Shown here piece by piece: positions 1 through 64,000 of a stretch of DNA of 64,000 nucleotides. Below the pieces are notes generated by a model. The model was not told the origin of the DNA, did not search any database, and saw nothing but the letters and a program-made list of their open reading frames with translations. The position numbers and the translations under genes were made by a program. How positions within the stretch are numbered: position 1 is the stretch's first letter; each line of letters begins with the position of its first letter. Source of the stretch: Actinomycetes bacterium. Lineage in GTDB: Bacteria > Actinomycetota > Thermoleophilia > Gaiellales > Gaiellaceae. Location: NCBI GenBank assembly GCA_026708005.1, contig JAPOVR010000087.1, positions 1-64,000 on the forward strand, written 5' to 3'.

Positions 1-119
1 CACCTGTCCCTAGTTCACGTCTGGGCCCACCCGGTCCGGCCGGCGGGACGAACCTGACCTGCCCCCCTGAGGCTGGTCCAGCCTCGATGTGAGGATGTGG
101 GTCGTGAAAGGGGGACGCT

Positions 120-755
120 GTGGCGCGTCGACGACACACGCCGGAGCAGAACTACGGATACAAACTGCACATGGCCGCGTGCGCCCGCACCGACCTCCCG
201 GTCGCCTGGCACGCCACCACCGCCCGCACGCACGAGTCAAGCCAAATCGAGAGGCTTCTCAGCGCCATTCAGTCCCGCAACTTCACACCAGACACGGTCA
301 CCCTCGATAAGGGCTACGACCTTCCGTTTGTCTACGAGCTCTGCCACCAGGCCGGGGCACTGCCGGTTATCCCGCTCCGCGAGACCCCAGCCGTCAAGCA
401 AGGCAAACACCTCCCGCCGACGTGCGAGCACGGCGCCTGGGCATTCGCCGGGACAGACTCCAAACGAAAGCTCACGAAGTGGCGCTGCCCCACCGAGGAC
501 TACCAGCCCAAGAGCCTCTGGCGGAAGGCGTCGAGGCTGCATCCGCTCATCCCCCGCGAAACAAAACGCTGGGGCGACCTCTACCGCGGCCGCGCCTCCG
601 TCGAGCGCGAATTCGGCCGACTCAAACACGACTACAGCCTCATCCCACTCCGTGTCCGCGGCCTCGACCGCGTCCAACTCCACACCGACCTGACAATCCT
701 CGCCGCGCTCTCAGCCGCCCTCGCCCGGGCGCGAGCCCTCCCACTCGCAGCCTAA
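120..755 (+). pseudogene. 5'-truncated DDE transposase remnant
   Basis: Would encode the C-terminal catalytic part of an IS4/IS5/IS1182-like DDE transposase, which cuts and joins transposon ends. Visible marks are GYKLH near the N-terminus, DKGYD (second Asp region, about residue 61) and RASVEREFGRLK (catalytic Glu helix, about residue 160). The N-terminal DNA-binding region and the first catalytic Asp are missing: the frame is closed by a stop at 105-107, and the GTG at 120 is only the first possible start. At 211 residues it is roughly half a normal transposase. No terminal inverted repeat is visible and the left end is outside the window. Probably an inactive IS remnant. The family subgroup is not certain. 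Confidence 0.7.
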
Positions 756-985
756 CCACCCGCCACAGGCACCCGCCACAGGCCCAAACCAGGCAGGCGT
801 CAGCCTGCACCAACACGCCGTCCCAAGCGTCAGACGCCCCCAAAGAGCCGCTAGAAGGGCCTGCGAGCCCTTCTGACCGGGGACGGAGGGTCCGGCCATC
901 GCCGCCAGCTGCCCCGAGTTCGCGCCCAAAGAACATGCCACTCGTGTCCGGGCAGCCTTTCGCTAGCCCTTTCGCCAAACCCTCC

Positions 986-991
986 TAGTAT
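986..991 (+). promoter_or_regulatory. -10 box (TAGTAT), leaderless promoter of SMP-30 gene
   Basis: TAGTAT ends 6 nt before the ATG at 998, so transcription would begin at or next to the start codon. No Shine-Dalgarno sequence is present. Confidence 0.55.
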
Positions 992-997
992 GCGGCC

Positions 998-1918
998 ATG
1001 GGTGTTGACGCACGCGAGCCGGTCATGCACGAGCTAATCGATGCGGACGCGCCGCTCGAGAGGCTCGTCGGAGGATTTGGGTTCATCGAAGGCCCTCTCT
1101 GGCTGCCCGACGGCCACCTGCTCTTCACCGACATTCCAGGCAACGCGATCATAAGGTGGTCGGAAGCAGACGGAAGCCACGTCTGGCGACAGCCAAGCGG
1201 CCACGCCAACGGTCTCGGCCTCACCGCCGGTGGCGATGTTGTCGCCTGTGAGCACGATCGCAGCGTCATCGTGCGTCTCGATGCCGCCGGTGGGGGCGAG
1301 GTCCTCGCCTCGCACTTTGGGAGCAAGGAGCTGAACTCGCCGAATGACCTGGCCGTTGCAGCCGACGGGTCGATCCTGTTCACCGACCCGCACCCCGCTG
1401 GACGGACGGCCGACTGGGGCGTGGAGCGACCCCAGGAGCTCGATTTCAACGGCGCGTTTAGGCTCGAGCCTCACGGCGGCGCGGTCGCCCTGATCGCCGG
1501 CGACTTCGCGTTTCCGAACGGCCTGTGCCTCTCGCCAGACGAGTCGATCCTTTATGTCAACGACACGCTTCGCGTCCACATCCGCGAGTTCCGGCTGAGC
1601 TCGGGCTGGGCGGTCGAGAGCGACCGCGTGTTGATTACGATGGGGCCCGAGGCGCGCATGGATGGCGCTCTGATCGTCCCCAGTGATCCCACGATGGACG
1701 GTTTGCCCGACGGGATGAAGTGCGACGCGTGGGGCAACGTCTGGTGCTCGGGGCCGGGCGGTATCTGGGTCGTCTCGCCCGCCGGAGAGCATCTTGGTAC
1801 GGTCGAGGTTCCCGAGTTCGCCGCCAACCTCGCCTGGGGCGGGCTTGACCGTTCTGACCTGTTCGTGACGGCCTCGACCACGCTCTACCGGATCCGCACG
1901 CGCGTCCCGGGCGCCTGA
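998..1918 (+). CDS. SMP-30/gluconolactonase/LRE family protein
   Basis: A six-bladed beta-propeller hydrolase of the SMP-30/regucalcin/gluconolactonase superfamily, whose members open sugar lactones or related esters with a divalent metal. Family metal ligands are recognisable: Glu in FIEGPLW (about residue 31), Asn in NSPNDLAV (about 115) and Asp in GMKCDAWGNVW (about 243). Length 306 aa is typical. There is no signal peptide, so it is probably cytoplasmic. The start at 998 is chosen because a -10 box lies 6 nt upstream; an in-frame ATG at 1025 is an alternative. It stands alone between the transposase remnant and a repeat-bearing gap, so its substrate cannot be inferred from context. Confidence 0.85.
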   Translation: MGVDAREPVMHELIDADAPLERLVGGFGFIEGPLWLPDGHLLFTDIPGNAIIRWSEADGSHVWRQPSGHANGLGLTAGGDVVACEHDRSVIVRLDAAGGGEVLASHFGSKELNSPNDLAVAADGSILFTDPHPAGRTADWGVERPQELDFNGAFRLEPHGGAVALIAGDFAFPNGLCLSPDESILYVNDTLRVHIREFRLSSGWAVESDRVLITMGPEARMDGALIVPSDPTMDGLPDGMKCDAWGNVWCSGPGGIWVVSPAGEHLGTVEVPEFAANLAWGGLDRSDLFVTASTTLYRIRTRVPGA

Positions 1919-2067
1919 GCATTCCGGCACGGGATCCCGGGCCACGGGAGCTGGGAGAGCAAGGGGGGGATGCAGAGCAGCCGCTGACTCTGCTCCGCGT
2001 GCCGGTTCATGCAACCCGGGGCGGGGGCATAGCCGAGGAGGTTGGGAGGCCTGGCCACGCAGAGCGG

Positions 2068-2162
2068 GCACAGTTTCGTTGCAGTCTCGTGACGCTCTTG
2101 TGACAGACCGTGCGCACCGCTCGGCTACCCTCCCCTGGGTGGTGGGAGGGGGGCGGTTTGTC
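2068..2162 (+). repeat. Dispersed ~100-bp intergenic element, copy A
   Basis: One of seven clear copies of a conserved intergenic element. Module 1 has two GTGAC words about 11 nt apart. Module 2 is GTGCGCA-like. Module 3 is a GC-rich imperfect hairpin with core GGCTACCCTCCC, followed by runs of G (GGGTGGTGGG). It lies 150 nt downstream of the SMP-30 gene in the same orientation and runs into the upstream frame of the TPR gene, so the GTG at 2110 is unlikely to be a real start. It occupies much of the 1919-2277 gap. Confidence 0.8.
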
Positions 2163-2277
2163 TTTTGCGACGGACGGGCGCGCGGTGGCCCATCAGGGCT
2201 CCGCGGTCGCCTCGCGTAGCACGGCGGCCGAGCGCGGTCTGAAGGAGCCGGGCGCAGAGCAGCGAATCCCAAGGAAC

Positions 2278-2886
2278 ATGCTGCCGGCCGACCCCCATGT
2301 GGATGGCGTCAGGGCCGAGAGCCGCGCGGTTGCTCGGGGCGCGAAGCCGACGGTAGACCAGGCGGCTGCCTCCGCTCGCGCCGCGGCGCGCAGAGCGATT
2401 GCTGCCTGCAAGCGCAACCGGGCCCGCGCCAAGGCGGTTCGACGGGGGCAGGAAGCGGTGACCGGCCGGCGCTCGGCCGGAGATCGCCGCGGCGAGGCTG
2501 TCGAGCTCAACGCGCTCGGCAAGACCTACCGTGAGCGCGGTCTCCATGCGGAGGCAGTTGTTTGCTACACGCAGGCGCTGTCGATCTTTCGGGAGATCGA
2601 CAGTCGGCGTGGGGAGGGCCTCTCGCTCTCGAACCTCGGCCTCGCGTACGACGCACAAGGCAACCGCACCAAGGCGGTCAGCTGCTACGAGGCCGCAGTT
2701 GAGATCTTCCGTGCGCTCGGCGACCGTCAGATCGAAGGTCAGATCCTCGCGAACCTCGGCACGACCTACCGCCGCCAGGGGCAGCGCCAACGCGCGACCG
2801 AGGTATGGCGCCAGGCCTTCGGGCTTGTCTCACCTGGCACCCGCGTGCACAAACGGCTCGCAGAGCGTCTTGGAGCGGTGACGTAA
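2278..2886 (+). CDS. Tetratricopeptide repeat protein
   Basis: Contains three consecutive TPR units in its C-terminal half, each with the A/G-xx-Y and A-x-x-x-Y/F pattern (ALGKTYRERGLHAEAVVCY, NLGLAYDAQGNRTKAVSCY, NLGTTYRRQGQRQRATEVW). TPR solenoids mediate protein-protein contacts; no partner or enzymatic domain is visible. The N-terminal 70 residues are Ala/Arg-rich and of low complexity. The open frame extends up to a GTG at 2110, but that start lies inside repeat copy A, so the ATG at 2278 (202 aa) is preferred. No signal peptide. Resembles short TPR proteins common near regulators in actinobacteria, but the role is unknown. Confidence 0.6.
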   Translation: MLPADPHVDGVRAESRAVARGAKPTVDQAAASARAAARRAIAACKRNRARAKAVRRGQEAVTGRRSAGDRRGEAVELNALGKTYRERGLHAEAVVCYTQALSIFREIDSRRGEGLSLSNLGLAYDAQGNRTKAVSCYEAAVEIFRALGDRQIEGQILANLGTTYRRQGQRQRATEVWRQAFGLVSPGTRVHKRLAERLGAVT

Positions 2887-3108
2887 GTGGCGTTTGTCGT
2901 GTCACCTACTCCGCCGCTTGGGCAAGGGTCAGCTCCTCAGACGGTCGCCCGGGTCCCAGCGAGCGGCGCGGCTGCGATCAACGGCCCTGAGCGCCTCGGG
3001 CTCGCCGCGGTTACGCGCTTCCTGCTCGAAGGCACGGGCATCCCGAGTCAGCAAGCCAATCGCCGAGTCGCGCGCGTCATTCGCCTGCTGTTGCGCCCGA
3101 CGCTGTAG
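2887..3108 (+). CDS. Small hypothetical protein (uncertain)
   Basis: A 73-aa frame starting with GTG directly after the TPR gene stop. Not recognised. The second half (about residues 35-73) has a plausible amphipathic helical composition ending in an Arg/Leu-rich segment; the first half is Pro/Ala-rich. Its position, right after the TPR stop, would fit translational coupling, but there is no other support and it may be chance in GC-rich DNA. Confidence 0.25.
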   Translation: MAFVVSPTPPLGQGSAPQTVARVPASGAAAINGPERLGLAAVTRFLLEGTGIPSQQANRRVARVIRLLLRPTL

Positions 3109-3226
3109 AGGCTCAACCAGGCTGGAGGACGGGGCGGTCGAGGATGCTCTGTGCGCTCCTGTCGGGCGTGTCCAGCAGTGTCCCGCTCTGTGAGGAAAAC
3201 CTCTATCTTGCAGGACTTTTGAGAGG

Positions 3227-3297
3227 CTGCGGGACTAGGACTCGAACCTAGATTACCGGAGCCAGAATCCGGCGTCCTACCATTAGACGATCCCGCA
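3227..3297 (-). tRNA. tRNA-Gln (anticodon CUG)
   Basis: On the minus strand the sequence folds as a full cloverleaf: 7-bp acceptor TGCGGGA/TCCCGCA, anticodon stem CCGGA/TCCGG with loop TTCTGGC giving anticodon CTG, and T-arm CTAGG-TTCGAGT-CCTAG. The discriminator is G and the bases after it read CCT, so the CCA tail is not encoded and must be added enzymatically. It reads codon CAG, the dominant Gln codon in a high-GC genome. Confidence 0.95.
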
Positions 3298-3532
3298 TCG
3301 GGAGGATCATTCTAGCTGGAGAACATGGCGGGTCGCCCCATCTTCGCGCTTCGGGGGCTGCATGGCGGTGCGGCATCTCCATGGGGACTGCCGATGCTGG
3401 GAGCCGGGCGTGGTGGAAGCCAAGGCCAGCCGGCGAGCGGCTTGCAGCCCGCTCTGCGATCCCCGCGCGATCGCTACGCCACGGCGATCGCCTAGCTGAC
3501 CTCTCCGCCCGCCGCTGTCTGGCCGCCGCGAA

Positions 3533-3632
3533 GGGCAGCCCACCTCCCACCCACCACCCGGGGGAGGGTAGCCCAGAAAGGCGCACAGTTTGCGCACGAT
3601 CTGTGACAGAAGCGTCACGAGAGTGCCCCAGG
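3533..3632 (-). repeat. Dispersed ~100-bp intergenic element, copy B
   Basis: Minus-oriented copy of the family seen at 2068, 11168, 28454, 43812, 49424 and 58922. It is one of the best preserved, with GTGACGCTTCTGTCACAGATC, then GTGCGCAAACTGTGCGC, then GGGCTACCCTCCCCCGGGT and the G-run. It lies downstream of the broken HD-domain gene in the same orientation. The surrounding 3298-4049 gap contains no convincing gene, only this element and the array at 3730-3934. Confidence 0.85.
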
Positions 3633-3729
3633 ACCACCCGGCTGGGCCCTCCGCCGTGTCCGGGGTGCGGCCCGGCTGGGATGGAGGCGGAGAAGGCCAT
3701 CGTGGTTGCGCCTTGGCCAGGGCCGCCAC

Positions 3730-3934
3730 CCCATGCCCACGAAGAGCACGGATCGCGATCGAGGGACTCGCCCGAGCCGAGGCCGCTGCACCCGCGCACG
3801 CGACGGGCACGGTAGGTTGAGCTGGGCGTTGACGATCCGGCCGGCGCCGCCCACGCACGTGAGGGGCACGGCCCACTCCGCGCGCAGGACGGGGCGAGCT
3901 TGACGACGTCGCCCCGCGCACGCGAAGGGCACGG
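3730..3934. repeat. Degenerate ~60-bp-period repeat array, CRISPR-like spacing
   Basis: Four imperfect copies of a 22-nt unit, consensus CCCGCGCACGCGANGGGCAC plus GG, at 3730, 3791, 3850 and 3913. Periods are 61, 59 and 63 bp. Spacers of 37-41 nt show no resemblance to each other. Copies 2-4 keep a small palindrome (CCCGCG/CGCG-GGG, CCCACG/CGTG-GGG) with apparently compensating changes. The period matches a type I-E CRISPR array (28-29 nt repeat plus 32-33 nt spacer), but the copies are diverged, the first is poor and no cas gene is in the window. It may be a decayed array or one of the other ~60-bp-spaced repeat clusters in this genome. Confidence 0.4.
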
Positions 3935-4049
3935 CGGTAGGGGCGAACCCGCCGTTGCCTGTAAGCCCATCGCACTGCCCCGGGAACCCTCGGGGCGCTC
4001 TTCCCTCGTAGGCCCAGCTCGCGGCGCACCGCCGCCGATGCCCGCTCGT

Positions 4050-4920
4050 CTACACCTCGAGGCGGTAGAGCGGAACGAGCTTCTTCTTGGCCTCGGCGTC
4101 GATGCGCGCGACGACCTCGATGTGGGGCTCGAGGCCAGAGCCCCGTAGCTTCGCCTTCAGCAGCTCGTCGACTTGGTAGATGCCAGACAAAGTCGTTCAT
4201 GGCGATCTCGTTCAGCACCGGGCGCTCCTCGCCGTCGCGGATGGTGACCGACTCAATGGCGGCTGTCGAGAGGGAGTGGATCGACATCCGCCCGCGCTCG
4301 AAGGGGATGTGAGAACGGCCCTCAGCCATATCGAGGGCATCAGCGACGCGCACGATGCCGGCCTCCAGGGTGGGGGGCCAGCCCGAGTCGCGATGTGAGG
4401 TATCGCCTGGAGCATGTCGCTGGCAATCACCGTCAGCTCGGGCTCCTGGTACGCCTCGGCGAGCAGCCCGCGGATCTTCGGCTCTGCGAGGAACAGGCAC
4501 GTGTCCTCGTGCCCCGGGCGGTGGACGGCCATCCCCACGCAGTGGAACATCGATCCGAGCGCCACGATGACCTCAGCGTCGCGGTGTTCATGTCGAAGTC
4601 GGCACGAGGGAGGGCTCGACCTTGTGCTTGACGAGCTGTCTGAGCAGCTTGAGCGCGATGTTGGTGACGACCTGGGCATGAACCCATGAATGGTCGTTGA
4701 TTTCGAGCCGCTTCACGGCGTTCACGTTCGCCACGTGCCACCACGTCTTGAGTTGGAGGTCTCGATTGGCCCGCTCGAGGAGATCCCGCAGCCGGAGGTT
4801 GGCGCGGGGCGGCGCGTTGATCCGCATCTTCGCGACGGCTTGCGCAGGCGTCAGCAGCGTCTCCTGCGCTGGCTCAGCGGAGTCCGGGGGCACAAGCCGC
4901 TCGGTGGGCTCCTCGGACAT
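4050..4920 (-). pseudogene. HD-domain protein gene with multiple frameshifts
   Basis: Pieces of one protein read continuously only by changing frame. The order is MSEEPTERL... to KLLRQLVKHKVEPSLV (4920 to about 4600), then RADFDMNT, then RDAEVIVALGSMFHCVGMAV (about 4585 to 4400), then DSGWPPTLEAGIVRVADALD to EIAMNDF (about 4390 to 4190), then GIYQVDELLKAKLRGSGLEP to a TAG at 4050-4052. That needs at least four indels. VHAQVV and MAVHRPGHED fit HD-family metal-dependent phosphohydrolase segments. The intact product would be about 290 aa. The clustered shifts argue for a genuine pseudogene, although indel errors in the assembly cannot be excluded. The gene has no obvious promoter and is followed by repeat copy B. 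Confidence 0.75.
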
Positions 4921-5031
4921 CAGCCCAACCCCAGATCATGAACCCAGGAGCGATGGCCGGCCGGCGATGCCATAGCCGGCGAGTACGCCACCAGCCGCTG
5001 CTGAGCGGGCGGGCGGGCTCTCGACAGCCCG

Positions 5032-5799
5032 TCAGGAGCCGGCCGCGAACTCCTCGTTCAGCTTGAGCTCGAAGTACATGATGGTCCACGCAAGCGCCAC
5101 GAACGGGACGCTCACAGAGCTCGCGACGACGTTGGCGACATACACGTCAACCACGTCTGGGAGCGGTCTCAGGATCGCCGCAACAACAACGGAGACCACA
5201 GCAGCCAAAACGATGGTGATCACGATCACTGCAAAGACCCTCAGCGCGTTTCCCGACACCAACGCCCAGCTTCGCTGCAGCGCTGTGCGGATCGACGCGC
5301 CCTCCAACACGACCACGGCTGTCGCCAGCGACCAGAACGTCAGCATGACGAGCCTCGGCACGATCAAGAGGATCAGCCCGCAGACAACGGCGACCGCAAC
5401 GATAACTCCAACCCCGATCAGCGTCCAGAGAAACGGCTCAACCTTGCGAAAGATCTGCCCAAGCGTCAGATCTGGCCTGCCGCGCCGCGCGTCATCAACC
5501 GCGACGACGAGGGCTCCCTGGAGCCAGTAGATGCCGACGATATTGGCGGCAAACGCCGCGATCGCAACCCCGAAATCGTCAGAGGCATCGACGGCCACCT
5601 GGATGAGCGAGAGCACGGCGAAGACGACCGCAGCGATCAGAACGAAGCGCCCGAGAAACCGCGTATAGAGCCGCCACGCTTCGCTCAGCACCGCCCCAAT
5701 CGACAGCGGGACCTTGCGGGGCGGCCGACGGGCTCCCGGCGCGAGGCGCGGGCGATCCTGGGGCCGGTCGGCGTCCACTACGCGGCAGTCCGGGTCCAC
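5032..5799 (-). CDS. Multi-pass membrane protein (GDPD membrane-domain/YciC-like)
   Basis: A 255-aa integral membrane protein. About 35 polar residues precede a PLSIGAVLSEAWRLYTRFLG motif typical of the membrane domain annotated glycerophosphoryl-diester-phosphodiesterase membrane domain or YciC-like. About six hydrophobic segments follow, with GASIRTALQRSWALVSGNAL, the family's second conserved block, near residue 165. It lacks any phosphodiesterase catalytic domain. The start overlaps the end of the ABC transporter gene by 22 nt, so it is co-translated with the exporter; a role in the same envelope or efflux process is an inference. Confidence 0.7.
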   Translation of the reverse strand: MDPDCRVVDADRPQDRPRLAPGARRPPRKVPLSIGAVLSEAWRLYTRFLGRFVLIAAVVFAVLSLIQVAVDASDDFGVAIAAFAANIVGIYWLQGALVVAVDDARRGRPDLTLGQIFRKVEPFLWTLIGVGVIVAVAVVCGLILLIVPRLVMLTFWSLATAVVVLEGASIRTALQRSWALVSGNALRVFAVIVITIVLAAVVSVVVAAILRPLPDVVDVYVANVVASSVSVPFVALAWTIMYFELKLNEEFAAGS

Positions 5800-7589
5800 G
5801 CATCGTAAAGCGCGAAGTAGCGGCCTCCCCGCGCGATCAGCTCATCGTGGCTACCCGCCTCGACGATATCGCCCTGCTCGAGCACGACAATCAGATCGGC
5901 GTTGCGAATCGTCGAGAGCCGATGGGCGATCACGATGGCCGTGCGCCCCGCAAGGAGCGTCCGCAGGCCCCGCTCGATCCGCCGCTCGGTCTGGACGTCA
6001 ACGCTCGATGTGGCCTCATCGAGAATGAGCAGCGCCGGCTCGGCGATGAGCGCGCGAGCGAACGCAACCAGCTGCCGCTGACCAGCGGAAAGCCGGTGCC
6101 CACGCTCGCCGACATCAGCGTCGTAGCCGCCAGGGAGCTCGACGATGAAGTCGTGCGCTCCGACGTGTCGCGCGGCCCGCTCGATCTCCTCCGGTGTGGC
6201 ATCCGACTTTCCGAAGGCGATGTTCTCGCGGATGGATCCCGCGAACAGGAAACCCTCCTGGGGCACGATACCGAGCGTTCCGCGCAGGCTGTTCTGGGTC
6301 ACGCTCCGGAGATCGCGCCCGTCGATCGTGATCCGGCCGGCCCGCGGATCGTAGAAGCGCGACAGCAGCTTGGCGATCGTTGACTTGCCCGCTCCGGTCG
6401 GGCCGACTAGCGCCACGGTCGTGCCCGCTGGGATGTCGAGGTCGAGATCATGCAGCAGGTCGGGGAGGTCGCCGTACCCGAAGCGCACGTGGTCGAACCG
6501 GACGTGGCCCTCGATTGCCGCCAGCTCACGCGCCCCGGGCCGGTCGACGATCTCCGGCTCCTCGTCGAGCACGCCGATGACCCGGTCGAGCGCGGCGACG
6601 GCAGCGATGAACGTATTGTAGACCTGAGACAGGATCTGCACCAGGTCGAAGAAGTTCGCCAGGTAGCCGATGAACGCGAAGAGCGTGCCGACGGTGAGCG
6701 AGTTACCGAAAACGCGGTAGCCGCCGTAGCCCAGAACGACTGCAGTTGTGCAGGCCGCAACGAAATCGACGAACGGGAAGTACAAACCCGAGATGAACAC
6801 CGTCCTTTGGTGCGCGGCCCGGTATGTCCAGTTGACCCCTTCGAACGCGGTCCGGCTGCGCTCCTCGCGCGCAAAGGCCCGAACGACGCGAACGCCAGAG
6901 ATGTCCTCTTGCAGCGTGGCCATGACGCTCGCGAGACGCTCACGCAAACGTCGGTAGGCGCGGGAGCTGAGCCGGCGGAAGAGTGCGGTGCCGATGGCCA
7001 TGAGCGGAAAAACCGCGAGCGTCGCGAGCGCCAGCCGCCAGTCGAGCAGCACGAGGATGACTGCGGAGCCGAAGAGGATCACGGTGTTCTGGAAGAGGCT
7101 CGACACGCCATCGGTGACGAGCTGCTCGAGCGCGTCGATGTCGTTCGTCACACGCGAGACGACCGCGCCCGTTCGGTTTCGCTCGTAGTAGCCAAGCGAC
7201 AGCCGCTGCAGGTGGCGGAAGAGCGTGCGCCGCAGGTCTGCGAGCACGCGCTCCCCAACCCAGCCGGTGTAGTACGTCTGGGCAAGCGCGCCAGCCCAGG
7301 CGACCACCGCCGCGACGAGGAAGGCAACGACGACGACAACGAGGCGGCTCACATCGCGCTCCCCGATGCCCTCGTCGATGGCGAGCTTCGCGAGGTACGG
7401 CAGCGCCAGCGAGCTTGCCGTGGTCGCGACCAACGAGACGATCACGGCTGCCGCCCGCCAGCGATACGGGGCTGTCAGCCTCGCCAGGAAGACGATGCGC
7501 CGAAGCGTCCGCTTCCAGCTCCAGTCGCTGACATCGCTGAGGGACGCGTCGGGCGTCGGCCCGTAACGGCCAGGCTGGTGGAGTCTCAT
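5778..7589 (-). CDS. ABC exporter half-transporter (canonical ATPase site)
   Basis: A 603-aa type IV ABC half-transporter: an N-terminal six-helix membrane domain (about residues 30-320) fused to a nucleotide-binding domain (about 350-600). The NBD has Walker A GPTGAGKST, Q-loop VPQEGF, signature LSAGQRQ, Walker B LLILDEATSSVD with the catalytic Glu, and H-loop IAHRLS. With the adjacent gene it probably forms a heterodimeric lipid/drug exporter in the cytoplasmic membrane. A clear GAGGAGG Shine-Dalgarno sequence lies 7 nt before the ATG, in contrast to many leaderless genes here. The substrate is unknown. Confidence 0.9.
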   Translation of the reverse strand: MRLHQPGRYGPTPDASLSDVSDWSWKRTLRRIVFLARLTAPYRWRAAAVIVSLVATTASSLALPYLAKLAIDEGIGERDVSRLVVVVVAFLVAAVVAWAGALAQTYYTGWVGERVLADLRRTLFRHLQRLSLGYYERNRTGAVVSRVTNDIDALEQLVTDGVSSLFQNTVILFGSAVILVLLDWRLALATLAVFPLMAIGTALFRRLSSRAYRRLRERLASVMATLQEDISGVRVVRAFAREERSRTAFEGVNWTYRAAHQRTVFISGLYFPFVDFVAACTTAVVLGYGGYRVFGNSLTVGTLFAFIGYLANFFDLVQILSQVYNTFIAAVAALDRVIGVLDEEPEIVDRPGARELAAIEGHVRFDHVRFGYGDLPDLLHDLDLDIPAGTTVALVGPTGAGKSTIAKLLSRFYDPRAGRITIDGRDLRSVTQNSLRGTLGIVPQEGFLFAGSIRENIAFGKSDATPEEIERAARHVGAHDFIVELPGGYDADVGERGHRLSAGQRQLVAFARALIAEPALLILDEATSSVDVQTERRIERGLRTLLAGRTAIVIAHRLSTIRNADLIVVLEQGDIVEAGSHDELIARGGRYFALYDAWTRTAA

Positions 7590-7828
7590 GCCGGCCTCCT
7601 CACAGCGGTGGCCTGCGGTCCATCGTCACGAGCGCGCGGCGTCCGAAGCTCGTGTTCCAGTCGTGGGCCACCTTCCCGGCGGATCGACACAGACACCTGC
7701 GTCAATGCCCGGTCACGCCGAGTTGGAGTCGCGTCCCGAGCCGGCCCCGAAGCACAAGGAGTTAGGCGACGGAGTTAGGCGACCCGGTAGGCCCGACACG
7801 GGCACCCTTGCGCCGAGCGCGCTCACGC

Positions 7829-9625
7829 TCACGAGACGGCCTCCGCTTGCCGCGCTTCCGGTGACTCAGGCGTGAGCCCACCCAGGAGTCCGTGCTCGAC
7901 GATCTCGCGATACACCCCGCTTGCGTGGAGCACCTGCTCGTGCGTGCCGCGGGCGGCGACCCGGCCGTCCGCCAACACGACGATCTCGTCGGCGAGCGCG
8001 AGCGTCGAGAGCCGATGCGCGATGATGATCGTGGTGCGCCCTCGCATCACCGCTCGCAGGGCGGTTCGGATGCGCGCCTCGATCGTCGCGTCAACCGACG
8101 CGGTCGCGTCGTCCAGCACGAGGATACGGGGGTCGATCAGGATGGTACGGGCGATCGCGATGCGTTGACGCTGGCCTCCCGAGAGCGTGATGCCCCGCTC
8201 CCCAACGACCGTCTCGTAGCCGCTCGGCAACTTCTCGATGAACTCGTGCGCCTGCGCGGCCTTCGCAGCAGCGACAACCGCCTCGTCGGCCGCCTCGGCA
8301 ACGCCAAACGCGATGTTCTCGCGCACGGTGGCCGAGAAGAGGAACGGATCCTGCGAGACGATGCCGATGGCCCGCCGGAGGCTGTCGAGCCTCAGCTTGC
8401 GGACATCCACGCCATCGACGAGGATGCGCCCGCTGCGCGGCTCGTAGAAGCGCGGCACGAGGCCGCACAGCGTCGATTTGCCCGACCCCGTCTTGCCGAC
8501 GAGGGCAACAACCCGCCCTGCAGGAACGTCGAGATCGACGTCTCGCAGGACGGCCGGCGACTCGTTGTACGTAAAGGTCACGCGCTCGAAGCGGATCGCG
8601 CCGTCCCCCTCTGGGAGCGGCTGCGCAGCCGGGGCGTCGGCGATCTCCTCAGGCTCGTCGAGCAGCTCGAAGATGCGCTCGCCCGAGGCTGTCGCACGCT
8701 GTGCCTGGCCGACCCACATGCCGAGCATGCGAAGCGGCATCACGAGCATCAGCACGTACACGTTGAACGCGACGAACTCGCCAAGCGTGAGTGTACCGTC
8801 GATCACGAAGAGGCCGCCGACGACGAGCACGGCAGCCTGTGCCGCCAGCGGAATCGCGTTCAGGAGGGGGTTGTAGACCGCGCGGTTGCGCGTGGCCCGG
8901 ACGGTCTCGTCGAAGTGCGCCTCGGTGCGCCCTTTGAACACCTGCGACACGTCCTCTTCCTTTGCGAACGACTTCACGACGTTGATCCCGACGATCGACT
9001 CCTCGGTCGTGCTCGTCACGTCTGCGAGACGCTGCTGAACGTCGCGCATGATCGGGTGGGATGTGCGGCTATAGCGGTACGCCACGTACACGACCGCCGG
9101 CGTGATCGCGAGCGCAACGAGGGCCAGCTTCCAGTCAACCACGAACAGGATCGCCGCCACGCCGATGACCGTCAGCACGTGCTGCACGAGGAAGATGAGG
9201 CCGTAGCCGAGGAAGAACCGGACGTGCTGGAGATCGACCGTCGCGCGCGACATCAGCTGGCCTGTCTGCATTCGGTCGAAGAAGCCGAACGAGAGGCGCA
9301 GGAGGTGCCGGTACAACGCGTTTCTCATGTCGTACTCCACCGCGAGCGCCTGTCGGCCGGAGAGCAGCCGGCGCGCGAGCATGAGCAGCGCCCTCAGCGC
9401 ACCGAACGCAACGACGAGGCCGACGAGCAGCGCGAGCCTCCCACCGTCGCTGGTAGGCAGCGCCTCGTCGATGGCTTTCCCGGTCAGCCACGGGATCGTC
9501 ATCCCAGCGAACTGTCCCGCGACGGCGAGGGCGATCGAGGCGAAGAGCGACAGCCGGTAGGGCGCGAGGAACCCGATGAGCCGAACGAGGGTTCGCAACT
9601 TCGAGTCGCGTGCCGGTGCGCCCAC
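7829..9625 (-). CDS. ABC exporter half-transporter (degenerate ATPase site)
   Basis: A 598-aa half-transporter with an N-terminal membrane domain (about residues 15-300) and a C-terminal ATPase. The NBD shows Walker A GKTGSGKST, signature LSGGQRQ and Walker B LVLDDATASVD, so the catalytic Glu is Asp. That substitution marks the non-consensus site in heterodimeric exporters such as TM287/288 and BmrCD, and the partner at 5778-7589 keeps Glu. The H-loop IAHRLS is present. The GTG start at 9625 is supported by a TACACT -10 box 6 nt upstream, so the transcript is likely leaderless. A gene-free stretch of 239 nt separates it from the second subunit. Confidence 0.9.
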   Translation of the reverse strand: MGAPARDSKLRTLVRLIGFLAPYRLSLFASIALAVAGQFAGMTIPWLTGKAIDEALPTSDGGRLALLVGLVVAFGALRALLMLARRLLSGRQALAVEYDMRNALYRHLLRLSFGFFDRMQTGQLMSRATVDLQHVRFFLGYGLIFLVQHVLTVIGVAAILFVVDWKLALVALAITPAVVYVAYRYSRTSHPIMRDVQQRLADVTSTTEESIVGINVVKSFAKEEDVSQVFKGRTEAHFDETVRATRNRAVYNPLLNAIPLAAQAAVLVVGGLFVIDGTLTLGEFVAFNVYVLMLVMPLRMLGMWVGQAQRATASGERIFELLDEPEEIADAPAAQPLPEGDGAIRFERVTFTYNESPAVLRDVDLDVPAGRVVALVGKTGSGKSTLCGLVPRFYEPRSGRILVDGVDVRKLRLDSLRRAIGIVSQDPFLFSATVRENIAFGVAEAADEAVVAAAKAAQAHEFIEKLPSGYETVVGERGITLSGGQRQRIAIARTILIDPRILVLDDATASVDATIEARIRTALRAVMRGRTTIIIAHRLSTLALADEIVVLADGRVAARGTHEQVLHASGVYREIVEHGLLGGLTPESPEARQAEAVS

Positions 9626-9631
9626 CGATCG

Positions 9632-9637
9632 AGTGTA
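9632..9637 (-). promoter_or_regulatory. -10 box (TACACT) of ABC exporter operon
   Basis: On the minus strand TACACT lies 6 nt before the GTG at 9625, consistent with leaderless transcription. Confidence 0.55.
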
Positions 9638-9757
9638 TCCCCGCCATTTGGCGCTCCGACCAGCCCGCCGAGGCCCTTCAGGGAGGCTGCGGCTCTCCCC
9701 GGGTGGACGCCGCGTCTCGACAGCCTGGCGCCTGGGGCATACCGAGACTCTGGGCGC

Positions 9758-9763
9758 TAGAGT
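9758..9763 (+). promoter_or_regulatory. -10 box (TAGAGT) of aminotransferase gene
   Basis: TAGAGT ends 9 nt before the GTG at 9773. Confidence 0.4.
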
Positions 9764-9772
9764 TGGGCGCCC

Positions 9773-10891
9773 GTGGGCATCCCGGCCCTGATCGCGCCCG
9801 GCCAGCGGCTTCTCTGCGGACCCGGCCCCTCAAACATCGAGCCCGGCGTGCAGGCGGTGATGCAACAGCCCGTGCTCGGGCACATGGACCCCGATCTCTT
9901 CCCGATCCTCGACGAGATCACCTCGATGCTGGCTGAGGCGTGGGGCCAGACAGATGGGCTCACGCTTGCGCTGCAGGCAACGGGAACGGCCGGTATGGAG
10001 GCTGGCATCGAGTCGCTCACCGAGCCCGGCGACACCGCTGTCGTCGCCGTCGCGGGTTACTTCGGGGCGAGGATCGTCGACATCTGCAACCGGCACGGGG
10101 CCAACGTCGTCGAGGTCACGGCCCCGTTTGGGCAGCCGGTCTCGCAGAGCGCGATCGCCGACGCGATCGAGGCCAGCGGCGGCGCGCAGATCGTGGCCGT
10201 CGTGCTCGCGGAGACCTCCACCGGCGTCCGTCAGCCGATCGACGAGCTCGGCGAGATCGCACATCACCATGGCGCGCTCCTCCTCGTCGACTGCGTGACC
10301 GCCCTCGGGGGAATCCCCGTCGACTTCACGCGGCACGGCATCGACTACGCGTTCTCCTGCTCGCAGAAGTGCCTCGGCGCTCCGCCGGGGCTCGCACCCG
10401 CTGCGCTATCGACGCGAGCGCTGGAGCGCATCGACGGGCGGCGCGCGCCAGCCGGGTTCACCTTCGACTTCAGGCTGCTCGAGCAGTACTGGCACGCCCG
10501 CCCGCCCACCTACCACCACACGGCGCCCGTCCTCCATCTGTACGCGTTCCACGAGGCGCTTCGGCAGCTCCATGCGGAAGGGCCTGAGCAGCGCTACACG
10601 CGCCATGCCGATGTCGGCACGCACTTCCAGGAAGGGCTGCGGCGCCGGGGGTTCGCCCTGCTGGCCGAGGCCGCCCACCAGCTTCCGCAGCTGACCGCGG
10701 TGTGCGTTCCGGACGGCGTCGACGGGAAGGACGTCCAGGTCGGTCTCCTGCGAAAGCATGGGATCGAGGTCGGCGGCGGGCTCGGTCCAACGTTCCCGGC
10801 GATGTGGCGCGTCGGCCTCATGGGCACGAACGCAACGCGCGAGACTGCCGACCGCGTGCTCAGCGCCTTCGCCGCCGAGCTCGACGCGTAG
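9773..10891 (+). CDS. Class V aminotransferase (alanine-glyoxylate/serine-pyruvate type)
   Basis: A PLP-dependent fold-type I aminotransferase of the AGXT/serine-glyoxylate family, transferring an amino group from Ala or Ser to glyoxylate or pyruvate. Markers are LLCGPGPSNIEPGV at the N-terminus, ATGTAGMEAG (cofactor phosphate region), LLVDCVTALGG with the pyridine-N Asp, and SCSQKCLGAPPGLA holding the Schiff-base Lys near residue 195. Length 372 aa is normal. The GTG start sits 9 nt from a -10 box. It is monocistronic and followed by two hairpins and a repeat-rich gap. Neighbours do not settle the substrate. Confidence 0.85.
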   Translation: MGIPALIAPGQRLLCGPGPSNIEPGVQAVMQQPVLGHMDPDLFPILDEITSMLAEAWGQTDGLTLALQATGTAGMEAGIESLTEPGDTAVVAVAGYFGARIVDICNRHGANVVEVTAPFGQPVSQSAIADAIEASGGAQIVAVVLAETSTGVRQPIDELGEIAHHHGALLLVDCVTALGGIPVDFTRHGIDYAFSCSQKCLGAPPGLAPAALSTRALERIDGRRAPAGFTFDFRLLEQYWHARPPTYHHTAPVLHLYAFHEALRQLHAEGPEQRYTRHADVGTHFQEGLRRRGFALLAEAAHQLPQLTAVCVPDGVDGKDVQVGLLRKHGIEVGGGLGPTFPAMWRVGLMGTNATRETADRVLSAFAAELDA

Positions 10892-10929
10892 GTCGGGCGG
10901 CCTCGCCGGAGATCCCGAGCACGTTGTTC

Positions 10930-11009
10930 CATCCGAGCCCGCTCGGAGGCCGGAGTGTCAAGCTCAGGATGGCTCATCTGCCGCTGTTCCCTCCGAGCCC
11001 GCTCGGAGG
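10930..11009 (+). repeat. Two tandem 60-bp units each with a strong hairpin
   Basis: The palindrome CCTCCGAGCCCGCTCGGAGG (9-bp stem, 2-nt loop) occurs at 10990-11009, and a one-mismatch version at 10930-10949, exactly 60 bp apart. Flanking bases (GTTCC before, GTGTC after) are shared too, so a larger unit is duplicated. It lies just after the aminotransferase stop and may end or protect that transcript. No U-tract follows, so it is not a classic intrinsic terminator. Confidence 0.7.
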
Positions 11010-11167
11010 CTGAGGTGTCGAGCCAACGGGGTGTGGGGAGGGCTTGGCCTGTCTGGCGCGGGAGCAGCGACGGGTTCCGCCCTCCGCTCGTGTGCCGCCC
11101 GGCCTCGCCGGGCAGTCCCGGTCAGCCGGGGGCCCCAGCTGCGAAGCCCTGAATTCCCGAGCAGACT

Positions 11168-11262
11168 CGGCGCAGTCTCGTGACACTCTGGTGACAGGGT
11201 CTGTGCGCTTTTCTGGGCTACCCTCCCCCGGGTGCTGGGTGGGAGGTGGGCTGCCCTCTGAA
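11168..11262 (+). repeat. Dispersed ~100-bp intergenic element, copy C
   Basis: Plus-oriented copy with CTCGTGACACTCTGGTGACAG, then TGTGCGCTTTTCTGGGCTAC, then CCTCCCCCGGGTGCTGGGTG. It lies 277 nt downstream of the co-oriented aminotransferase gene. To its right the word CGGCGGCTGAAGC recurs at 11320 and 11374 and, as CGGCGGCCCAAGC, at 11452. No gene was seen in 10892-11636. Confidence 0.85.
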
Positions 11263-11622
11263 TCGGCCGGGGGCGACCGACTGCGCGGCAGCGCGCAGCT
11301 GGAGCCCCTCACGGAAACCCGGCGGCTGAAGCCCCGCGCGGCGGATCGCGTTTTGGGCGACCGCGCGCTAGCTCGGCGGCTGAAGCTATCCACCGCGCCA
11401 GTGCTCCGACATCAAACCCCTCTCTCCGCCCTGCCCAACTGCGAGGCAGCTCGGCGGCCCAAGCATGCGGGCGCCAGCCGCCGGCCGCGCCGCCACGCGA
11501 GCGGCGAGAGGCAGCGGCGAGAAGACCCAGACGAACACGCTGGCCGAGGCTCTCACCCAGCCGCTCCGAAGCCGCCAGCGCCCGCCGCCTGAGGAAGGTA
11601 TCTGCTCCCGAGGCGCGCCTCA

Positions 11623-11628
11623 TAGACT
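11623..11628 (+). promoter_or_regulatory. -10 box (TAGACT) of ftcD
   Basis: TAGACT lies 8 nt before the GTG at 11637. It overlaps the TTG at 11628, which rules out that earlier start if the box is real. Confidence 0.5.
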
Positions 11629-11636
11629 TGCCCGGG

Positions 11637-12536
11637 GTGTCGCTCTTGGAATCGGTACCGAACTTCTCGGCCGCGCAGGACGCACGCACTGTCAGCCGGC
11701 TGCACGAGGCCCTTGCCTCGAGCGCACGCGTGCTTGACGTTCACAGCGACCTCGACCACAACCGCTCCGTCTTCACGCTCGCCGGCTCAGGCCGCGAGCT
11801 CGTCGGCGCGCTCGAGCGCGCCGTGCGGGTTGCGATCGAGAGCATCGACCTCGGCGTGCACCGCGGCGTACATCCGCGGATCGGCGCCGCCGATGTCATG
11901 CCCATCGTTCCCCTCAAGGCCGGCGACGAGCACCGCGCACACGAGGCAGCGCACAAGCTTGCGAGCCGTGTTGGGCAGCTCGACGTTCCGGTCTTCTTCT
12001 ACGGCCGTCTCGCGGCTCGCGGCCAACGCCCCGCCGACTTCCGACGTGGAGGCATCGAGGGGCTCTCAGCGCGGCTCGCCGCTGGAGAGCTGACCCCGGA
12101 CATCGGACCGAGGCGGCTGCATCCGACGGCCGGGGGTGTCTTGATCGGCGTTCGCGACCCGCTGATCGCGTTCAACGTCTTCCTCCGCTCCGACGACGTC
12201 GAGGTTGCCAAGACGATCGCCGCACGCGTGCGGGAGAGCGCGGGGGGGCTTCCTGGCATCCGTGCTCTCGGGCTCGCGCTGCCGACGGCCGGGCGCGTAC
12301 AGGTGAGCATGAACATCGAAGACTGGCGAGCCACGCCTCCGCACCGAGCCGTCGAGGCGGTCGCAGCCGAGGCGCACGCGCAGGGAGTCGAGGTCGACCG
12401 CAGCGAGCTCGTGGGCTTGATACCCGCCGGGGCAGCCGCGGCAGCCGCGCAGGGCCCGCTCGGGCTGCCGTCGCTCGCTCCAACGAAGCTGCTTGAGCCG
12501 CAGCTGCTCGACGTGCTGAGCGACTGGCGGTCCTAA
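11637..12536 (+). CDS. ftcD: Glutamate formimidoyltransferase
   Basis: Transfers a formimino group between formiminoglutamate and tetrahydrofolate, linking histidine or purine breakdown to one-carbon metabolism. The first residues, SLLESVPNFSAAQD, are diagnostic, followed by VLDVHSDLDHNRSVFTLAG and GVHPRIGAADVMPIVPL with catalytic His residues. Length 299 aa matches the single-domain bacterial enzyme; the cyclodeaminase domain of the fused mammalian protein is absent. The GTG start is chosen from the -10 box at 11623. The next gene, a HisD-family dehydrogenase, begins 9 nt after the stop, so the two form an operon. No hutH, hutU or hutI is in the window. Confidence 0.9.
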   Translation: MSLLESVPNFSAAQDARTVSRLHEALASSARVLDVHSDLDHNRSVFTLAGSGRELVGALERAVRVAIESIDLGVHRGVHPRIGAADVMPIVPLKAGDEHRAHEAAHKLASRVGQLDVPVFFYGRLAARGQRPADFRRGGIEGLSARLAAGELTPDIGPRRLHPTAGGVLIGVRDPLIAFNVFLRSDDVEVAKTIAARVRESAGGLPGIRALGLALPTAGRVQVSMNIEDWRATPPHRAVEAVAAEAHAQGVEVDRSELVGLIPAGAAAAAAQGPLGLPSLAPTKLLEPQLLDVLSDWRS

Positions 12537-12545
12537 GGCGGTCCC

Positions 12546-13862
12546 ATGGGCGCACTGGCCGTTCACCGACTGAGCGACCTCGCCCCGGCCGATCGGCGGC
12601 GGATCATGGAGCGCTCGGCCTCGACGATCTTCTCGCCCCAGCTCGTAGCCGACGTGCGTGAGCTCGTCGAGGACGTGCGCGAGCGCGGCGACGACGCCAT
12701 CGTCGATGCGCTTCGGCGGTTCGACGGCGTCACGTGCGAAGCCGCGTCGCTGCACGTTTCGCCACAGGAGCTCGACGAGGCTCGCGCGGCCGTTGGGGCC
12801 GACCTGATGGCCGCAATCCGCGAGGGGATCACGAACATCCGCGCCTTCAACGAGCGCGTTGTCCGCGACGCGGACTGGGTTGAGGAGCTCGCGCCGGGCC
12901 ACCTGGTCGGCGAGCAGACGCGGCCGATTGACGCCGCCGGCCTGTTCGTGCCGAGCGGCAAGGGCTCCTTCCCGTCGGTGCTGATGCAGATCGGGACACC
13001 CGCGGTGGTCGCCGGTGTTCCGCGCATTGCCGTGGTCGTCCCTCCGGCACCTGGTACGGGAGGCGCGATCGACCCGGCAGTGCTCGTCGTCGCGCAGGAG
13101 CTGGGTCTCGTTGACGTCTTCCGAGCGAACGGCCCTGCCGGGGTCGCGGCGCTCGCGTTTGGAACCGCATCCGTGCCACGGGTCTCCCGAGTCGTCGGGC
13201 CCGGGAGCCCGGCTGTCGCAGCGGCGCAGATCGAGGTCCAGCGCCACGGCTGCTCGACGGTCATGCTGCTCGGCCCAACCGAGTCGGTCATCATCGCGGA
13301 CGACACGGCCGATCCGCGCATCGTCGCAGCGGACCTCCTCAACGAGGCAGAGCACGGCGCCGACTCGGCAGCCTTGCTCCTGACCCCTTCTCGGCAGCTC
13401 GTCTCGGCCGTTGACGGGGAGATCGACGTTCAGCTCCGTCGACTGCCGGCGCCCCGGCGCGAGTTCGCCGAGTCTGCGATCTCCCAGCTCGGTGGAGCCA
13501 TAATCGTGCGCGACCTCGACGAGGCCGCCGGCTTCGCGAGCGAGTACGCACCAGAGCACGTGATGATCGCGACGGAGGAACCCGAGTCGTTGCTCCCCAA
13601 GATCGAGCACGCCGGCGAGATCCTGCTCGGCAGCACCCCGTTCTCGGCCGCGAACTACGTCATCGGTGTTCCCGCCGCCCTTCCGACCGGCGGCTTCGCC
13701 CGCCAGTCCTCAGGCGTGAACGCACGGACGTTCCTCAAGACGAGCAGCGTGGCTCGCACCTCAGCCGAGGCGCTCGGCCGGCTCGCGCCATCTGTGCGCG
13801 CGCTTGCCGAGCACGAAGGCTTCCCCGCCCACGAGGCAGCGCTGCGAGAGCGGGGGCTCTGA
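12546..13862 (+). CDS. Histidinol dehydrogenase-family protein (probable paralog)
   Basis: A 438-aa NAD-dependent dehydrogenase of the HisD superfamily. The catalytic pair is kept in EYAPEHV and a C-terminal zinc-ligand His in EGFPAHE. However, two of the four zinc-ligand positions known from E. coli HisD differ: the Gln of QAEH is Glu (NEAEH) and the Asp of GDY is Asn (AANYVIG). The His of NHVLPT is Ala (PAALPTGG). These are features of HisD-like paralogs acting on other alcohols rather than of the biosynthetic enzyme. It is co-transcribed with ftcD and no other his gene is near. True HisD activity is possible but less likely. Confidence 0.75.
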   Translation: MGALAVHRLSDLAPADRRRIMERSASTIFSPQLVADVRELVEDVRERGDDAIVDALRRFDGVTCEAASLHVSPQELDEARAAVGADLMAAIREGITNIRAFNERVVRDADWVEELAPGHLVGEQTRPIDAAGLFVPSGKGSFPSVLMQIGTPAVVAGVPRIAVVVPPAPGTGGAIDPAVLVVAQELGLVDVFRANGPAGVAALAFGTASVPRVSRVVGPGSPAVAAAQIEVQRHGCSTVMLLGPTESVIIADDTADPRIVAADLLNEAEHGADSAALLLTPSRQLVSAVDGEIDVQLRRLPAPRREFAESAISQLGGAIIVRDLDEAAGFASEYAPEHVMIATEEPESLLPKIEHAGEILLGSTPFSAANYVIGVPAALPTGGFARQSSGVNARTFLKTSSVARTSAEALGRLAPSVRALAEHEGFPAHEAALRERGL

Positions 13863-13938
13863 GGTGTTGGCTCGCGCAGGTCTCGGGCGGCCCGACATCG
13901 GGCAACGCGTCCGGCTGGCGCACCAGGCAGAATGCTCC

Positions 13939-13968
13939 GTGGTGGCAGAGACACGGGTTCAACGATGA
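13939..13968 (+). CDS. Leaderless 9-codon mini-ORF overlapping next start
   Basis: GTG GTG GCA ... CGA TGA encodes 9 residues (MVAETRVQR). Its TGA shares ATGA with the ATG of the membrane protein at 13965. A possible -10 box, CAGAAT at 13928-13933, lies 5 nt before the first GTG. Similar arrangements occur at ruvX and pyrG. It is probably a translational coupling device; coding value is unproven. Confidence 0.35.
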   Translation: MVAETRVQR

Positions 13969-14231
13969 CGTGGTGGGGGATCCTCGCGACCGTGGGCGGC
14001 GCGGCCGCGGGGCTTGCGGTTGCCTACGTCATTGCCATCGTGCTCACGAGCCGCGAGCGCCCGGCCGATCAGCAGATCGGTGGGGGCCCGCGCTGGCGCA
14101 CAGATGCCAGCGAGGAACCGAGCCGCTACGTCACTGACAATCGGCTGTCCTGGAATCCGGCGGCTGTCATGACCGTGTTGCTTGCCCTCGCTGTGCTCAC
14201 GGGTCTGGCGCTCGGCCTCGCGCTCGGCTGA
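13965..14231 (+). CDS. Small two-helix membrane protein
   Basis: An 88-aa protein with hydrophobic helices at about residues 4-27 and 67-88 and a polar central loop. Not recognised as a named family. The ATG at 13965 gives a protein beginning directly with the first helix (MTWWGILATVGGAAAG); an upstream ATG at 13932 is less likely. The start overlaps the stop of a mini-ORF. The next gene also encodes a small membrane protein and begins 33 nt downstream with its own -10 box. Role unknown. Confidence 0.6.
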   Translation: MTWWGILATVGGAAAGLAVAYVIAIVLTSRERPADQQIGGGPRWRTDASEEPSRYVTDNRLSWNPAAVMTVLLALAVLTGLALGLALG

Positions 14232-14252
14232 GGCGGGTCAGCCGCAGCCTGC

Positions 14253-14258
14253 GATAAT
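14253..14258 (+). promoter_or_regulatory. Extended -10 box (TGCGATAAT)
   Basis: GATAAT, preceded by TGC, lies 6 nt before the ATG at 14265. Confidence 0.55.
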
Positions 14259-14264
14259 CGCCCC

Positions 14265-14651
14265 ATGGCCACGAAGAAGCAGCGGCGTCGCCGGGCCAAG
14301 ATCAAGCGTCACCAGTGGGAGTACGTCGAGACGACCGAGGAGGGCGAGGAGGTCGTCCTCGACTCGCCGCGGGAGCAACGCCGCCGGGACGGCGACGACA
14401 AGAAGGACGCCACGCAGATGGTAGATCGACGCGGGCGGCCCATCCAGAAGCCGTCGCTGCAGCGCGTCCTCAAGCGAGGGGCTATCTTCGGGCCGCTGCT
14501 CTTCATCCTCGTGTTCATCACGGCTGGAGAGCTCTCGACGACGCAGAAAATTCTCCAATCGGTCTTCCTGGTCGCCATCTTCCTCCCGTTCAGCTACTTC
14601 ATGGACGTCATGCTCTACCGGTTCCTGACTCGGCGCCAGCAGCGCCAGTAG
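14265..14651 (+). CDS. Conserved hypothetical membrane protein with basic N-terminus
   Basis: A 128-aa protein. The first 65 residues are strongly charged (ATKKQRRRRAKIKRHQWEY at the start), followed by two transmembrane helices at about 72-90 and 97-116 and a short basic tail. It probably sits in the cytoplasmic membrane with both termini inside. The layout resembles small actinobacterial membrane proteins of unknown function. The start is fixed by the extended -10 box 6 nt upstream. It precedes the MBL-hisS-aspS operon, which has its own promoter. Confidence 0.65.
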   Translation: MATKKQRRRRAKIKRHQWEYVETTEEGEEVVLDSPREQRRRDGDDKKDATQMVDRRGRPIQKPSLQRVLKRGAIFGPLLFILVFITAGELSTTQKILQSVFLVAIFLPFSYFMDVMLYRFLTRRQQRQ

Positions 14652-14692
14652 CGGCCGACCGGCACGCGCACGAGCCGCTCCGCACGCCTGGG

Positions 14693-14698
14693 TAGACT
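14693..14698 (+). promoter_or_regulatory. -10 box (TAGACT) of MBL-hisS-aspS operon
   Basis: TAGACT ends 9 nt before the GTG at 14708. Confidence 0.5.
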
Positions 14699-14707
14699 CA
14701 GCTGCCG

Positions 14708-15349
14708 GTGGGCCTCGACGTCACGCAGCTCTCGCTCGGCCCGCTCAGGACCAACTGCTACCTCGTCTCGCGCTCAGCGTCTGGCGCGGCGGTTGTGATC
14801 GATCCCTCCGGGGAGGCCGCCACGATCCGGCTCGAGCTCGCGCAGCGGGGTGCCGCGTGCGCTGCGATCCTCATCACCCACGGCCACTGGGATCACCTCG
14901 GCGGCGTTGCCGACCTCGCCGAGGGAACCGGCGCGCCGGTGCACATGGCGGAGGCTGAGCGGCAGCTCCTCGAGCGCGCGAGCGACTTCACGCCTCCGGA
15001 GGTGTACGTCCGCAGCTGGACACCCGAGGTCGGTCTCCAGGGCGATGAGAGCCTCGAGCTTGCCGGCATGACGTTCGAGACGTTGCTCGTGCCGGGCCAC
15101 TCGCCGGCCCACGTCGCGTTTGCCGCCGAGGGGTGCCTCTTCTCGGGCGACGTCCTCTTCGCCGGCTCGGTGGGCCGCACTGACCTCCCGGGAGCGAGCT
15201 GGGAGACTCTCATGGGCTCGATCCGGCTTCTCCTCGAGCGGTTCCCGCCTGAGACCATCGTGTACTCAGGTCATGGGCCGCCCACGAGCCTCGGGAATGA
15301 ACTCGCGACAAACCCCTTTCTCGCAGATCTCCAAGCACCTGAGCAGTGA
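14708..15349 (+). CDS. Metallo-beta-lactamase fold hydrolase (glyoxalase II-like)
   Basis: A 213-aa metallo-beta-lactamase-fold hydrolase like those placed before hisS in many bacteria. The zinc motif THGHWDH is at about residues 57-63, with further ligands in LVPGHSPAH, SGDVLFAGSVGR and VYSGHGPPT. Members hydrolyse thioesters such as S-lactoylglutathione or related substrates. The TGA overlaps the GTG of hisS by 4 nt (GTGA), so it is translationally coupled with tRNA synthetase synthesis. The specific substrate is unknown. Confidence 0.85.
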   Translation: MGLDVTQLSLGPLRTNCYLVSRSASGAAVVIDPSGEAATIRLELAQRGAACAAILITHGHWDHLGGVADLAEGTGAPVHMAEAERQLLERASDFTPPEVYVRSWTPEVGLQGDESLELAGMTFETLLVPGHSPAHVAFAAEGCLFSGDVLFAGSVGRTDLPGASWETLMGSIRLLLERFPPETIVYSGHGPPTSLGNELATNPFLADLQAPEQ

Positions 15350-16602
15350 AGATCGAGGCGCCGCGCGGTACCCACGACGTCCTTCCCGCCGATCAGCTGC
15401 TGCGGCAGGCGGTGATTGGCGCAGGGGAGTCGACGGCTGCGCGCTTCGGCTATAGCCGCATCACGACGCCGACCTTCGAGGAGACGACGCTGTTCGAGCG
15501 CACCTCAGGCGAGGGCTCGGATGTCGTCAACAAGGAGATGTACACGTTCCTCGACCGGGGCGGCCGGTCGCTGACGCTGCGGCCCGAGGGGACGGCCTCG
15601 GTGGCGCGGGCGTACATCGAGCGTGGGATGCACCGGCTGCCGCAGCCTGTGAAGACCTTCTACCTAGGGCCGATGTTCCGCTACGCCGCGCCGCAGAAGG
15701 GCCGCTACCGCGAGTTCTGGCAGATCGGCCTGGAGGCTCTCGGCTCCGACGATCCGGCGCTCGATGCAGAGCTCATGCTCGCGTTCGTCGACATCCTGAC
15801 CTCTCTCGGCATCAGCGGCGTGCGGCTCCAGCTGAACTCGATCGGCGGCCGGGAGTGCCGGGGCGACTACCTCGAGCGGCTGCGGGCGTTTCTCGCCGAG
15901 CACGAGGAGAGCCTCGACGAGGACGCTCGACGGAAGGCCGCGCGAAGCCCACTGCGCGTGTTCGACACGAAGAACCCCGCCCTCGCAGAGGTCCTGCGCG
16001 ACGCGCCCAAGATCGGCGACGCGCTCTGTGCCGCGTGTGCGGCGCACTTCGAGAGCGTCCGGGCCCACCTCGACGCGGCCGGTGTGGCCTACGAGCTAGT
16101 CCCCGAGTTGGTGCGCGGGCTCGACTACTACACGCGCACCGTGTGGGAGTTCATCGACGACTCGCTGGATGCCGCACAGAGCACGCTCTGCGCAGGCGGC
16201 CGCTACGACCACCTCGTCGAAGGTATCGGCGGCCCGGCAGCGCCCGGCGTGGGCTGGGCGGCCGGGATCGAGCGGCTCGAGCTGTCGGCGTCCGCACTGG
16301 AGCTCCCGACCGGCATCGATGTCTTCTTGCTCCTCGCTGAGGATGTCGATCGACCCCGGGCTCTCGCGGAGCTCACGTCTCTTCGCCGCGCCGGCCTCCG
16401 CTGCGAGACCGACTACGCATCGCGATCCATGAAGGGCCAGTTGACCCACGCCAACCGGCTGGGGGCCGCCTGGCGGGTGCGCGTCGATGGGACGGGCGCC
16501 ACCATCGAGCGGCGGGGCCTAGCCGAGGTGTCCGAGGTTGGCGTGGCGATCGATCGGATCGCCGAGCGAGTTCTCGCGCACGTCGAGAGGACCCGCGGAT
16601 GA
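15346..16602 (+). CDS. hisS: Histidine--tRNA ligase
   Basis: Class II synthetase charging tRNA-His in the cytoplasm. It begins PRGTHDVLP, the HisRS N-terminal signature. Motif 2 is in PQKGRYREFWQIGLEALG, the His-binding loop in LVRGLDYYTRTVWEF, and motif 3 in GVGWAAGIERLEL. A C-terminal anticodon-binding domain follows (about residues 320-418). Length 418 aa is standard. The GTG start overlaps the preceding stop and its own stop overlaps the aspS ATG, giving a tightly coupled three-gene operon. Confidence 0.97.
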   Translation: MKIEAPRGTHDVLPADQLLRQAVIGAGESTAARFGYSRITTPTFEETTLFERTSGEGSDVVNKEMYTFLDRGGRSLTLRPEGTASVARAYIERGMHRLPQPVKTFYLGPMFRYAAPQKGRYREFWQIGLEALGSDDPALDAELMLAFVDILTSLGISGVRLQLNSIGGRECRGDYLERLRAFLAEHEESLDEDARRKAARSPLRVFDTKNPALAEVLRDAPKIGDALCAACAAHFESVRAHLDAAGVAYELVPELVRGLDYYTRTVWEFIDDSLDAAQSTLCAGGRYDHLVEGIGGPAAPGVGWAAGIERLELSASALELPTGIDVFLLLAEDVDRPRALAELTSLRRAGLRCETDYASRSMKGQLTHANRLGAAWRVRVDGTGATIERRGLAEVSEVGVAIDRIAERVLAHVERTRG

Positions 16603-18338
16603 GCTGGCGCACGTCGATGTGCGGCGAGATTCGAACCGAGCAGGTTGGCGAGCGGCTGACGCTCGCGGGCTGGGTGAACGCTCGCCGCGACCATGGGGGG
16701 CTCGTCTTCGTCGACCTGCGTGACATGAGCGGTATCTGCCAGCTCGTGATGAACCCCGAGCGAGACCGCACCTCAGCGGAGGCTGCGCACGGGGTGCGCA
16801 ACGAGTACGTGCTGCAGGCTGAGGGCGAGGTCGTGCGGCGCGACCCGGAGAACGTGAACCCCGCGCTGCCCACAGGCGAGGTCGAGCTGCAGGTCGACCG
16901 GCTCGAGGTGCTCTCCTCCTCGACGCCGCTACCGTTCCAGCTCGACGAGGAGAACGTCGACGAGACGCTGCGGCTCCGCTACCGCTGGCTCGACCTGCGC
17001 CGGCCGCGGATGCAGCGGAACCTTCGCCACCGGGCGCTTCTCGTGGCGACCATTCGGCGGGTGATGGAAGAGCATGGGTTCATGGATATCCAGACGCCTG
17101 TGCTCTTCAAGCCAACCCCCGAGGGCGCGCGCGACTTCGTGGTGCCGAGCCGGCTGCATCAAGGTCGCTTCTTCGCCCTGCCGCAGTCGCCTCAGATCCT
17201 GAAGCAGCTGCTCGTCATCTCAGGGTTCGAGCGCTACTACCAGATCGCGATCTGCTTTCGGGACGAGGACCTGCGGGCCGACCGTGTGCAGGAGATCACG
17301 CAGCTGGACGTCGAGATGGCGTTTCCCGACGAGGACGGCCTGTTCGCGCTTATGGAGCGGATGATCGCGTCGGTCTGGGAGGAGTGCATCGGTGTCGAGC
17401 TCGAGACGCCGTTTGCCCGGATGACGCACGTGAGCGCGCACGAGCGGTACGGGTCTGACAAGCCCGATCTCCGGTTCGGTCTCGAGATCGAGGACGCCAC
17501 CGAGGTCACGCGAGGCTCGGAGTTCAGGGTTTTCGCGAACGCGCCGTGCGTGCGGTACCTCACCGTCCCGCGGGCATACTCGCGCACGGACCTCGCCAGG
17601 CTCGAGGAGGTCGCGAAGGAGTGGGGCGCGAAGGGGCTCGCCTACCTCGTGTACGGCGACGGCGGCGAGGCTCGCTCGCCGATCGCGAAGTTCCTCTCGG
17701 CGAACGAGCTCCAGGCCTTCCGGGCCGCGCCGGGCTCGACGGTGCTGTTCGGTGCGGGCGAGGCGAGCGAGGTCGCGCGCGTCTTGGGGCAGCTGCGGCT
17801 TCACCTCGGCGCCGAGCTGCGCCTGATCGACGAGGACGCCTGGCAGTTCGTCTGGATCACGGAGTTTCCGCTGCTCCACTGGGACGAGGACGAGCGGCGC
17901 TGGCAGGCCGTCCACCACCCGTTCACCCGGCCGGCGCCGGGCTCGACGGAGCTGCTCGACTCCGACCCTGCGGCCGCGACCGCCCACGCGTACGACCTCA
18001 CAGTGAACGGCATCGAGATCGGCGGGGGCTCGTTCAGGATCCACGAGCCCGATCTGCAGGCGAAGGTCTTCGACGTGCTACAGATGACCGAGGAGGAGCA
18101 GCGCGCGAAGTTCGGCTTCCTCCTCGATGCGCTGGCCCTGGGAGCGCCGCCGCACGGCGGCATCGCGTTCGGGATCGAGCGGCTGCTGATGGCGCTCCTC
18201 CGAGAGCCCAACCTCAGAGACGTGATCGCCTTCCCGAAGAACCAGGCCGGGCTCGACCCGATGAGCGGCGCTCCGGCACGGATCGAGGACTCCCAGCTTC
18301 GCGAGCTCGGTCTGCGCTCGCCGGAGCCGACGTTCTAG
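16599..18338 (+). CDS. aspS: Aspartate--tRNA(Asp/Asn) ligase
   Basis: A bacterial-type AspRS of 579 aa with an N-terminal OB anticodon-binding domain (LTLAGWVNARRDHGGLVFVD), a class II catalytic core (QSPQILKQLLVISGFERYYQ; CFRDEDLRADR), an inserted GAD domain (about residues 280-410), and motif 3 HGGIAFGIERLLM near the C-terminus. Whether it is discriminating or also charges tRNA-Asn depends on gatCAB/asnS elsewhere in the genome. It starts at the ATG overlapping the hisS stop (ATGA). Confidence 0.97.
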   Translation: MSWRTSMCGEIRTEQVGERLTLAGWVNARRDHGGLVFVDLRDMSGICQLVMNPERDRTSAEAAHGVRNEYVLQAEGEVVRRDPENVNPALPTGEVELQVDRLEVLSSSTPLPFQLDEENVDETLRLRYRWLDLRRPRMQRNLRHRALLVATIRRVMEEHGFMDIQTPVLFKPTPEGARDFVVPSRLHQGRFFALPQSPQILKQLLVISGFERYYQIAICFRDEDLRADRVQEITQLDVEMAFPDEDGLFALMERMIASVWEECIGVELETPFARMTHVSAHERYGSDKPDLRFGLEIEDATEVTRGSEFRVFANAPCVRYLTVPRAYSRTDLARLEEVAKEWGAKGLAYLVYGDGGEARSPIAKFLSANELQAFRAAPGSTVLFGAGEASEVARVLGQLRLHLGAELRLIDEDAWQFVWITEFPLLHWDEDERRWQAVHHPFTRPAPGSTELLDSDPAAATAHAYDLTVNGIEIGGGSFRIHEPDLQAKVFDVLQMTEEEQRAKFGFLLDALALGAPPHGGIAFGIERLLMALLREPNLRDVIAFPKNQAGLDPMSGAPARIEDSQLRELGLRSPEPTF

Positions 18339-18467
18339 CTGTCGGCCCGGCGCGAAGCACGTCCTGACGATTCGGGCGCGCGTCGGCGGCCCGCTGAGCG
18401 CCTACGCCGGCTAATCCTCGCCGCCCCGCCGGCCAAGGGTTGAGCGCTCCTCGGTCGAGCCTTGCGC

Positions 18468-18473
18468 TACGGT
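18468..18473 (+). promoter_or_regulatory. -10 box (TACGGT) of mnmA
   Basis: TACGGT lies 6 nt before the GTG at 18480, supporting that start over the TTG at 18462. Confidence 0.45.
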
Positions 18474-18479
18474 GGCGTC

Positions 18480-19763
18480 GTGCAGGAGCTCACCGGCGAT
18501 GCATCCGAAGGAGAGGACTGGGCCTGGATTCGCCTCGGCGTCGAGGATCAGCTGATCCGACAGGCCACAGGCGGTGGACCCGGAGCCGCCGAGCTCTGCC
18601 GATCGCTGGAGGGCCTCTCGCTGTTGGAGGCGGCTGCGTGCGGCGGCGCGCCGCTCATGCTCGACGCGCTCCATGTCGCCCTCGGGCCCGCGGTCGCCGC
18701 TGACTCCTCGCCCGATCGCCTCGTCGTCGCGATGAGCGGTGGAGTCGACAGCGCGGTCGCGCTTCACCATGGGCGGGACGCCGGGCACGCGCCCATCGGG
18801 GTCACGCTGCGGCTCTGGGTCGATCCGGCTGCGCCCGACCATGATCGGGCCTGCTGCTCGCCGCGGGCCGCTCGCGCCGCCCGCGCGCTGTGCCACTCGC
18901 TCGCGATCCCACACGTTACGCTCGACCTTCGCGAGCGCTTCAGGAAGCGCATCGTCGCGCCGTTCATCGATGGATACGCGCGCGGGGAGACCCCGAACCC
19001 CTGCGTGCGATGCAACGGTCTGTTCCGCTTCGACGAGCTCGCCCAGTTCGCGTCCAGGCTCGGCGCCGCGCGGCTTGCAACCGGCCACTACGCGCGGATC
19101 GTCCGCCGCAACGGTCGTCTGCTGGTCGCCCGCGCCCACGATGTCGAGAGAGACCAGTCCTACATGCTGGCACGCCTGCCGCCGTGGGTGCTGTCGCTCC
19201 TCTGGTTTCCCCTCGGGGAGCAGACGAAGGGCGAGACCAGAGCCCAGGCACGGGCGCTGGGGCTCGAGGCAGCCGAGCGGCGCTCGAGCCAGGAGGCGTG
19301 CTTCCTCGGAGGCAGCGACTACCGCGACTTCCTCGCGCGGCATGGCCTCAAGCCCGCGGACGGGCCGGTGCTCGACGCGGACGGGCGAGAGCTGGGTCGC
19401 CACGGCGGCTTCTGGCGCTTCACGGCCGGGCAGCGCCGCGGGCTCGCGCTGGGAGGGACGCGCATGCCGCTGTACGTAGTCGAGACCGACGCCTCCACCA
19501 ACACGCTGACCGTCGGCCCTCGCACTGCGCTCGGGCGAACCCGCGTCCGCGTCGATCCCGGCGAGCTCTATGCGCCCGTCGAGCGAGCCGACGTCGCGCT
19601 GCGCTACGGCTCGCCAGCCGTCGCCTCACGTATCCTGCCTGAGGTTGGCGGCTTCTCGGTTGAGCTCGACGAGCCGGTGTTCGGGGTGGCGCGCGGACAG
19701 GTCGCGGTTGTGTACGAGGAGGATGCCGTGGTTGGAGCCGGCCTGATCAGCGACGCACGCTGA
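18480..19763 (+). CDS. mnmA: tRNA 2-thiouridylase MnmA with IscU-like N-terminal domain
   Basis: Adds sulfur to U34 of Glu/Gln/Lys tRNAs. The C-terminal 350 residues are complete MnmA: PP-loop AMSGGVDSAVAL (about residue 85), catalytic Cys in NPCVRCN, second catalytic Cys in SSQEACFLGG, and GHYARIV. The first ~75 residues are extra. They have an IscU/NifU scaffold-like pattern (DWAWIRLGVEDQLIRQATG, GPGAAELCRSLEGLSLLEA), but the three canonical cluster-binding Cys are not all in place. This suggests a fused, degenerate Fe-S/sulfur scaffold that may receive persulfide from a cysteine desulfurase encoded elsewhere. Total 427 aa versus about 360 for standalone MnmA. Confidence 0.9.
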   Translation: MQELTGDASEGEDWAWIRLGVEDQLIRQATGGGPGAAELCRSLEGLSLLEAAACGGAPLMLDALHVALGPAVAADSSPDRLVVAMSGGVDSAVALHHGRDAGHAPIGVTLRLWVDPAAPDHDRACCSPRAARAARALCHSLAIPHVTLDLRERFRKRIVAPFIDGYARGETPNPCVRCNGLFRFDELAQFASRLGAARLATGHYARIVRRNGRLLVARAHDVERDQSYMLARLPPWVLSLLWFPLGEQTKGETRAQARALGLEAAERRSSQEACFLGGSDYRDFLARHGLKPADGPVLDADGRELGRHGGFWRFTAGQRRGLALGGTRMPLYVVETDASTNTLTVGPRTALGRTRVRVDPGELYAPVERADVALRYGSPAVASRILPEVGGFSVELDEPVFGVARGQVAVVYEEDAVVGAGLISDAR

Positions 19764-19783
19764 GTGGAGGCGGCGAGCGCCAC

Positions 19784-19789
19784 TACTAT
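19784..19789 (+). promoter_or_regulatory. -10 box (TACTAT)
   Basis: TACTAT ends 7 nt before the ATG at 19797. Confidence 0.5.
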
Positions 19790-19796
19790 CTACACC

Positions 19797-20336
19797 ATGC
19801 CGCTGGCCAGTTTCGAGGCGATCGATGTGCTCTGGATCTGCCTCAGCGTCTTTCTCGTGCTCGTTGCGGTTGCCTTGGCGGTAATGCTCGTTCGGCTTGC
19901 CGAGGCCGCGAGGCGCCTCACATCGCTGCTGAGGGGACTCGAGGACGAGGCTCCACCGCTCATCAACAAGGTGGGCGGCACCGTCGACCGCGTGAACCTC
20001 CAGCTCGACAAGGCAGACGTCGCAACGACGAGCGCGGTGGACGCCGTCGTCGCGATCGACAAGGCCGTTCGAACGGTCACCGCCGGCCTCGCCTGGCCCG
20101 TGAAGAAGGTCTCCGCTCTCTGTACAGGTGCCAAGCACGGAGCGTCCTCGCTGAAGGTCGAAGCGGATATGGCGTGGGCCTACGAGGCCGGCAAGCAGGC
20201 AGCCGCCCGGCGGGAGCGGGATATCGAGGATGACCTGGCACAGCGGCCCGAGGTGCTAGACGAGCCGAGCCCGCCGAGATCGCCGCGGCCCTCGCCACCG
20301 ATCCCGCACTCCAAGCCGCCTGAGCCCACCGACTGA
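19797..20336 (+). CDS. DUF948-like membrane-anchored protein
   Basis: A 179-aa protein with one N-terminal transmembrane helix (about residues 9-32), then a long amphipathic helical stretch (EAARRLTSLLRGLEDEAPPL; VDRVNLQLDKADVATTSAVD) typical of DUF948 proteins, and a Pro-rich tail. Such proteins are coiled-coil-like envelope proteins of unknown role often found before alaS. The ATG at 19797 is chosen from the -10 box 7 nt upstream; an in-frame GTG at 19764 is the alternative. Confidence 0.75.
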   Translation: MPLASFEAIDVLWICLSVFLVLVAVALAVMLVRLAEAARRLTSLLRGLEDEAPPLINKVGGTVDRVNLQLDKADVATTSAVDAVVAIDKAVRTVTAGLAWPVKKVSALCTGAKHGASSLKVEADMAWAYEAGKQAAARRERDIEDDLAQRPEVLDEPSPPRSPRPSPPIPHSKPPEPTD

Positions 20337-20504
20337 TCAGCAGGCGATCCGAGCGCGCGGCCCGGCCGCTGCGCCCCCCCCGCCGGCCGCCGTGGATCCC
20401 TCGTCGCACGCCGATAGACCTCCGCGGCCCCATCCACGGCCGCGCGCGGCACCAACGCTGCCGCGGAGGGCCGATCGGCCATCGACCGGCCGGGCGGGCG
20501 GGCG

Positions 20505-20510
20505 TACAAT
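20505..20510 (+). promoter_or_regulatory. -10 box (TACAAT) of alaS
   Basis: TACAAT lies 6 nt before the ATG at 20517; no Shine-Dalgarno sequence. Confidence 0.6.
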
Positions 20511-20516
20511 CGAACG

Positions 20517-23087
20517 ATGCGCACGGCAGCCGAGCTCCGCGAGGGCTTCCTGTCCTTCTTCGAGGAGAAGGACCACCTCCGGCGACCCTCCGGCTCGCTT
20601 GTGCCAGCCACCTACGACCCGTCTGTCCTCCTCACGACGGCCGGTATGCAGCCGCTCAAGCCCTACTTCCTCGGGCTTGAGTCGCCGCCGGCTCCACGGC
20701 TCGTGACGGTCCAGAAGTGCTTCCGCACGACCGACATCGACTTTGTCGGCCTGACCGGGCGCCACCTCACGTTCTTCGAGATGCTCGGCAACTTCTCGCT
20801 CGGCGACTACTTCAAGGATGGCGCCGTCGACCTGGCGTGGGAGTTCGTGGCCGAGCGGCTGTCACTCCCACGCGAGCGGCTGTGGGCGACCGTCTTCGCC
20901 GGCGACTCGGAGCTACGCCTCGGCCAGGACGAGGTGGCCGTCGCCGCCTGGCAACGGGTGGGGATTCCCGGCGAGCGGATTCGCGGCCTGCCGCGGTCGG
21001 ACAACTTCTGGCAGGCCGGCCCGACGGGGCCGTGCGGCCCGTGCTCGGAGCTGTACTTCGACCGCGGAGCGGAGCACGGCTGCGCTCGTCCCGACTGCGC
21101 ACCCGGGTGCGACTGCGACCGCTACCTCGAGTTCTGGAACCTCGTCTTCATGGAGTTCAACCTCCACGATGATGGGACGCTCACCCCGCTCCCCGAGCAG
21201 AACATCGACACAGGCCTCGGGGTCGAGCGCGGCTCTGCGCTCATGCAGGACGTCGACTCGGTGTATGAGACCGACGGCTTTCGCTCGATCATCGACTGGG
21301 TGACAGAGGAGACCGGCACTCTCTGGGGGGAGTCCGAGAGCGCGACCAAGGCGCACCGCGTGCTCGCCGACCACGGGCGGGCGATGACGTTTCTTGTCGG
21401 CGACGGGGTCGTCCCTGCCAACGAGGGCCGCGGCTACGTCCTGCGACGCGTCATCCGCCGCGCGATCCAACACGGCTCGCGCCTCGGGCTCGAGCCACCG
21501 TTCGTCGCCGCGCTCTCCGACATCGTGATCGACCTGATGAGCCCGGTCTACGGTGACCTCGCCGCCAACCGCACCGAGATTCACGATGTGCTCGGCGCCG
21601 AGGAGGAGCGCTTCTCGCAGACGCTGAAGACCGGTCTGCGGCTGTTCGATGAGGTGCTTGAGCGCAGCTCGAACCGCATCGCGGGCGATGATGCCTTCCG
21701 GCTGCACGACACCTACGGCTTCCCGCTCGAGCTGACGCGCGAGCTGGCGGACGAGCGAGGCCTCGCCGTGGACGAGGACGGCTTCGAGCAGCTCATGGCG
21801 GAGCAGCGAGAGCGGTCGCGGGCCGGACGCGGGAGCGAGGTCGAGCAGGCGGCGCAGTTCGCACGGAGCGCGAGCTTCAACACCGAGTTCGTCGGGTACG
21901 AGAAGCTCGACGTCCTCACGCAGCTGGGCGCCTGCGAGGCCACTGGCAACGGCTGCTTTCTCGGCAAGCTGCGGGAGTCGCCGTTCTATCCGGAGGGAGG
22001 CGGCCAGGTCTCCGATGCAGGGTGGATCGAGCACGAGGAAGGCAGCCGCGCCGAGGTCGTTCAGGCCTACCGGCTCGGCGACGATCAGGCGCTGCTCCTG
22101 CGTGGAGACGGCTTCGCGGAGGGTGATCGGATACGTGCGGTCGTCAACTGGGGCAAGCGGTTTCCGACCGAGGCAAACCACACGGCGACCCATCTCCTGC
22201 ACGGCGCGCTCCGCGAGGTGCTCGGCGACCACGTGCGCCAGGCCGGCTCCTCGGTGCAGCCCGACAAGCTGCGCTTCGACTTCTCGCACGGCCAAGCGCT
22301 CACGCCGGCCGAGCGCGAGCGCGTCGAGTCGCTGGTTAACGAGCGGATCTTCGCGAACAGCCCGGTACGCGCCTACACCGTCTCCCTCGAGGAGGCAAAG
22401 CGCCTCGGCACCACGATGCTCTTCGGAGAGAAGTACGGCGAGCACGTTCGCGTGCTCGAGGTCGGCGGGGTCTCCCGTGAGCTCTGCGGTGGCACGCACG
22501 TCCGGTCGAGCGCGGAGATCGGCGCGTTCAAGATCCTCGCGGAAAGCTCGACCGGTGCGACGACCCGGCGAATCGAGGCGGTCACCTCGCGTGCAGCGGG
22601 CAGCTACCTCTTCGAGCAGGAGCGTGAGGTGCGACACCTCAGCCAGCTGCTCGAGGACGAGCGCAAGGCTCGTGCCAAGCTCGCACGCGAAGCGCAGCGG
22701 TCGGGCTCGCGCGCAGACGACCTGGCGGAAGAGCTGCTTGACGCAGCGCGCGAGGTGGACGGCATCACCGTTCTCATTGCCCAGACAGGGCGGATGGAGG
22801 CCGACGCGCTCCTCCAGCTGTCGGACACGCTCAAGCAGCGTCGCGAGCCGGCGACGGTCGTGCTGGGAGCCCCGTCAAACGGCCGTCTCAACCTCGTAGC
22901 GAACTTCTCCCAGAGCGCCGTCGACCGCGGCGCGAGTGCCGCGGACGCCATCAGGACCGCCTGCGCGATCGTGGGCGGCGGTGGCGGCGGGCGCCCAACG
23001 ATGGCCCGCGGAGCCGGCACTGACCTCGACCGCCTCGACGAGGCGCTCAAAGCCGTCGAACAGGCCGTGGTCGAAGCGCTCGGCTGA
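20517..23087 (+). CDS. alaS: Alanine--tRNA ligase
   Basis: Full-length 856-aa AlaRS. The catalytic domain shows TYDPSVLLTTAGMQPLKPYF and ADHGRAMTFLVGDGVVPANE. The editing domain has zinc-binding ANHTATHLLHGALR and later CGGTHVR. A C-terminal coiled-coil/C-Ala region (about residues 700-856) ends the protein. It charges tRNA-Ala and edits Ser/Gly mischarging. A gap of 180 nt separates it from the ruvX promoter. This alaS-ruvX-mltG-aro order is widespread in Gram-positive genomes. Confidence 0.97.
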   Translation: MRTAAELREGFLSFFEEKDHLRRPSGSLVPATYDPSVLLTTAGMQPLKPYFLGLESPPAPRLVTVQKCFRTTDIDFVGLTGRHLTFFEMLGNFSLGDYFKDGAVDLAWEFVAERLSLPRERLWATVFAGDSELRLGQDEVAVAAWQRVGIPGERIRGLPRSDNFWQAGPTGPCGPCSELYFDRGAEHGCARPDCAPGCDCDRYLEFWNLVFMEFNLHDDGTLTPLPEQNIDTGLGVERGSALMQDVDSVYETDGFRSIIDWVTEETGTLWGESESATKAHRVLADHGRAMTFLVGDGVVPANEGRGYVLRRVIRRAIQHGSRLGLEPPFVAALSDIVIDLMSPVYGDLAANRTEIHDVLGAEEERFSQTLKTGLRLFDEVLERSSNRIAGDDAFRLHDTYGFPLELTRELADERGLAVDEDGFEQLMAEQRERSRAGRGSEVEQAAQFARSASFNTEFVGYEKLDVLTQLGACEATGNGCFLGKLRESPFYPEGGGQVSDAGWIEHEEGSRAEVVQAYRLGDDQALLLRGDGFAEGDRIRAVVNWGKRFPTEANHTATHLLHGALREVLGDHVRQAGSSVQPDKLRFDFSHGQALTPAERERVESLVNERIFANSPVRAYTVSLEEAKRLGTTMLFGEKYGEHVRVLEVGGVSRELCGGTHVRSSAEIGAFKILAESSTGATTRRIEAVTSRAAGSYLFEQEREVRHLSQLLEDERKARAKLAREAQRSGSRADDLAEELLDAAREVDGITVLIAQTGRMEADALLQLSDTLKQRREPATVVLGAPSNGRLNLVANFSQSAVDRGASAADAIRTACAIVGGGGGGRPTMARGAGTDLDRLDEALKAVEQAVVEALG

Positions 23088-23255
23088 ACGGCCGCCGTCC
23101 CGGACGCAACCGCTCTCTCGCGCGCAGCGCTCGGGCAGCCCACGTTGCCACGGCATCGTCCACGCTCATTGGATCAAGACGGCCCTGCGCTGGTGGGTGG
23201 GATGAAGCGTCGCGGCCGGCTGGCCGATGGGCGCCGATGCGCCAAATCGCGCCGT

Positions 23256-23261
23256 TACAAT
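23256..23261 (+). promoter_or_regulatory. -10 box (TACAAT) upstream of ruvX mini-ORF
   Basis: TACAAT ends 6 nt before the ATG at 23268, which opens a 7-codon frame coupled to ruvX. Confidence 0.55.
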
Positions 23262-23267
23262 CGAGAG

Positions 23268-23291
23268 ATGGTGGGGATCGCCGGCGAGTGA
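23268..23291 (+). CDS. Leaderless 7-codon mini-ORF coupled to ruvX
   Basis: ATG GTG GGG ATC GCC GGC GAG TGA (MVGIAGE). Its TGA overlaps the ruvX GTG (GTGA at 23288-23291). The ATG sits 6 nt after the -10 box, so ribosomes should load here first and reinitiate at ruvX. Confidence 0.45.
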   Translation: MVGIAGE

Positions 23292-23686
23292 GGGTGCTTG
23301 CGATCGACTACGGGGAGGCACGAACCGGGCTTGCGATATCGGATCCGACCGGCACGCTCGCACGGCCGCTCGAGACCGTCGAGCAGGCGGCGACCGAGAC
23401 GGGCTTGGGGCGCATCCTCGAGGTCGCCACACGCGAGCAAGCGACCCGCATCGTCGTTGGCATGCCCTTGACGCTCAAGGGCGAGCGCGGTGCCCAAGCG
23501 CGCGCCACGGAGCAGTTCATCGCCGACCTCCAGGCTCGCACAGCCATTCCCATTGAGAGTTTCGATGAGCGCTTCACGACACGGGTTGCGCAACGCCACG
23601 CGGCGCCCGGCCAGCCGGACGATCCGGTGGCGGCAGCGCACCTGCTCACGGGCTTCTTGACATGGCTGAGCGGCCGCCGCGAGTAA
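23288..23686 (+). CDS. ruvX: Putative pre-16S rRNA nuclease / Holliday junction resolvase-like protein
   Basis: YqgF/RuvX family, RNase H fold, implicated in 5' processing of 16S rRNA. Hallmarks are VLAIDYGEARTGLAISD with the first catalytic Asp, IVVGMPLTLKGERG, and FDERFTTRVAQ with the second acidic pair. At 132 aa it is of normal size. The GTG at 23288 is favoured by the overlap with the upstream mini-ORF stop; GTG at 23294 is also possible. It overlaps mltG by 25 nt. Confidence 0.92.
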   Translation: MRVLAIDYGEARTGLAISDPTGTLARPLETVEQAATETGLGRILEVATREQATRIVVGMPLTLKGERGAQARATEQFIADLQARTAIPIESFDERFTTRVAQRHAAPGQPDDPVAAAHLLTGFLTWLSGRRE

Positions 23687-24630
23687 TCCTCCCGCCTGAT
23701 CGGGAGGATCCGGGCCGCCCGCCCCGGCGCCGAGGTGGCGGGATTGCCATGCCGGTCGCCGCCCTGGTCGGGCTTGCCATCGGCATCGCCGCGCTGATCG
23801 TCGTGGTGGCGGCCACGCGCGGCGGCAATTCGCAGCCGGCCGAGACAGTCGTTCCGGAGGTGCCCGAGCCCCAGCTCGAGCTGCTGCGGATCGTGTTCCC
23901 CGAGGGCTTTACGATCGAGGAGATGGCCGAACGGGTCACGGCTGTCAACGGGATCGCAAAGGAGCACCGTGGGATCACGCCGTCTCTGTCGGCCAGCGCG
24001 TACCGCCAGGTGGCGCAGAACACGAGCCTCATCCCGGAGGGTTTCCTGGCGACCTACGAGAATCCGCCGACCCTTGAGGGCTTCCTGTTCCCGGCCACCT
24101 ACCAGTTCACCGAAGAGACGACGACGCGCGAGCTGATCGAGCAGCAGATCGCGCAGTTCGAGCGAACCTGGGCACAGCTCGATCTCAGCTTCGCCGAGCG
24201 CCAGGCGCTCACGGCGTATGACGTCCTGATCATCGCGTCGATGATCGAGGAGGAGGTCAGAGAGCCCCGTGAGCGCGAGCTGGCTGCGGCGGTGATCTAC
24301 AACCGCCTCAACGCGGGAATGACGCTGGGGATCGACTCGACAGTGCGCTACGGGCTCGGCATCCCGGCGACGGAGTCCCTGCGCAGGTCCCAGCTGCAAA
24401 GCGACAACCCCTACAACACGCGCAAGCTCCTTGGCTTGCCACCGACCCCGATCTCAAACCCGGGCCTAGAGTCGATGCGCGCGGCTGCGCAGCCCGCAGA
24501 CAAGCCCTTCCTCTTCTACGCGCGGCGCAAGGACTGCCAGACGCACTTCTTCACGGAGAGCGAGGCGAAGTTCCTGGCCTTTCTCGACGGGCCGAACTCG
24601 TTCAGGCAAGGTCCAAACCGATGCGCGTAG
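23662..24630 (+). CDS. mltG: Endolytic transglycosylase MltG
   Basis: A membrane-anchored murein lytic transglycosylase that cleaves nascent glycan strands and sets their length. A basic N-terminal tail precedes one transmembrane helix (about residues 31-53). The periplasmic YceG domain includes EGFLFPATYQF, the catalytic Glu in IIASMIEEEV and the signature NPYNTRKLLGLPPTPISNPG. Length 322 aa. It overlaps both ruvX and aroE, so it is translated within the same operon. Confidence 0.93.
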   Translation: MAERPPRVILPPDREDPGRPPRRRGGGIAMPVAALVGLAIGIAALIVVVAATRGGNSQPAETVVPEVPEPQLELLRIVFPEGFTIEEMAERVTAVNGIAKEHRGITPSLSASAYRQVAQNTSLIPEGFLATYENPPTLEGFLFPATYQFTEETTTRELIEQQIAQFERTWAQLDLSFAERQALTAYDVLIIASMIEEEVREPRERELAAAVIYNRLNAGMTLGIDSTVRYGLGIPATESLRRSQLQSDNPYNTRKLLGLPPTPISNPGLESMRAAAQPADKPFLFYARRKDCQTHFFTESEAKFLAFLDGPNSFRQGPNRCA

Positions 24631-25463
24631 GAGCGCAGTCGCTGCGCGCGTCTACGCGCCTCGTCGGCATCCTCGGCTGGCCCGTCGACCACTCGCTATC
24701 GCCGCGCATGCACAACGCGGCCTTCGCGGCGCTCGGCCTCGACTGGGCCTACGTGCCGCTGCCGGTGAGACCAGGCGACGTCGGCGAGGCAGTTCGTGGT
24801 CTGGTGGCGCTTGGCTTCGCAGGCGCAAACGTGACGATCCCGCACAAGGGCGCGGTCATCCCGTTCTGCGACGAGATCGACGTAGCGGCCGAACAGGCCG
24901 AGTCAGTCAACACGCTGCTCATCGAGGGCGGCCGGGTGGTCGGCTCCAGCACCGACGGGCTCGGGGTCTCGGCGACCACCATCACCGCCGACACGCACGT
25001 GCTGTTCCTGGGCGCCGGAGGAGCCGCCCGACCCGTCGCGACGGCCCTCCTCGCCGCGGGGGCAAGATCGGTGACGGTCGCAGCGCGCCGGCCCGAGGCC
25101 GCAGCCGAACTCGCCGAGCGTTTGCGCGCGATCGCCCCCGCCGGCCTGATCGACGTTGCGCGGGAGTGGCCTCCCGCCGGTGCCGGCGGGACCGTCCTCG
25201 TGAACGCAACCCCGGTCAAGGACGTCGTTGTGGTTGAGCCGCGAGCCGACCAGCAGGTCGTCGATCTCGCGTACCGGCCCGACGGCGCGCCAACCGCCCT
25301 CGTCGCAGCCGCTCGTGCGGCGGGCTGTCCGACCGTCGTCGATGGCCTCGAGTTCCTCGTTCGGCAGGGGGCGGCAAGCTTCGAGCGCTGGACGGGCAAG
25401 CCGGCGCCCGTTGGCGTCATGCGGCAGGCCGTCCGGGGCGGGGACGATCCAGAAGCGAGGTAG
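24621..25463 (+). CDS. aroE: Shikimate dehydrogenase
   Basis: Reduces 3-dehydroshikimate to shikimate with NADPH in the chorismate pathway. Shikimate-binding residues are in GWPVDHSLSPRMHNAAF, catalytic Lys in ANVTIPHKG, catalytic Asp in STDGLG, and the nucleotide-binding loop in FLGAGGAARPVATAL. At 280 aa it is typical. It starts 10 nt inside mltG and its stop touches the region of the aroC promoter, heading the aroE-aroC-aroKB group. Confidence 0.95.
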   Translation: MRVGAQSLRASTRLVGILGWPVDHSLSPRMHNAAFAALGLDWAYVPLPVRPGDVGEAVRGLVALGFAGANVTIPHKGAVIPFCDEIDVAAEQAESVNTLLIEGGRVVGSSTDGLGVSATTITADTHVLFLGAGGAARPVATALLAAGARSVTVAARRPEAAAELAERLRAIAPAGLIDVAREWPPAGAGGTVLVNATPVKDVVVVEPRADQQVVDLAYRPDGAPTALVAAARAAGCPTVVDGLEFLVRQGAASFERWTGKPAPVGVMRQAVRGGDDPEAR

Positions 25464-25466
25464 TGT
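25461..25466 (+). promoter_or_regulatory. Possible internal -10 box (TAGTGT) of aroC
   Basis: TAGTGT at the very end of aroE ends 8 nt before the GTG at 25475, the start that places VGLTMTTAGESHG at the N-terminus. Confidence 0.35.
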
Positions 25467-25474
25467 ATCTCGCC

Positions 25475-26575
25475 GTGGGGCTCACGATGACAACAGCCGG
25501 CGAGTCGCACGGCCCCGCACTGGTCGCGATCGTCTCCGGCATGCCCGCGGGTCTCGTGCTCGACCGAGAGGCGATCGACCACGACCTCTGGCGGCGGCAG
25601 CAGGGGTACGGACGAAGCCCGCGGCAGAAGCTCGAGAGCGACAAGATCGACGTCCTCAGCGGGCTTCGCCACGGCCGAACGCTCGGGACACCGCTGGCCC
25701 TCGTGGTCTGGAACCGCGACCACAAGAACTGGACCTGGGGCATGAGCCCGTGGCCGCCGACCGGCGAGCCGGAGGGGAAGGGTACGAAGCCGGTAACCCT
25801 GCCCCGCCCAGGCCACGCCGATCTCGCAGGTGTCATGAAGTACGAGCTGCCGGACGTACGGGATGCCCTCGAGCGGGCGAGTGCGCGCCACACGGCCGCG
25901 ATCGTCGCCGCTGGCGGCGTTGCCAAGGCGCTCCTGCACGAGATCGACGTCGGGGTCTCGAGCGAGGTTATGGCGGTTGGTGGTGCGTCGGGCGAGGAGG
26001 AGATTCGGGCGGCAATCGACGGGGCACGAAAGGACCGCGATACGCTCGGCGGAGTCGTCGAGGTGCGGGTAAAGGGGGCTCCACCTGGCCTCGGCTCGTA
26101 CGCGGCCAAGGATCAGCGCCTCGACGGTCGGCTGGCCTCGGCACTGCTCGGCACGCAGGCGGTGAAGGCCGCCGAGGTGGGCGGCGGGCTCGCGCTCGCA
26201 GAGCTGCGAGGGTCGGAAGCCCACGACGAGATCTTCCGTGACGAGGAGGGGTACTACCGCGAGACAAACCGCGCGGGAGGCATCGAGGCGGGCATCTCGA
26301 CCGGCCAGCCCATCGTCGTCCGAGCAGCGATGAAGCCGCTGCCAACGCTGATGCGGCCGCTGCGGTCGGTCGACCTCGAGACGAAGGAGCCGGCTGCCGC
26401 GCTCGTGGAGCGCAGCGACTTCTCCGCCGTGGAGGCGCTCGCGGTCGTCTGTGAGGCGGTGGTCGCGTTCGAGATGGCGGCAGCGGCGCGCGACAAGTTC
26501 GGCGGCGACTCGATCGGTGACCTCCTCGCCGCGCACCGCGCCTACGTCGAGCGCATCGACTGGGCGCCGCGGTAG
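25475..26575 (+). CDS. aroC: Chorismate synthase
   Basis: Converts EPSP to chorismate using reduced FMN. It begins with TTAGESHGPAL, the universal signature carrying an active-site His, and has RRQQGYGRSPRQKLESD, RPGHADLAGVMKYE, the ERASARHTA motif with the second His, and the C-terminal RSDFSAVEALAV region. Length is 366 aa from the GTG at 25475; an earlier GTG at 25463 would add four residues that are not conserved. It lies between aroE and aroKB in the shikimate cluster. Confidence 0.95.
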   Translation: MGLTMTTAGESHGPALVAIVSGMPAGLVLDREAIDHDLWRRQQGYGRSPRQKLESDKIDVLSGLRHGRTLGTPLALVVWNRDHKNWTWGMSPWPPTGEPEGKGTKPVTLPRPGHADLAGVMKYELPDVRDALERASARHTAAIVAAGGVAKALLHEIDVGVSSEVMAVGGASGEEEIRAAIDGARKDRDTLGGVVEVRVKGAPPGLGSYAAKDQRLDGRLASALLGTQAVKAAEVGGGLALAELRGSEAHDEIFRDEEGYYRETNRAGGIEAGISTGQPIVVRAAMKPLPTLMRPLRSVDLETKEPAAALVERSDFSAVEALAVVCEAVVAFEMAAAARDKFGGDSIGDLLAAHRAYVERIDWAPR

Positions 26576-26609
26576 CGGGCGCTCGCAGCACCGTGGGTTC
26601 GCAGGCGTG

Positions 26610-28052
26610 ATGGAGTGGGCCGTCAGCCGGCACGTGGCGCTGACCGGGTTCATGGGCTCGGGGAAGACGACGCTGGGCAGGCGCCTCGCCGGTGCGCTCG
26701 AGCGCCGCTTCGTGGACGTCGACGAGGAGCTTCAGGCCCGGCACGGCCTCTCGATCACCGAGATGTTCGAACGCCACGGGGAGGCGTGGTTCCGCGAGCG
26801 GGAAGCCGACGCCACCACAGAGCTCCTGGCCGACCCTGAGCCCGCCGTGTTCGCCCTCGGCGGCGGTGCGGTCATGGCTCCCGCGATACAGGCTGCGCTT
26901 CGGCTGCGGGCTGTCACCGCCTACCTGGATGTGCCGGCGGACGAGGCCTGGCGGCGAGTTGCGGGCAGCGGCCGGCCGTTGGCACAGGACAAGGCGGCAT
27001 TCGTACGCCTCTACGAGGAGCGCCTGCCCACCTACCGCGCCTGCGCTGACGTCGTCGGGGATGACCTCGACCCTCTACTGCTCGGCCTTGGCGGCATCGT
27101 CGTCTCGCGCGGCGCACTCGGTGAGCTCCAGACGTATCTGCCACCCGACGGGCCGATCGCGCTGATCGCCGACCACCGCGTTCTCGAGCTCCACCCGCCT
27201 GCTCTTGGCCCGCGGCTCGCGCAGACCCTGACGGTCGCCTCCGGGGAGGAGGCCAAGCGGCCCGAGGTGTGCCACGAGCTTTGGAACGAGCTGGCAATCG
27301 ACCGAGCCGGGCTCGTGGTGGGCCTGGGCGGTGGCACCGCAACCGACGTCGCGGGCTTCGTTGCAGCGACATACCTCCGCGGCGTGCGGTGGGCCGCGGT
27401 GCCGTCGACCCTCGTCGGCCAGGTCGATGCGGCGATCGGGGGCAAGACCGGAATCGACTTGGCCAAGGGGAAGAACCTCGTGGGGGCGTTTCACCTGCCC
27501 GCTCGCGTTATCAGCGACCCGGACCTCCTCGCGACGCTTCCCGCCGCCCAGCGCGCGGAGGGAATGGCGGAGGTGGTCAAGACCGGGCTGCTCGCAGGGC
27601 ACCCGATCTGGGAGCTCGGCGAGTGCGAGATGGTCAGCGCCGCAGCGGCGTTCAAGGCCGCTGTGTGCATCGCTGACCCGGCCGAGACAGGGCGCCGGGC
27701 GATCCTCAACCTCGGCCATACCTTCGCTCACGGGCTGGAGGCCGCCGGCGGCTATCGGGGCCCGACGCACGGTGAGGCGGTCTCGCTCGGCCTCCGCGCA
27801 GCCCTGCGCCTGTCGGTCAGGCACCTCGGTCTCGACGCCGACGTGATGCATCAGCTGGACGAGCTGCTGCCGGTCGAGCCCGCCCGGGTCGATCTCGACG
27901 CAGCGTGGCGGGCGATGTCATTCGACAAGAAGGCACGTGACGGGAGGCTGCGGCTCGTGCTGCTGCAGGCGCCCGGCGAGCCCGTCTTCGGCATCGAGCT
28001 TCCAGCCGACGAGGTTCGCGGCGAGCTTGCGCGGCTCGTGGCCTCCGCGTAG
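26610..28052 (+). CDS. aroKB: Bifunctional shikimate kinase / 3-dehydroquinate synthase
   Basis: A 480-aa fusion of two shikimate enzymes. Residues about 1-165 are shikimate kinase: P-loop GFMGSGKTTLGRRLA, FVDVDEELQ with the shikimate-binding Asp, and the lid Arg in SGRPLAQDK. Residues about 170-480 are dehydroquinate synthase: GLGGGTATDVAGFVAATYLR, PSTLVGQVDAAIGGKTGID, the metal ligand Glu in EGMAEVVKTG, and His ligands in NLGHTFAHGLEAA and PTHGEAVSLGL. The fusion is in frame with no internal start needed. ATG at 26610 (preceded directly by GTG) gives the expected kinase N-terminus; a longer open frame upstream is low-complexity shadow. Confidence 0.92.
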   Translation: MEWAVSRHVALTGFMGSGKTTLGRRLAGALERRFVDVDEELQARHGLSITEMFERHGEAWFREREADATTELLADPEPAVFALGGGAVMAPAIQAALRLRAVTAYLDVPADEAWRRVAGSGRPLAQDKAAFVRLYEERLPTYRACADVVGDDLDPLLLGLGGIVVSRGALGELQTYLPPDGPIALIADHRVLELHPPALGPRLAQTLTVASGEEAKRPEVCHELWNELAIDRAGLVVGLGGGTATDVAGFVAATYLRGVRWAAVPSTLVGQVDAAIGGKTGIDLAKGKNLVGAFHLPARVISDPDLLATLPAAQRAEGMAEVVKTGLLAGHPIWELGECEMVSAAAAFKAAVCIADPAETGRRAILNLGHTFAHGLEAAGGYRGPTHGEAVSLGLRAALRLSVRHLGLDADVMHQLDELLPVEPARVDLDAAWRAMSFDKKARDGRLRLVLLQAPGEPVFGIELPADEVRGELARLVASA

Positions 28053-28453
28053 AGGCCTGTCCGGTTAGATCAGCCCGGTTGCTCGGTCCCGTGGTCCGGC
28101 CGTCGCCGCGGTGGTTGGTGACCTCGAGGTGTGAGGTGTACGGCTGTCCGGCCTCCGGGGTCGGACGGGTCGGCGCGCGCTCGGCGTCTCGAGCAGAGGA
28201 CCTTTGGAGCGCGCTGGCGGTGGCCGAAGAGGCCCGGCTGCTGCGTTTCCGTCGGCCAGGTGGTGCAGAGGGCACGGTTGTTCGAGAGCGTGCCCGTGGC
28301 CGAAGAGGCCCAGCTGCGTGCGTTGAGCAGACAGGGTGGCGAGCCGCTGGGCGCGGGCGGCAGCCGGGAGGAGGGTGGCGGAGCCACTGATCTCCCCGGC
28401 AGCCCGCGAGCGGCCGCGCCAGGCCGGTGGCCGCGAGCCGGCGTCAGCCACCG

Positions 28454-28570
28454 CAGAGGGCAGCCCGCCCTCCACCCACCACCCGGGGGAGGGTAGCCCA
28501 AGGTGGCGTGCGGCTTTCGCGCGATCTGTCACAAAAGCGTCACGAGACTGTGCCAACTCTGCTCTGTGCC
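28454..28570 (-). repeat. Dispersed ~100-bp intergenic element, copy D
   Basis: Minus-oriented copy with CTCGTGACGCTTTTGTGACA, then GGGCTACCCTCCCCCGGGTG and the G-run. It is the only clear copy not downstream of a co-oriented gene: aroKB ends on its left and aroQ starts on its right, both plus. To its left the word GTGGCCGAAGAGGCCC occurs at 28220 and 28296. No gene is evident in 28053-29008. Confidence 0.85.
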
Positions 28571-28993
28571 AATTCCGCTCAACTCGAGAACCGTGCCCCC
28601 AGCTGCAGCCTTCATTGCGCCAATCTCACTCGGCCGCGCCGCCCGGTTGGGCGGACACCTTGGGACAACCTGGGGGACAACCTGAGGGCTGGCTTGATGT
28701 CCCGGCTTGACGGTTCAGCTCGAGAACCCGCTCGCAGACCAGGCCGGAGCACACACAGAGGGGCAGCCGCCGCCATGCCTGTGGCTAGAGCCGCCTTGCA
28801 ACCAAACAGCGCGGGACGAGCACACCGACGCCCGGTGCTCCTGCTTCAGCCCTCGCGTTGCGGTTCAGGCTCAGCCGGGCCTTCCGCGCCGAGCAGCCTC
28901 GGCACGCGCAGCCTCCAGGGAGACCCGAAGAGGGGCCGCGCTGGGAATCTCGACCCAGAGCGCCGGGTGAACCGGCTCGCGTGGACACCCACC

Positions 28994-28999
28994 TACACT
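28994..28999 (+). promoter_or_regulatory. -10 box (TACACT) of aroQ
   Basis: TACACT ends 9 nt before the GTG at 29009 and would drive the aroQ-pepQ pair. Confidence 0.5.
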
Positions 29000-29008
29000 G
29001 CACGCATC

Positions 29009-29434
29009 GTGCAGATCGCGGTCATCAACGGAGTCAACCTGAACGCCCTGGGAGACCGCGATCCCGACATCTACTGCACGATCACCTACGGCGAGCTCGA
29101 AACACGGGTCTACGAGTGGGCGAGCCACCTTGCCGTGACGGCTCGCTGCTTCCAGACGAACCACGAGGGTCAACTCGTCGACTGGTGCCACGAGGCCCGC
29201 TCATGGGCCGACGGGGTCGTGATCAACCCCGGCGCCTGGACGCACTACAGCTACGCGATCCGCGACGCGCTCGAGCTTTTCACCGTGCCCATTGTCGAGG
29301 TGCACCTCTCCGACATCACGGCCCGCGAGGAGTTTCGGAGGCAGTCGGTGATCGCTGATCTCGCTGCGGCGCGAATCGTCGGCCAGGGCGCAGACGGCTA
29401 CCGCCAGGCGCTCGAGTTCCTCACATCACGCTGA
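29009..29434 (+). CDS. aroQ: Type II 3-dehydroquinate dehydratase
   Basis: Dehydrates 3-dehydroquinate to 3-dehydroshikimate; dodecameric flavodoxin-like fold. Family landmarks are VINGVNLNALGDRDPDIYC (Arg and Tyr of the active-site lid), NHEGQLVDW, VINPGAWTHYSYAIRDAL with the catalytic His, and EVHLSDITAREEFRRQSV. Length 141 aa is normal. The much longer open frame upstream (from 28427) lacks conservation, and the GTG at 29009 is supported by the -10 box. Its TGA shares one base with the next ATG. Confidence 0.93.
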   Translation: MQIAVINGVNLNALGDRDPDIYCTITYGELETRVYEWASHLAVTARCFQTNHEGQLVDWCHEARSWADGVVINPGAWTHYSYAIRDALELFTVPIVEVHLSDITAREEFRRQSVIADLAAARIVGQGADGYRQALEFLTSR

Positions 29435-30492
29435 TGACCTCGCGGGTAGGGCGCCTCCGAGCCGAGCTTGAGGCACTGCCTGCGGCGGCGTTTCTTGTCA
29501 CCACTCCGGTCAACGTCCACTACCTGACCGGCCTCATCAGCTCGAACGCCGCGCTGCTCGTGACGGCGGAGGAGCTGCTGCTCTTCACCGATGGCCGCTA
29601 TGTGGAGGCGGCCGGTCGGCTCGAAGGCCTCACCGTGGTGCCGGTGGAGCGCAGTCTGTCGCTCGAGCTCGGGAGTCGGCTGCACCAGCTCACCCCGGGC
29701 CCGGTTGCCTTTGAGTCGAGCCGCATGACGGTCGCCGACCACGGGCGCGTCGCCCGCAGTGGCGTCGTGCTCACCTCCGTCGAGCGGGCGGTCGAGCGGC
29801 TGCGCGAGGTCAAGGAGCCGGACGAGCTGACGGCCATCCGACGATCGGCTGCGCTCTTGACCACGGCGTTCGAGCGGCTGACCCAGGAGCAGGTCGTCGG
29901 CCGGACCGAGGTCGAGCTCGCGCGCTGGCTTGCGAGGACGCTGACCGATGAGCTCGGCGCGCAGGGGCTGGCCTTCGAGCCCATTGTCGCCTCTGGGCCC
30001 AATACTGCGCTGCCACACCACCATGCAGGCGACCGGGTCATCGCGGCCGACGAGCTGCTGCTCGTGGACGCGGGTTGCGTCGTCGATGGCTATAGCTCCG
30101 ACTGCACTCGCACGTTCGCAACGGGCACGCTCGACGACGAGCTGCGCCAGATGTACGACGCCTGCCAACGGGTCCAGGCCGCATCCGTCCAGCGCGTGCG
30201 CGCGGGTGTGCTCGGCTGCGATCTGGATCGCGAGCACCGGGAGGTGCTGTCAGACGCGGGCTACGAGGCGCTCCACAGCCTCGGCCACGGCGTCGGGCTA
30301 GAGGTACATGAGGGCCCGCGCCTCGCAAAGACGGTGGAGGATGCCCTCCGCATCGGCTGCGTCGTGACCGTTGAGCCGGGTATCTACGCCAGCGGGAAAG
30401 GCGGCGTACGGATCGAGGATCTCGTGGCCGTCACCGCAGATGGCGCCGAGATCCTCACCCTTCTGCCGCGCAATCTCGCCGTGCTCGAGTAG
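29434..30492 (+). CDS. pepQ: M24 family Xaa-Pro aminopeptidase/dipeptidase
   Basis: A pita-bread-fold metallopeptidase cleaving Xaa-Pro bonds. The N-terminal creatinase-like domain (residues 1-125) precedes a catalytic domain with metal ligands in LLVDAGCVVDGYSSDCTRTF (two Asp), SLGHGVGLEVHEGP (His), VTVEPGIY (Glu) and VRIEDLV (Glu). Length 352 aa. It lies in the conserved aroQ-pepQ-efp order. Whether it acts on dipeptides or longer peptides cannot be told from sequence. Confidence 0.9.
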   Translation: MTSRVGRLRAELEALPAAAFLVTTPVNVHYLTGLISSNAALLVTAEELLLFTDGRYVEAAGRLEGLTVVPVERSLSLELGSRLHQLTPGPVAFESSRMTVADHGRVARSGVVLTSVERAVERLREVKEPDELTAIRRSAALLTTAFERLTQEQVVGRTEVELARWLARTLTDELGAQGLAFEPIVASGPNTALPHHHAGDRVIAADELLLVDAGCVVDGYSSDCTRTFATGTLDDELRQMYDACQRVQAASVQRVRAGVLGCDLDREHREVLSDAGYEALHSLGHGVGLEVHEGPRLAKTVEDALRIGCVVTVEPGIYASGKGGVRIEDLVAVTADGAEILTLLPRNLAVLE

Positions 30493-30528
30493 CGGCGGCC
30501 CGACGGGCTCAGGGGCCGCCCGGGCGTC

Positions 30529-30534
30529 TACACT
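30529..30534 (+). promoter_or_regulatory. -10 box (TACACT) of efp operon
   Basis: TACACT ends 9 nt before the efp ATG at 30544. Confidence 0.55.
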
Positions 30535-30543
30535 CAGACCGCG

Positions 30544-31110
30544 ATGGCCGAGATCATCAACACGAACCAGTTTCGGAACGGCATGCACATCGGGCTCGAC
30601 GGGGGCGTGTGGAGAATCGTCTCCTTCCAGCACGTGAAACCCGGAAAGGGCGGGGCCTTCGTGCGCACCAAGCTCAAGAATCTCGAGAGCGGGTCGCTCG
30701 TTGACAAGACCTTTCGGGCAGGCGAGAAGATGCCGCGTGTCCACACCGAGACGAAGAACGTCCAGTACCTCTATGACCAGGGTGACGAGGTCGTCTTCAT
30801 GGATCAGGAGACCTACGACCAGTTCCCGCTTCGCCGGGATGATGTCGAGGAGGAGCTCGCGTTCCTGTTGCCGTCGGCGATCGTTCAGCTGCTCACCGTT
30901 GATGGCCGCCCGGCCGGGATCCAGCTACCGACAACCGTCAAGCTTGTCGTTGCCGAGACAGAGCCGGGAGTCAAGGGCGATACGGTCTCGAACGTCACGA
31001 AGCCGGCGACGCTCGAGACGGGCGCGGTTGTTCAGGTCCCGCTCTTCGTGAACACTGGCGACCGCATTAAGGTCGACACCCGCGAGTACCGCTACACGTC
31101 CCGCGCGTAG
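30544..31110 (+). CDS. efp: Elongation factor P
   Basis: Rescues ribosomes stalled at polyproline motifs. It has the KOW-like N-terminal domain with HVKPGKGGAFVRTKLKNL; the tip residue is Lys in GKGGA (about residue 36), suggesting either unmodified use or a lysine modification. Two OB domains follow, ending RIKVDTREYRYTSRA. Length 188 aa is canonical. The accB-like fusion starts 16 nt downstream, so the two are co-transcribed. Confidence 0.97.
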   Translation: MAEIINTNQFRNGMHIGLDGGVWRIVSFQHVKPGKGGAFVRTKLKNLESGSLVDKTFRAGEKMPRVHTETKNVQYLYDQGDEVVFMDQETYDQFPLRRDDVEEELAFLLPSAIVQLLTVDGRPAGIQLPTTVKLVVAETEPGVKGDTVSNVTKPATLETGAVVQVPLFVNTGDRIKVDTREYRYTSRA

Positions 31111-31126
31111 CGCTCCCGCGAGCACC

Positions 31127-32947
31127 ATGCCAGCTCTCGTCGATACGACCATTCGACTTCTCTCCCAGGATCCCCTCGCAGGCTCGGTGGGAAGCGCCCG
31201 CGTACTCGAGCTTGCCGAGACCCTCGACCTCGCCGGTTTCGAGACGCTCGAGGTGTCCGGGGGTGGGTGCTTCGAAGAGCTTGTACGGCGCGGCGTCGAG
31301 AGCCCCTGGGAACGCATTCGGGCGCTCAAGGCGCGCTGTCACACTCCCCTTGGTATTGCGCTTCGCGGCCGTTTCCTCGTCGGCACGCGCCCGGTGTCAG
31401 GCGACCTCGTCCGACGCTTCGTTGCGAGCGCGGCCGAGAGCGGGGTTGACGTGTTCCGCATTCACGACCCGCTCAACGACCCGGCCAATCTTCGGGAGGC
31501 AGCCGAGGCGGTGACGAGCGCCGGGAAGGAGCTCGTCGTTGGGCTGCTCCACGACCCAATCCGCGCCGGCGACCTTGGCGAGTTGCTCTCGCGAGCCGGC
31601 GAGCTCGCCGAGCTTGGTGTATCGAAGGTGGTCGTCGACGACCCGGCCGGCTCGCTTGCCGCTGCCCGCATCCGCGAGGCAGTCGAGCGGGTGCGCGACG
31701 TGTCGGGGCTCCCGGTCGGCCTCCACTCGCAGGGTGCGGCGGGGCGCGCTCTTGCCGCATCGATCGAGGCGGGACGGGGCGGTGCATCGCCGATCGGTGC
31801 CGCGCTCTATCCGGTCGCGGTTGCCCTGTACCGACCCTCCGCGGAGGCGTTGGCCGAGACGTTCGCGAGCCTTGGGATGGAGACCGGTATCGACGTCGAG
31901 GCGCTCTGGCACGCCGACAGCCTCGTGGCCGAGGCGCTGGACGAGGCTCCGACGCTCGGCCTCTCGCCGGGTCTGGCTTCCCATGCGGCCCGGCGGGGCG
32001 TGCCGATCGGTGTCGTCGCCGATCTAGCTGCAGCGCTTCACGCTCAGGGCCGCGGCGACCGCCTCAACGAGGTGCTCGACGAGCTCGTCGCCGTGCGCGA
32101 AGCGGCGGGCTGGCCGCCGCTCGTGGCGCCGATTGGCCAGATCCTCGCATCGCAAGCGCTGCTCCACGTGCTCTCGGCGCAGCGGTGGAGCGCACTGGTG
32201 GACGACCTGCCGGCGCTGCTCCAAGGCCGGTACGGGCGGATGCCCGGCGAGGTACTGCCTGAAGCGCTCAGGGCGGTTGAGCTTCGGGGCGAGGCAGCCC
32301 AGCCAGATCAGCCCAGCGCTCTCGACGAGCTCCGCGATCAGGCCGGCGAGATTGCATCGAGCGAAGAGGAGCTGTTGCTGCTCGCCCTGTTCGGAGAACA
32401 CGCCGAACAGCTGCTTCGCAACATGCGCGCGCGCACGGCCAGCAAGCCCGTGGCTGCCGACACGGCCGGCCCAGCCGACACGGCCGCCCGCGTCCGAGAG
32501 CTCGTCGAGATCGTGGAGCAGTCAGGGATGGACGAGGTGACAGTCGAGGAAGGTGACGTGCGGGTAACCGTGCGGCGCGGAGTTGTCGAGGAGGAGAGCC
32601 AACCGCGGCCAGGCAAGCTGCCCTTTCCTGCCGCCGAGCCCGACCAAACCGCGCCCGCGCTCGAGCCGAGCCCTGCTCTGGCCGCGATGCAGGTGCAGTC
32701 GCCGATGGTCGGCACGTTCTACCGCGGCCCCGAGCCGGGCGCCTCCCCGTTCGTGGACGTCGGCGACACCGTCGCCCCAGGCCAGACGCTCTGCATCCTC
32801 GAGGCCATGAAGCTCATGAACGAGATCAAGGCCGAGCATGAGGGGATCGTGCGACGCATCTGTGTCGAGAACGAGGCGCCTGTCGAGTATGGGCAGGTGC
32901 TGTTCGAGCTCGAAGTGCTCAACGGCCGCCCGTTGGATGCGCTCTGA
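31127..32947 (+). CDS. accB: Biotin carboxyl carrier protein fused to degenerate carboxyltransferase domain
   Basis: A 606-aa fusion in the accB position of aroQ-pepQ-efp-accB-accC-nusB. Residues ~1-260 resemble the TIM-barrel carboxyltransferase of oxaloacetate decarboxylase/pyruvate carboxylase: VDTTIR, IALRGRFLVGTRPVSGD, GVDVFRIHDPLNDPANLREA. Residues ~290-430 match the following PYC/OADA conserved domain. Residues ~465-500 (VRELVEIVEQSGMDEVTVEE) are AccB-like and ~530-606 form the biotinyl domain with ILEAMKLMNEIKAEH (biotin Lys ~562). Catalytic features are lost: RDAHQS is absent, the carbamylated Lys of KDMAG is Asp (VDDPAGS), and the metal-binding HTH is HSQ. It therefore probably serves acetyl/acyl-CoA carboxylase with AccC, with an inactive scaffold-like front half. 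Confidence 0.85.
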   Translation: MPALVDTTIRLLSQDPLAGSVGSARVLELAETLDLAGFETLEVSGGGCFEELVRRGVESPWERIRALKARCHTPLGIALRGRFLVGTRPVSGDLVRRFVASAAESGVDVFRIHDPLNDPANLREAAEAVTSAGKELVVGLLHDPIRAGDLGELLSRAGELAELGVSKVVVDDPAGSLAAARIREAVERVRDVSGLPVGLHSQGAAGRALAASIEAGRGGASPIGAALYPVAVALYRPSAEALAETFASLGMETGIDVEALWHADSLVAEALDEAPTLGLSPGLASHAARRGVPIGVVADLAAALHAQGRGDRLNEVLDELVAVREAAGWPPLVAPIGQILASQALLHVLSAQRWSALVDDLPALLQGRYGRMPGEVLPEALRAVELRGEAAQPDQPSALDELRDQAGEIASSEEELLLLALFGEHAEQLLRNMRARTASKPVAADTAGPADTAARVRELVEIVEQSGMDEVTVEEGDVRVTVRRGVVEEESQPRPGKLPFPAAEPDQTAPALEPSPALAAMQVQSPMVGTFYRGPEPGASPFVDVGDTVAPGQTLCILEAMKLMNEIKAEHEGIVRRICVENEAPVEYGQVLFELEVLNGRPLDAL

Positions 32948-33340
32948 TGCCACCGGTCGCCAGCGCCGGGCTCTTGCCTCGGCTGCGGCTCAGCGGATGC
33001 CCGCCTGCGCCCCGCTGGGCTCTCGGTGGGGTGGGCAGGGCGCGTTCCCCGCACCCTGCTCCTGTCCGGAAGGGACGCGTCCACGATGGCCAGGGGCTTC
33101 GGGGCCGGCCGCGTGCCTCCCTCCGGCTTCAACGGTAGAAGGCAAATGCGCGCGCGTGGTGCGCTGGGTGTGCAGTAAGACATACGAGCCGATGCCAAGA
33201 TCGCGCAATGCCGAGCGCTCGACGGCGCCCAGCCCGGAATCGCCGGCCGCCCGCAACGCGGAGCGGCCAGCGCCGAGCCGAGCATGCCCCTCCGACGAGA
33301 GCGTGCCCGCGATGGGCGGCTTGCGTGGTGCCGTGGGGAG
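32948..33340 (+). other. 393-bp gap between accB-like gene and accC
   Basis: accB and accC usually abut, but here 393 nt separate them. No convincing gene, hairpin or repeat-family copy was seen. The stretch is GC-rich with scattered short open frames whose products are Arg/Pro/Ala-rich. It may hold the accC promoter, but no strong -10 box at the right distance was found. Confidence 0.5.
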
Positions 33341-34692
<1,352 letters not shown>

Positions 34693-34696
<4 letters not shown>

Positions 34697-35064
34697 TCTC
34701 CCGGAAGGCGGCACGCCGAGCTGCCCTGATCGTGCTCTACCAGTGGGATCTGACGCGGCAGCCGGTCACGTCGCTCTACGACGGCGAGCTCGACCCCTAT
34801 GCCCTCGGCCTCGCCCATGACGTCATCGAGCAGGCAAAGGCGCTCGACGAGCGCATCACCGCGCTGTCCGATGAGTGGCCGGCATACCGTCTCGGTCACG
34901 TCGAACGGGCCGTGCTTCGAATCGCTCTCGTCGAGCTCGACCGCGGCGAGATACCTGTGGAGGTCGCAATCAGCGAGGCCGTCGCCCTTGCGAAGCGCTT
35001 CGCCTCCGAGGACGCAGCCCGGCTCGTCAACGGCATCCTCGGGCACGTGGCGCGCGCACAGTGA
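34693..35064 (+). CDS. nusB: Transcription antitermination factor NusB
   Basis: An all-helical RNA-binding protein that with NusE binds boxA to support rRNA antitermination. It has SRKAARRAALIVLYQWDLT at the N-terminus, HVERAVLRIALVEL in the middle, and the C-terminal hallmark IPVEVAISEAVALAKRFAS followed by ARLVNGILG. 123 aa. The ATG overlaps the accC stop (ATGA), so it is translationally coupled. Confidence 0.95.
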
Positions 35065-35223
35065 GTGCCGCTGGCCCAGCGGATGCCTGACCGACGACCC
35101 CACCAGCCAGCTGGAGGGAGCTCGTTGCAGAGCACGACGGCACTGCCGGGAGCGCGGCCACATCCCGTTGCTGATTCGACGGGTGCCCGCAGGGCGGCGT
35201 GTGCCCTCCTTCGGGAATCGCGA

Positions 35224-35229
35224 TAGGGT
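35224..35229 (+). promoter_or_regulatory. -10 box (TAGGGT)
   Basis: TAGGGT ends 6 nt before the GTG at 35236 and would drive the small gene and ispA. Confidence 0.4.
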
Positions 35230-35235
35230 TGCAGC

Positions 35236-35439
35236 GTGGAGGCCAACCTTGCCGGCATCGAGCGGGTTCGAGAGCTCCTCGACCGTCTCGAGCAGGCTCG
35301 AGCGCGGCTGGAAGAGGTTGACGGCGACGAAGCGGTCGATGTCCTACGAGACCTGGCGGAGCTCGCGAAGGAAGTTCAGGCTGAGATCGATCGGGCCCGC
35401 CGCGACGAGCCAGAGTCGATGCCGCATGCAGGCGGCTGA
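35236..35439 (+). CDS. Small coiled-coil protein in the usual xseB position
   Basis: A 67-aa, highly charged, heptad-like helical protein (RVRELLDRLEQARARLEEVD; EAVDVLRDLAELAKEVQAEI). In many bacteria xseA and xseB (exonuclease VII) lie between nusB and ispA, and XseB is a similar-sized coiled-coil protein. This one lacks the clear XseB signature with LEExxxLFExG, and no xseA is present, so it is either a very diverged XseB-like remnant or an unrelated helper. Its end overlaps ispA by 14 nt. Confidence 0.6.
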   Translation: MEANLAGIERVRELLDRLEQARARLEEVDGDEAVDVLRDLAELAKEVQAEIDRARRDEPESMPHAGG

Positions 35440-36265
35440 TCAGCTGCAGGAGAAGGCTGAGGCCTTTCTCTCCAACCTTCCGCTCTCACGCGACCTGGGC
35501 GAGCTGGAAGAGGCCGTCCGCTACTCCCTGCTCGGTGGCGGCAAGCGGATCCGGCCGGTGCTCTGTCTTGCAACGGGGGAGGCGCTCGGCGCCCGCATCG
35601 ACGATCTCCTGCCGGCCGCGTGCGCGCTCGAGCTCGTCCACACGTTCAGCCTCGTCCACGATGACCTCCCTGCTCTGGACGATGACGACCTCCGGCGCGG
35701 TCAGCCGAGCTGCCACGCGAAGTTCGGAGAGGCCGTGGCCATCCTCGCTGGAGACGCGCTCCTAACCGAGGCGTTCCGGCTTGCGCTTCGCTACCCGACG
35801 CCTGATGTCGCCCGTGAGGTCGCCGAGGCGACGGCCGGGATGATCGGTGGGCAGTACGTGGATATCACCACCGAGAGCGACCTCGACCCAGCCGGGCTCG
35901 CAGCCCTCCATCGGCTGAAGACGGGCCGGCTGCTTGCAGCGCCAGTCGGTTGCGCCCTCGCCGTTGCGAAGACGCCACCGCGGGATCAGGGGCCGTGGCG
36001 CGACTTCGCCGCCGATCTGGGGTTGCTCTTCCAGATCGTTGACGACATCCTCGACGCCACGGGAACCTCCGAGGAGCTGGGCAAGACGCCTGGGAAGGAC
36101 GCCGCCGCCGGCAAAGTGACGTACGTTTCGCTGTTTGGTCTCGACGAGGCACGGAGCATCGCCGACGATGTCAGGCAGCGCACCGAGCGTCGGCTTTCCT
36201 CGCTGCCGGCTGACACGAGCGTGCTCGCGGAGCTTGTGGCGACAATCCGCGAGCGCCGGACGTAG
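35426..36265 (+). CDS. ispA: Polyprenyl (farnesyl/geranylgeranyl) diphosphate synthase
   Basis: A trans-prenyltransferase that condenses isopentenyl diphosphate with allylic diphosphates. It has GGGKRIRPVLCLATGEA, a first Asp-rich motif in LVHDDLPALDDDDLRRG, a second in LLFQIVDDILDATG, KTGRLLAAP, and the GKDAAAGKVTYVSLFGLD region typical of IspA-type enzymes. Length 279 aa. The ATG at 35426 overlaps the preceding small gene; the much longer upstream frame is nonconserved. No dxs lies next to it, unlike in many genomes. Confidence 0.92.
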   Translation: MQAADQLQEKAEAFLSNLPLSRDLGELEEAVRYSLLGGGKRIRPVLCLATGEALGARIDDLLPAACALELVHTFSLVHDDLPALDDDDLRRGQPSCHAKFGEAVAILAGDALLTEAFRLALRYPTPDVAREVAEATAGMIGGQYVDITTESDLDPAGLAALHRLKTGRLLAAPVGCALAVAKTPPRDQGPWRDFAADLGLLFQIVDDILDATGTSEELGKTPGKDAAAGKVTYVSLFGLDEARSIADDVRQRTERRLSSLPADTSVLAELVATIRERRT

Positions 36266-36295
36266 CTCGCAAGCGAGACGTCGGGTACTGCGCGC

Positions 36296-36301
36296 TAGGC
36301 T
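36296..36301 (+). promoter_or_regulatory. -10 box (TAGGCT) of tlyA-nadK-recN
   Basis: TAGGCT ends 6 nt before the GTG at 36308. Confidence 0.5.
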
Positions 36302-36307
36302 TCGGTC

Positions 36308-37075
36308 GTGAAGAAGCGGCTCGATCTGGTGCTGGTGGAGCAAGGGCTCGCTGGCACGCGCGCCAAGGCCCAGGCGCTGGTTATGGCCGGGCGCGTCAAG
36401 GGCTACCGCAAGGCGGGCACCCAGGTTGACGAGTCGGTGCCTCTCGAGGTCGAGGCCGGCGCGCGCTTCGTGTCGCGCGGGGGGGAGAAACTCGCCCATG
36501 CGCTCGCTGCCTTTGCCATCGATGCGACGGGCGATAGGTGCCTGGATGTGGGGGCATCGACCGGCGGTTTCACCGACTGCCTCTTGCAGGCGGGCGCCGC
36601 GCACGTCGTCGCGCTCGATGTCGGCACGGGGCAGCTCGATGCGCGCGTACGCAACGATCCGCGCGTGACGGTCTTCGAAGGACAGAACGCTCGACATCTG
36701 CGCCCCGACCTGCTCCCGTACGCCCCGACGCTCATCACCTGCGATGTCTCCTTCATTGGCGTGCAGCTCGTCGTGCCGCCCGTTGTCGCCTGCGCCGCGC
36801 CTGGGTGGCAGGGGGTCGTGCTGATCAAACCGCAGTTCGAGGCCGGGCGCACCGACGTGCCGACAGGAGGAGTCGTGCGCAAACCGAGCGTCCACCGTCG
36901 CATCCTGTGCGAGACCACCGAAGCGTTGGCCGCCTACGCTGGAATCCGTGGGCTACACACCGCAGCGATTCGGGGCGCCAAGGGCAACCGCGAGTTCTTC
37001 GTGCACCTCGCCGGGGCACAGGCGTCTCTCTCGGCAAGCGAGCTCGCTGCCGCAATCGATGGCTGCCTCGAGTAA
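36308..37075 (+). CDS. tlyA: TlyA family rRNA methyltransferase
   Basis: An S4 RNA-binding domain (KKRLDLVLVEQGLAGTRAKA, residues 1-60) followed by an FtsJ/RrmJ-like SAM methyltransferase (CLDVGASTGGFTDCLLQAGA at about residue 80; TCDVSFIGVQLV; VLIKPQFEAGR). TlyA 2'-O-methylates C1409 of 16S and/or C1920 of 23S rRNA and sensitises cells to capreomycin. Some members were annotated hemolysins. Length 255 aa. The start follows a -10 box by 6 nt. The gene overlaps nadK by 17 nt. Confidence 0.93.
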   Translation: MKKRLDLVLVEQGLAGTRAKAQALVMAGRVKGYRKAGTQVDESVPLEVEAGARFVSRGGEKLAHALAAFAIDATGDRCLDVGASTGGFTDCLLQAGAAHVVALDVGTGQLDARVRNDPRVTVFEGQNARHLRPDLLPYAPTLITCDVSFIGVQLVVPPVVACAAPGWQGVVLIKPQFEAGRTDVPTGGVVRKPSVHRRILCETTEALAAYAGIRGLHTAAIRGAKGNREFFVHLAGAQASLSASELAAAIDGCLE

Positions 37076-37889
37076 GCGCGTCCAGCGCGCGGCCGTGGTG
37101 ACCCAGTCGTCCTCCGCGGACGTCGAGGAGCCGCTGGTCCTGCTGCGCGCGTGCGCCGAGACCCACCGTGTCGAGCTAACCGAGCCCAACGTCGGCGGGG
37201 ACGACGGCGCGCCGGATGTTGACCTCGCGATTGCCCTCGGCGGCGACGGGACGATGCTCGCGGCCCTGCGGCAGTTCCTGGGCACAACAGTGCCCGTCGT
37301 CGGCATCAACTTCGGGCGGATCGGATTCCTCACTACGATTCCAGGAACCGACCTCGCAGAGGGCATCGCGCGCGTCTTCGCGGGTGACTTTCGCGTGGGC
37401 GAGCTCGCCACGATCGAGGCCGACCTCGACGGCGTTCGTCATGCGGCGGTCAACGACATCGTCGCAACGAGCTCCACCCCCGGTCGGATGATCTCGCTCG
37501 GGTCGGCGCTCGCGGATGAGGACCTCGGTGAGACGCCATGCGACGGCCTCATCTGCTGCACACCATGCGGCTCGACGGCATACAACCTCTCCAACGGCGG
37601 GCCGGTGATGATGCGCGGCCTCGCCGCCATGGCAATCACCTACGTGGCGCCGCACTCGCTCCACGCGCGGCCGCTGGTCGTACCGTCAGGGTTGAGGCTC
37701 TCGATCGTCAACCGAACCCCCGAGGTCATGGTTGCTGTGCTCGTGGACGGGCACCGGGTTGGCGAGCTCGCGTCTGGGGAGAAGCTCGCGGTCGACGTCG
37801 GCGCGAAGCGCGCGCTGCTCGCGCTGTTGCCGAACGTGACCTTCTTCAGCCGCTACCGCGAGGTGTTCCTCAGTGATTCGTCACCTTAG
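37059..37889 (+). CDS. nadK: NAD kinase
   Basis: Phosphorylates NAD to NADP. Diagnostic motifs are ALGGDGTMLAALRQFLG with catalytic Asp, GINFGRIGFLT, and CTPCGSTAYNLSNGGPV. The NE motif reads ND (AVNDIVATS), a conservative change. Length 276 aa. ATG at 37059 lies inside tlyA; the gene's end in turn overlaps recN by 17 nt, so tlyA-nadK-recN are translated as a coupled unit, a common bacterial arrangement. Confidence 0.95.
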   Translation: MAASSKRVQRAAVVTQSSSADVEEPLVLLRACAETHRVELTEPNVGGDDGAPDVDLAIALGGDGTMLAALRQFLGTTVPVVGINFGRIGFLTTIPGTDLAEGIARVFAGDFRVGELATIEADLDGVRHAAVNDIVATSSTPGRMISLGSALADEDLGETPCDGLICCTPCGSTAYNLSNGGPVMMRGLAAMAITYVAPHSLHARPLVVPSGLRLSIVNRTPEVMVAVLVDGHRVGELASGEKLAVDVGAKRALLALLPNVTFFSRYREVFLSDSSP

Positions 37890-39543
37890 GCTCGAGAACC
37901 TCGTGCTGATCCGCGAGGCTGAACTCGAGCTCAGCGACGGGCTCGTGGCGATCACCGGCGAGACCGGCGCAGGCAAGACGATCTTCGCGCAGGCGCTTGG
38001 TCTCCTGCTCGGTGCCCCAGGCGACCAGAGCCTGGTGGGGCCGGATGCGTCTGAGGCGTATGTCGAGGCCGACCTCGACCTCGCCGATGAGCTCCTCCAC
38101 GCTGACGAGCTCGAGCCGATCCGTGAGCTGCAACCGGCGGCTGAGAGCGGCGTCGTCATCGCTCGGCGCATCTTCGCCGACGGCCGCAGCCGCTCCTACG
38201 TCTGGGGCCGCGCCGTGCCGCGCGCGGCGCTTGGCGCCTTCGCCGAGCGGCTCATCGCGCTCTCGGGCCAGTTCGAGCAGCGACGCCTCGCGAGCAGCGC
38301 CCACCAGCTCTCGCTGCTCGATGCCTTCGTTGGCGAGGCGCACCTCGATCGGCTTGCCGCAACGGCGGTGGCCTGGCGCGAGCTGCGGGACGCGCAGCGC
38401 CAGCGTGACGCGGTCGCTGCCGCCAGCGAGGAGCTCGAGGCACGACGGGCCGAGCTCGAGCAGCTCGCCACGGCGACAGACGCTCTCATGCCGGACACCG
38501 AGAGGTCGCTCGCGGCCGAGCGCGAGCGGCTGCGCCGGGCAAGCGACCTCGCCGCGGCCGCCAGTGAGGCGGTGGAGCTGCTCTCGCCGGAGGGCATCGA
38601 GCAGCATCGAGCCGCTGAGCTGATCGCGCAGGCGGCCAAGCGGCTGGGTGAGGTCGAAGGCATCGACCCGACGCTCGACACGACCCGGTCTGAGCTCTCC
38701 TCAAGCGAAGCGATCGTGCGCGAAGCCGCCTCGGCTCTGCGGAGCTTCCTCGCCTCCCTGCACGGGGACCCGATGCGGCTGGACGCCGTCGAGTCGCAGC
38801 TGCAGGACATCGCCGACCTCAAGCGTCGCTTCGGTTGCTCCGACCTCGACGAGTTGCTTGAGCGGGCCGACTCCGCGCGGGCCGAGCTCGATCGGCTCTC
38901 GAGGAGCCGGCCGCTCGAGTCTGCCGAGCGTGCTCTCAGGCAGGCCCGAAGTCGCTACACAGAGCTTGCCGATGCGCTTGCCGCAGCACGGGCCGAGGCG
39001 GCGCCGCGCTTCACGGCGGCAGTCTTGGAGGAGCTCAAAGCGCTCGGGCTCGGCGAGGGTGACCTGACCGTCGAGCTCGGCCAGCGCGGGGCCGGGCCAG
39101 GCGGCGCCGAGACGGTCGCGTTTCACGTTCGACCCAACGACGGGCTCCCGTACGTTCCCGTGGCGTCGAACGCATCAGGCGGCGAGCTCTCGCGCATCGC
39201 CCTGGCGCTTCGCGTTGTCGCCCATGTCCGAGCGGGCGAGCCGACCATCGTGTTCGACGAGATCGACGCCGGCGTCGGAGGAACGACGGCCCACGCGGTC
39301 GCGCGATCACTCGAGCGGCTGGCCCAGCGAGCCCAGGTCTTGGCGATTACCCACCTGCCTCAGGTCGCCAGCGTCGGTCAGACACACCTGCGTGTCGAGA
39401 AGGTGGCCGGCCACCCAACCCACACCCGGATCGATCGCCTCGAGGAGGGCGACCGCGCAGCTGAGATCGAGCGGATGCTCGGGGGAACGGCGTTCCTCGA
39501 GAGCGTCGTCAGCGAGCGGCGGTCCCGCCCCGCGCGCGTGTGA
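37873..39543 (+). CDS. recN: DNA repair protein RecN
   Basis: An SMC-like ATPase acting early in double-strand break repair. The N-terminal head has ITGETGAGKTIFAQAL (Walker A). A central coiled coil spans about residues 150-370. The C-terminal head has NASGGELSRIALALRV (signature) and TIVFDEIDAGVGG (Walker B). Length 556 aa is typical. The GTG start overlaps nadK. No LexA box is seen before this operon. Confidence 0.95.
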   Translation: MIRHLRLENLVLIREAELELSDGLVAITGETGAGKTIFAQALGLLLGAPGDQSLVGPDASEAYVEADLDLADELLHADELEPIRELQPAAESGVVIARRIFADGRSRSYVWGRAVPRAALGAFAERLIALSGQFEQRRLASSAHQLSLLDAFVGEAHLDRLAATAVAWRELRDAQRQRDAVAAASEELEARRAELEQLATATDALMPDTERSLAAERERLRRASDLAAAASEAVELLSPEGIEQHRAAELIAQAAKRLGEVEGIDPTLDTTRSELSSSEAIVREAASALRSFLASLHGDPMRLDAVESQLQDIADLKRRFGCSDLDELLERADSARAELDRLSRSRPLESAERALRQARSRYTELADALAAARAEAAPRFTAAVLEELKALGLGEGDLTVELGQRGAGPGGAETVAFHVRPNDGLPYVPVASNASGGELSRIALALRVVAHVRAGEPTIVFDEIDAGVGGTTAHAVARSLERLAQRAQVLAITHLPQVASVGQTHLRVEKVAGHPTHTRIDRLEEGDRAAEIERMLGGTAFLESVVSERRSRPARV

Positions 39544-39661
39544 TTCCCGCCTGAGGGTGGGTGCGGCTCCACGCCCGGGGCGTCGATGTCCTGCCCGGCG
39601 CGTAGCATCGAGCGCTCGAGAGGCAAACAGGCCGCACCCGAGGATGGCGCACGCATGATGA

Positions 39662-39667
39662 TAGGCT
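39662..39667 (+). promoter_or_regulatory. -10 box (TAGGCT) upstream of pyrG leader ORF
   Basis: TAGGCT ends 8 nt before the GTG at 39676. Confidence 0.45.
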
Positions 39668-39675
39668 TGGGGTCC

Positions 39676-39782
39676 GTGAGCAACGTCTCACGTCGGGTCG
39701 ATCGTGCCGCAGCGTTGCAGCCCGCGGCCGCGACCTCACCACTCGAGGGCGGGCTTGCGTGGCAGCTCCTCCGGAGCCGGCA

Positions 39783-39786
<4 letters not shown>
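39676..39786 (+). CDS. 36-codon leader ORF coupled to pyrG
   Basis: A GTG-initiated frame of 36 codons (starts [16 protein letters not shown]) whose TGA at 39784-39786 overlaps the pyrG ATG at 39783 (ATGA). The start sits 8 nt after a -10 box, and no other promoter or Shine-Dalgarno sequence is visible for pyrG. It may be a translated leader that controls or couples CTP synthase expression. The peptide is not recognised. Confidence 0.45.
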
Positions 39787-41423
<1,637 letters not shown>

Positions 41424-41483
41424 CGCGGCGGCCGGGTCAGCAACACCGCGCCTGACGGCAGTCCAGGCCAACGCGGCGCGGGC

Positions 41484-41489
41484 TACGAT
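41484..41489 (+). promoter_or_regulatory. -10 box (TACGAT) of M20 peptidase gene
   Basis: TACGAT ends 9 nt before the GTG at 41499. Confidence 0.45.
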
Positions 41490-41498
41490 CCGCCTGTC

Positions 41499-42620
41499 GT
41501 GAGCCCGACGCCCGACCCGCTCGCGCTCTTCCTCGAGCTCGCCGCGATCCCGAGCCCGCCGGGACGCGAGCGCGCAGTTGCAGACCGCGTCTGCGAGGAG
41601 CTCGGCGCGCTCGGCCTCGAGGTCGTGGAGGACAACGCCGCGACGCGGATCGACGGCGAAACGGGCAACCTGCTCGTGCGCGTGGAGCCAACTGGCGAGG
41701 GCGGCCTTCCCATCTTCCTGTGCGCACACCTCGATACCGTGAAGCCGGAGGGCTCGATCGAGCCGTACGTCGAGGACGGCCACGTGCGAAATGCCGGCAG
41801 GACGATTCTCGGCGCCGACAATAAGGCGGCGGTCGTGGTTATGATCGAGGCCATCCGGCGCGTCCTCGTCGAGAAGCGAGCCCATGCGGGGATCGAGCTC
41901 GTGCTGACGCCGCGCGAGGAGGCCGGCTGCGACGGCGCGAAGGCATTCGACGTCGGGTCGCTCCAGGCACCGCTCGGCTTCGTCTTTGACCACGCCGCCC
42001 CGATCGGAGACGTCGTGGGCGCAGCCCCCTACCAGACGACGATGGACGTGACGTTTACCGGGCGGGCAGCCCACGCGGGCATCGTCCCGGAGGAGGGCTG
42101 CTCGGCGATCGCCGCCGCGGCCAAAGCCGTCGCAGAGCTGCGCCTGGGACGCCTCAACAGCGAGACGACGGCGAACGTGGGCCTGATCTCGGGCGGTACT
42201 GCCCGCAACATCATCCCCGATCGATGTAGCCTGATCGCTGAGGCGCGGTCGCTCTCGGAAGCCACGCTGCTCCAGCTCGTCGGTGAGATGACCGACTCGT
42301 TCACCTTCGCTGCAGCGATGACGGAGTGTGCGGTCGAGACGAAGCTCGAGGAGAAATACCACGGCTACCGATTCGACGAGGCTGACCCGATCGTCCGGCT
42401 CGGCTTCGCTGCGCTTGAGGACGCCGGGCTCTCACCGCGGCTCGTGGACTGCGGCGGGGGGGCGGACGCCAACGTCTTCAACTCGCGCGGGGTCCCCTGC
42501 CTCAACCTCGCCAACGGCATGGCGCACGTCCACACGCCGGATGAGGAGATCGCCGTGCGCGACCTCGACCGAATGGTCGACGTCACCCTCGCGCTGATCG
42601 AGCGCGCCCGAGCAGCCTAG
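41499..42620 (+). CDS. M20 family metallopeptidase (PepT-like)
   Basis: A dinuclear zinc peptidase of 373 aa resembling peptidase T / tripeptide aminopeptidase-like M20 proteins. Zinc ligands and catalytic residues are in CAHLDTVKP, ILGADNKAA, TPREEAGCDGAKAF, and the C-terminal GMAHVHTPDE. A dimerisation (lid) domain occupies about residues 185-295. It is cytoplasmic with no signal peptide and monocistronic. The exact peptide substrate is unknown. Confidence 0.88.
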   Translation: MSPTPDPLALFLELAAIPSPPGRERAVADRVCEELGALGLEVVEDNAATRIDGETGNLLVRVEPTGEGGLPIFLCAHLDTVKPEGSIEPYVEDGHVRNAGRTILGADNKAAVVVMIEAIRRVLVEKRAHAGIELVLTPREEAGCDGAKAFDVGSLQAPLGFVFDHAAPIGDVVGAAPYQTTMDVTFTGRAAHAGIVPEEGCSAIAAAAKAVAELRLGRLNSETTANVGLISGGTARNIIPDRCSLIAEARSLSEATLLQLVGEMTDSFTFAAAMTECAVETKLEEKYHGYRFDEADPIVRLGFAALEDAGLSPRLVDCGGGADANVFNSRGVPCLNLANGMAHVHTPDEEIAVRDLDRMVDVTLALIERARAA

Positions 42621-42665
42621 CTGCCGACCGGAAGTCGCTGTTCCGAAGGTAGACCTCGCAGAGAA

Positions 42666-43472
42666 TGGGAGCGCACCCGCGAATCTTGCGTTGGCTCGGT
42701 GTGGCTGGGACGGCTGGTGCGCTCGTTACCGCCTCGTGTGGTGGTGCTGCTCCAGCGCGATCGTTGACCGACATCCCTGGCTTGCGCACGAGCCCGAGGG
42801 GATGCTCGAAGGCGACATGATCGCGCTGTGGGAAGCCATCAGCGGAGAACAGCACGTCCAGAGCTGTATGTTGCATGCAGGCTTCGAATACTCGATAGTG
42901 CCAACGCGACGGTGCTTGCTCGGCACGAGGCGCGGCTTCTCGAGCAAGAGCGGCGCTACCGGTCTGCGCTCGTGGAGCTCAAATCAGATCGAGCGTTCTT
43001 GGAGTACCTCGATGGGGTCGTCGCAGGCCTTGAGCGTGAGCTGGCCGAGGGGGCAGGGGAGAACCGCGATACCGCGGCTGAACGGGCCCCAGACCATGCG
43101 GCTTCGACGACCGGGAACAACACGCCGGCAACCTCTGCGGCGCCGAGCATCGCTGAGGCTAAGCTGCCCGACGGAAGCTCGAGCTGGCAGGACTTCCGCT
43201 CAGGAGCAGATGCCGTCGAGTGGGCATTGGCACTGCTTGGCTACGAGAATCTCGGTGGTGACCACGGATCCGAGAGCTCCGCTGCGTTCCTCGTTGCCGG
43301 ATTGAACGGACAGCCGAAGATGGAGATCGCTCTCGGGTGGGAGTGGGCCGCCCCAATGGGGGGGAGTTCAGCCCGATCGGGAACACCGGTTCGGGGTTGG
43401 ACGGAATTCGCCGCGGGGAAGCTCGGCTCGCCGCGGCCTTGTCCGACGCGGCGGCTCTTGCAGAGCAGCTGA
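42666..43472 (+). pseudogene. Lipoprotein gene with frame disruptions
   Basis: ATG at 42666 opens a classic lipoprotein signal (GVAGTAGALVTASCGG, lipobox VTAS-C), but that frame ends at a TGA near 42819. In the +1 frame the text continues plausibly (EGMLEGDMIALWEAISGEQH, about 42800-42890). It then returns to the original frame as ATVLARHEARLLEQERRYRS and runs to 43472. At least two indels are therefore needed to restore one secreted protein of roughly 260 aa. The family is not recognised. It is probably a decayed exported protein; sequencing indels are the alternative. Confidence 0.5.
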
Positions 43473-43811
43473 GGAGCGCAGTCTGCGACACCGGCTAACC
43501 GCCGCGCCGTGCGGCCCGCCGGAAGCGCCGGATCGGACGGTTCGGCTGATGAGTCGCGGGTGTTGTCATAGGCCGGAGGAGAGAGATGGCTCAACCTGAG
43601 CCCACTTGGTAGATGCACGACCTGTCAGCGACATCTAGACGCCTCGACCTCAGCTGAGGAGCACAACGAGGGCTCCACCACGAGGGCCGCGCCCGGTCAG
43701 GTGGTACAGCTATCCGGGGTCGGTGGCGGCAGTGGCGGCGTTGGGCCGGTTCCTGCGCCCAGCCGGGTGGCCCGAGCGCACAGAGACCCGCACCCTCTCG
43801 CCGCCCATTCT

Positions 43812-43925
43812 TGGCAGCCTTGTAACACCGTCGTCACACTCCTGTGACAGATCGTGCGCAACGCGGGCGCCCCGCTCGGCTACCCTCCCAGGGTGATGGG
43901 TGGGGGCGGGTCCCCTTTCGCAGGG
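43812..43925 (+). repeat. Dispersed ~100-bp intergenic element, copy E
   Basis: Plus-oriented copy with GTCACACTCCTGTGACAGATC, then GTGCGCAACG, then CTCGGCTACCCTCCCAGGGT and GATGGGTGGGGGCGGG. It lies 340 nt downstream of the broken lipoprotein gene. To its right, CTCCTCGCAAGCCGCCGTGT recurs at 44038 and, nearly identical, at 44102. Otherwise 43473-44203 holds no recognisable gene. Confidence 0.8.
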
Positions 43926-44203
43926 GCTCTGCGGCGGCTGGGATCCGCGGTGGTTGCGCAACCGGGCGCCCGGCCCAGCACACCACTCACACGGCGTTCG
44001 TGGGGCAGACCGACCGCTCAGCGCCACCGGCCGGCGCCTCCTCGCAAGCCGCCGTGTTCGCACAGATGGCCGCGAGCGCATATGACCCGGACCCGCCAGC
44101 GCTCCCCGCAAGCCGCCATGTCACACGCCCCAACCGGCGGCCGAGTCCCGCCATGGCGGCGGTCAGGAACAACCCGGGCGGGGCACCCGGCGGGGTTTAC
44201 GAG

Positions 44204-44335
44204 CTAGGAGTCGGGCTCGTCTTTCTGGGAGCGGTCGGGCGTGATCTTGATCACGATGAGCGTCGTGATAACGGCCAGGAGCAGGACCGCAACGATCCAG
44301 GCCACCAGCTCGAGAATGCCGAGCAACGTCTCCAC
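44204..44335 (-). CDS. 43-aa single-helix membrane protein
   Basis: GTG at 44335 starts a short protein METLLGILELVAWIVAVLLL continuing to KITPDRSQKDEPDS. It has one strong transmembrane helix (about residues 4-30) and a charged cytoplasmic tail. A minus-strand -10 box TATTCT lies 7 nt upstream, overlapping the plus-strand -10 box of deoB. The clear hydrophobic segment, charged tail and promoter make it likely real. Function unknown. Confidence 0.6.
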   Translation of the reverse strand: METLLGILELVAWIVAVLLLAVITTLIVIKITPDRSQKDEPDS

Positions 44336-44341
44336 GCTCCC

Positions 44342-44348
44342 TAGAATA
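44342..44348. promoter_or_regulatory. Overlapping divergent -10 boxes (deoB / small membrane gene)
   Basis: The 7-bp sequence TAGAATA reads TAGAAT on the plus strand (6 nt before the deoB GTG at 44354) and TATTCT on the minus strand (7 nt before the GTG at 44335). The two promoters share bases, so polymerases must compete, and both genes would be leaderless. Confidence 0.6.
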
Positions 44349-44353
44349 CCGCC

Positions 44354-45520
44354 GTGCCAAGAGCGTGCGTACTCGTGCTTGATGGGGTCGGCGTCGGAGC
44401 GCTCCCCGACGCGGACGCCTATGGGGATGAAGCCTCTAATACGCTCGGGAACGTCGCCCGGGCGGTCGGCGGTTTGGACCTCCCCAACCTGGAGGCGCTC
44501 GGCCTCGGCAACGTCATCGAGCTTGCAGGGTGCCCCCCGCAGCCGGGAGCGCCCGCGCTCGCAGGCCGGCTGATCGAGCGCTCAAAGGGCAAGGACACGA
44601 TCTCCGGACACTGGGAGCTCATGGGCATCGTGAGCCGCCGAGCACTGCCGACCTACCCGCACGGGTTCCCGTTCAACGTCATCGAGGATTTCGCGCACAA
44701 GACCGGACGCAGTGTCCTCGGTAACAGCCCCGCGTCGGGCACCGAGATCATCCAGGTACTCGGCGAGGAGCACCAGAAGACCGGCAAGTGGATCGTCTAC
44801 ACCTCGGCAGACTCCGTCTTCCAGGTCGCCGCTCATGTGGACACCATCCCGCTCGACGAGCTGTACACGGCCTGTGAGGTGGCTCGCTCCATCCTCACCG
44901 GGCAGAACGCCGTCGGGCGCGTCATCGCACGGCCCTTCGAGGGCGAGCCCGGCAACTACCACCGCACGCCGGATCGACATGACTGGTCGCTGAAGCCGCG
45001 GCGGCCGAACTACCTCGCGCTCGCACGCGAGGCCGGCGCGGAGGTGCACGGGATCGGCAAGATCTCAGACGTCTTCGCGGGGGAGGACATCGACCACACC
45101 TACCCGACAACGTCCAACGGCGATGGCATCACGCGAACAGTCGAGCTGCTGGAGAACCTCGACCACGGCTTCATCTTCACGAACCTCGTCGAGACGGACA
45201 CCACCTGGGGTCACCGGAACGACCCCGTGAACTTCCACCGCTGCCTCCAAGACCTCGACCGGCGGATGTTCGACATACTCGGATCGCTGCGGCCTGGCGA
45301 TCTGCTGATCATGACGTCAGACCACGGCGTGGATCCAACCACGCCCTCGACCGAACACTCTCGCGAGCACGCGCTGCTCTTGGCCTACGTCGAGGGGCGC
45401 AACGCAAGCGGCGCCCGCCACGACGGAGAGTTCGGAGACGTCGGCGCCACCGTCAACTGCTGGTTCAGCGGCCGTGTCCCCTCGCGCGGCGTCTCGGGGA
45501 CGCCGTTCATCGAGCCCTGA
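44354..45520 (+). CDS. deoB: Phosphopentomutase
   Basis: Interconverts (deoxy)ribose 1-phosphate and 5-phosphate in nucleoside salvage. A member of the alkaline phosphatase-like superfamily with metal ligands in VLVLDGVGVGALPDA, SKGKDTISGHWELMG, MTSDHGVDPTTPSTEHSREH and FTNLVETDTTWGHRND. Length 388 aa. It forms an operon with a methyltransferase and deoA downstream (1- and 4-nt overlaps), consistent with ribose-1-phosphate produced by the phosphorylase being fed to DeoB. Confidence 0.95.
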   Translation: MPRACVLVLDGVGVGALPDADAYGDEASNTLGNVARAVGGLDLPNLEALGLGNVIELAGCPPQPGAPALAGRLIERSKGKDTISGHWELMGIVSRRALPTYPHGFPFNVIEDFAHKTGRSVLGNSPASGTEIIQVLGEEHQKTGKWIVYTSADSVFQVAAHVDTIPLDELYTACEVARSILTGQNAVGRVIARPFEGEPGNYHRTPDRHDWSLKPRRPNYLALAREAGAEVHGIGKISDVFAGEDIDHTYPTTSNGDGITRTVELLENLDHGFIFTNLVETDTTWGHRNDPVNFHRCLQDLDRRMFDILGSLRPGDLLIMTSDHGVDPTTPSTEHSREHALLLAYVEGRNASGARHDGEFGDVGATVNCWFSGRVPSRGVSGTPFIEP

Positions 45521-46257
45521 TGGCGCCGGGACAGAGCGCTCGGCGCCTTGACGATCCCGATCTGATCCGCCAGGAGTATGAGCGCCCCAAGCGCTTGGCG
45601 GAGCGTATGCGGGTCACCCGCCAGGAGACAGACGGCGGGAGCCCAGTCCAGGCTGTGATCGACGCGGTGCTCGAGCGAGCTCCCCGCACGGTGCTCGACA
45701 TCGGCTGTGGGAACGGGGCGCTTGCTGCGGAGCTCGCGGTGTCCGGCCCGACCGTCGTCGCCGTTGACCTCAGCGAGGCCATGGTGAGCCTCGCGCGGAC
45801 CCGGGGTGTCGACGCACGGGTTGCGGACATTCAGGATCTTCCGTTCCCCGCAGCCTCGTTTGACTGCGTCGTCGCGGCCTGGATGCTCTACCACGCTTCC
45901 GACCTTGACCGCGCGATCGCCGAGACCACGCGCGTGCTCACCCCGACCGGCCGCCTCGTGACTGGCACACTCAGCAGCCGACACATGCAGGAGCTGTGGG
46001 ATGCCATGGACTTTCCTCCAGCGGCTCCTATCACGTTCTCGACCGAGAACGGACATACCGTGCTCGCGCCGCACTTCGACACGGTGACCCAGCGGCGGAT
46101 CGAGGGAAAGGTCTCGTTCGCAACGCGTGAGGAAGTGCGCGACTACGTTGCCTCGACCATCCGTCGCGCCCACCTCGTCGAGTGCGTCCCAGCCGAGCTT
46201 GGCGCTATGTCCGCGGTAAGCCGTCACTCGGTGTTCACGTGTGACGGCCCGCGATGA
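45520..46257 (+). CDS. Class I SAM-dependent methyltransferase
   Basis: A 245-aa small-molecule-type methyltransferase with motif I VLDIGCGNGALAAEL (about residue 57), VVAVDLSEAMVSLAR, and IQDLPFPAASFDCVVAAWML as motifs II-IV (Methyltransf_11 type). It overlaps deoB by one base and deoA by four, so it is co-translated with nucleoside salvage genes. A nucleoside-related or unrelated substrate cannot be decided from sequence. Confidence 0.85.
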   Translation: MAPGQSARRLDDPDLIRQEYERPKRLAERMRVTRQETDGGSPVQAVIDAVLERAPRTVLDIGCGNGALAAELAVSGPTVVAVDLSEAMVSLARTRGVDARVADIQDLPFPAASFDCVVAAWMLYHASDLDRAIAETTRVLTPTGRLVTGTLSSRHMQELWDAMDFPPAAPITFSTENGHTVLAPHFDTVTQRRIEGKVSFATREEVRDYVASTIRRAHLVECVPAELGAMSAVSRHSVFTCDGPR

Positions 46258-47552
46258 TCCGAGTTCCCGAGCTCATCCGGCGCAAACGGGAGGGGGAGGA
46301 GCTGGGCTCCGAGGAGATCTTCGAGCTCATCCTGGCACACGCGCGCGACGAGATTCCCGACTACCAGCTGGCCGCGTTCCTGATGGCGGTGCTCTTTCGC
46401 GGTCTCTCCCGCGCGGAGACCGCAGCGCTAACTGATGCGATGGTCGCAAGCGGCGCGACCGTCGATCTCACCGGGTTAGGGCGTCCTGCCGTCGACAAGC
46501 ACTCCACGGGGGGCGTCGGCGACAAGACGTCGATCGCGCTCGGCCCCGTCGTCGCCGCGTGCGGTGCACCGTTTGCGAAGATGAGCGGCCGTGGGCTGGG
46601 CCATACCGGCGGCACGCTCGACAAGCTGGAGGCCATTCCGGGATTCACCGTCACGCTGGCTCGCAGCGAGTTCGTCTCGCAGGTCTCGGACATCGGTGTC
46701 GCGATCGTTGGACAGACACCCGATCTCGTGCCGGCGGACGCCCGCCTCTACGCGCTGCGAGACGTGACCGCAACGGTCGAGAGCACCTCGCTGATCGCCG
46801 CCAGCATCATGTCGAAGAAGATCGCTGCAGGAGCAAGCACGATCCTCCTCGATGTCAAGGTTGGCGCTGGCGCGTTCATGCGCACCGTCGAGAATGCCCG
46901 TGAGCTGGCAGAGACCATGCTGGACCTCGGCACCCGTGCGGGGCGCTCCGTCGCCTGCGCCCTTACCACCATGGAGCAGCCGTTGGGGCGGGCTGTTGGC
47001 AACGCGCTCGAGATCCGCGAGGTCATCGACACGCTGTCCGGTGAGGGGCCGACCGACCTCATCGAGCTTGTCCTCTCCTGTGCAGCCCACCTGCTCGCGA
47101 TGTCAGGCCTCGCCGCCTCCGTCGAGGAGGGTCGTGAGCGCGCTCTCGCAGCGGTCTCGAGCGGCGAGGCCCTTCGCCTCTACGAGACGTGGATTGCCCG
47201 CCAAGGCGGAGACCCGTCCCCCGATGTGCTCCCCGAAGCTCCCGTGCGGCGCCTCGTCGCTGCTCCAGCAGGCGGCTACGTCGCCTCGCTCGATGCGCTC
47301 GCGATAGGGGAGGCCTCCGTGCGGCTCGGCGCCGGGCGGCTCGCCAAGGATGACCCGATCGATCACGCTACCGGCATCGTCTGCCTGCGCAAGCACGGCG
47401 ACCCGGTCGAGCTCGGCGAGCCGCTTGCAGAGGTGCACGCGCGCGACAAGTCGGCGGCCGAGGAGGCGCAGCGCGCGGTCGCCTGCGCCTACCGGCTGCA
47501 GGACGACCGGCCGGCGCCGCAGCCGCTCACACTACAGGTGCTCAGTGGGTGA
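46254..47552 (+). CDS. deoA: Thymidine / pyrimidine-nucleoside phosphorylase
   Basis: Phosphorolyses thymidine/uridine to base plus (deoxy)ribose 1-phosphate. The family signature is DKHSTGGVGDKTSIALGPV with KMSGRGLGHTGGTLDKLEAI following, and the C-terminal PYNP domain with the GYVASLDALAIG region. Length 432 aa. The start overlaps the methyltransferase stop (ATGA). Whether it prefers thymidine only or is a general pyrimidine phosphorylase is open. Confidence 0.92.
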   Translation: MIRVPELIRRKREGEELGSEEIFELILAHARDEIPDYQLAAFLMAVLFRGLSRAETAALTDAMVASGATVDLTGLGRPAVDKHSTGGVGDKTSIALGPVVAACGAPFAKMSGRGLGHTGGTLDKLEAIPGFTVTLARSEFVSQVSDIGVAIVGQTPDLVPADARLYALRDVTATVESTSLIAASIMSKKIAAGASTILLDVKVGAGAFMRTVENARELAETMLDLGTRAGRSVACALTTMEQPLGRAVGNALEIREVIDTLSGEGPTDLIELVLSCAAHLLAMSGLAASVEEGRERALAAVSSGEALRLYETWIARQGGDPSPDVLPEAPVRRLVAAPAGGYVASLDALAIGEASVRLGAGRLAKDDPIDHATGIVCLRKHGDPVELGEPLAEVHARDKSAAEEAQRAVACAYRLQDDRPAPQPLTLQVLSG

Positions 47553-47620
47553 GCAGCCGGGCCTGCGCGAAGCTCGCGGCCGCGTGCGGCCGGCTTCGCC
47601 ACAGGCTGGAGATCCGGCTC

Positions 47621-48448
47621 ATGCCTGAGCTGCCCGAGGTCGAGACGATCCGCCGTCGGCTGGAGCCGGCCCTGACCGGCCGCCGGATCGCAGCAGCCTC
47701 CATCTGCGACGCTCGGCTCACGCGCCCGGAACCGCCAGCTGCGGTGGCGTCAGCCTTGGTGGGGAAGCGTGTGGCAGGCCTGGCACGCCGTGGGAAGTAC
47801 CTCGTGCTCGAGCTGGGCGACGCCGCGCTCGCGATGCATCTCCGGATGACCGGCTCGTTCGCGCTGCTCGGCAGCAACACCGGCGAAGACCCGTCACACG
47901 CTCGGGCAACGCTCGTACTCGATGACGGCCCTCGAGTCGTCTACCGCGACGTGCGGCGGTTTGGGACGTGGCTGCTTGGGGGCCCTCCGGAGGTGGCCCG
48001 CTATCTCGATGAGCGGCTCGGGCCAGAGCCGCTCGGAACATCCTTTACCCGCGCCTGGCTCGCTCGCTCGCTGGGCGGGCGGACAGCGCCCATTAAAGCG
48101 ATACTCCTCGATCAACGGGTGGTAGCAGGTCTCGGCAACATCTACGCGGACGAGGCGCTCTGGCGGGCGAGGCTCTGTCCTCTGCAGCCCGCCGGATCGC
48201 TTGGGTCAGCGCAGGTCGGCGCGCTGCGTCGGGCGATCCGCGCAGCCCTGCGTCGCGGAATCGCCTGCCAGGGCGCCAGTTTGCGGGACTACGTCGACCC
48301 CGGCGGTCGTCCAGGCAACATGCAGGATGAGTTCGTGGTCTACGGGCGCGCCGGCGAGCCGTGCTTGCGATGTGGATCTCCGATCGCCAAAGAGCGCGTT
48401 GCCGGCCGCGGCTCCTGCTTCTGCACAGCCTGCCAGGTCGGCGCATGA
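47621..48448 (+). CDS. mutM: Formamidopyrimidine-DNA glycosylase
   Basis: Removes 8-oxoguanine and FaPy lesions and nicks abasic sites. Catalytic Pro-Glu are in the N-terminus PELPEVETIRR, the conserved Lys in RRGKYL, the H2TH region in LLDQRVVAGLGNIYADEAL, and a zinc finger CLRCG...CTAC at the C-terminus with its Arg. 275 aa. The ATG at 47621 is chosen because the mature protein must begin with Pro; an in-frame extension upstream would block the active site. A GGAG sequence lies about 10 nt upstream. It overlaps the next gene by 4 nt. Confidence 0.95.
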   Translation: MPELPEVETIRRRLEPALTGRRIAAASICDARLTRPEPPAAVASALVGKRVAGLARRGKYLVLELGDAALAMHLRMTGSFALLGSNTGEDPSHARATLVLDDGPRVVYRDVRRFGTWLLGGPPEVARYLDERLGPEPLGTSFTRAWLARSLGGRTAPIKAILLDQRVVAGLGNIYADEALWRARLCPLQPAGSLGSAQVGALRRAIRAALRRGIACQGASLRDYVDPGGRPGNMQDEFVVYGRAGEPCLRCGSPIAKERVAGRGSCFCTACQVGA

Positions 48449-49398
48449 CCGGGGTCTTGCCGACAGGCTTCTCCGTCGGGCACTACACCGACCGCGTTGC
48501 CTGGACGGGCTGCACCGTCGTGCTCCCGCCCGAGGGCTCGATCGCCTCCAGCGAGGTGCGAGGCGGCGGCCCGGGCACGCGCGAGAGCGATCTCCTCTCG
48601 CCGGCGGCCGCCGTCTCGGGCGTCGACGCCGTCCTCTTGACGGGGGGCAGCGCTTTCGGGCTGGCCGCCGCCGATGGTGTCGTTGGCTGGCTCGCCGAAC
48701 AGGGTCGCGGCTTTCGGACCCGTGCTGCGGCGGTTCCGTTGGTCGCGGCAGCGGTTGTCTACGACCTGGCCCTCGGTCGGTCCGATGTCCGCCCGGATGC
48801 GACGGCTGGGCATGCCGCATGCGGCTCCGCGTCCGCCGAGCCCGAGCAGGGCTCCGTCGGGGCCGGTACAGGCTGCACGGTCGGCAAGATCCTCGGGCCT
48901 TCGAGCTCGACGAAGGGCGGGCTCGCCATCGCATCCACGCAGCTTGCGGGCGGTGCGACCGTGGCGAGCCTCGCCGTCACCAACGCCTTCGGTGAGGTTC
49001 TCGCCGAGAACGGCGCCGTCCTCGCGAGCGCCTGGAAGGACGGAGCGTACGTGCGAACGGTGGATGTCCTCCGATCCGGTGTCACCCACCACCGGGCCTG
49101 GAGAGAGTCGACGACCCTCGTCTGTCTGATGACCGATGCGCGCCTGACCAAGACCGAGGCCTGGCTCGTTGCGCGCGCCTCGCACGCAGGCATCGCGCGC
49201 GCGGTCGACCCGGCGGCAACCTCTGTGGACGGCGATACCGCCTACTGCCTGGCCGCCGGCGACCAGCCCGCCGATCCACTCGCCGTCGCTGCGGTCGCAG
49301 CTGACGTCACCGCGCAGGCAATCCGAGCAGCCGTCCGCTGTGCGAGCCCTGCACCTGCCTGTCCGACGGCCGCCGACCGGGTGGACGCAGGAAGCTGA
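48445..49398 (+). CDS. P1 family peptidase (DmpA/S58-like)
   Basis: A 317-aa self-processing N-terminal nucleophile-type aminopeptidase/amidase family protein (P1, DmpA fold). Characteristic segments are FSVGHYTDR, RGGGPGTRESDLLSP, LTGGSAFGLAAADGVVGWL, GAGTGCTVGKILG, and VASLAVTNAFGEVL where autocleavage residues lie. It starts at the ATG overlapping the mutM stop. The biological substrate in this context is unknown. Confidence 0.85.
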   Translation: MTGVLPTGFSVGHYTDRVAWTGCTVVLPPEGSIASSEVRGGGPGTRESDLLSPAAAVSGVDAVLLTGGSAFGLAAADGVVGWLAEQGRGFRTRAAAVPLVAAAVVYDLALGRSDVRPDATAGHAACGSASAEPEQGSVGAGTGCTVGKILGPSSSTKGGLAIASTQLAGGATVASLAVTNAFGEVLAENGAVLASAWKDGAYVRTVDVLRSGVTHHRAWRESTTLVCLMTDARLTKTEAWLVARASHAGIARAVDPAATSVDGDTAYCLAAGDQPADPLAVAAVAADVTAQAIRAAVRCASPAPACPTAADRVDAGS

Positions 49399-49423
49399 GC
49401 CTGGGTTGCCGTCGCCTGTGGGT

Positions 49424-49512
49424 ATGTGACGCTTCTCTGACAGATCGTGTGAAAGTCGTGCGTAATGCTCGGCTACCCTCCCCCAGGTGGTGGGTGGGGG
49501 TGGGCCGCCCCT
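49424..49512 (+). repeat. Dispersed ~100-bp intergenic element, copy F
   Basis: Plus-oriented copy with GTGACGCTTCTCTGACAGATC, GTGCGTAATGCTCGGCTACC and CAGGTGGTGGGTGGGGGTGG. It lies only 26 nt after the P1 peptidase stop, between convergent genes (peptidase plus, glutaredoxin minus). The G-runs would permit a G-quadruplex on the plus strand. Confidence 0.85.
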
Positions 49513-49633
49513 TCCGCCGGCTGAAGGGCGCGGCAGCGCGGGGCTGCCTCCGGAGAGGGCTTGACCTTCCCATCCTCCGGCTGCTGCCACAACGGCCGTG
49601 ACCGCCACTCAGCGAGAGCAGCCCGTCTGGGCG

Positions 49634-49900
49634 CTACGCCGAGCGGGTCGGAGCAACGAGCTCGTCAAGCTCGCCCCGCTGCGCGAGGAGCACGAGCTCC
49701 ATATACCCGCCCACAGGCTCACCGCTGATCAGAATCTGGGGAACGGTGAAGCTGCCTGTGAGCTTCTGAAGCCGCTCACGAAAGTGGGGGTCATCACCGA
49801 CGCCGACCTCCTCGTAGTCGAGGCCATGCTCGTCGAGCAGCCGCTTGGCCGCCCGGCAGTAGCCGCACCAAGCCGCCGTGTAGATCGTGATCTTCTGCAC
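49634..49900 (-). CDS. Glutaredoxin family protein
   Basis: A thioredoxin-fold protein of about 88 aa with active site TAAWCGYCRAAKRLL (C-G-Y-C), cis-Pro region FTVPQILISGEPVGGY and a short C-terminal helix. It is likely a mycoredoxin/glutaredoxin-like thiol-disulfide exchanger. The GTG at 49900 gives the normal N-terminus; the frame stays open to an ATG at 49963, which would add 21 nonconserved residues. It is divergently oriented from recO. Confidence 0.85.
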   Translation of the reverse strand: MQKITIYTAAWCGYCRAAKRLLDEHGLDYEEVGVGDDPHFRERLQKLTGSFTVPQILISGEPVGGYMELVLLAQRGELDELVAPTRSA

Positions 49901-49986
49901 CTCGATTGCGCAAACGTCGATCGCCGAGCCGACATTCCGCCATTGCCAAGCGGTGCCTGCCAAGCGGGGCTCGCCGTGCGCCTGCC

Positions 49987-49992
49987 TAGACT
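49987..49992 (+). promoter_or_regulatory. -10 box (TAGACT) of recO
   Basis: TAGACT ends 6 nt before the GTG at 49999. Confidence 0.55.
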
Positions 49993-49998
49993 CTCACT

Positions 49999-50742
49999 GT
50001 GCCAGTCAGAAGCCTCTCCACGGAGGCTGTCATCCTCCGAGCACTACGCTATGGCGAGGCTGATCTCATCCTCCACGTGTTTACGCTTGAGCGCGGCCGT
50101 ATGGGGGCGATCGCGAAAGGTGCCCGGCGCACTCAGTCGCGGTTCGGTGCGCGAATCGAGCCGTTCAGCCACGCTGAGCTTCGGCTCCATCTGGGTCGCG
50201 GCGACTTGGCGACCCTCACCGGTGTCGAGTTGCTCCGCTCGCACGAACGCCTCCGCGGGAGCTACGGCTGCATGGCGACAGCTCAGGTTGCAGCCGAGTC
50301 CGTCCTGCGGATGTTCCTGGAGGGAGATGCAAGCCCTCGGGCCTTCGAAGCGCTCGTCCGCTTCCTCGACGTGCTCGAGGAGGCAGGAGCAGCGGCCGAT
50401 GGGCCAGCGACCGATCCTCTCGTGCTCTCATTCGGTCTCAAGCTCCTCTGGGTCGCCGGCTTCCTGCCACACCTCGACGGATGCGCCTCGTGCGGGGCGC
50501 CGGAGCCGCTCGAGGCCTTCTCGGTATCCGCCGGTGGCGGGGTGTGCAGTGCCTGCCAAAACGGCGCGCAACCTCTCTCCGCCGCCGCGATCGACGGGAT
50601 GCTCAGCCTGCTACGCCGCCCCCTAGCAGAGGCGCGAGCTGTCGGGCTGACGAGCTCGACCGTGCGCGAGATTCTCTGGGTCGTGGAGCAGATCCACAGC
50701 TACCACTGCGGCTTTCGGCTGCGCACGCTGGCGCAACGGTGA
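49999..50742 (+). CDS. recO: DNA repair protein RecO
   Basis: Annealing/RecA-loading mediator in the RecFOR pathway. The N-terminal OB fold begins [19 protein letters not shown], followed by [20 protein letters not shown]. The C-terminal helical domain carries a zinc knuckle CASCG...CSAC at about residues 164-194. 247 aa. Neighbours (recO before glyQS) follow a common bacterial order (era-recO-glyQS). Confidence 0.93.
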
Positions 50743-50809
50743 GGATCAGGCTTCGCGATCGACGGCCCGGTTCAGGTTGGCACAGCCGACGAGGCCGAGG
50801 ATGATAGGC

Positions 50810-51685
50810 ATGGTGAGCAACACCTTCCAGGACATGATCTCGCGCCTCGAGCGCTACTGGGCCGACTACGGCTGCCTGATCATGCAGCCGTACCACACCG
50901 AGGTCGGCGCAGGCACGTTCAATCCGGCCACAGCGCTGCGCTGCCTCGGCCCGCGGCCGTGGAAGGCTGCCTATGTCGAGCCCTCGATCCGGCCGACCGA
51001 CGGACGGTACGGGGAGAACCCGTTCCGATTCCAGCACTACTTCCAGTACCAGGTTGTTCTCAAGCCGGCACCCGCTGACGTCCTCGAGCTCTACTACGGC
51101 TCGCTTGAGGCCATCGGCATCGACCTCGTCAGCCACGACGTTCGCCTCGTCGAGGACAATTGGGAGGGACCGACGCTCGGTGCGTGGGGGCTCGGGTGGG
51201 AGGTGTGGATCGACGGCATGGAGGTGACCCAGCTCACGTACTTTCAGCAGTTCGGCGGGCTCGATCTCGATCCGATTCCCGCCGAGACCACCTACGGGCT
51301 CGAGCGCCTTGCGATGTTTCTCCAGGGCAAGCGCTCGGCGCTCGAGATTGAATGGGCGCCGGGCATCAGCTGGGGCGATGTTTATCGAGAGAACGAGCGC
51401 CAGTGGTCGGTCTACAACTTCGAGACGGCTCCGGTCGAAACCCTCACGCGCAGGTTTGCCGAGCACGAGGAGGAGTGTCGGGCCCTCATCGAGGCACGCC
51501 TGCCCCTGCCGGCCTACGACCAGGTGCTCAAGAGCTCGCACACGTTCAACCTCCTCGACGCACGAGGAGCGATCTCCGTGACCGAGCGGGCAGCCTCCAT
51601 CCTGCGCGTGCGCGATCTCGCCCGACAGGTCGCGAGCCTCTACATCGAGCTCGAGCAAGGGTCCCATGCCGACGCTGCTGTTTGA
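50810..51685 (+). CDS. glyQ: Glycine--tRNA ligase alpha subunit
   Basis: Catalytic subunit of the alpha2-beta2 bacterial GlyRS. It has [53 protein letters not shown] and [18 protein letters not shown]. Length 291 aa. ATG at 50810 is used, with GAGG about 9 nt upstream; an in-frame ATG at 50801 and GTG at 50813 are alternatives. It overlaps glyS by 20 nt. The presence of the two-subunit enzyme rather than the alpha2 type is noteworthy for the phylum. Confidence 0.95.
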
Positions 51686-53630
51686 GATCGGCTGCGAAGA
51701 GCTGCCAGCATCGACGTGCCGCGCGGTGAGCGATCAGCTGCCCGGCCTCGTCGAGGAGCACCTCGGCGCCGCTCCGACGGAGGTGCTCGTCGGGCCGCGC
51801 CGACTGGCGGCTCTCGTCGAGCTCCCGGCCGAGGTGCAAACACCGGCGGTGACGGGGCCGCCCGAGGCGATCGCATTTGGCGGCGATGGCCAGCCGACGA
51901 AGGCGGCGCTGGGGTTCGCCCGAAAGGTCGGCGTCAATGTCGCGGCGCTCGAGCTCCATGATGGCTTCCTGACGTTCCGTCCGCCAGCCACCCCAACCGC
52001 AGCCTTTGCCGAGCAAGCTCTCCCTGCCATCATCTCGGGCATCGTCATCGAGAAGCCCATGGTCTGGGATGCAACCCGCATCGCCTTCTCGCGTCCGATC
52101 CGCTGGCTGTGCGCGAAACTCGACGAGGCCACGCTCGATGTGTCCCTTGGCGAGGTTCAGTCGGCCTCGGCGAGCTTCGGTCACCGATTCACGTCTGGTT
52201 CGATCGAGATTGCGAGCCCACGTGCCTATACGGCGACACTTCGCACACACGACGTGGAGCCGGACGCACAGGCACGGCGAGCGCAGATCATCCATGGACT
52301 TGACCGGCTGGGAGCGTGGCGTGATCCCGCAGGCGTGCTCGACGAGGTCGTCCACCTCGTCGAGCACGTCGTCGTGCTGGAGGGGACGTTCGACGAGAAG
52401 TACCTCGAGCTCCCCGAGCGTGTCATCGAGACAGCGATGCAGTCGCACCAACGGTACTTCCCGCTCGGTGGCAGGCGGTTCGCGTTCGTCGCTAACGGCG
52501 GCGATCCAGCTACCGTGCGCGCCGGAAACGAACGCGTCCTCGCCGGTCGTCTGGAGGATGCCGCGTTCACGTATGAGCGCGACGTGCGCGCTGGCATCGA
52601 CGAGCTGGCAGCGAGGCTGGGCACGATCACGTTCGTCGCGCCGGTCGGCAGCTTCATGGCCAAGAGCGAACGGCTCGTCAAGCTCGTGAGCGAGCTCGAC
52701 AGCGACGAGGATGCCCGTACTGGCGCGCGGCTCGCCAAAGCCGACCAGGCGGCTGAGCTTGTGCGCGAGTTCCCAGATCTCGAGGGGTATATCGGAGCGC
52801 AGTACGCGCAGCGGGCCGGGTACCCCGACGCTGTCGCGACCGCCATCGACGAGCACTACCGACCCGACTCGGCAGGCGGACCGCTGCCGACCACCCCCGC
52901 CGCGCGCGCCCTTGCGGCGGCCGAGAAGATCGACAACCTCACGGTTGCCTTCGGGATCTCCCAGCGGCCGACCGGCTCGCGCGATCCCTACGGCTTGCGC
53001 CGCGCAGCGATCGGTCTGTGTCGGCTCGCGACCGAGGGCGGCCTGTCCCTCGACGTCCATGCCCTCGTCACACGGGCCTACGAGCTTCTCGCCGCCCAGC
53101 AGGCACGGCTCACCGAGGAGCAAGCTGCCGTGAGCGCCCAGGTCGTCGACTTCGTGGAGGAGCGACTCGAGACGCTGCTCGGCGTGCCGGTTGACTATGT
53201 GCGGGCCGCCCGAGCCTCGAGCGTTGGCGATCTCGGTCGCAAAGCGAGCCTGGCTCGAACGCTCGCCGATCTTGAGCCGGCGCGCCTCGAGCGGCTGCAC
53301 ACGGTCTACGTGCGAGCCGACCGCATCGTCTCGAAGGCCGGCAGCGACGATCTGCTGCCGCCGCTACGCACCGAGCTCCTGTCGGAAGCGGCCGAGCTGG
53401 CGGTTGCAGAGGCACATGCCGAGATCGTGCGAGACCTGGCCGACGTCACAGACTTCGAGGCCGCTGTCGCGGCGGTGGAGGGTCTCGCCGAGCCGCTTGA
53501 GCGGTTCTTCGACGAGGTGCTGGTTATGGACGAGAACAGCGCCGTCCGCCTGAACCGGCTGCGGCTGCTCGCCGATCTGCGCGGGACGGTCCGAACGGCC
53601 CTCGGCGACCTGGCCGAGATCCCCCTCTAA
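51666..53630 (+). CDS. glyS: Glycine--tRNA ligase beta subunit
   Basis: tRNA-binding subunit of heterotetrameric GlyRS. It begins [18 protein letters not shown], has [11 protein letters not shown] and [13 protein letters not shown], and an HD-like region around [18 protein letters not shown]; the C-terminal anticodon-binding domain includes [20 protein letters not shown]. 654 aa, standard size. The start lies within glyQ, ensuring coupled translation; the TAA overlaps the next ATG by one base. Confidence 0.95.
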
Positions 53631-54484
53631 TGGCTTCCGAGCCAGCCGTCGACCTGCACGTCATCTCGGATGCAACGGGGGAAACGGCGACGCGGGTCGT
53701 TGAGGCGGTGGAGAGGCAGTTCCCCAGCCTCGGCATCGAGGTCATCCGACATCCCCGCATCTCGAGCATCGAGGACGTCCAGCTCGCTGCGCTCCGCGCG
53801 CGCGGCCGGCCCGCGGTGCTCGTGTACACGCTCGTCGACTCCGACTATCGGGCCGCGATGCGCAGCGCCTGCAAGCGCTACCGCCTCCACTACTGCGATC
53901 TCCTGAGAGGCCCCATGGAGTCGGTCGCGCGGGTGTCGGGGCTTCAGGCCAAGATGGAGCCAGGCCCGCAGTTTGCGCTCGACTCGACGTACTTCCAGCG
54001 TGTCGAGGCAATCGAGTTTGCCGTCCAGGCCGACGATGGTGTCGGCCCGAGCCGGCTGCTTCAGGCAGACGTGGTTCTGGTCGGCGTATCACGGACATCG
54101 AAAACCCCGCTCTCCATCTACCTCGGGTACCGTGGCTACAAGGCTGCCAACGTCCCTATCGTGAAGGGAATCGAGCCACCCGAGCAGCTCTGGCAGGTCG
54201 AGCCCGCGCGGGTGATTGGCCTCACCCTCGAGGCTGAGCGGCTCGCCGAGATCCGCCAGCGCCGAGCCGCCGTGATGGGCGGCGCACACCGGGACTACGC
54301 GTCGTTGAGCGAGATCTACGAGGAGCTCGAGTACGCAGACGCTATCCACCGCCGGCTGGGGTGTCCAGTCATCGAGGTGTCGGAGCTTGCAATCGAGGAG
54401 ACGGCGCACCGGATCGCCCTGATCGTCGAGCGCCGGGTCGAGGAGAGCCGCGAGAACGCGCGGCCCCAGCCGATCAAACGCTGA
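53630..54484 (+). CDS. Pyruvate,phosphate dikinase regulatory protein (kinase/phosphorylase)
   Basis: A DUF299-family bifunctional enzyme that uses ADP to phosphorylate, and Pi to dephosphorylate, a Thr beside the catalytic His of PPDK or PEP synthase. It begins VDLHVISDATGETATRVVEA. The nucleotide loop is VGVSRTSKTPLSIYLGYRGY, with KAANVPIVKG and a C-terminal SLSEIYEELEYAD region. 284 aa. Its probable target, ppdK, lies 1.5 kb downstream and retains the target Thr-Ser-His. It is coupled to glyS by a one-base overlap. Confidence 0.93.
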   Translation: MASEPAVDLHVISDATGETATRVVEAVERQFPSLGIEVIRHPRISSIEDVQLAALRARGRPAVLVYTLVDSDYRAAMRSACKRYRLHYCDLLRGPMESVARVSGLQAKMEPGPQFALDSTYFQRVEAIEFAVQADDGVGPSRLLQADVVLVGVSRTSKTPLSIYLGYRGYKAANVPIVKGIEPPEQLWQVEPARVIGLTLEAERLAEIRQRRAAVMGGAHRDYASLSEIYEELEYADAIHRRLGCPVIEVSELAIEETAHRIALIVERRVEESRENARPQPIKR

Positions 54485-54520
54485 CCGGGGCCACCAGCGA
54501 ATGACCGCGGTAGCCGACCG

Positions 54521-54706
54521 ATGATCGTTCACCAGAAGTCGCGCATCCCGTTCTACTACTGGCCGTTCTGGATGTTCTTGCTGGCGGTCGGTCTCATCGT
54601 GTTCTACGGCATCTTCACGCCGGCCTGGATACTCATCCGGTTTGCGGGCTGGGCGGGAGAGACGGTGCTGAGCCGCCAGGCTGGATCCCGGTCAGCCTCG
54701 GCGTAG
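54521..54706 (+). CDS. Small hydrophobic membrane protein
   Basis: A 61-aa protein with a long aromatic hydrophobic stretch (FYYWPFWMFLLAVGLIVFYG, about residues 11-30) and a second one to about residue 45, then a polar tail. Not recognised. It is 36 nt after the PPDK regulator and could share its transcript. The strong non-random hydrophobicity supports a real gene. Confidence 0.5.
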   Translation: MIVHQKSRIPFYYWPFWMFLLAVGLIVFYGIFTPAWILIRFAGWAGETVLSRQAGSRSASA

Positions 54707-54742
54707 AGCAGCACGAGCGCACAACCGGACACGGAACGCGCC

Positions 54743-54815
54743 CGACCCGGCTGGAGGGACGGCCCCGGCAGGGCAGTCGACTATCGCTGGAGGCCGGCAC
54801 TCGACCCGGCTGGAG
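54743..54815. repeat. Pair of CGACCCGGCTGGAG repeats 59 bp apart
   Basis: CGACCCGGCTGGAG occurs at 54743-54756 and 54802-54815, each followed by GC-rich dyads (for example GCTGGAGACAAGCGCTCCAGC). It lies in the 54707-55038 gap beside repeat copy G and matches the ~60-bp spacing of repeats next to other copies. Confidence 0.55.
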
Positions 54816-54940
54816 ACAAGCGCTCCAGCGGGGCAGCCAGCCACGGCCGAAGAGCGGCGCCGGAGCTAGGAGCACGAGAGCCAGGCGCCAGAGCGGCACG
54901 AGGTCGTTGCAGCTTCGTGACGCGGGGCGGCAGCTTCGCC

Positions 54941-54986
54941 TGTGCCGCTGGGGCACCCCATCCCACCACCCACTGTCGACGCTAGC
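54941..54986 (-). repeat. Diverged intergenic element, copy G (subfamily 2)
   Basis: On the minus strand it reads GCTAGC, then GTCGACAGTGGGTGGTGGGA and GGGGTGCCCC. A near-identical copy is at 62561-62607. It shares GCTA, GGGTGGTGGG and TGCCC with the main family, so it is probably a diverged member. It lies downstream of the minus-strand DUF4349 gene in the same orientation. Confidence 0.6.
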
Positions 54987-55038
54987 TGCCGAAGACGTGC
55001 GAGACTGCCGCGAATGCGCCGAACCGGGCGCTCTCGTG

Positions 55039-55914
55039 TCACGATTTGGTACCGGCATCCGTCCCTTCTGTCGCCACGATCGGCAACGGTTCGCCGCGGC
55101 GGGCACGACGCCTCAGCAGTCGCCACGCGATGAACGCGAGCACGAGCGGGCCCACAACCGGTGCGACGGCGGCGATGCCGACAAATGCGCCACCCGCGAC
55201 CTTGACGAAGCCGCCGGCAGCGGTCTCCCACGCATCGACGATGCTCCAGTCGTCTGGCGGCGGCGGCTCGACCGGCATGAGGCCGCGCTCGGCGAGGCGA
55301 TTGAGATGGTCGCGTACTGCGGCTGATTCTCGAGGAACCGGAGCTGGCCGCGGATCTGCTCGAGCTGCAGCTGCACCTCGTTGAGGCGGCTTTGCATGGT
55401 GAGGGCATCACCGATCGAATCCGCGTCACCGAGGAACCCGGGCAGCTGAGTTTCGACCCCCCCGAGGTGGCGTCCGCGGGCCTCGAGATCGACGAACTGC
55501 TGGCTGACGTCCCGACCGGCCTCCTCGCGCGCCTCGACCGTACCAAGGCCGATGATCTGAGACAACACCGTCGAGTAGCGAAGAAACGGCACGCGCGCGA
55601 CGAACTTTCCGTGAACGAGGCGCTCCTCAGTCTCCGCCTGCCTCGCTTCAGAGCTTGTGACGAACCCCCTTGCGGCGAGCGCTGCTTCGCGCGCCTTGCT
55701 GATCGCAAGCTCGAACCCGCCCTCCTCCACCGCCAGGCTGATGGAGGCTTCTTGGATGATCTTCGGGCCAACAGCGTTCAGCCCCGCGGCAATTGTCGTG
55801 GCACGCGCGCTGCCGCTCTGCACGCCACTCGACCGGCGTTAGTTGCTACGGGACGCACCGGTCGGCGCCAGCGCAGCCGACAGCGAGCAGGAGAACCAGC
55901 GATCGTCGAGCCAT
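55039..55914 (-). pseudogene. DUF4349 lipoprotein gene broken by frameshifts
   Basis: A strong AAGGAGGAG Shine-Dalgarno sequence precedes ATG at 55914 and a lipoprotein signal MARRSLVLLLAVGC, but that frame stops at a TAG after 22 codons. The DUF4349 body then reads in another frame from about 55823 (GLNAVGPKIIQEASISLAVE; FVDLEARGRHLGG; QIRGQLRFLENQPQYATISI). It shifts again near 55285 to the C-terminal part (WETAAGGFVKVAGGAFVGIA, one transmembrane helix and basic tail). Two indels therefore interrupt an otherwise complete ~290-aa surface protein. No function can be assigned beyond the family; decay or assembly error are both possible. Confidence 0.75.
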
Positions 55915-56009
55915 GACTCCTCCTTGGTTGTCGTACGAGTTGGACCTGCGACGACCGTCAGATGTTCCCGGTAGGCTTGCCTGCTTTCTCCCCTGCGCAA
56001 GCCAATGCC

Positions 56010-58622
56010 ATGACCTGCTTCGTCTACGACTACGCCGATGCTACCGACATCGGCCGCGAGCTGCTGGGCGGGAAGGGCGCGGGGCTCGCGGAGATGACCT
56101 CGCTCGGCATCTCGGTTCCAGCCGGGTTCACTGTCACGACGCAGGCGTGCGTCGAGTACATGAGAACCGACGGCGTCCTACCCAGAGGCCTCCAGGGGCA
56201 GATCGATGGCGCGCTCGCACAGGTTGAGCGCGCGACGGGACTGCGGTTCGGCGACACGACGAACCCGCTGCTGGTCTCGGTCCGGTCAGGAGCAGCGGTC
56301 TCGATGCCGGGCATGATGGACACGATCCTGAACCTCGGCCTCTCGGACGCGGCAGTGAAGGGTCTCGCGCGCGCGACAGCGAACGAGCGCTTCGCCCACG
56401 ATGCCTATCGGCGGCTTCTCCAGATGTACGGGGAGGTCGTCGAGGGCATCAATGGCCACCTCTTCGAGGACGAGCTCTCGAGGCTGAAGGCTGAGAACGG
56501 GGTTCAGCAGGATGTCGAGCTGACGACAGACCATCTGGCCGAGCTGACCAGGCGGTTCAAGGCCATCTACCACAACCGGGTCGGCACCGAGTTTCCGCAG
56601 GATCCCAGCGAGCAGCTCGCCCAGGCTGTTCGTGCGGTCTTCGACTCGTGGAACACGCCGCGCGCGAGGGCCTATAGGCGGGCAAACGCCATCCCGGACG
56701 ACCTCGGCACCGCAGCCAACGTCGTCCAGATGGTCTTTGGCAACAAGGGGAGCACCTCTGGCACCGGCGTCTGCTTCACCCGGGACCCATCCACGGGCGA
56801 GCGCGGCATCTGGGGCGAGTTCCTCGTCAATGCACAGGGGGAGGACGTCGTCGCCGGCGCCCGCATCCCAGAGCCTATCGACCGCATGTCCGCCGCCCTG
56901 CCTGCAGCCCACCGACAGCTCGTCGAGACGATCGAGCTGCTCGAAGCGCACTACCGCGATATGCAGGACATCGAGTTCACGGTCGAGGAGGGAACGCTCT
57001 ACCTCCTACAAACCCGGACAGGCGAGCGCTCGGCGCAGGCTGCGCTGCGCGTGGCTGTCGAGATGGTCTCGGAAGGACCCCTGTCCAAGCAGGAGGCGCT
57101 CGCTCGAATCGACCCCGCGCAACTCGATCAGCTCCTGCATCCCACCATCGATCCCGCGGCCGACTACGAGATCACGTGCCGAGGGCTCAACGCGTCTCCC
57201 GGCGCTGCGACAGGAGCGCTCATCCTCGATGCTGACACGGCTGAGACGCGTGGACGGGCAGGCGAGGACGTCATTCTCGTGCGTTGGGAGACGACGCCCG
57301 ACGACTTCCATGGAATGCTCCCTGCCAAGGGCATCCTCACGGCCCGGGGAGGACTCACCTCCCACGCTGCGGTCGTGGCACGCGGCATGGGGACGCCGTG
57401 CGTCGTTGGCTGCGAGGCGATCGCGATCGACATGCAGGCCCGGACGGTTCGGCTCGGCCAAACGACACTTACCGAGGGCCAAGTCGTCACTATCGACGGC
57501 ACGACCGGAGATGTGATTCTCGGCGAGGTCGCGCTTGTCTCGCCGGAGATCGGCGCGCATTTCCAAACGCTGCTCGAATGGGCCGACGAAGTTCGAAGGC
57601 TCGGTGTGCGCGCGAACGCCGATACACCGGAGGAGGCCGCGAAGGCCCGCGAGTTCGGCGCGCGAGGCATCGGGCTGTGCCGTACCGAGCACATGTTCCG
57701 CGATGACGACCGACTGCCGATCGTTCGCGAGATGATCATGGCCACCAGCGAGGACGATCGGCGGCGGCTCCTCGAAGAGCTGCTGCCGATCCAGCAGAGC
57801 GACTTCGAGGGGATCTTCGAGGCGATGGTGGGCATGCCGGTGACGATCCGGCTGCTCGACTGGCCGCTGCACGAGTTCCTTCCGCGTCTCGAGGAGGCCG
57901 AGACCCCAGAGGTCGCCGCACGGGTTCGCGCTCTGCGCGAGGAGAACCCGATGCTCGGCTGGCGTGGTTGCCGGCTCGGTCTGCTCAGGCCAGAGATCTA
58001 CGAGATGCAGGTACGCGCGATCAGCCGAGCTGCGCTCGCAACGCTGGAGCGAACCGGCGAGCAGCCCCAGGTGGAAATCATGCACCCGCTGGTCGGCTTC
58101 GGCAACGAGCTGGGAGAGCTTCGCCGGCTGACGCTCGATACCGCTGCGGCCGAGCTCGAGCAGAACGAGCTAGGGCTCGAGTTCGCGATCGGCACGATGG
58201 TCGAGCTGCCGCGGGCGTGCATTCGAGCAGACGAGATCGCCGAGCACGCAGATTTCCTCAGCTTCGGAACCAACGACCTTACCCAGACGACACTCGGCTT
58301 CTCCCGTGACGACGCCGGGAAATTCCTGCCGGCGTATCTCGACGACCGCGTGCTTCAGGACGACCCGTTCGAGACGATCGACCAAGCAGGCGTCGGAGAC
58401 CTGATGGCGATCGGAGTCGAGCGGGCCCGCGCGACGCGGTCCGAGATCAAGCTCGGAATCTGCGGCGAGCACGGGGGGGACCCTCGGTCGGTGATCTTCT
58501 GCCACAAGCTCGGACTCGACTACGTGTCCTGCTCACCATTTCGTGTTCCTCTGGCGCGGCTCGCCGCCGCACAGGCCGCACTCGGAGAACTCAGCCCACG
58601 GGAGATCGAGGTCGGCGGCTAG
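56010..58622 (+). CDS. ppdK: Pyruvate, phosphate dikinase
   Basis: Interconverts pyruvate + ATP + Pi and PEP + AMP + PPi. The N-terminal ATP-grasp domain begins FVYDYADATDIGRELLGGKG and has VRSGAAVSMPGMMDTILNLG. The central phosphohistidine domain has GGLTSHAAVVARGMGTPCVV (catalytic His about residue 451, regulatory Thr two before it). The C-terminal PEP-binding barrel has GIGLCRTEHMF, RLLDWPLHEFLP and GICGEHGGDP. 870 aa, full length. ATG at 56010 is used; it overlaps a two-codon ATG-CCA-TGA. A possible -10 box TAGGCT is at 55972. The Thr target matches the regulator at 53630. Confidence 0.96.
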   Translation: MTCFVYDYADATDIGRELLGGKGAGLAEMTSLGISVPAGFTVTTQACVEYMRTDGVLPRGLQGQIDGALAQVERATGLRFGDTTNPLLVSVRSGAAVSMPGMMDTILNLGLSDAAVKGLARATANERFAHDAYRRLLQMYGEVVEGINGHLFEDELSRLKAENGVQQDVELTTDHLAELTRRFKAIYHNRVGTEFPQDPSEQLAQAVRAVFDSWNTPRARAYRRANAIPDDLGTAANVVQMVFGNKGSTSGTGVCFTRDPSTGERGIWGEFLVNAQGEDVVAGARIPEPIDRMSAALPAAHRQLVETIELLEAHYRDMQDIEFTVEEGTLYLLQTRTGERSAQAALRVAVEMVSEGPLSKQEALARIDPAQLDQLLHPTIDPAADYEITCRGLNASPGAATGALILDADTAETRGRAGEDVILVRWETTPDDFHGMLPAKGILTARGGLTSHAAVVARGMGTPCVVGCEAIAIDMQARTVRLGQTTLTEGQVVTIDGTTGDVILGEVALVSPEIGAHFQTLLEWADEVRRLGVRANADTPEEAAKAREFGARGIGLCRTEHMFRDDDRLPIVREMIMATSEDDRRRLLEELLPIQQSDFEGIFEAMVGMPVTIRLLDWPLHEFLPRLEEAETPEVAARVRALREENPMLGWRGCRLGLLRPEIYEMQVRAISRAALATLERTGEQPQVEIMHPLVGFGNELGELRRLTLDTAAAELEQNELGLEFAIGTMVELPRACIRADEIAEHADFLSFGTNDLTQTTLGFSRDDAGKFLPAYLDDRVLQDDPFETIDQAGVGDLMAIGVERARATRSEIKLGICGEHGGDPRSVIFCHKLGLDYVSCSPFRVPLARLAAAQAALGELSPREIEVGG

Positions 58623-58921
58623 CTGACCTGTCGAGCACTCGGCCCTTGCCGCCCTGAGGTTGTCGAGGGTGGGTGTGGTGGTGTGCGGCTGGGTGGGCTC
58701 GCTGGCGGAGTGGGGGGATGCCTCGGGTGGCGATGGTCGTGTCGCTGCCGCGGGGCGCAGGGCTGGACAGGCCGACGACGGCTTGGTAGCCAGCGGAGGT
58801 GTGGCTCCCGTGGATTGCCCGGGTCAGGCCAGCTGGCTGGCCGCTCGCCGCGCCCCGGAAGACGTGGGGGCTGGGCAATCCGAGCCCAGGCGCCGGGGCG
58901 GGCCGCGCCCTTCAGCCAGCA

Positions 58922-59034
58922 CGAAGGGCAGCCCGCCCCCCACCCACCACCCGGGGAGGGTAGACCAGAAAGACGCACGGCTTGCGCACGATCCGTCTCG
59001 GAAGCGTCACGAGACTGTGCCACCTCTGCTCGGC
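58922..59034 (-). repeat. Dispersed ~100-bp intergenic element, copy H
   Basis: Minus-oriented copy with GGCACAGTCTCGTGACGCTT, then GTGCGCAAGCCGTGCGTCTT and CTACCCTCCCCGGGTGGTGG. It lies 186 nt downstream of the minus-strand rhomboid gene and faces the ppdK 3' end. No gene is evident in 58623-59219; the left part (58650-58800) is GT-rich and unremarkable. Confidence 0.85.
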
Positions 59035-59219
59035 CCTACCAGACGGCCCTCGTGCGCAAACCCTGCCGCTCAGCTCTAACGCCAAGCCGCATCGCCCGGA
59101 GCTGTGCCACCAGCCGGAGCACACGACGCGCCGGCACGCAGACGGAGACTGCCTGCGGCTTCTCCGCCGGCCCAGCCGAGCGACCGCTCAGCGTGCCCGG
59201 TCGGGCTCCTCCGCGGCGG

Positions 59220-60083
59220 TCAGGCGAGCCCGCGGACCCGCAGGTAGGAGACGAGGACGGCGATAACGACGATCGCGACGAGACCCGCCGCTGTCTGCAA
59301 GTTGAAACGGCTGTAGGCCGGGTTGCTGCGTCCAAGGCGGGAGAGGACGAGAATCGCGGCGAGGCCACCGACCAGGCCCCCGAGGTGGCCGCCGACCGAG
59401 ATGCCTGGGAACGCAAAGCTAATCACGAGGTTGACGACCACGATTATCATCGCCGAGCCGCCGAAGACGTAGATCTGGCGACGCTCCAGGAAGAGCCCCG
59501 CCCCGAGTATTCCGAAGACCGCGCCCGAGGCCCCAACGGTCAGGGCGTTCGGCTGGAGCAGGAGCGCACCGGCAGAGCCCGCCAACAGCGAGATGCTGTA
59601 GAGCGCGAGGAACCGCCACCGGCCGAGGTACAGCTCGAGCGACCGTCCGAACCACCAGAGCATGAGCATGTTGAAGCCGATGTGAATGACGTTGGCGTGC
59701 AGGAAACCCCCGGTGATGAGCCGGTACCACTCGCCGTCTGCCACCCCCGGGCCGTACAGCGCGCCATCGACGACCAGCTGGCTGTTGGTTGCGCTGAAGC
59801 TGCCCGACTGGGCGAGCTCGGCGAGGTAGATGAGGACGTTCACGATGATGAGCGCCCGCGTCACGAGGTCGGCGCGCCCGCCCGTCACCGCCCGCCGCAT
59901 ACCGCGTGCTCCTCGCCTGTGCTGCTTCACCTGGCCTGAGCAGTCTGGGCAGCGGATCCCGACCGGGCCGAACACCATGCAGTCGGGACAGATCGGCTTG
60001 CCGCATTCGGCACACGCTACGTGCGTTCCGACCCCTCGGTGCCGGTAGCAGGTCGGCTGCTCGCTCGTTTTGGGTTGCGTCAC
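59220..60083 (-). CDS. Rhomboid family intramembrane serine protease
   Basis: Cleaves substrates within the membrane. An N-terminal zinc-ribbon/B-box-like segment with paired Cys (CYRHRGVGTHVACAECGKPI; CPDCM; CPDC) precedes a six-to-seven-helix rhomboid domain. It includes HIGFNMLMLWWFG (His/Asn oxyanion region), TVGASGAVFG with the catalytic Ser, and VGGHLGGLVGG with the catalytic His. 287 aa from the GTG at 60083, chosen because a TACGAT -10 box lies 7 nt upstream; an ATG at 60107 would place the start before the promoter. It is divergent from comB. Confidence 0.9.
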   Translation of the reverse strand: MTQPKTSEQPTCYRHRGVGTHVACAECGKPICPDCMVFGPVGIRCPDCSGQVKQHRRGARGMRRAVTGGRADLVTRALIIVNVLIYLAELAQSGSFSATNSQLVVDGALYGPGVADGEWYRLITGGFLHANVIHIGFNMLMLWWFGRSLELYLGRWRFLALYSISLLAGSAGALLLQPNALTVGASGAVFGILGAGLFLERRQIYVFGGSAMIIVVVNLVISFAFPGISVGGHLGGLVGGLAAILVLSRLGRSNPAYSRFNLQTAAGLVAIVVIAVLVSYLRVRGLA

Positions 60084-60090
60084 GGGTTGG

Positions 60091-60096
60091 ATCGTA
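60091..60096 (-). promoter_or_regulatory. -10 box (TACGAT) of rhomboid gene
   Basis: Minus-strand TACGAT ends 7 nt before the GTG at 60083. Confidence 0.5.
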
Positions 60097-60174
60097 GTCA
60101 CGGGCATCGGAGCTCCGTCCGCTGCCGGCCTCTATCCGAGGTCGACGGACAGCCATGCTTGCTTGTGCTCTCGC

Positions 60175-60180
60175 TAGCAT
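60175..60180 (+). promoter_or_regulatory. -10 box (TAGCAT) of comB
   Basis: TAGCAT ends 8 nt before the GTG at 60189. Confidence 0.5.
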
Positions 60181-60188
60181 CCGAGTCC

Positions 60189-60884
60189 GTGCGTGTCCAT
60201 GTCGCGTTCACGCTTGCCGAGGTCTCCGCAGCGCAGACGGCAATCGTCGTCGACGTGCTGCGGGCGACGTCGACCATCGCGCAGGCGCTTGCCGGCGGCT
60301 ACGAGCGCGTGCTGTGCTGCGCGGAGATCGACGAGGCGAGGTTTCTACGCCAGGCACGAGGGGAGGGAGCGCTCGCGGGCGAGCGTGAATGCGTGCGGAT
60401 TCCCGGTTTCGACCTCGGCAACTCACCAGCCGACTTCGTCGAGCCGATCGCCAAGACCGTGATCCTGACTACAACCAACGGCACACGCGCCCTGATCGCA
60501 GCGGGCGCCGCCGCAGAGCGGGTCTTCGCCGCCAGCCTGCTCAATCTCGCTGCCGTTGCTGCTCGCGCTCGCGGCCTCGGCGGTGACGTTACGATCCTCT
60601 GCGCCGGGGTGCTCGGGGAGTTTGCGATGGACGATGCGTACTGCGCCGGCAGAATCGTCGAGCTCATCGATGGAGAGCCAAGCGATGGCGCCAGGGCAGC
60701 ACTCCGGCTGGCACAGTCGTTTGAGACGGCCGAGCAGGGGCTTGCCGCCAGCCAGAGCGCACGCAACCTCCTCGCCGCGCACCTGGCCGACGACATCGCC
60801 TGGTGTGCCCGGGAGAGCGTCCTCGACATCGTCCCGCACATCGCGCAGATACAGGCTGCGGCCGTCGACGTGACCGCCGGGTAG
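60189..60884 (+). CDS. comB: 2-phosphosulfolactate phosphatase family protein (ComB)
   Basis: A Mg-dependent phosphatase family first described in coenzyme M synthesis but widespread in bacteria lacking it. Recognisable blocks are AIVVDVLRATSTIAQALAGG, PGFDLGNSPADF, ILTTTNGTRAL, ILCAGVLGEFAMDDAYCAGR and the C-terminal ESVLDIVPHI. 231 aa. Start GTG at 60189 follows a -10 box by 8 nt. No other sulfolactate or coenzyme M genes are nearby, so the physiological substrate is uncertain. Confidence 0.88.
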   Translation: MRVHVAFTLAEVSAAQTAIVVDVLRATSTIAQALAGGYERVLCCAEIDEARFLRQARGEGALAGERECVRIPGFDLGNSPADFVEPIAKTVILTTTNGTRALIAAGAAAERVFAASLLNLAAVAARARGLGGDVTILCAGVLGEFAMDDAYCAGRIVELIDGEPSDGARAALRLAQSFETAEQGLAASQSARNLLAAHLADDIAWCARESVLDIVPHIAQIQAAAVDVTAG

Positions 60885-60938
60885 CCAGCGGTCGTCGCGC
60901 TACCCGCCAGCGCTCCTGGCGCAGGTGCACACTTCCTC

Positions 60939-60976
60939 TTGACAGCGAACATGTGTTCGTGTAGAACAAACGTTCG
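60939..60976 (+). promoter_or_regulatory. SOS promoter with two LexA boxes
   Basis: A -35 TTGACA (60939-60944), a 17-nt spacer and a -10 TAGAAC (60962-60967). A perfect Gram-positive-type LexA box, CGAACATGTGTTCG, fills the spacer (60946-60959). A second, AGAACAAACGTTCG (60963-60976), covers the -10 and ends just before the ATG at 60978. LexA binding to either would block polymerase. Confidence 0.85.
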
Positions 60977-60977
60977 T

Positions 60978-61580
60978 ATGGTTGCCTGCCTCGCCGTTCC
61001 AGCATTTGGCCTGCGCGCAGCGCTTCAGCCACGGTGCGACCTCAGAGACAAACCGGTCGCGCTTGGCCCATCCCTCGCTGGACCCAACCTGATCGGCCCA
61101 TGCACCGCCGCAGCGCACGTACGTGGAATCCGACCGGGCATGACCGTCGGCGAGGCGCTTGCAACCTGCCCTGAACTCACCCTCGCCCGGCCCGATCCGG
61201 CCGCGGCCGCCGAGCTCTGGGAGCAGCTTCTGCGCCGGCTTGAGAACGTAGGACTCACAATCGAGCCGCTCGAGCCGGGGTACGTTCTCTTCGAGACCGC
61301 TGGAATCGAGTCGCTCGCCGGCGGCCTGCGCGCCGCCCTCGAGCGAGCGCTCACCGCCGTCGGGCGAGAGTGGCAGCCGCGCATCGGCGTTGCAGAGCGC
61401 CGTCTCGCAGCGGTCGCCGCTGCGGGAGCCGCCGCCCCAGGGCGTGCTCTCGTCGTCGACGACAACGAGACCGCGCTCTTTCTCGAGCCCCTGCCGCTTG
61501 ACCTCCTCCCGCTCTCGACCGAGCAGCGCAACGAGCTCTCTGCGCTCGCAGTTCGCCGCCTTGGAGGGTTCGCGGCCTGA
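60978..61580 (+). pseudogene. Truncated ImuB-like Y-family polymerase, SOS-regulated
   Basis: A 200-aa protein matching the N-terminal palm/finger half of actinobacterial ImuB-like Y-family proteins. It begins VACLAVPAFGLRAALQP with the catalytic acidic residues absent, as in ImuB. It has HVRGIRPGMTVGEALATCPE, the YVLFETAGIESLAGGLRAAL block and FLEPLPLDLLPLSTEQRNEL, and ends abruptly at RRLGGFAA where the helix-hairpin and little-finger domains should follow. Full ImuB is about 400-550 aa. No imuA or dnaE2 is adjacent. The ATG at 60978 is 10 nt after the -10. It may still be expressed on DNA damage but is probably nonfunctional. Confidence 0.75.
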
Positions 61581-61710
61581 CCGCGCTCTTCAGTCAAGGC
61601 CGGCCACCGATGGTTCCCGTGGATTGTGCGAAGGCTTGCGAAGACGCTCGGCTTAAGCGTCCAGGCCAGCAGGTCTACCGGCCGTTCGTGGCCGCTACCG
61701 CAGCGCCGCC

Positions 61711-62064
61711 ATGAACGCAAGACCCCGATGGGATGTCCCCGACCACGAAGGCACCATCGTTGTCCTGCACGAGGCAACGTGACCAAGGCATATCGCCAGC
61801 GGTCACCCTGAGCCGATCGGCCACGAGCAGGCGATCAGGCTGGCGATCTTCGATCCGAACTTCATTGTCAGGACCGGGCACCCTCCTCGCTACCCTGGCG
61901 GGGAACGTCGCACAGCCTGCAAACTCGATGCTCACCCCGACTATCCAGGGATGTACGTGCGCGTCGCGATCGAGCACGGTACGGCAATAGGGAACTTCGT
62001 CGTCACGGCGTACGTGTCGCAGAGTCCGCCGAAAGCAGACTTGACCATTGTCTTCCTTCCCTGA
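61711..62064 (+). pseudogene. Toxin-like (PBECR/DUF4258-type) gene with in-frame stop
   Basis: One frame from ATG 61711 reads WDVPDHEGTIVVLHEAT, then a TGA at 61780-61782, then continues open as HIASGHPEPIGHEQAIRLAI, FDPNFIVRTGH, HPDYPGMYVRVAIEHGTAIG and NFVVTAYVSQSPP to a TGA at 62062. The pattern (HI..GHPE..GHE..I..AI.dP..IV and VVTAY) resembles small RNase-like toxins of the PBECR/DUF4258 kind. The TGA is one base from TGG, near the position where this class often has Trp before the HI motif, so a nonsense mutation is the simple explanation. It overlaps the DUF2283 gene by 17 nt, as toxin-antitoxin pairs often do. Confidence 0.45.
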
Positions 62065-62419
62065 CAGGGCAGGCGAGTACGCATTTCTTCTCGACGGGAA
62101 GGAGCCGCTTGCGGCCATCCACAACGAGCAGGGAGATGTCCTGTACGTGTGGCGCGGTGAGAGGGCGAGACCGGCGATCTGTGTTGAGTCGCGGGAGAGC
62201 CACCTCGTGCGGATCGATCCCGGCACCGGAGAGCTGGTTGGGTTCACGATCTTCGGGTGGGACGGGCAGCTTCGCGAGCAGAGCGAGATCACGGTGACCG
62301 TGGCGACAATACGGCGGGACACGGTGACTCGCGAGCAGCAAGAGCACACGCTCGAGCTGATGCCTTCCTGGCCCGCGCCGCAAGAGAGAGCACGCTCGAG
62401 GAGTACCGGAGCCGCCTGA
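62048..62419 (+). CDS. DUF2283-like protein
   Basis: A 123-aa protein with the DUF2283 pattern near its centre: GDVLYVWRGERARPAICVES followed by HLVRIDPGTGELVGFTIFGW. DUF2283 proteins often neighbour DUF4258-type genes and are suspected antitoxins. The TTG start at 62048 lies within the end of the toxin-like pseudogene (17-nt overlap). An in-frame extension to 62419 after the domain is Arg/Ser-rich. If the partner toxin is dead, this gene may be a surviving orphan. Confidence 0.5.
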   Translation: MSSFPDRAGEYAFLLDGKEPLAAIHNEQGDVLYVWRGERARPAICVESRESHLVRIDPGTGELVGFTIFGWDGQLREQSEITVTVATIRRDTVTREQQEHTLELMPSWPAPQERARSRSTGAA

Positions 62420-62560
62420 TAACACCCGGCGAGCGGCAGCGTCCAGCCTGGGAAGCACAGGGCGCACCTGTCGCGCTGCGGTGTCGCGGTGGAGGCCGTG
62501 GGGCGCGCGCGCTCGGCCGACGCCCGACGGAAATACCTGGCCCGCTTGGACACGTCCCTC

Positions 62561-62607
62561 TGTGCGGATGGGGCCACCCCGAGCCACCACCCGCTTTCGA
62601 GCCTAGC
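62561..62607 (-). repeat. Diverged intergenic element, copy I (subfamily 2)
   Basis: A near match to 54941-54986 with one indel and a handful of substitutions. On the minus strand it reads GCTAGG, GTGGTGGCTCGGGGTGGCC and CCATCCGCACA. It lies about 200 nt downstream of the minus-strand glycosyltransferase in the same orientation. The rest of 62420-62811 shows no gene. Confidence 0.55.
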
Positions 62608-62811
62608 GAGGGAATCGTGCCGCGTGTCGCGCAGCCTGTGTCGGATGTGGAGCGGAAAGCTAGCGCAGTGCCAGCGCGCCGATCTCCGCTCGGCGCTCCC
62701 TCTCCCCTCGGCGCTCAGGCCGAACAGCTCCCGACGGCCACTTCCAAACGATCGAGAACCTCCTCAAACCCTCGGCGCTCCCCCAGACAACAGCGCCGGA
62801 CGATGTGCTCC

Positions 62812-63861
62812 CTACAGGAGCTCGCGGTACACGGCGAGGTGACTGCGCGCAGACACGTCCCAGGTCAGCTCGCGCCGTGCGCGCTCGGCCCCCGCTCGTG
62901 CCCGCCCCAGCGCCTCAGCGTCGCCGAGCAGCCGGGCCAGTGCCTCCTGGAGCGCGTTCTGATCATCCGGTGGCACGACAGCACCGGCCCCGAACTGGCA
63001 GATCGGCTCGGCAACTCCTCCGACGTCGTAGGCAACGGCCGGCACGCCAGCACCAAGCGCCCGTAGCAGCGCGCCGCTCTGATCGAGCTCGTCCCGGTAT
63101 GGGAAGACAGCGACGGTCGACTCCGCGAGCGCGTCGTCCACCTCACTGTGGGGGCGGTAGCCGAGCCGCCACTCCGTGCCTGAAGCCTCGACTCGATCGC
63201 CCAGATCCACGGCGGGATCGCCGACAACGAGCAGGCGTGCTCCGATCCCGCGCGCGGCGCCGATTGCGTGATCGATCTGCTTGTACGGGCGGATCACGCC
63301 GAGGAAGAGAACCGTTGCGCCATCGTCGGAGCGACTGAGAGGCCCAGGGAAGACGGGGTGGGGGATGACCCTGATCTTCTCAGCGTGGACGGCGAGCTCC
63401 TCCTCGAGACGCTGCTTCCCGCGGCGGCTGTGCACGACAATCCGGTCGAAACGCGCACACGTCCGCTGCCACAGCACGCTCCGGCGGCGAGAGCGGCGGG
63501 GCAGGATGTCATGCGCGGTCAGGACCGACGGCCTGTCGAGCCCCAGCAGCCGCTCGTCCACGCGCGGCCAGGGCAGCCACTGAGCGTGCAGGACGTCGGG
63601 CATCCTGCGGCGTAGACGCACAAGGCCGACAAGGTGCTCGATCGCTCTCAGCGGCAGCCGCGCCGGCGAGCGACCGAAGACGCGCGAGCTCACGGGGTAG
63701 AAGAGCTCTGTCCTCCGGTACCCGGCCGGGGAATACCCCTGCCCGAACCGGAAGCGCGAGGCCACGAGCTCAACCTCGGCCCCGGCGGCGGCGAGCGCCT
63801 TGGCCAAGTGGTGGTCATACGGCGTGGTGAAGGCGGCCGGATCGAGCAGCATCACGCGCAT
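62812..63861 (-). CDS. Glycosyltransferase family 4 protein
   Basis: A GT-B retaining glycosyltransferase of 349 aa. The N-terminal Rossmann domain begins MRVMLLDPAAFTTPYDHHLA and has LTAHDILPRR. The C-terminal domain has VLFLGVIRPYKQIDHAIGAA, LLVVGDPAV, and the donor-binding E-x7-E-like region around DQSGALLRALGAGVPAVAYD. Likely involved in surface polysaccharide or glycolipid assembly. ATG at 63861 follows a TACGCT -10 box by 6 nt, so it is probably leaderless. The donor and acceptor are unknown. Confidence 0.88.
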   Translation of the reverse strand: MRVMLLDPAAFTTPYDHHLAKALAAAGAEVELVASRFRFGQGYSPAGYRRTELFYPVSSRVFGRSPARLPLRAIEHLVGLVRLRRRMPDVLHAQWLPWPRVDERLLGLDRPSVLTAHDILPRRSRRRSVLWQRTCARFDRIVVHSRRGKQRLEEELAVHAEKIRVIPHPVFPGPLSRSDDGATVLFLGVIRPYKQIDHAIGAARGIGARLLVVGDPAVDLGDRVEASGTEWRLGYRPHSEVDDALAESTVAVFPYRDELDQSGALLRALGAGVPAVAYDVGGVAEPICQFGAGAVVPPDDQNALQEALARLLGDAEALGRARAGAERARRELTWDVSARSHLAVYRELL

Positions 63862-63867
63862 CGACCT

Positions 63868-63873
63868 AGCGTA
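63868..63873 (-). promoter_or_regulatory. -10 box (TACGCT) of glycosyltransferase gene
   Basis: Minus-strand TACGCT lies 6 nt before the ATG at 63861. Confidence 0.5.
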
Positions 63874-63903
63874 CGCGCGAGGGGCATCAGGCGGGTGGCC
63901 GGC

Positions 63904-63999
63904 TCAGGCGGTGCGCGTTGGACGGAGGCTCAGCCAACGCGACGTCAGCGAGACGGCGCGGCGCAGCCTCTCCCACCACGCCTTGGCTGCAGCAGCCAT
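63904..63999 (-). CDS. Partial minus-strand CDS end (off-window)
   Basis: An open minus-strand frame reaching the window edge ends with a TGA at 63904-63906. The visible C-terminus is KAWWERLRRAVSLTSRWLSL followed by RPTRTA, basic and aromatic. It is probably the tail of a longer gene upstream of the glycosyltransferase; an ATG at 63999 is incidental. Identity cannot be judged. Confidence 0.35.
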   Translation of the reverse strand: MAAAAKAWWERLRRAVSLTSRWLSLRPTRTA

Positions 64000-64000
64000 G

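Follow-up and report, generated by a model that had tools for sequence, protein, structure and literature searches.

The mnmA gene at 18480..19763 of the window (the whole stretch of 64,000 nucleotides that was analysed) encodes a tRNA 2-thiouridylase whose enzyme body is preceded by a domain of about 75 residues, which profile comparison identifies as IscU by descent. The reading that we favour, with a probability of roughly 0.6, is that this domain is an IscU that was captured by MnmA, stripped of its chemistry and kept as a non-catalytic structural part. An earlier note, made from the sequence alone, had proposed a degenerate IscU-like scaffold fused to MnmA and direct sulfur hand-over to it from a cysteine desulfurase. 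Conservation, profile comparison, the predicted structure and intermediate forms in relatives all support the fusion; for this protein the hand-over is not supported.

The mnmA gene and its product

The locus and the MnmA body contain the following features:
18480..19763, plus strand: MnmA (tRNA U34 2-thiouridylase) with an IscU-derived N-terminal domain; GTG start, 427 amino acids
18468..18473, plus strand: -10-like element TACGGT, 12 nt 5' of the GTG start; hints at a leaderless mRNA
16599..18338, plus strand: aspartyl-tRNA synthetase-like (aspS-like) ORF, upstream neighbour, named from sequence motifs
20517..23087, plus strand: alanyl-tRNA synthetase-like (alaS-like) ORF, downstream neighbour, named from sequence motifs
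18717..19310, plus strand: PP-loop (HUP) domain of MnmA, PF03054 (Pfam, E 4.3e-59)
18852..18857, plus strand: CysCys motif of the CC-CxxC-C (C-type) MnmA class, from sequence and pattern count
19002..19013, plus strand: CxxC motif (in NPCVRC), putative cluster or catalytic Cys, from sequence
19299..19301, plus strand: third conserved Cys (in QEACF), from sequence; equivalent of Cys199 of E. coli MnmA
19326..19748, plus strand: central PRC-barrel and C-terminal beta-barrel of MnmA (Pfam, PF20259 and PF20258)

The open reading frame was confirmed, with GTG at 18480 as the first codon and the stop at 19763; an in-frame TTG upstream of it, at 18462, is a less likely start. Its same-strand neighbours are hisS-like, aspS-like, short membrane-protein-like and alaS-like ORFs (names from sequence motifs). 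No desulfurase gene was found at the window locus, unlike the sister families f2 and f3, in which it occupies the position immediately upstream.

The aligned start is common to 29 members of the window's family (alignment A1). The pattern TAnnnT lies within -18 to -7 of this start in 26 of the 29 members, in 22 of them exactly at -12 (shuffled control, mean 1.5 and maximum 6), which suggests that the mnmA mRNAs of this family are leaderless. The earlier note had named a downstream start that removes the domain as a finding that would speak against it; on the strength of the shared -10-like element, such a start can be excluded with good confidence. Differences by codon position in the N-terminal domain were 0.29, 0.26 and 0.52, i.e. 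mostly in third positions, and the 14 closest pairs had dN/dS values between about 0.15 and 0.47. Judged by its sequence, the N-terminal extension is real and translated. A wrongly assigned start codon, with an untranslated upstream part, would agree with the non-ATG start and with the lack of a profile match in residues 1-86 (see below), but it is hardly credible against aligned starts that share a -10-like element, the codon-position bias and dN/dS values, and a confidently predicted fold.

The MnmA body scored above the cut-offs of the MnmA equivalog profiles NF001138 (328.9 bits, cut-off 284) and TIGR00420 (284.9 bits, cut-off 236.95) and contains the CC-CxxC-C motif. By these marks it is a complete enzyme body of the C-type, sharing the whole body, PP-loop and CC-CxxC-C included, with MnmA/TrmU proteins of that type and differing from them in the extra N-terminal domain. 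The CC-CxxC-C class is reported as the [4Fe-4S] type of MnmA (PMC8584467, PMC11784392), and the need of MnmA for a Fe-S cluster, as well as the route by which sulfur or cluster reaches it, is described as openly disputed (PMC11784392).

IscU ancestry of the N-terminal domain

The domain was delimited as follows:
18480..18704, plus strand: IscU-derived pseudo-scaffold domain, residues 1-75, with no cluster ligands and no IscU helix alpha-1
Residues 1-75, plus strand (AlphaFold2 model): strands 2-10, 13-22 and 25-32; helices 36-43, 48-52 and 58-75

The IscU-like motifs quoted in the earlier note, SLEGLSLLEAA among them, are found in the translated reading frame. Searching this region against IscU and SufU profiles, as the note had proposed, gave a divided answer. 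Pfam and NCBIfam profiles had no match in residues 1-86 of the 433-residue reading, even at E 10 (MnmA begins at residue 86), so the IscU likeness is invisible to a single-sequence profile search. The profile of the 29 family domains (A1), by contrast, aligned in hhalign to a profile of 20 MnmA-fused NifU_N domains from nine further families of the class (A2) with a probability of 96.7 and E 4.5e-10; the score was 56.5, compared to at most 22.5 in 100 column shuffles and 12.6 after reversal. Against IscU encoded separately beside mnmA the hhalign score was 32.9 (null maximum 18.9), and against SufU it was 21.9, at a probability of 10.5%. A SufU origin of the domain is not supported, given this last value and the IscU type of the fused relatives: in a comparison of A2 with the PDB, IscU chains were best (7c8m, E 1.9e-35) and SufU reached about 1e-13. 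By itself, the A1 profile gave convincing matches across the class in the window's family only (the best match elsewhere, E 6e-4, lies in a longer, apparently unrelated frame); it misses the fused NifU_N domains, and hhalign was therefore needed.

The domain is a constant part of MnmA in the window's family. The MnmA query was matched in 90 of 101 family genomes, and in 82 of the 90 (hand count from the match table) the match begins within query residues 1-9; the remaining eight are only pieces that begin inside the query. Thus, the domain is present in 82/82 genomes whose match reaches the N-terminus. A1 contains invariant glycine, leucine and alanine columns. The median pairwise identity is 0.59 in the domain vs. 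0.70 in the MnmA body, so the domain evolves somewhat faster.

AlphaFold2 modelled the first 80 residues as beta-beta-beta-alpha-alpha-alpha (pLDDT 91.0, pTM 0.79), from an alignment of eight rows, five of which are fused relatives with a fuller IscU domain and may bias the model towards the IscU fold. The best Foldseek matches of the predicted domain were IscU (probability 1.00, TMq about 0.7 (0.72), E only 4e-3). VIA-align superposed the model on human ISCU2 over 77 of 80 residues with Z 10.2 and rmsd 2.2; ranked by Z, the first 23 structural matches were without exception IscU/ISCU chains. The domain is thus predicted to have the IscU fold, a three-stranded sheet followed by helices, in line with the structure prediction that the earlier note had suggested as a check. 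The full-length model (pLDDT 93.7, pTM 0.91) points to rigid packing of the domain against the MnmA body. On the hhalign scores relative to their nulls, and on the matching position of the fused domain in orthologous MnmA proteins of sister families, the domain is IscU by descent. The claim that some 75 IscU-like residues precede the PP-loop is therefore borne out by family conservation, hhalign and the predicted fold. Relative to the IscU/NifU_N family (PF01592), the domain shares the predicted fold (Z up to 10.2) and a descent that runs through Pfam-recognised fused relatives; it differs in having no Pfam match, no ligands and no helix alpha-1, in its length of about 75 residues vs. 120-130, and in being covalently part of MnmA.

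Loss of the cluster ligands

Ligand positions were read by alignment to the A2 profile as Cys37, Asp39, Cys63, His105 and Cys106, in E. coli numbering. None of the five is kept in the window's family. The window's domain has two Cys, at residues 40 and 54, neither in a ligand position, and a Cys occurs in the domain of only 6 of the 29 family members, at positions that mostly differ. The earlier note had described the usual full set of three cluster-ligating Cys as lacking, which is correct but understated, as every cluster ligand is gone. The first residue of the model corresponds to E. coli IscU residue 25, so that helix alpha-1 is missing, and the Lys103-Cys106 (Lys-His-Cys) loop is absent as judged from the alignment and the range of the model. 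Deletion of IscU residues 1-12 is reported to abolish IscS binding (PMC2854127).

The MnmA-fused IscU domains of other families retain more. A NifU_N search of the order showed a second match, inside the MnmA open frame, in families f2, f3 and f4, and in the nine other families of the class NifU_N (Pfam) was fused to the front of MnmA in 20/20 sampled loci. We read the ligand positions in 65 fused domains outside the window's family (44 + 21 genomes, with the second copies L227 and L228 dropped). Cys37 was kept in 61 of the 64 readable domains, and all three Cys in 12 of 65. His105 alone was present in 38, Cys106 alone in 13, neither in 14 and both in 0/65. The equivalents of His105 and Cys106 are thus mutually exclusive in MnmA-fused IscU, while the IscUs encoded separately beside mnmA keep both: their pattern is C-D-C-H-C in 21/21 (18 + 3 from two samples; Fisher test for His105 plus Cys106 in fused vs. 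separate, 1.7e-20, with related sequences that are not independent). Cys37 was also considered as an invariant of the fusions; this holds for the 20 domains of A2 and fails in L219, L226 and L235 (L106 was unreadable). Outside the class, L235 (family f16, fusion at 3464-4924) has lost all five ligands, apparently independently of the window's family.

These counts bear on whether the window's domain might still work as a scaffold, assembling a Fe-S cluster or persulfide and passing it to the C-type MnmA. The retention of Cys37 in 61 of 64 relatives and the reported [4Fe-4S] nature of CC-CxxC-C MnmA (PMC8584467, PMC11784392) would be in keeping with such a function, yet with no ligand residue in the window's family, and any Cys in only 6/29 members, it is very improbable. 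A persulfide or cluster relay in cis is plausible in relatives whose domain retains Cys37 and Cys63, and so is sulfur hand-over in those of them that also have a desulfurase next to the fusion. The series of domains from intact to ligand-free shows the parts that evolution keeps, and the fused IscU-MnmA forms are ready-made test objects.

Distribution of fused and separate forms

In-frame IscU-MnmA fusions occur in sister families of the class with or without an adjacent desulfurase gene, and separate desulfurase-iscU-mnmA operons exist in Clostridia and others. Bacteria whose MnmA has such a degraded scaffold at its N-terminus form a large group found in soil. In an MnmA tree of 87 rows, 13 of them chosen to represent the window's family, this family formed one group (96/74) within a clade shared with f2, f3 and f4 (100/98). 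Family f6, whose iscU and mnmA are separate, branches among the fused forms of the wider group, so that fusions and fissions cannot be counted from this tree. Domain databases may well show the architecture, because Pfam detects the fuller fusions. A search of titles and abstract openings, in which subscription papers were mostly outside coverage, returned no report of an IscU-MnmA fusion or of mnmA frameshifting.

Two of nine sampled f7 genomes (L199, L203) have, among fused ones, an MnmA without the IscU domain, so the domain is not indispensable in the class and can be lost outright. The domain of the window might accordingly be regarded as a neutral relic on its way to loss, tolerated at the N-terminus, a state that would suit the loss of every ligand, the faster evolution relative to the body and the two f7 proteins. 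We consider this unlikely: the domain persists in 82/82 family genomes whose match reaches the N-terminus, dN/dS is well below 1, glycine, leucine and alanine columns are invariant, and the predicted fold and packing are confident.

Desulfurase partners and the hand-over proposal

The genomic survey for a nearby or fused desulfurase that the earlier note had called for was positive in relatives and negative at the window locus. In 6/6 f2/f3 loci the fusion is immediately preceded by a NifS/IscS-type desulfurase gene (the family was assigned by search for the three f3 enzymes), and a desulfurase gene takes this place in 11/11 genomes of f23, a family that is Rubrobacter-like by similarity to L108. 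Such neighbourhoods suggest a direct desulfurase-IscU-MnmA route. In L108 itself (Rubrobacter sp. MAG) the desulfurase upstream of the fusion, at 1476-2648, appears as two same-frame ORFs split by a stop; it is intact in related genomes, and the split is either a pseudogene or an assembly error.

With the f3 enzyme as query (E <= 1e-40), a NifS/IscS-type desulfurase was not found in the window genome, an absence that is provisional at 92.7% completeness; the same query matched in 67 of 199 class genomes, and three of those listed belong to the window's family. The window genome contains SufS and SufU, and SufS is the only desulfurase homologue in it that we judged canonical. The class-V aminotransferase at 9773-10891 was rejected as a desulfurase, being closest to pyridoxamine-pyruvate and 2-aminoethylphosphonate transaminases and below all cut-offs; by eye, the other class-V proteins of the genome (L033, L034, L035) are not canonical desulfurases either, and three weaker PF00266 matches (L037-L039) were left out of this review. 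The absence of a Tus relay, which the earlier note had proposed, agrees with the genome: no TusA match was found in it, again provisionally at 92.7% completeness. Direct sulfur hand-over through this domain is not supported for this protein: the domain has neither a ligating or persulfide Cys nor helix alpha-1, and the NifS-type desulfurase was not found in the genome.

We also considered whether a complete Cys set goes together with an adjacent desulfurase. The association is true for f2/f3 (6/6) and for the separate IscUs. It was rejected as a strict rule: f23 (11/11 genomes) and L108 have the desulfurase and lack Cys106, and members of f7, f55 and f73 keep the Cys106 equivalent with no adjacent desulfurase detected (upstream flanks were short in some loci).

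A variant of the hand-over dispenses with cysteines in the domain, which would dock a cysteine desulfurase, here SufS, with sulfur passing straight from the enzyme to the own Cys of MnmA. SufU docks desulfurases, and so does IscU according to PMC2854127; TusA was not found in the genome, and the gene order of f2, f3 and f23 points the same way. Even so, the domain misses both the IscS-binding helix alpha-1 and the Lys103-Cys106 loop, so that the known determinants of such a passive docking role are lost; there is no conserved Cys, the NifS-type partner was not found (E <= 1e-40), and an ancestry of IscU rather than SufU type gives no reason to expect SufS binding. We regard docking as rather doubtful. 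In Bacillus subtilis, a dedicated desulfurase, YrvO, is described beside mnmA (PMC11784392, PMC10219651). That system resembles the present one in that mnmA is served without Tus, and f2, f3 and f23 in that the desulfurase is adjacent; it differs in that the parts of those reports available to us do not mention a scaffold domain, and in that the window genome has no adjacent desulfurase.

Capture of an IscU that has since become a structural part, the reading that we prefer, would have started from a desulfurase-iscU-mnmA operon, in which the IscU scaffold was captured at the front of MnmA by in-frame fusion. In the window's family the fused domain has lost helix alpha-1, the His-Cys loop and the equivalents of Cys37, Asp39, Cys63, His105 and Cys106. 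Its beta-sheet core and C-terminal helix, predicted to retain the IscU fold, remain under purifying selection. The domain may now be a rigid, non-catalytic structural or tethering part packed on the MnmA body. Sulfur transfer to U34 would be carried out by the intact MnmA part through its own Cys, with sulfur that probably comes from SufS or elsewhere and bypasses the domain.

A predicted frameshift between iscU and mnmA in family f6

In f6, desulfurase, iscU and mnmA are in separate reading frames, and iscU and mnmA overlap. Thirteen of 15 f6 genomes (L236-L248), those in which an mnmA-linked iscU was found, were examined; G112 and G171 were left out, and L177, which repeats L240, was not counted. 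In eleven of the 13 (L236-L246), the last codons of iscU include a slippery heptamer (C_CCA_AAA or A_AAA_AAA) whose phase would let a -1 slip lead from iscU into mnmA. Ten of the 13 lack any ATG, GTG or TTG codon of the mnmA frame within 90 nt of the iscU stop, and the heptamer is present in all ten. L245 has both the heptamer and an ATG, and L247 and L248 have a GTG start for mnmA and no heptamer. Farther upstream, L236, L237, L239 and L241 have GTG/TTG codons of the mnmA frame inside the iscU region or beyond it, in a scan that missed L238. In the same f6 genes, 33 of 17779 codon positions carry an in-frame X_XXY_YYZ heptamer, 0/33 of them of the CCCAAA or AAAAAA kind. From this arrangement we predict that iscU and mnmA of f6 are joined by -1 programmed frameshifting. 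Transcriptional slippage could account for seven A, but hardly for CCCAAAA.

Programmed -1 frameshifting of the dnaX type is a known phenomenon. The f6 junction is similar to it in having an in-phase X_XXY_YYZ heptamer where the iscU and mnmA frames must switch, and differs in joining two different proteins, in having no clear stimulatory stem downstream of the slippery site (z from -2.1 to 0) and in concerning f6, not the window. MnmA thiolates U34 of tRNA-Lys(UUU), the tRNA that decodes the AAA codon. Hypomodified tRNA-Lys is reported to increase frameshifting in E. coli (PMC3980101). Because the codon at the slip is read by a substrate of MnmA, and hypomodification of that tRNA raises frameshifting, autoregulation of MnmA through the f6 junction is possible.

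A wider scenario, which we put forward tentatively and hold to be possible rather than probable, is that capture of IscU by MnmA took place in several deep lineages of actinobacteria and breaks the scaffold, with the window's family as the ligand-free end point. In f6 the union would be conditional, through the -1 frameshift, so that two products would arise, IscU-MnmA and a free IscU with all its ligands, and MnmA would regulate its own synthesis. If true, the f6 frameshift would be a self-referring control loop: the enzyme responsible for thiolating tRNA-Lys would owe its own synthesis to slippage at a Lys codon.
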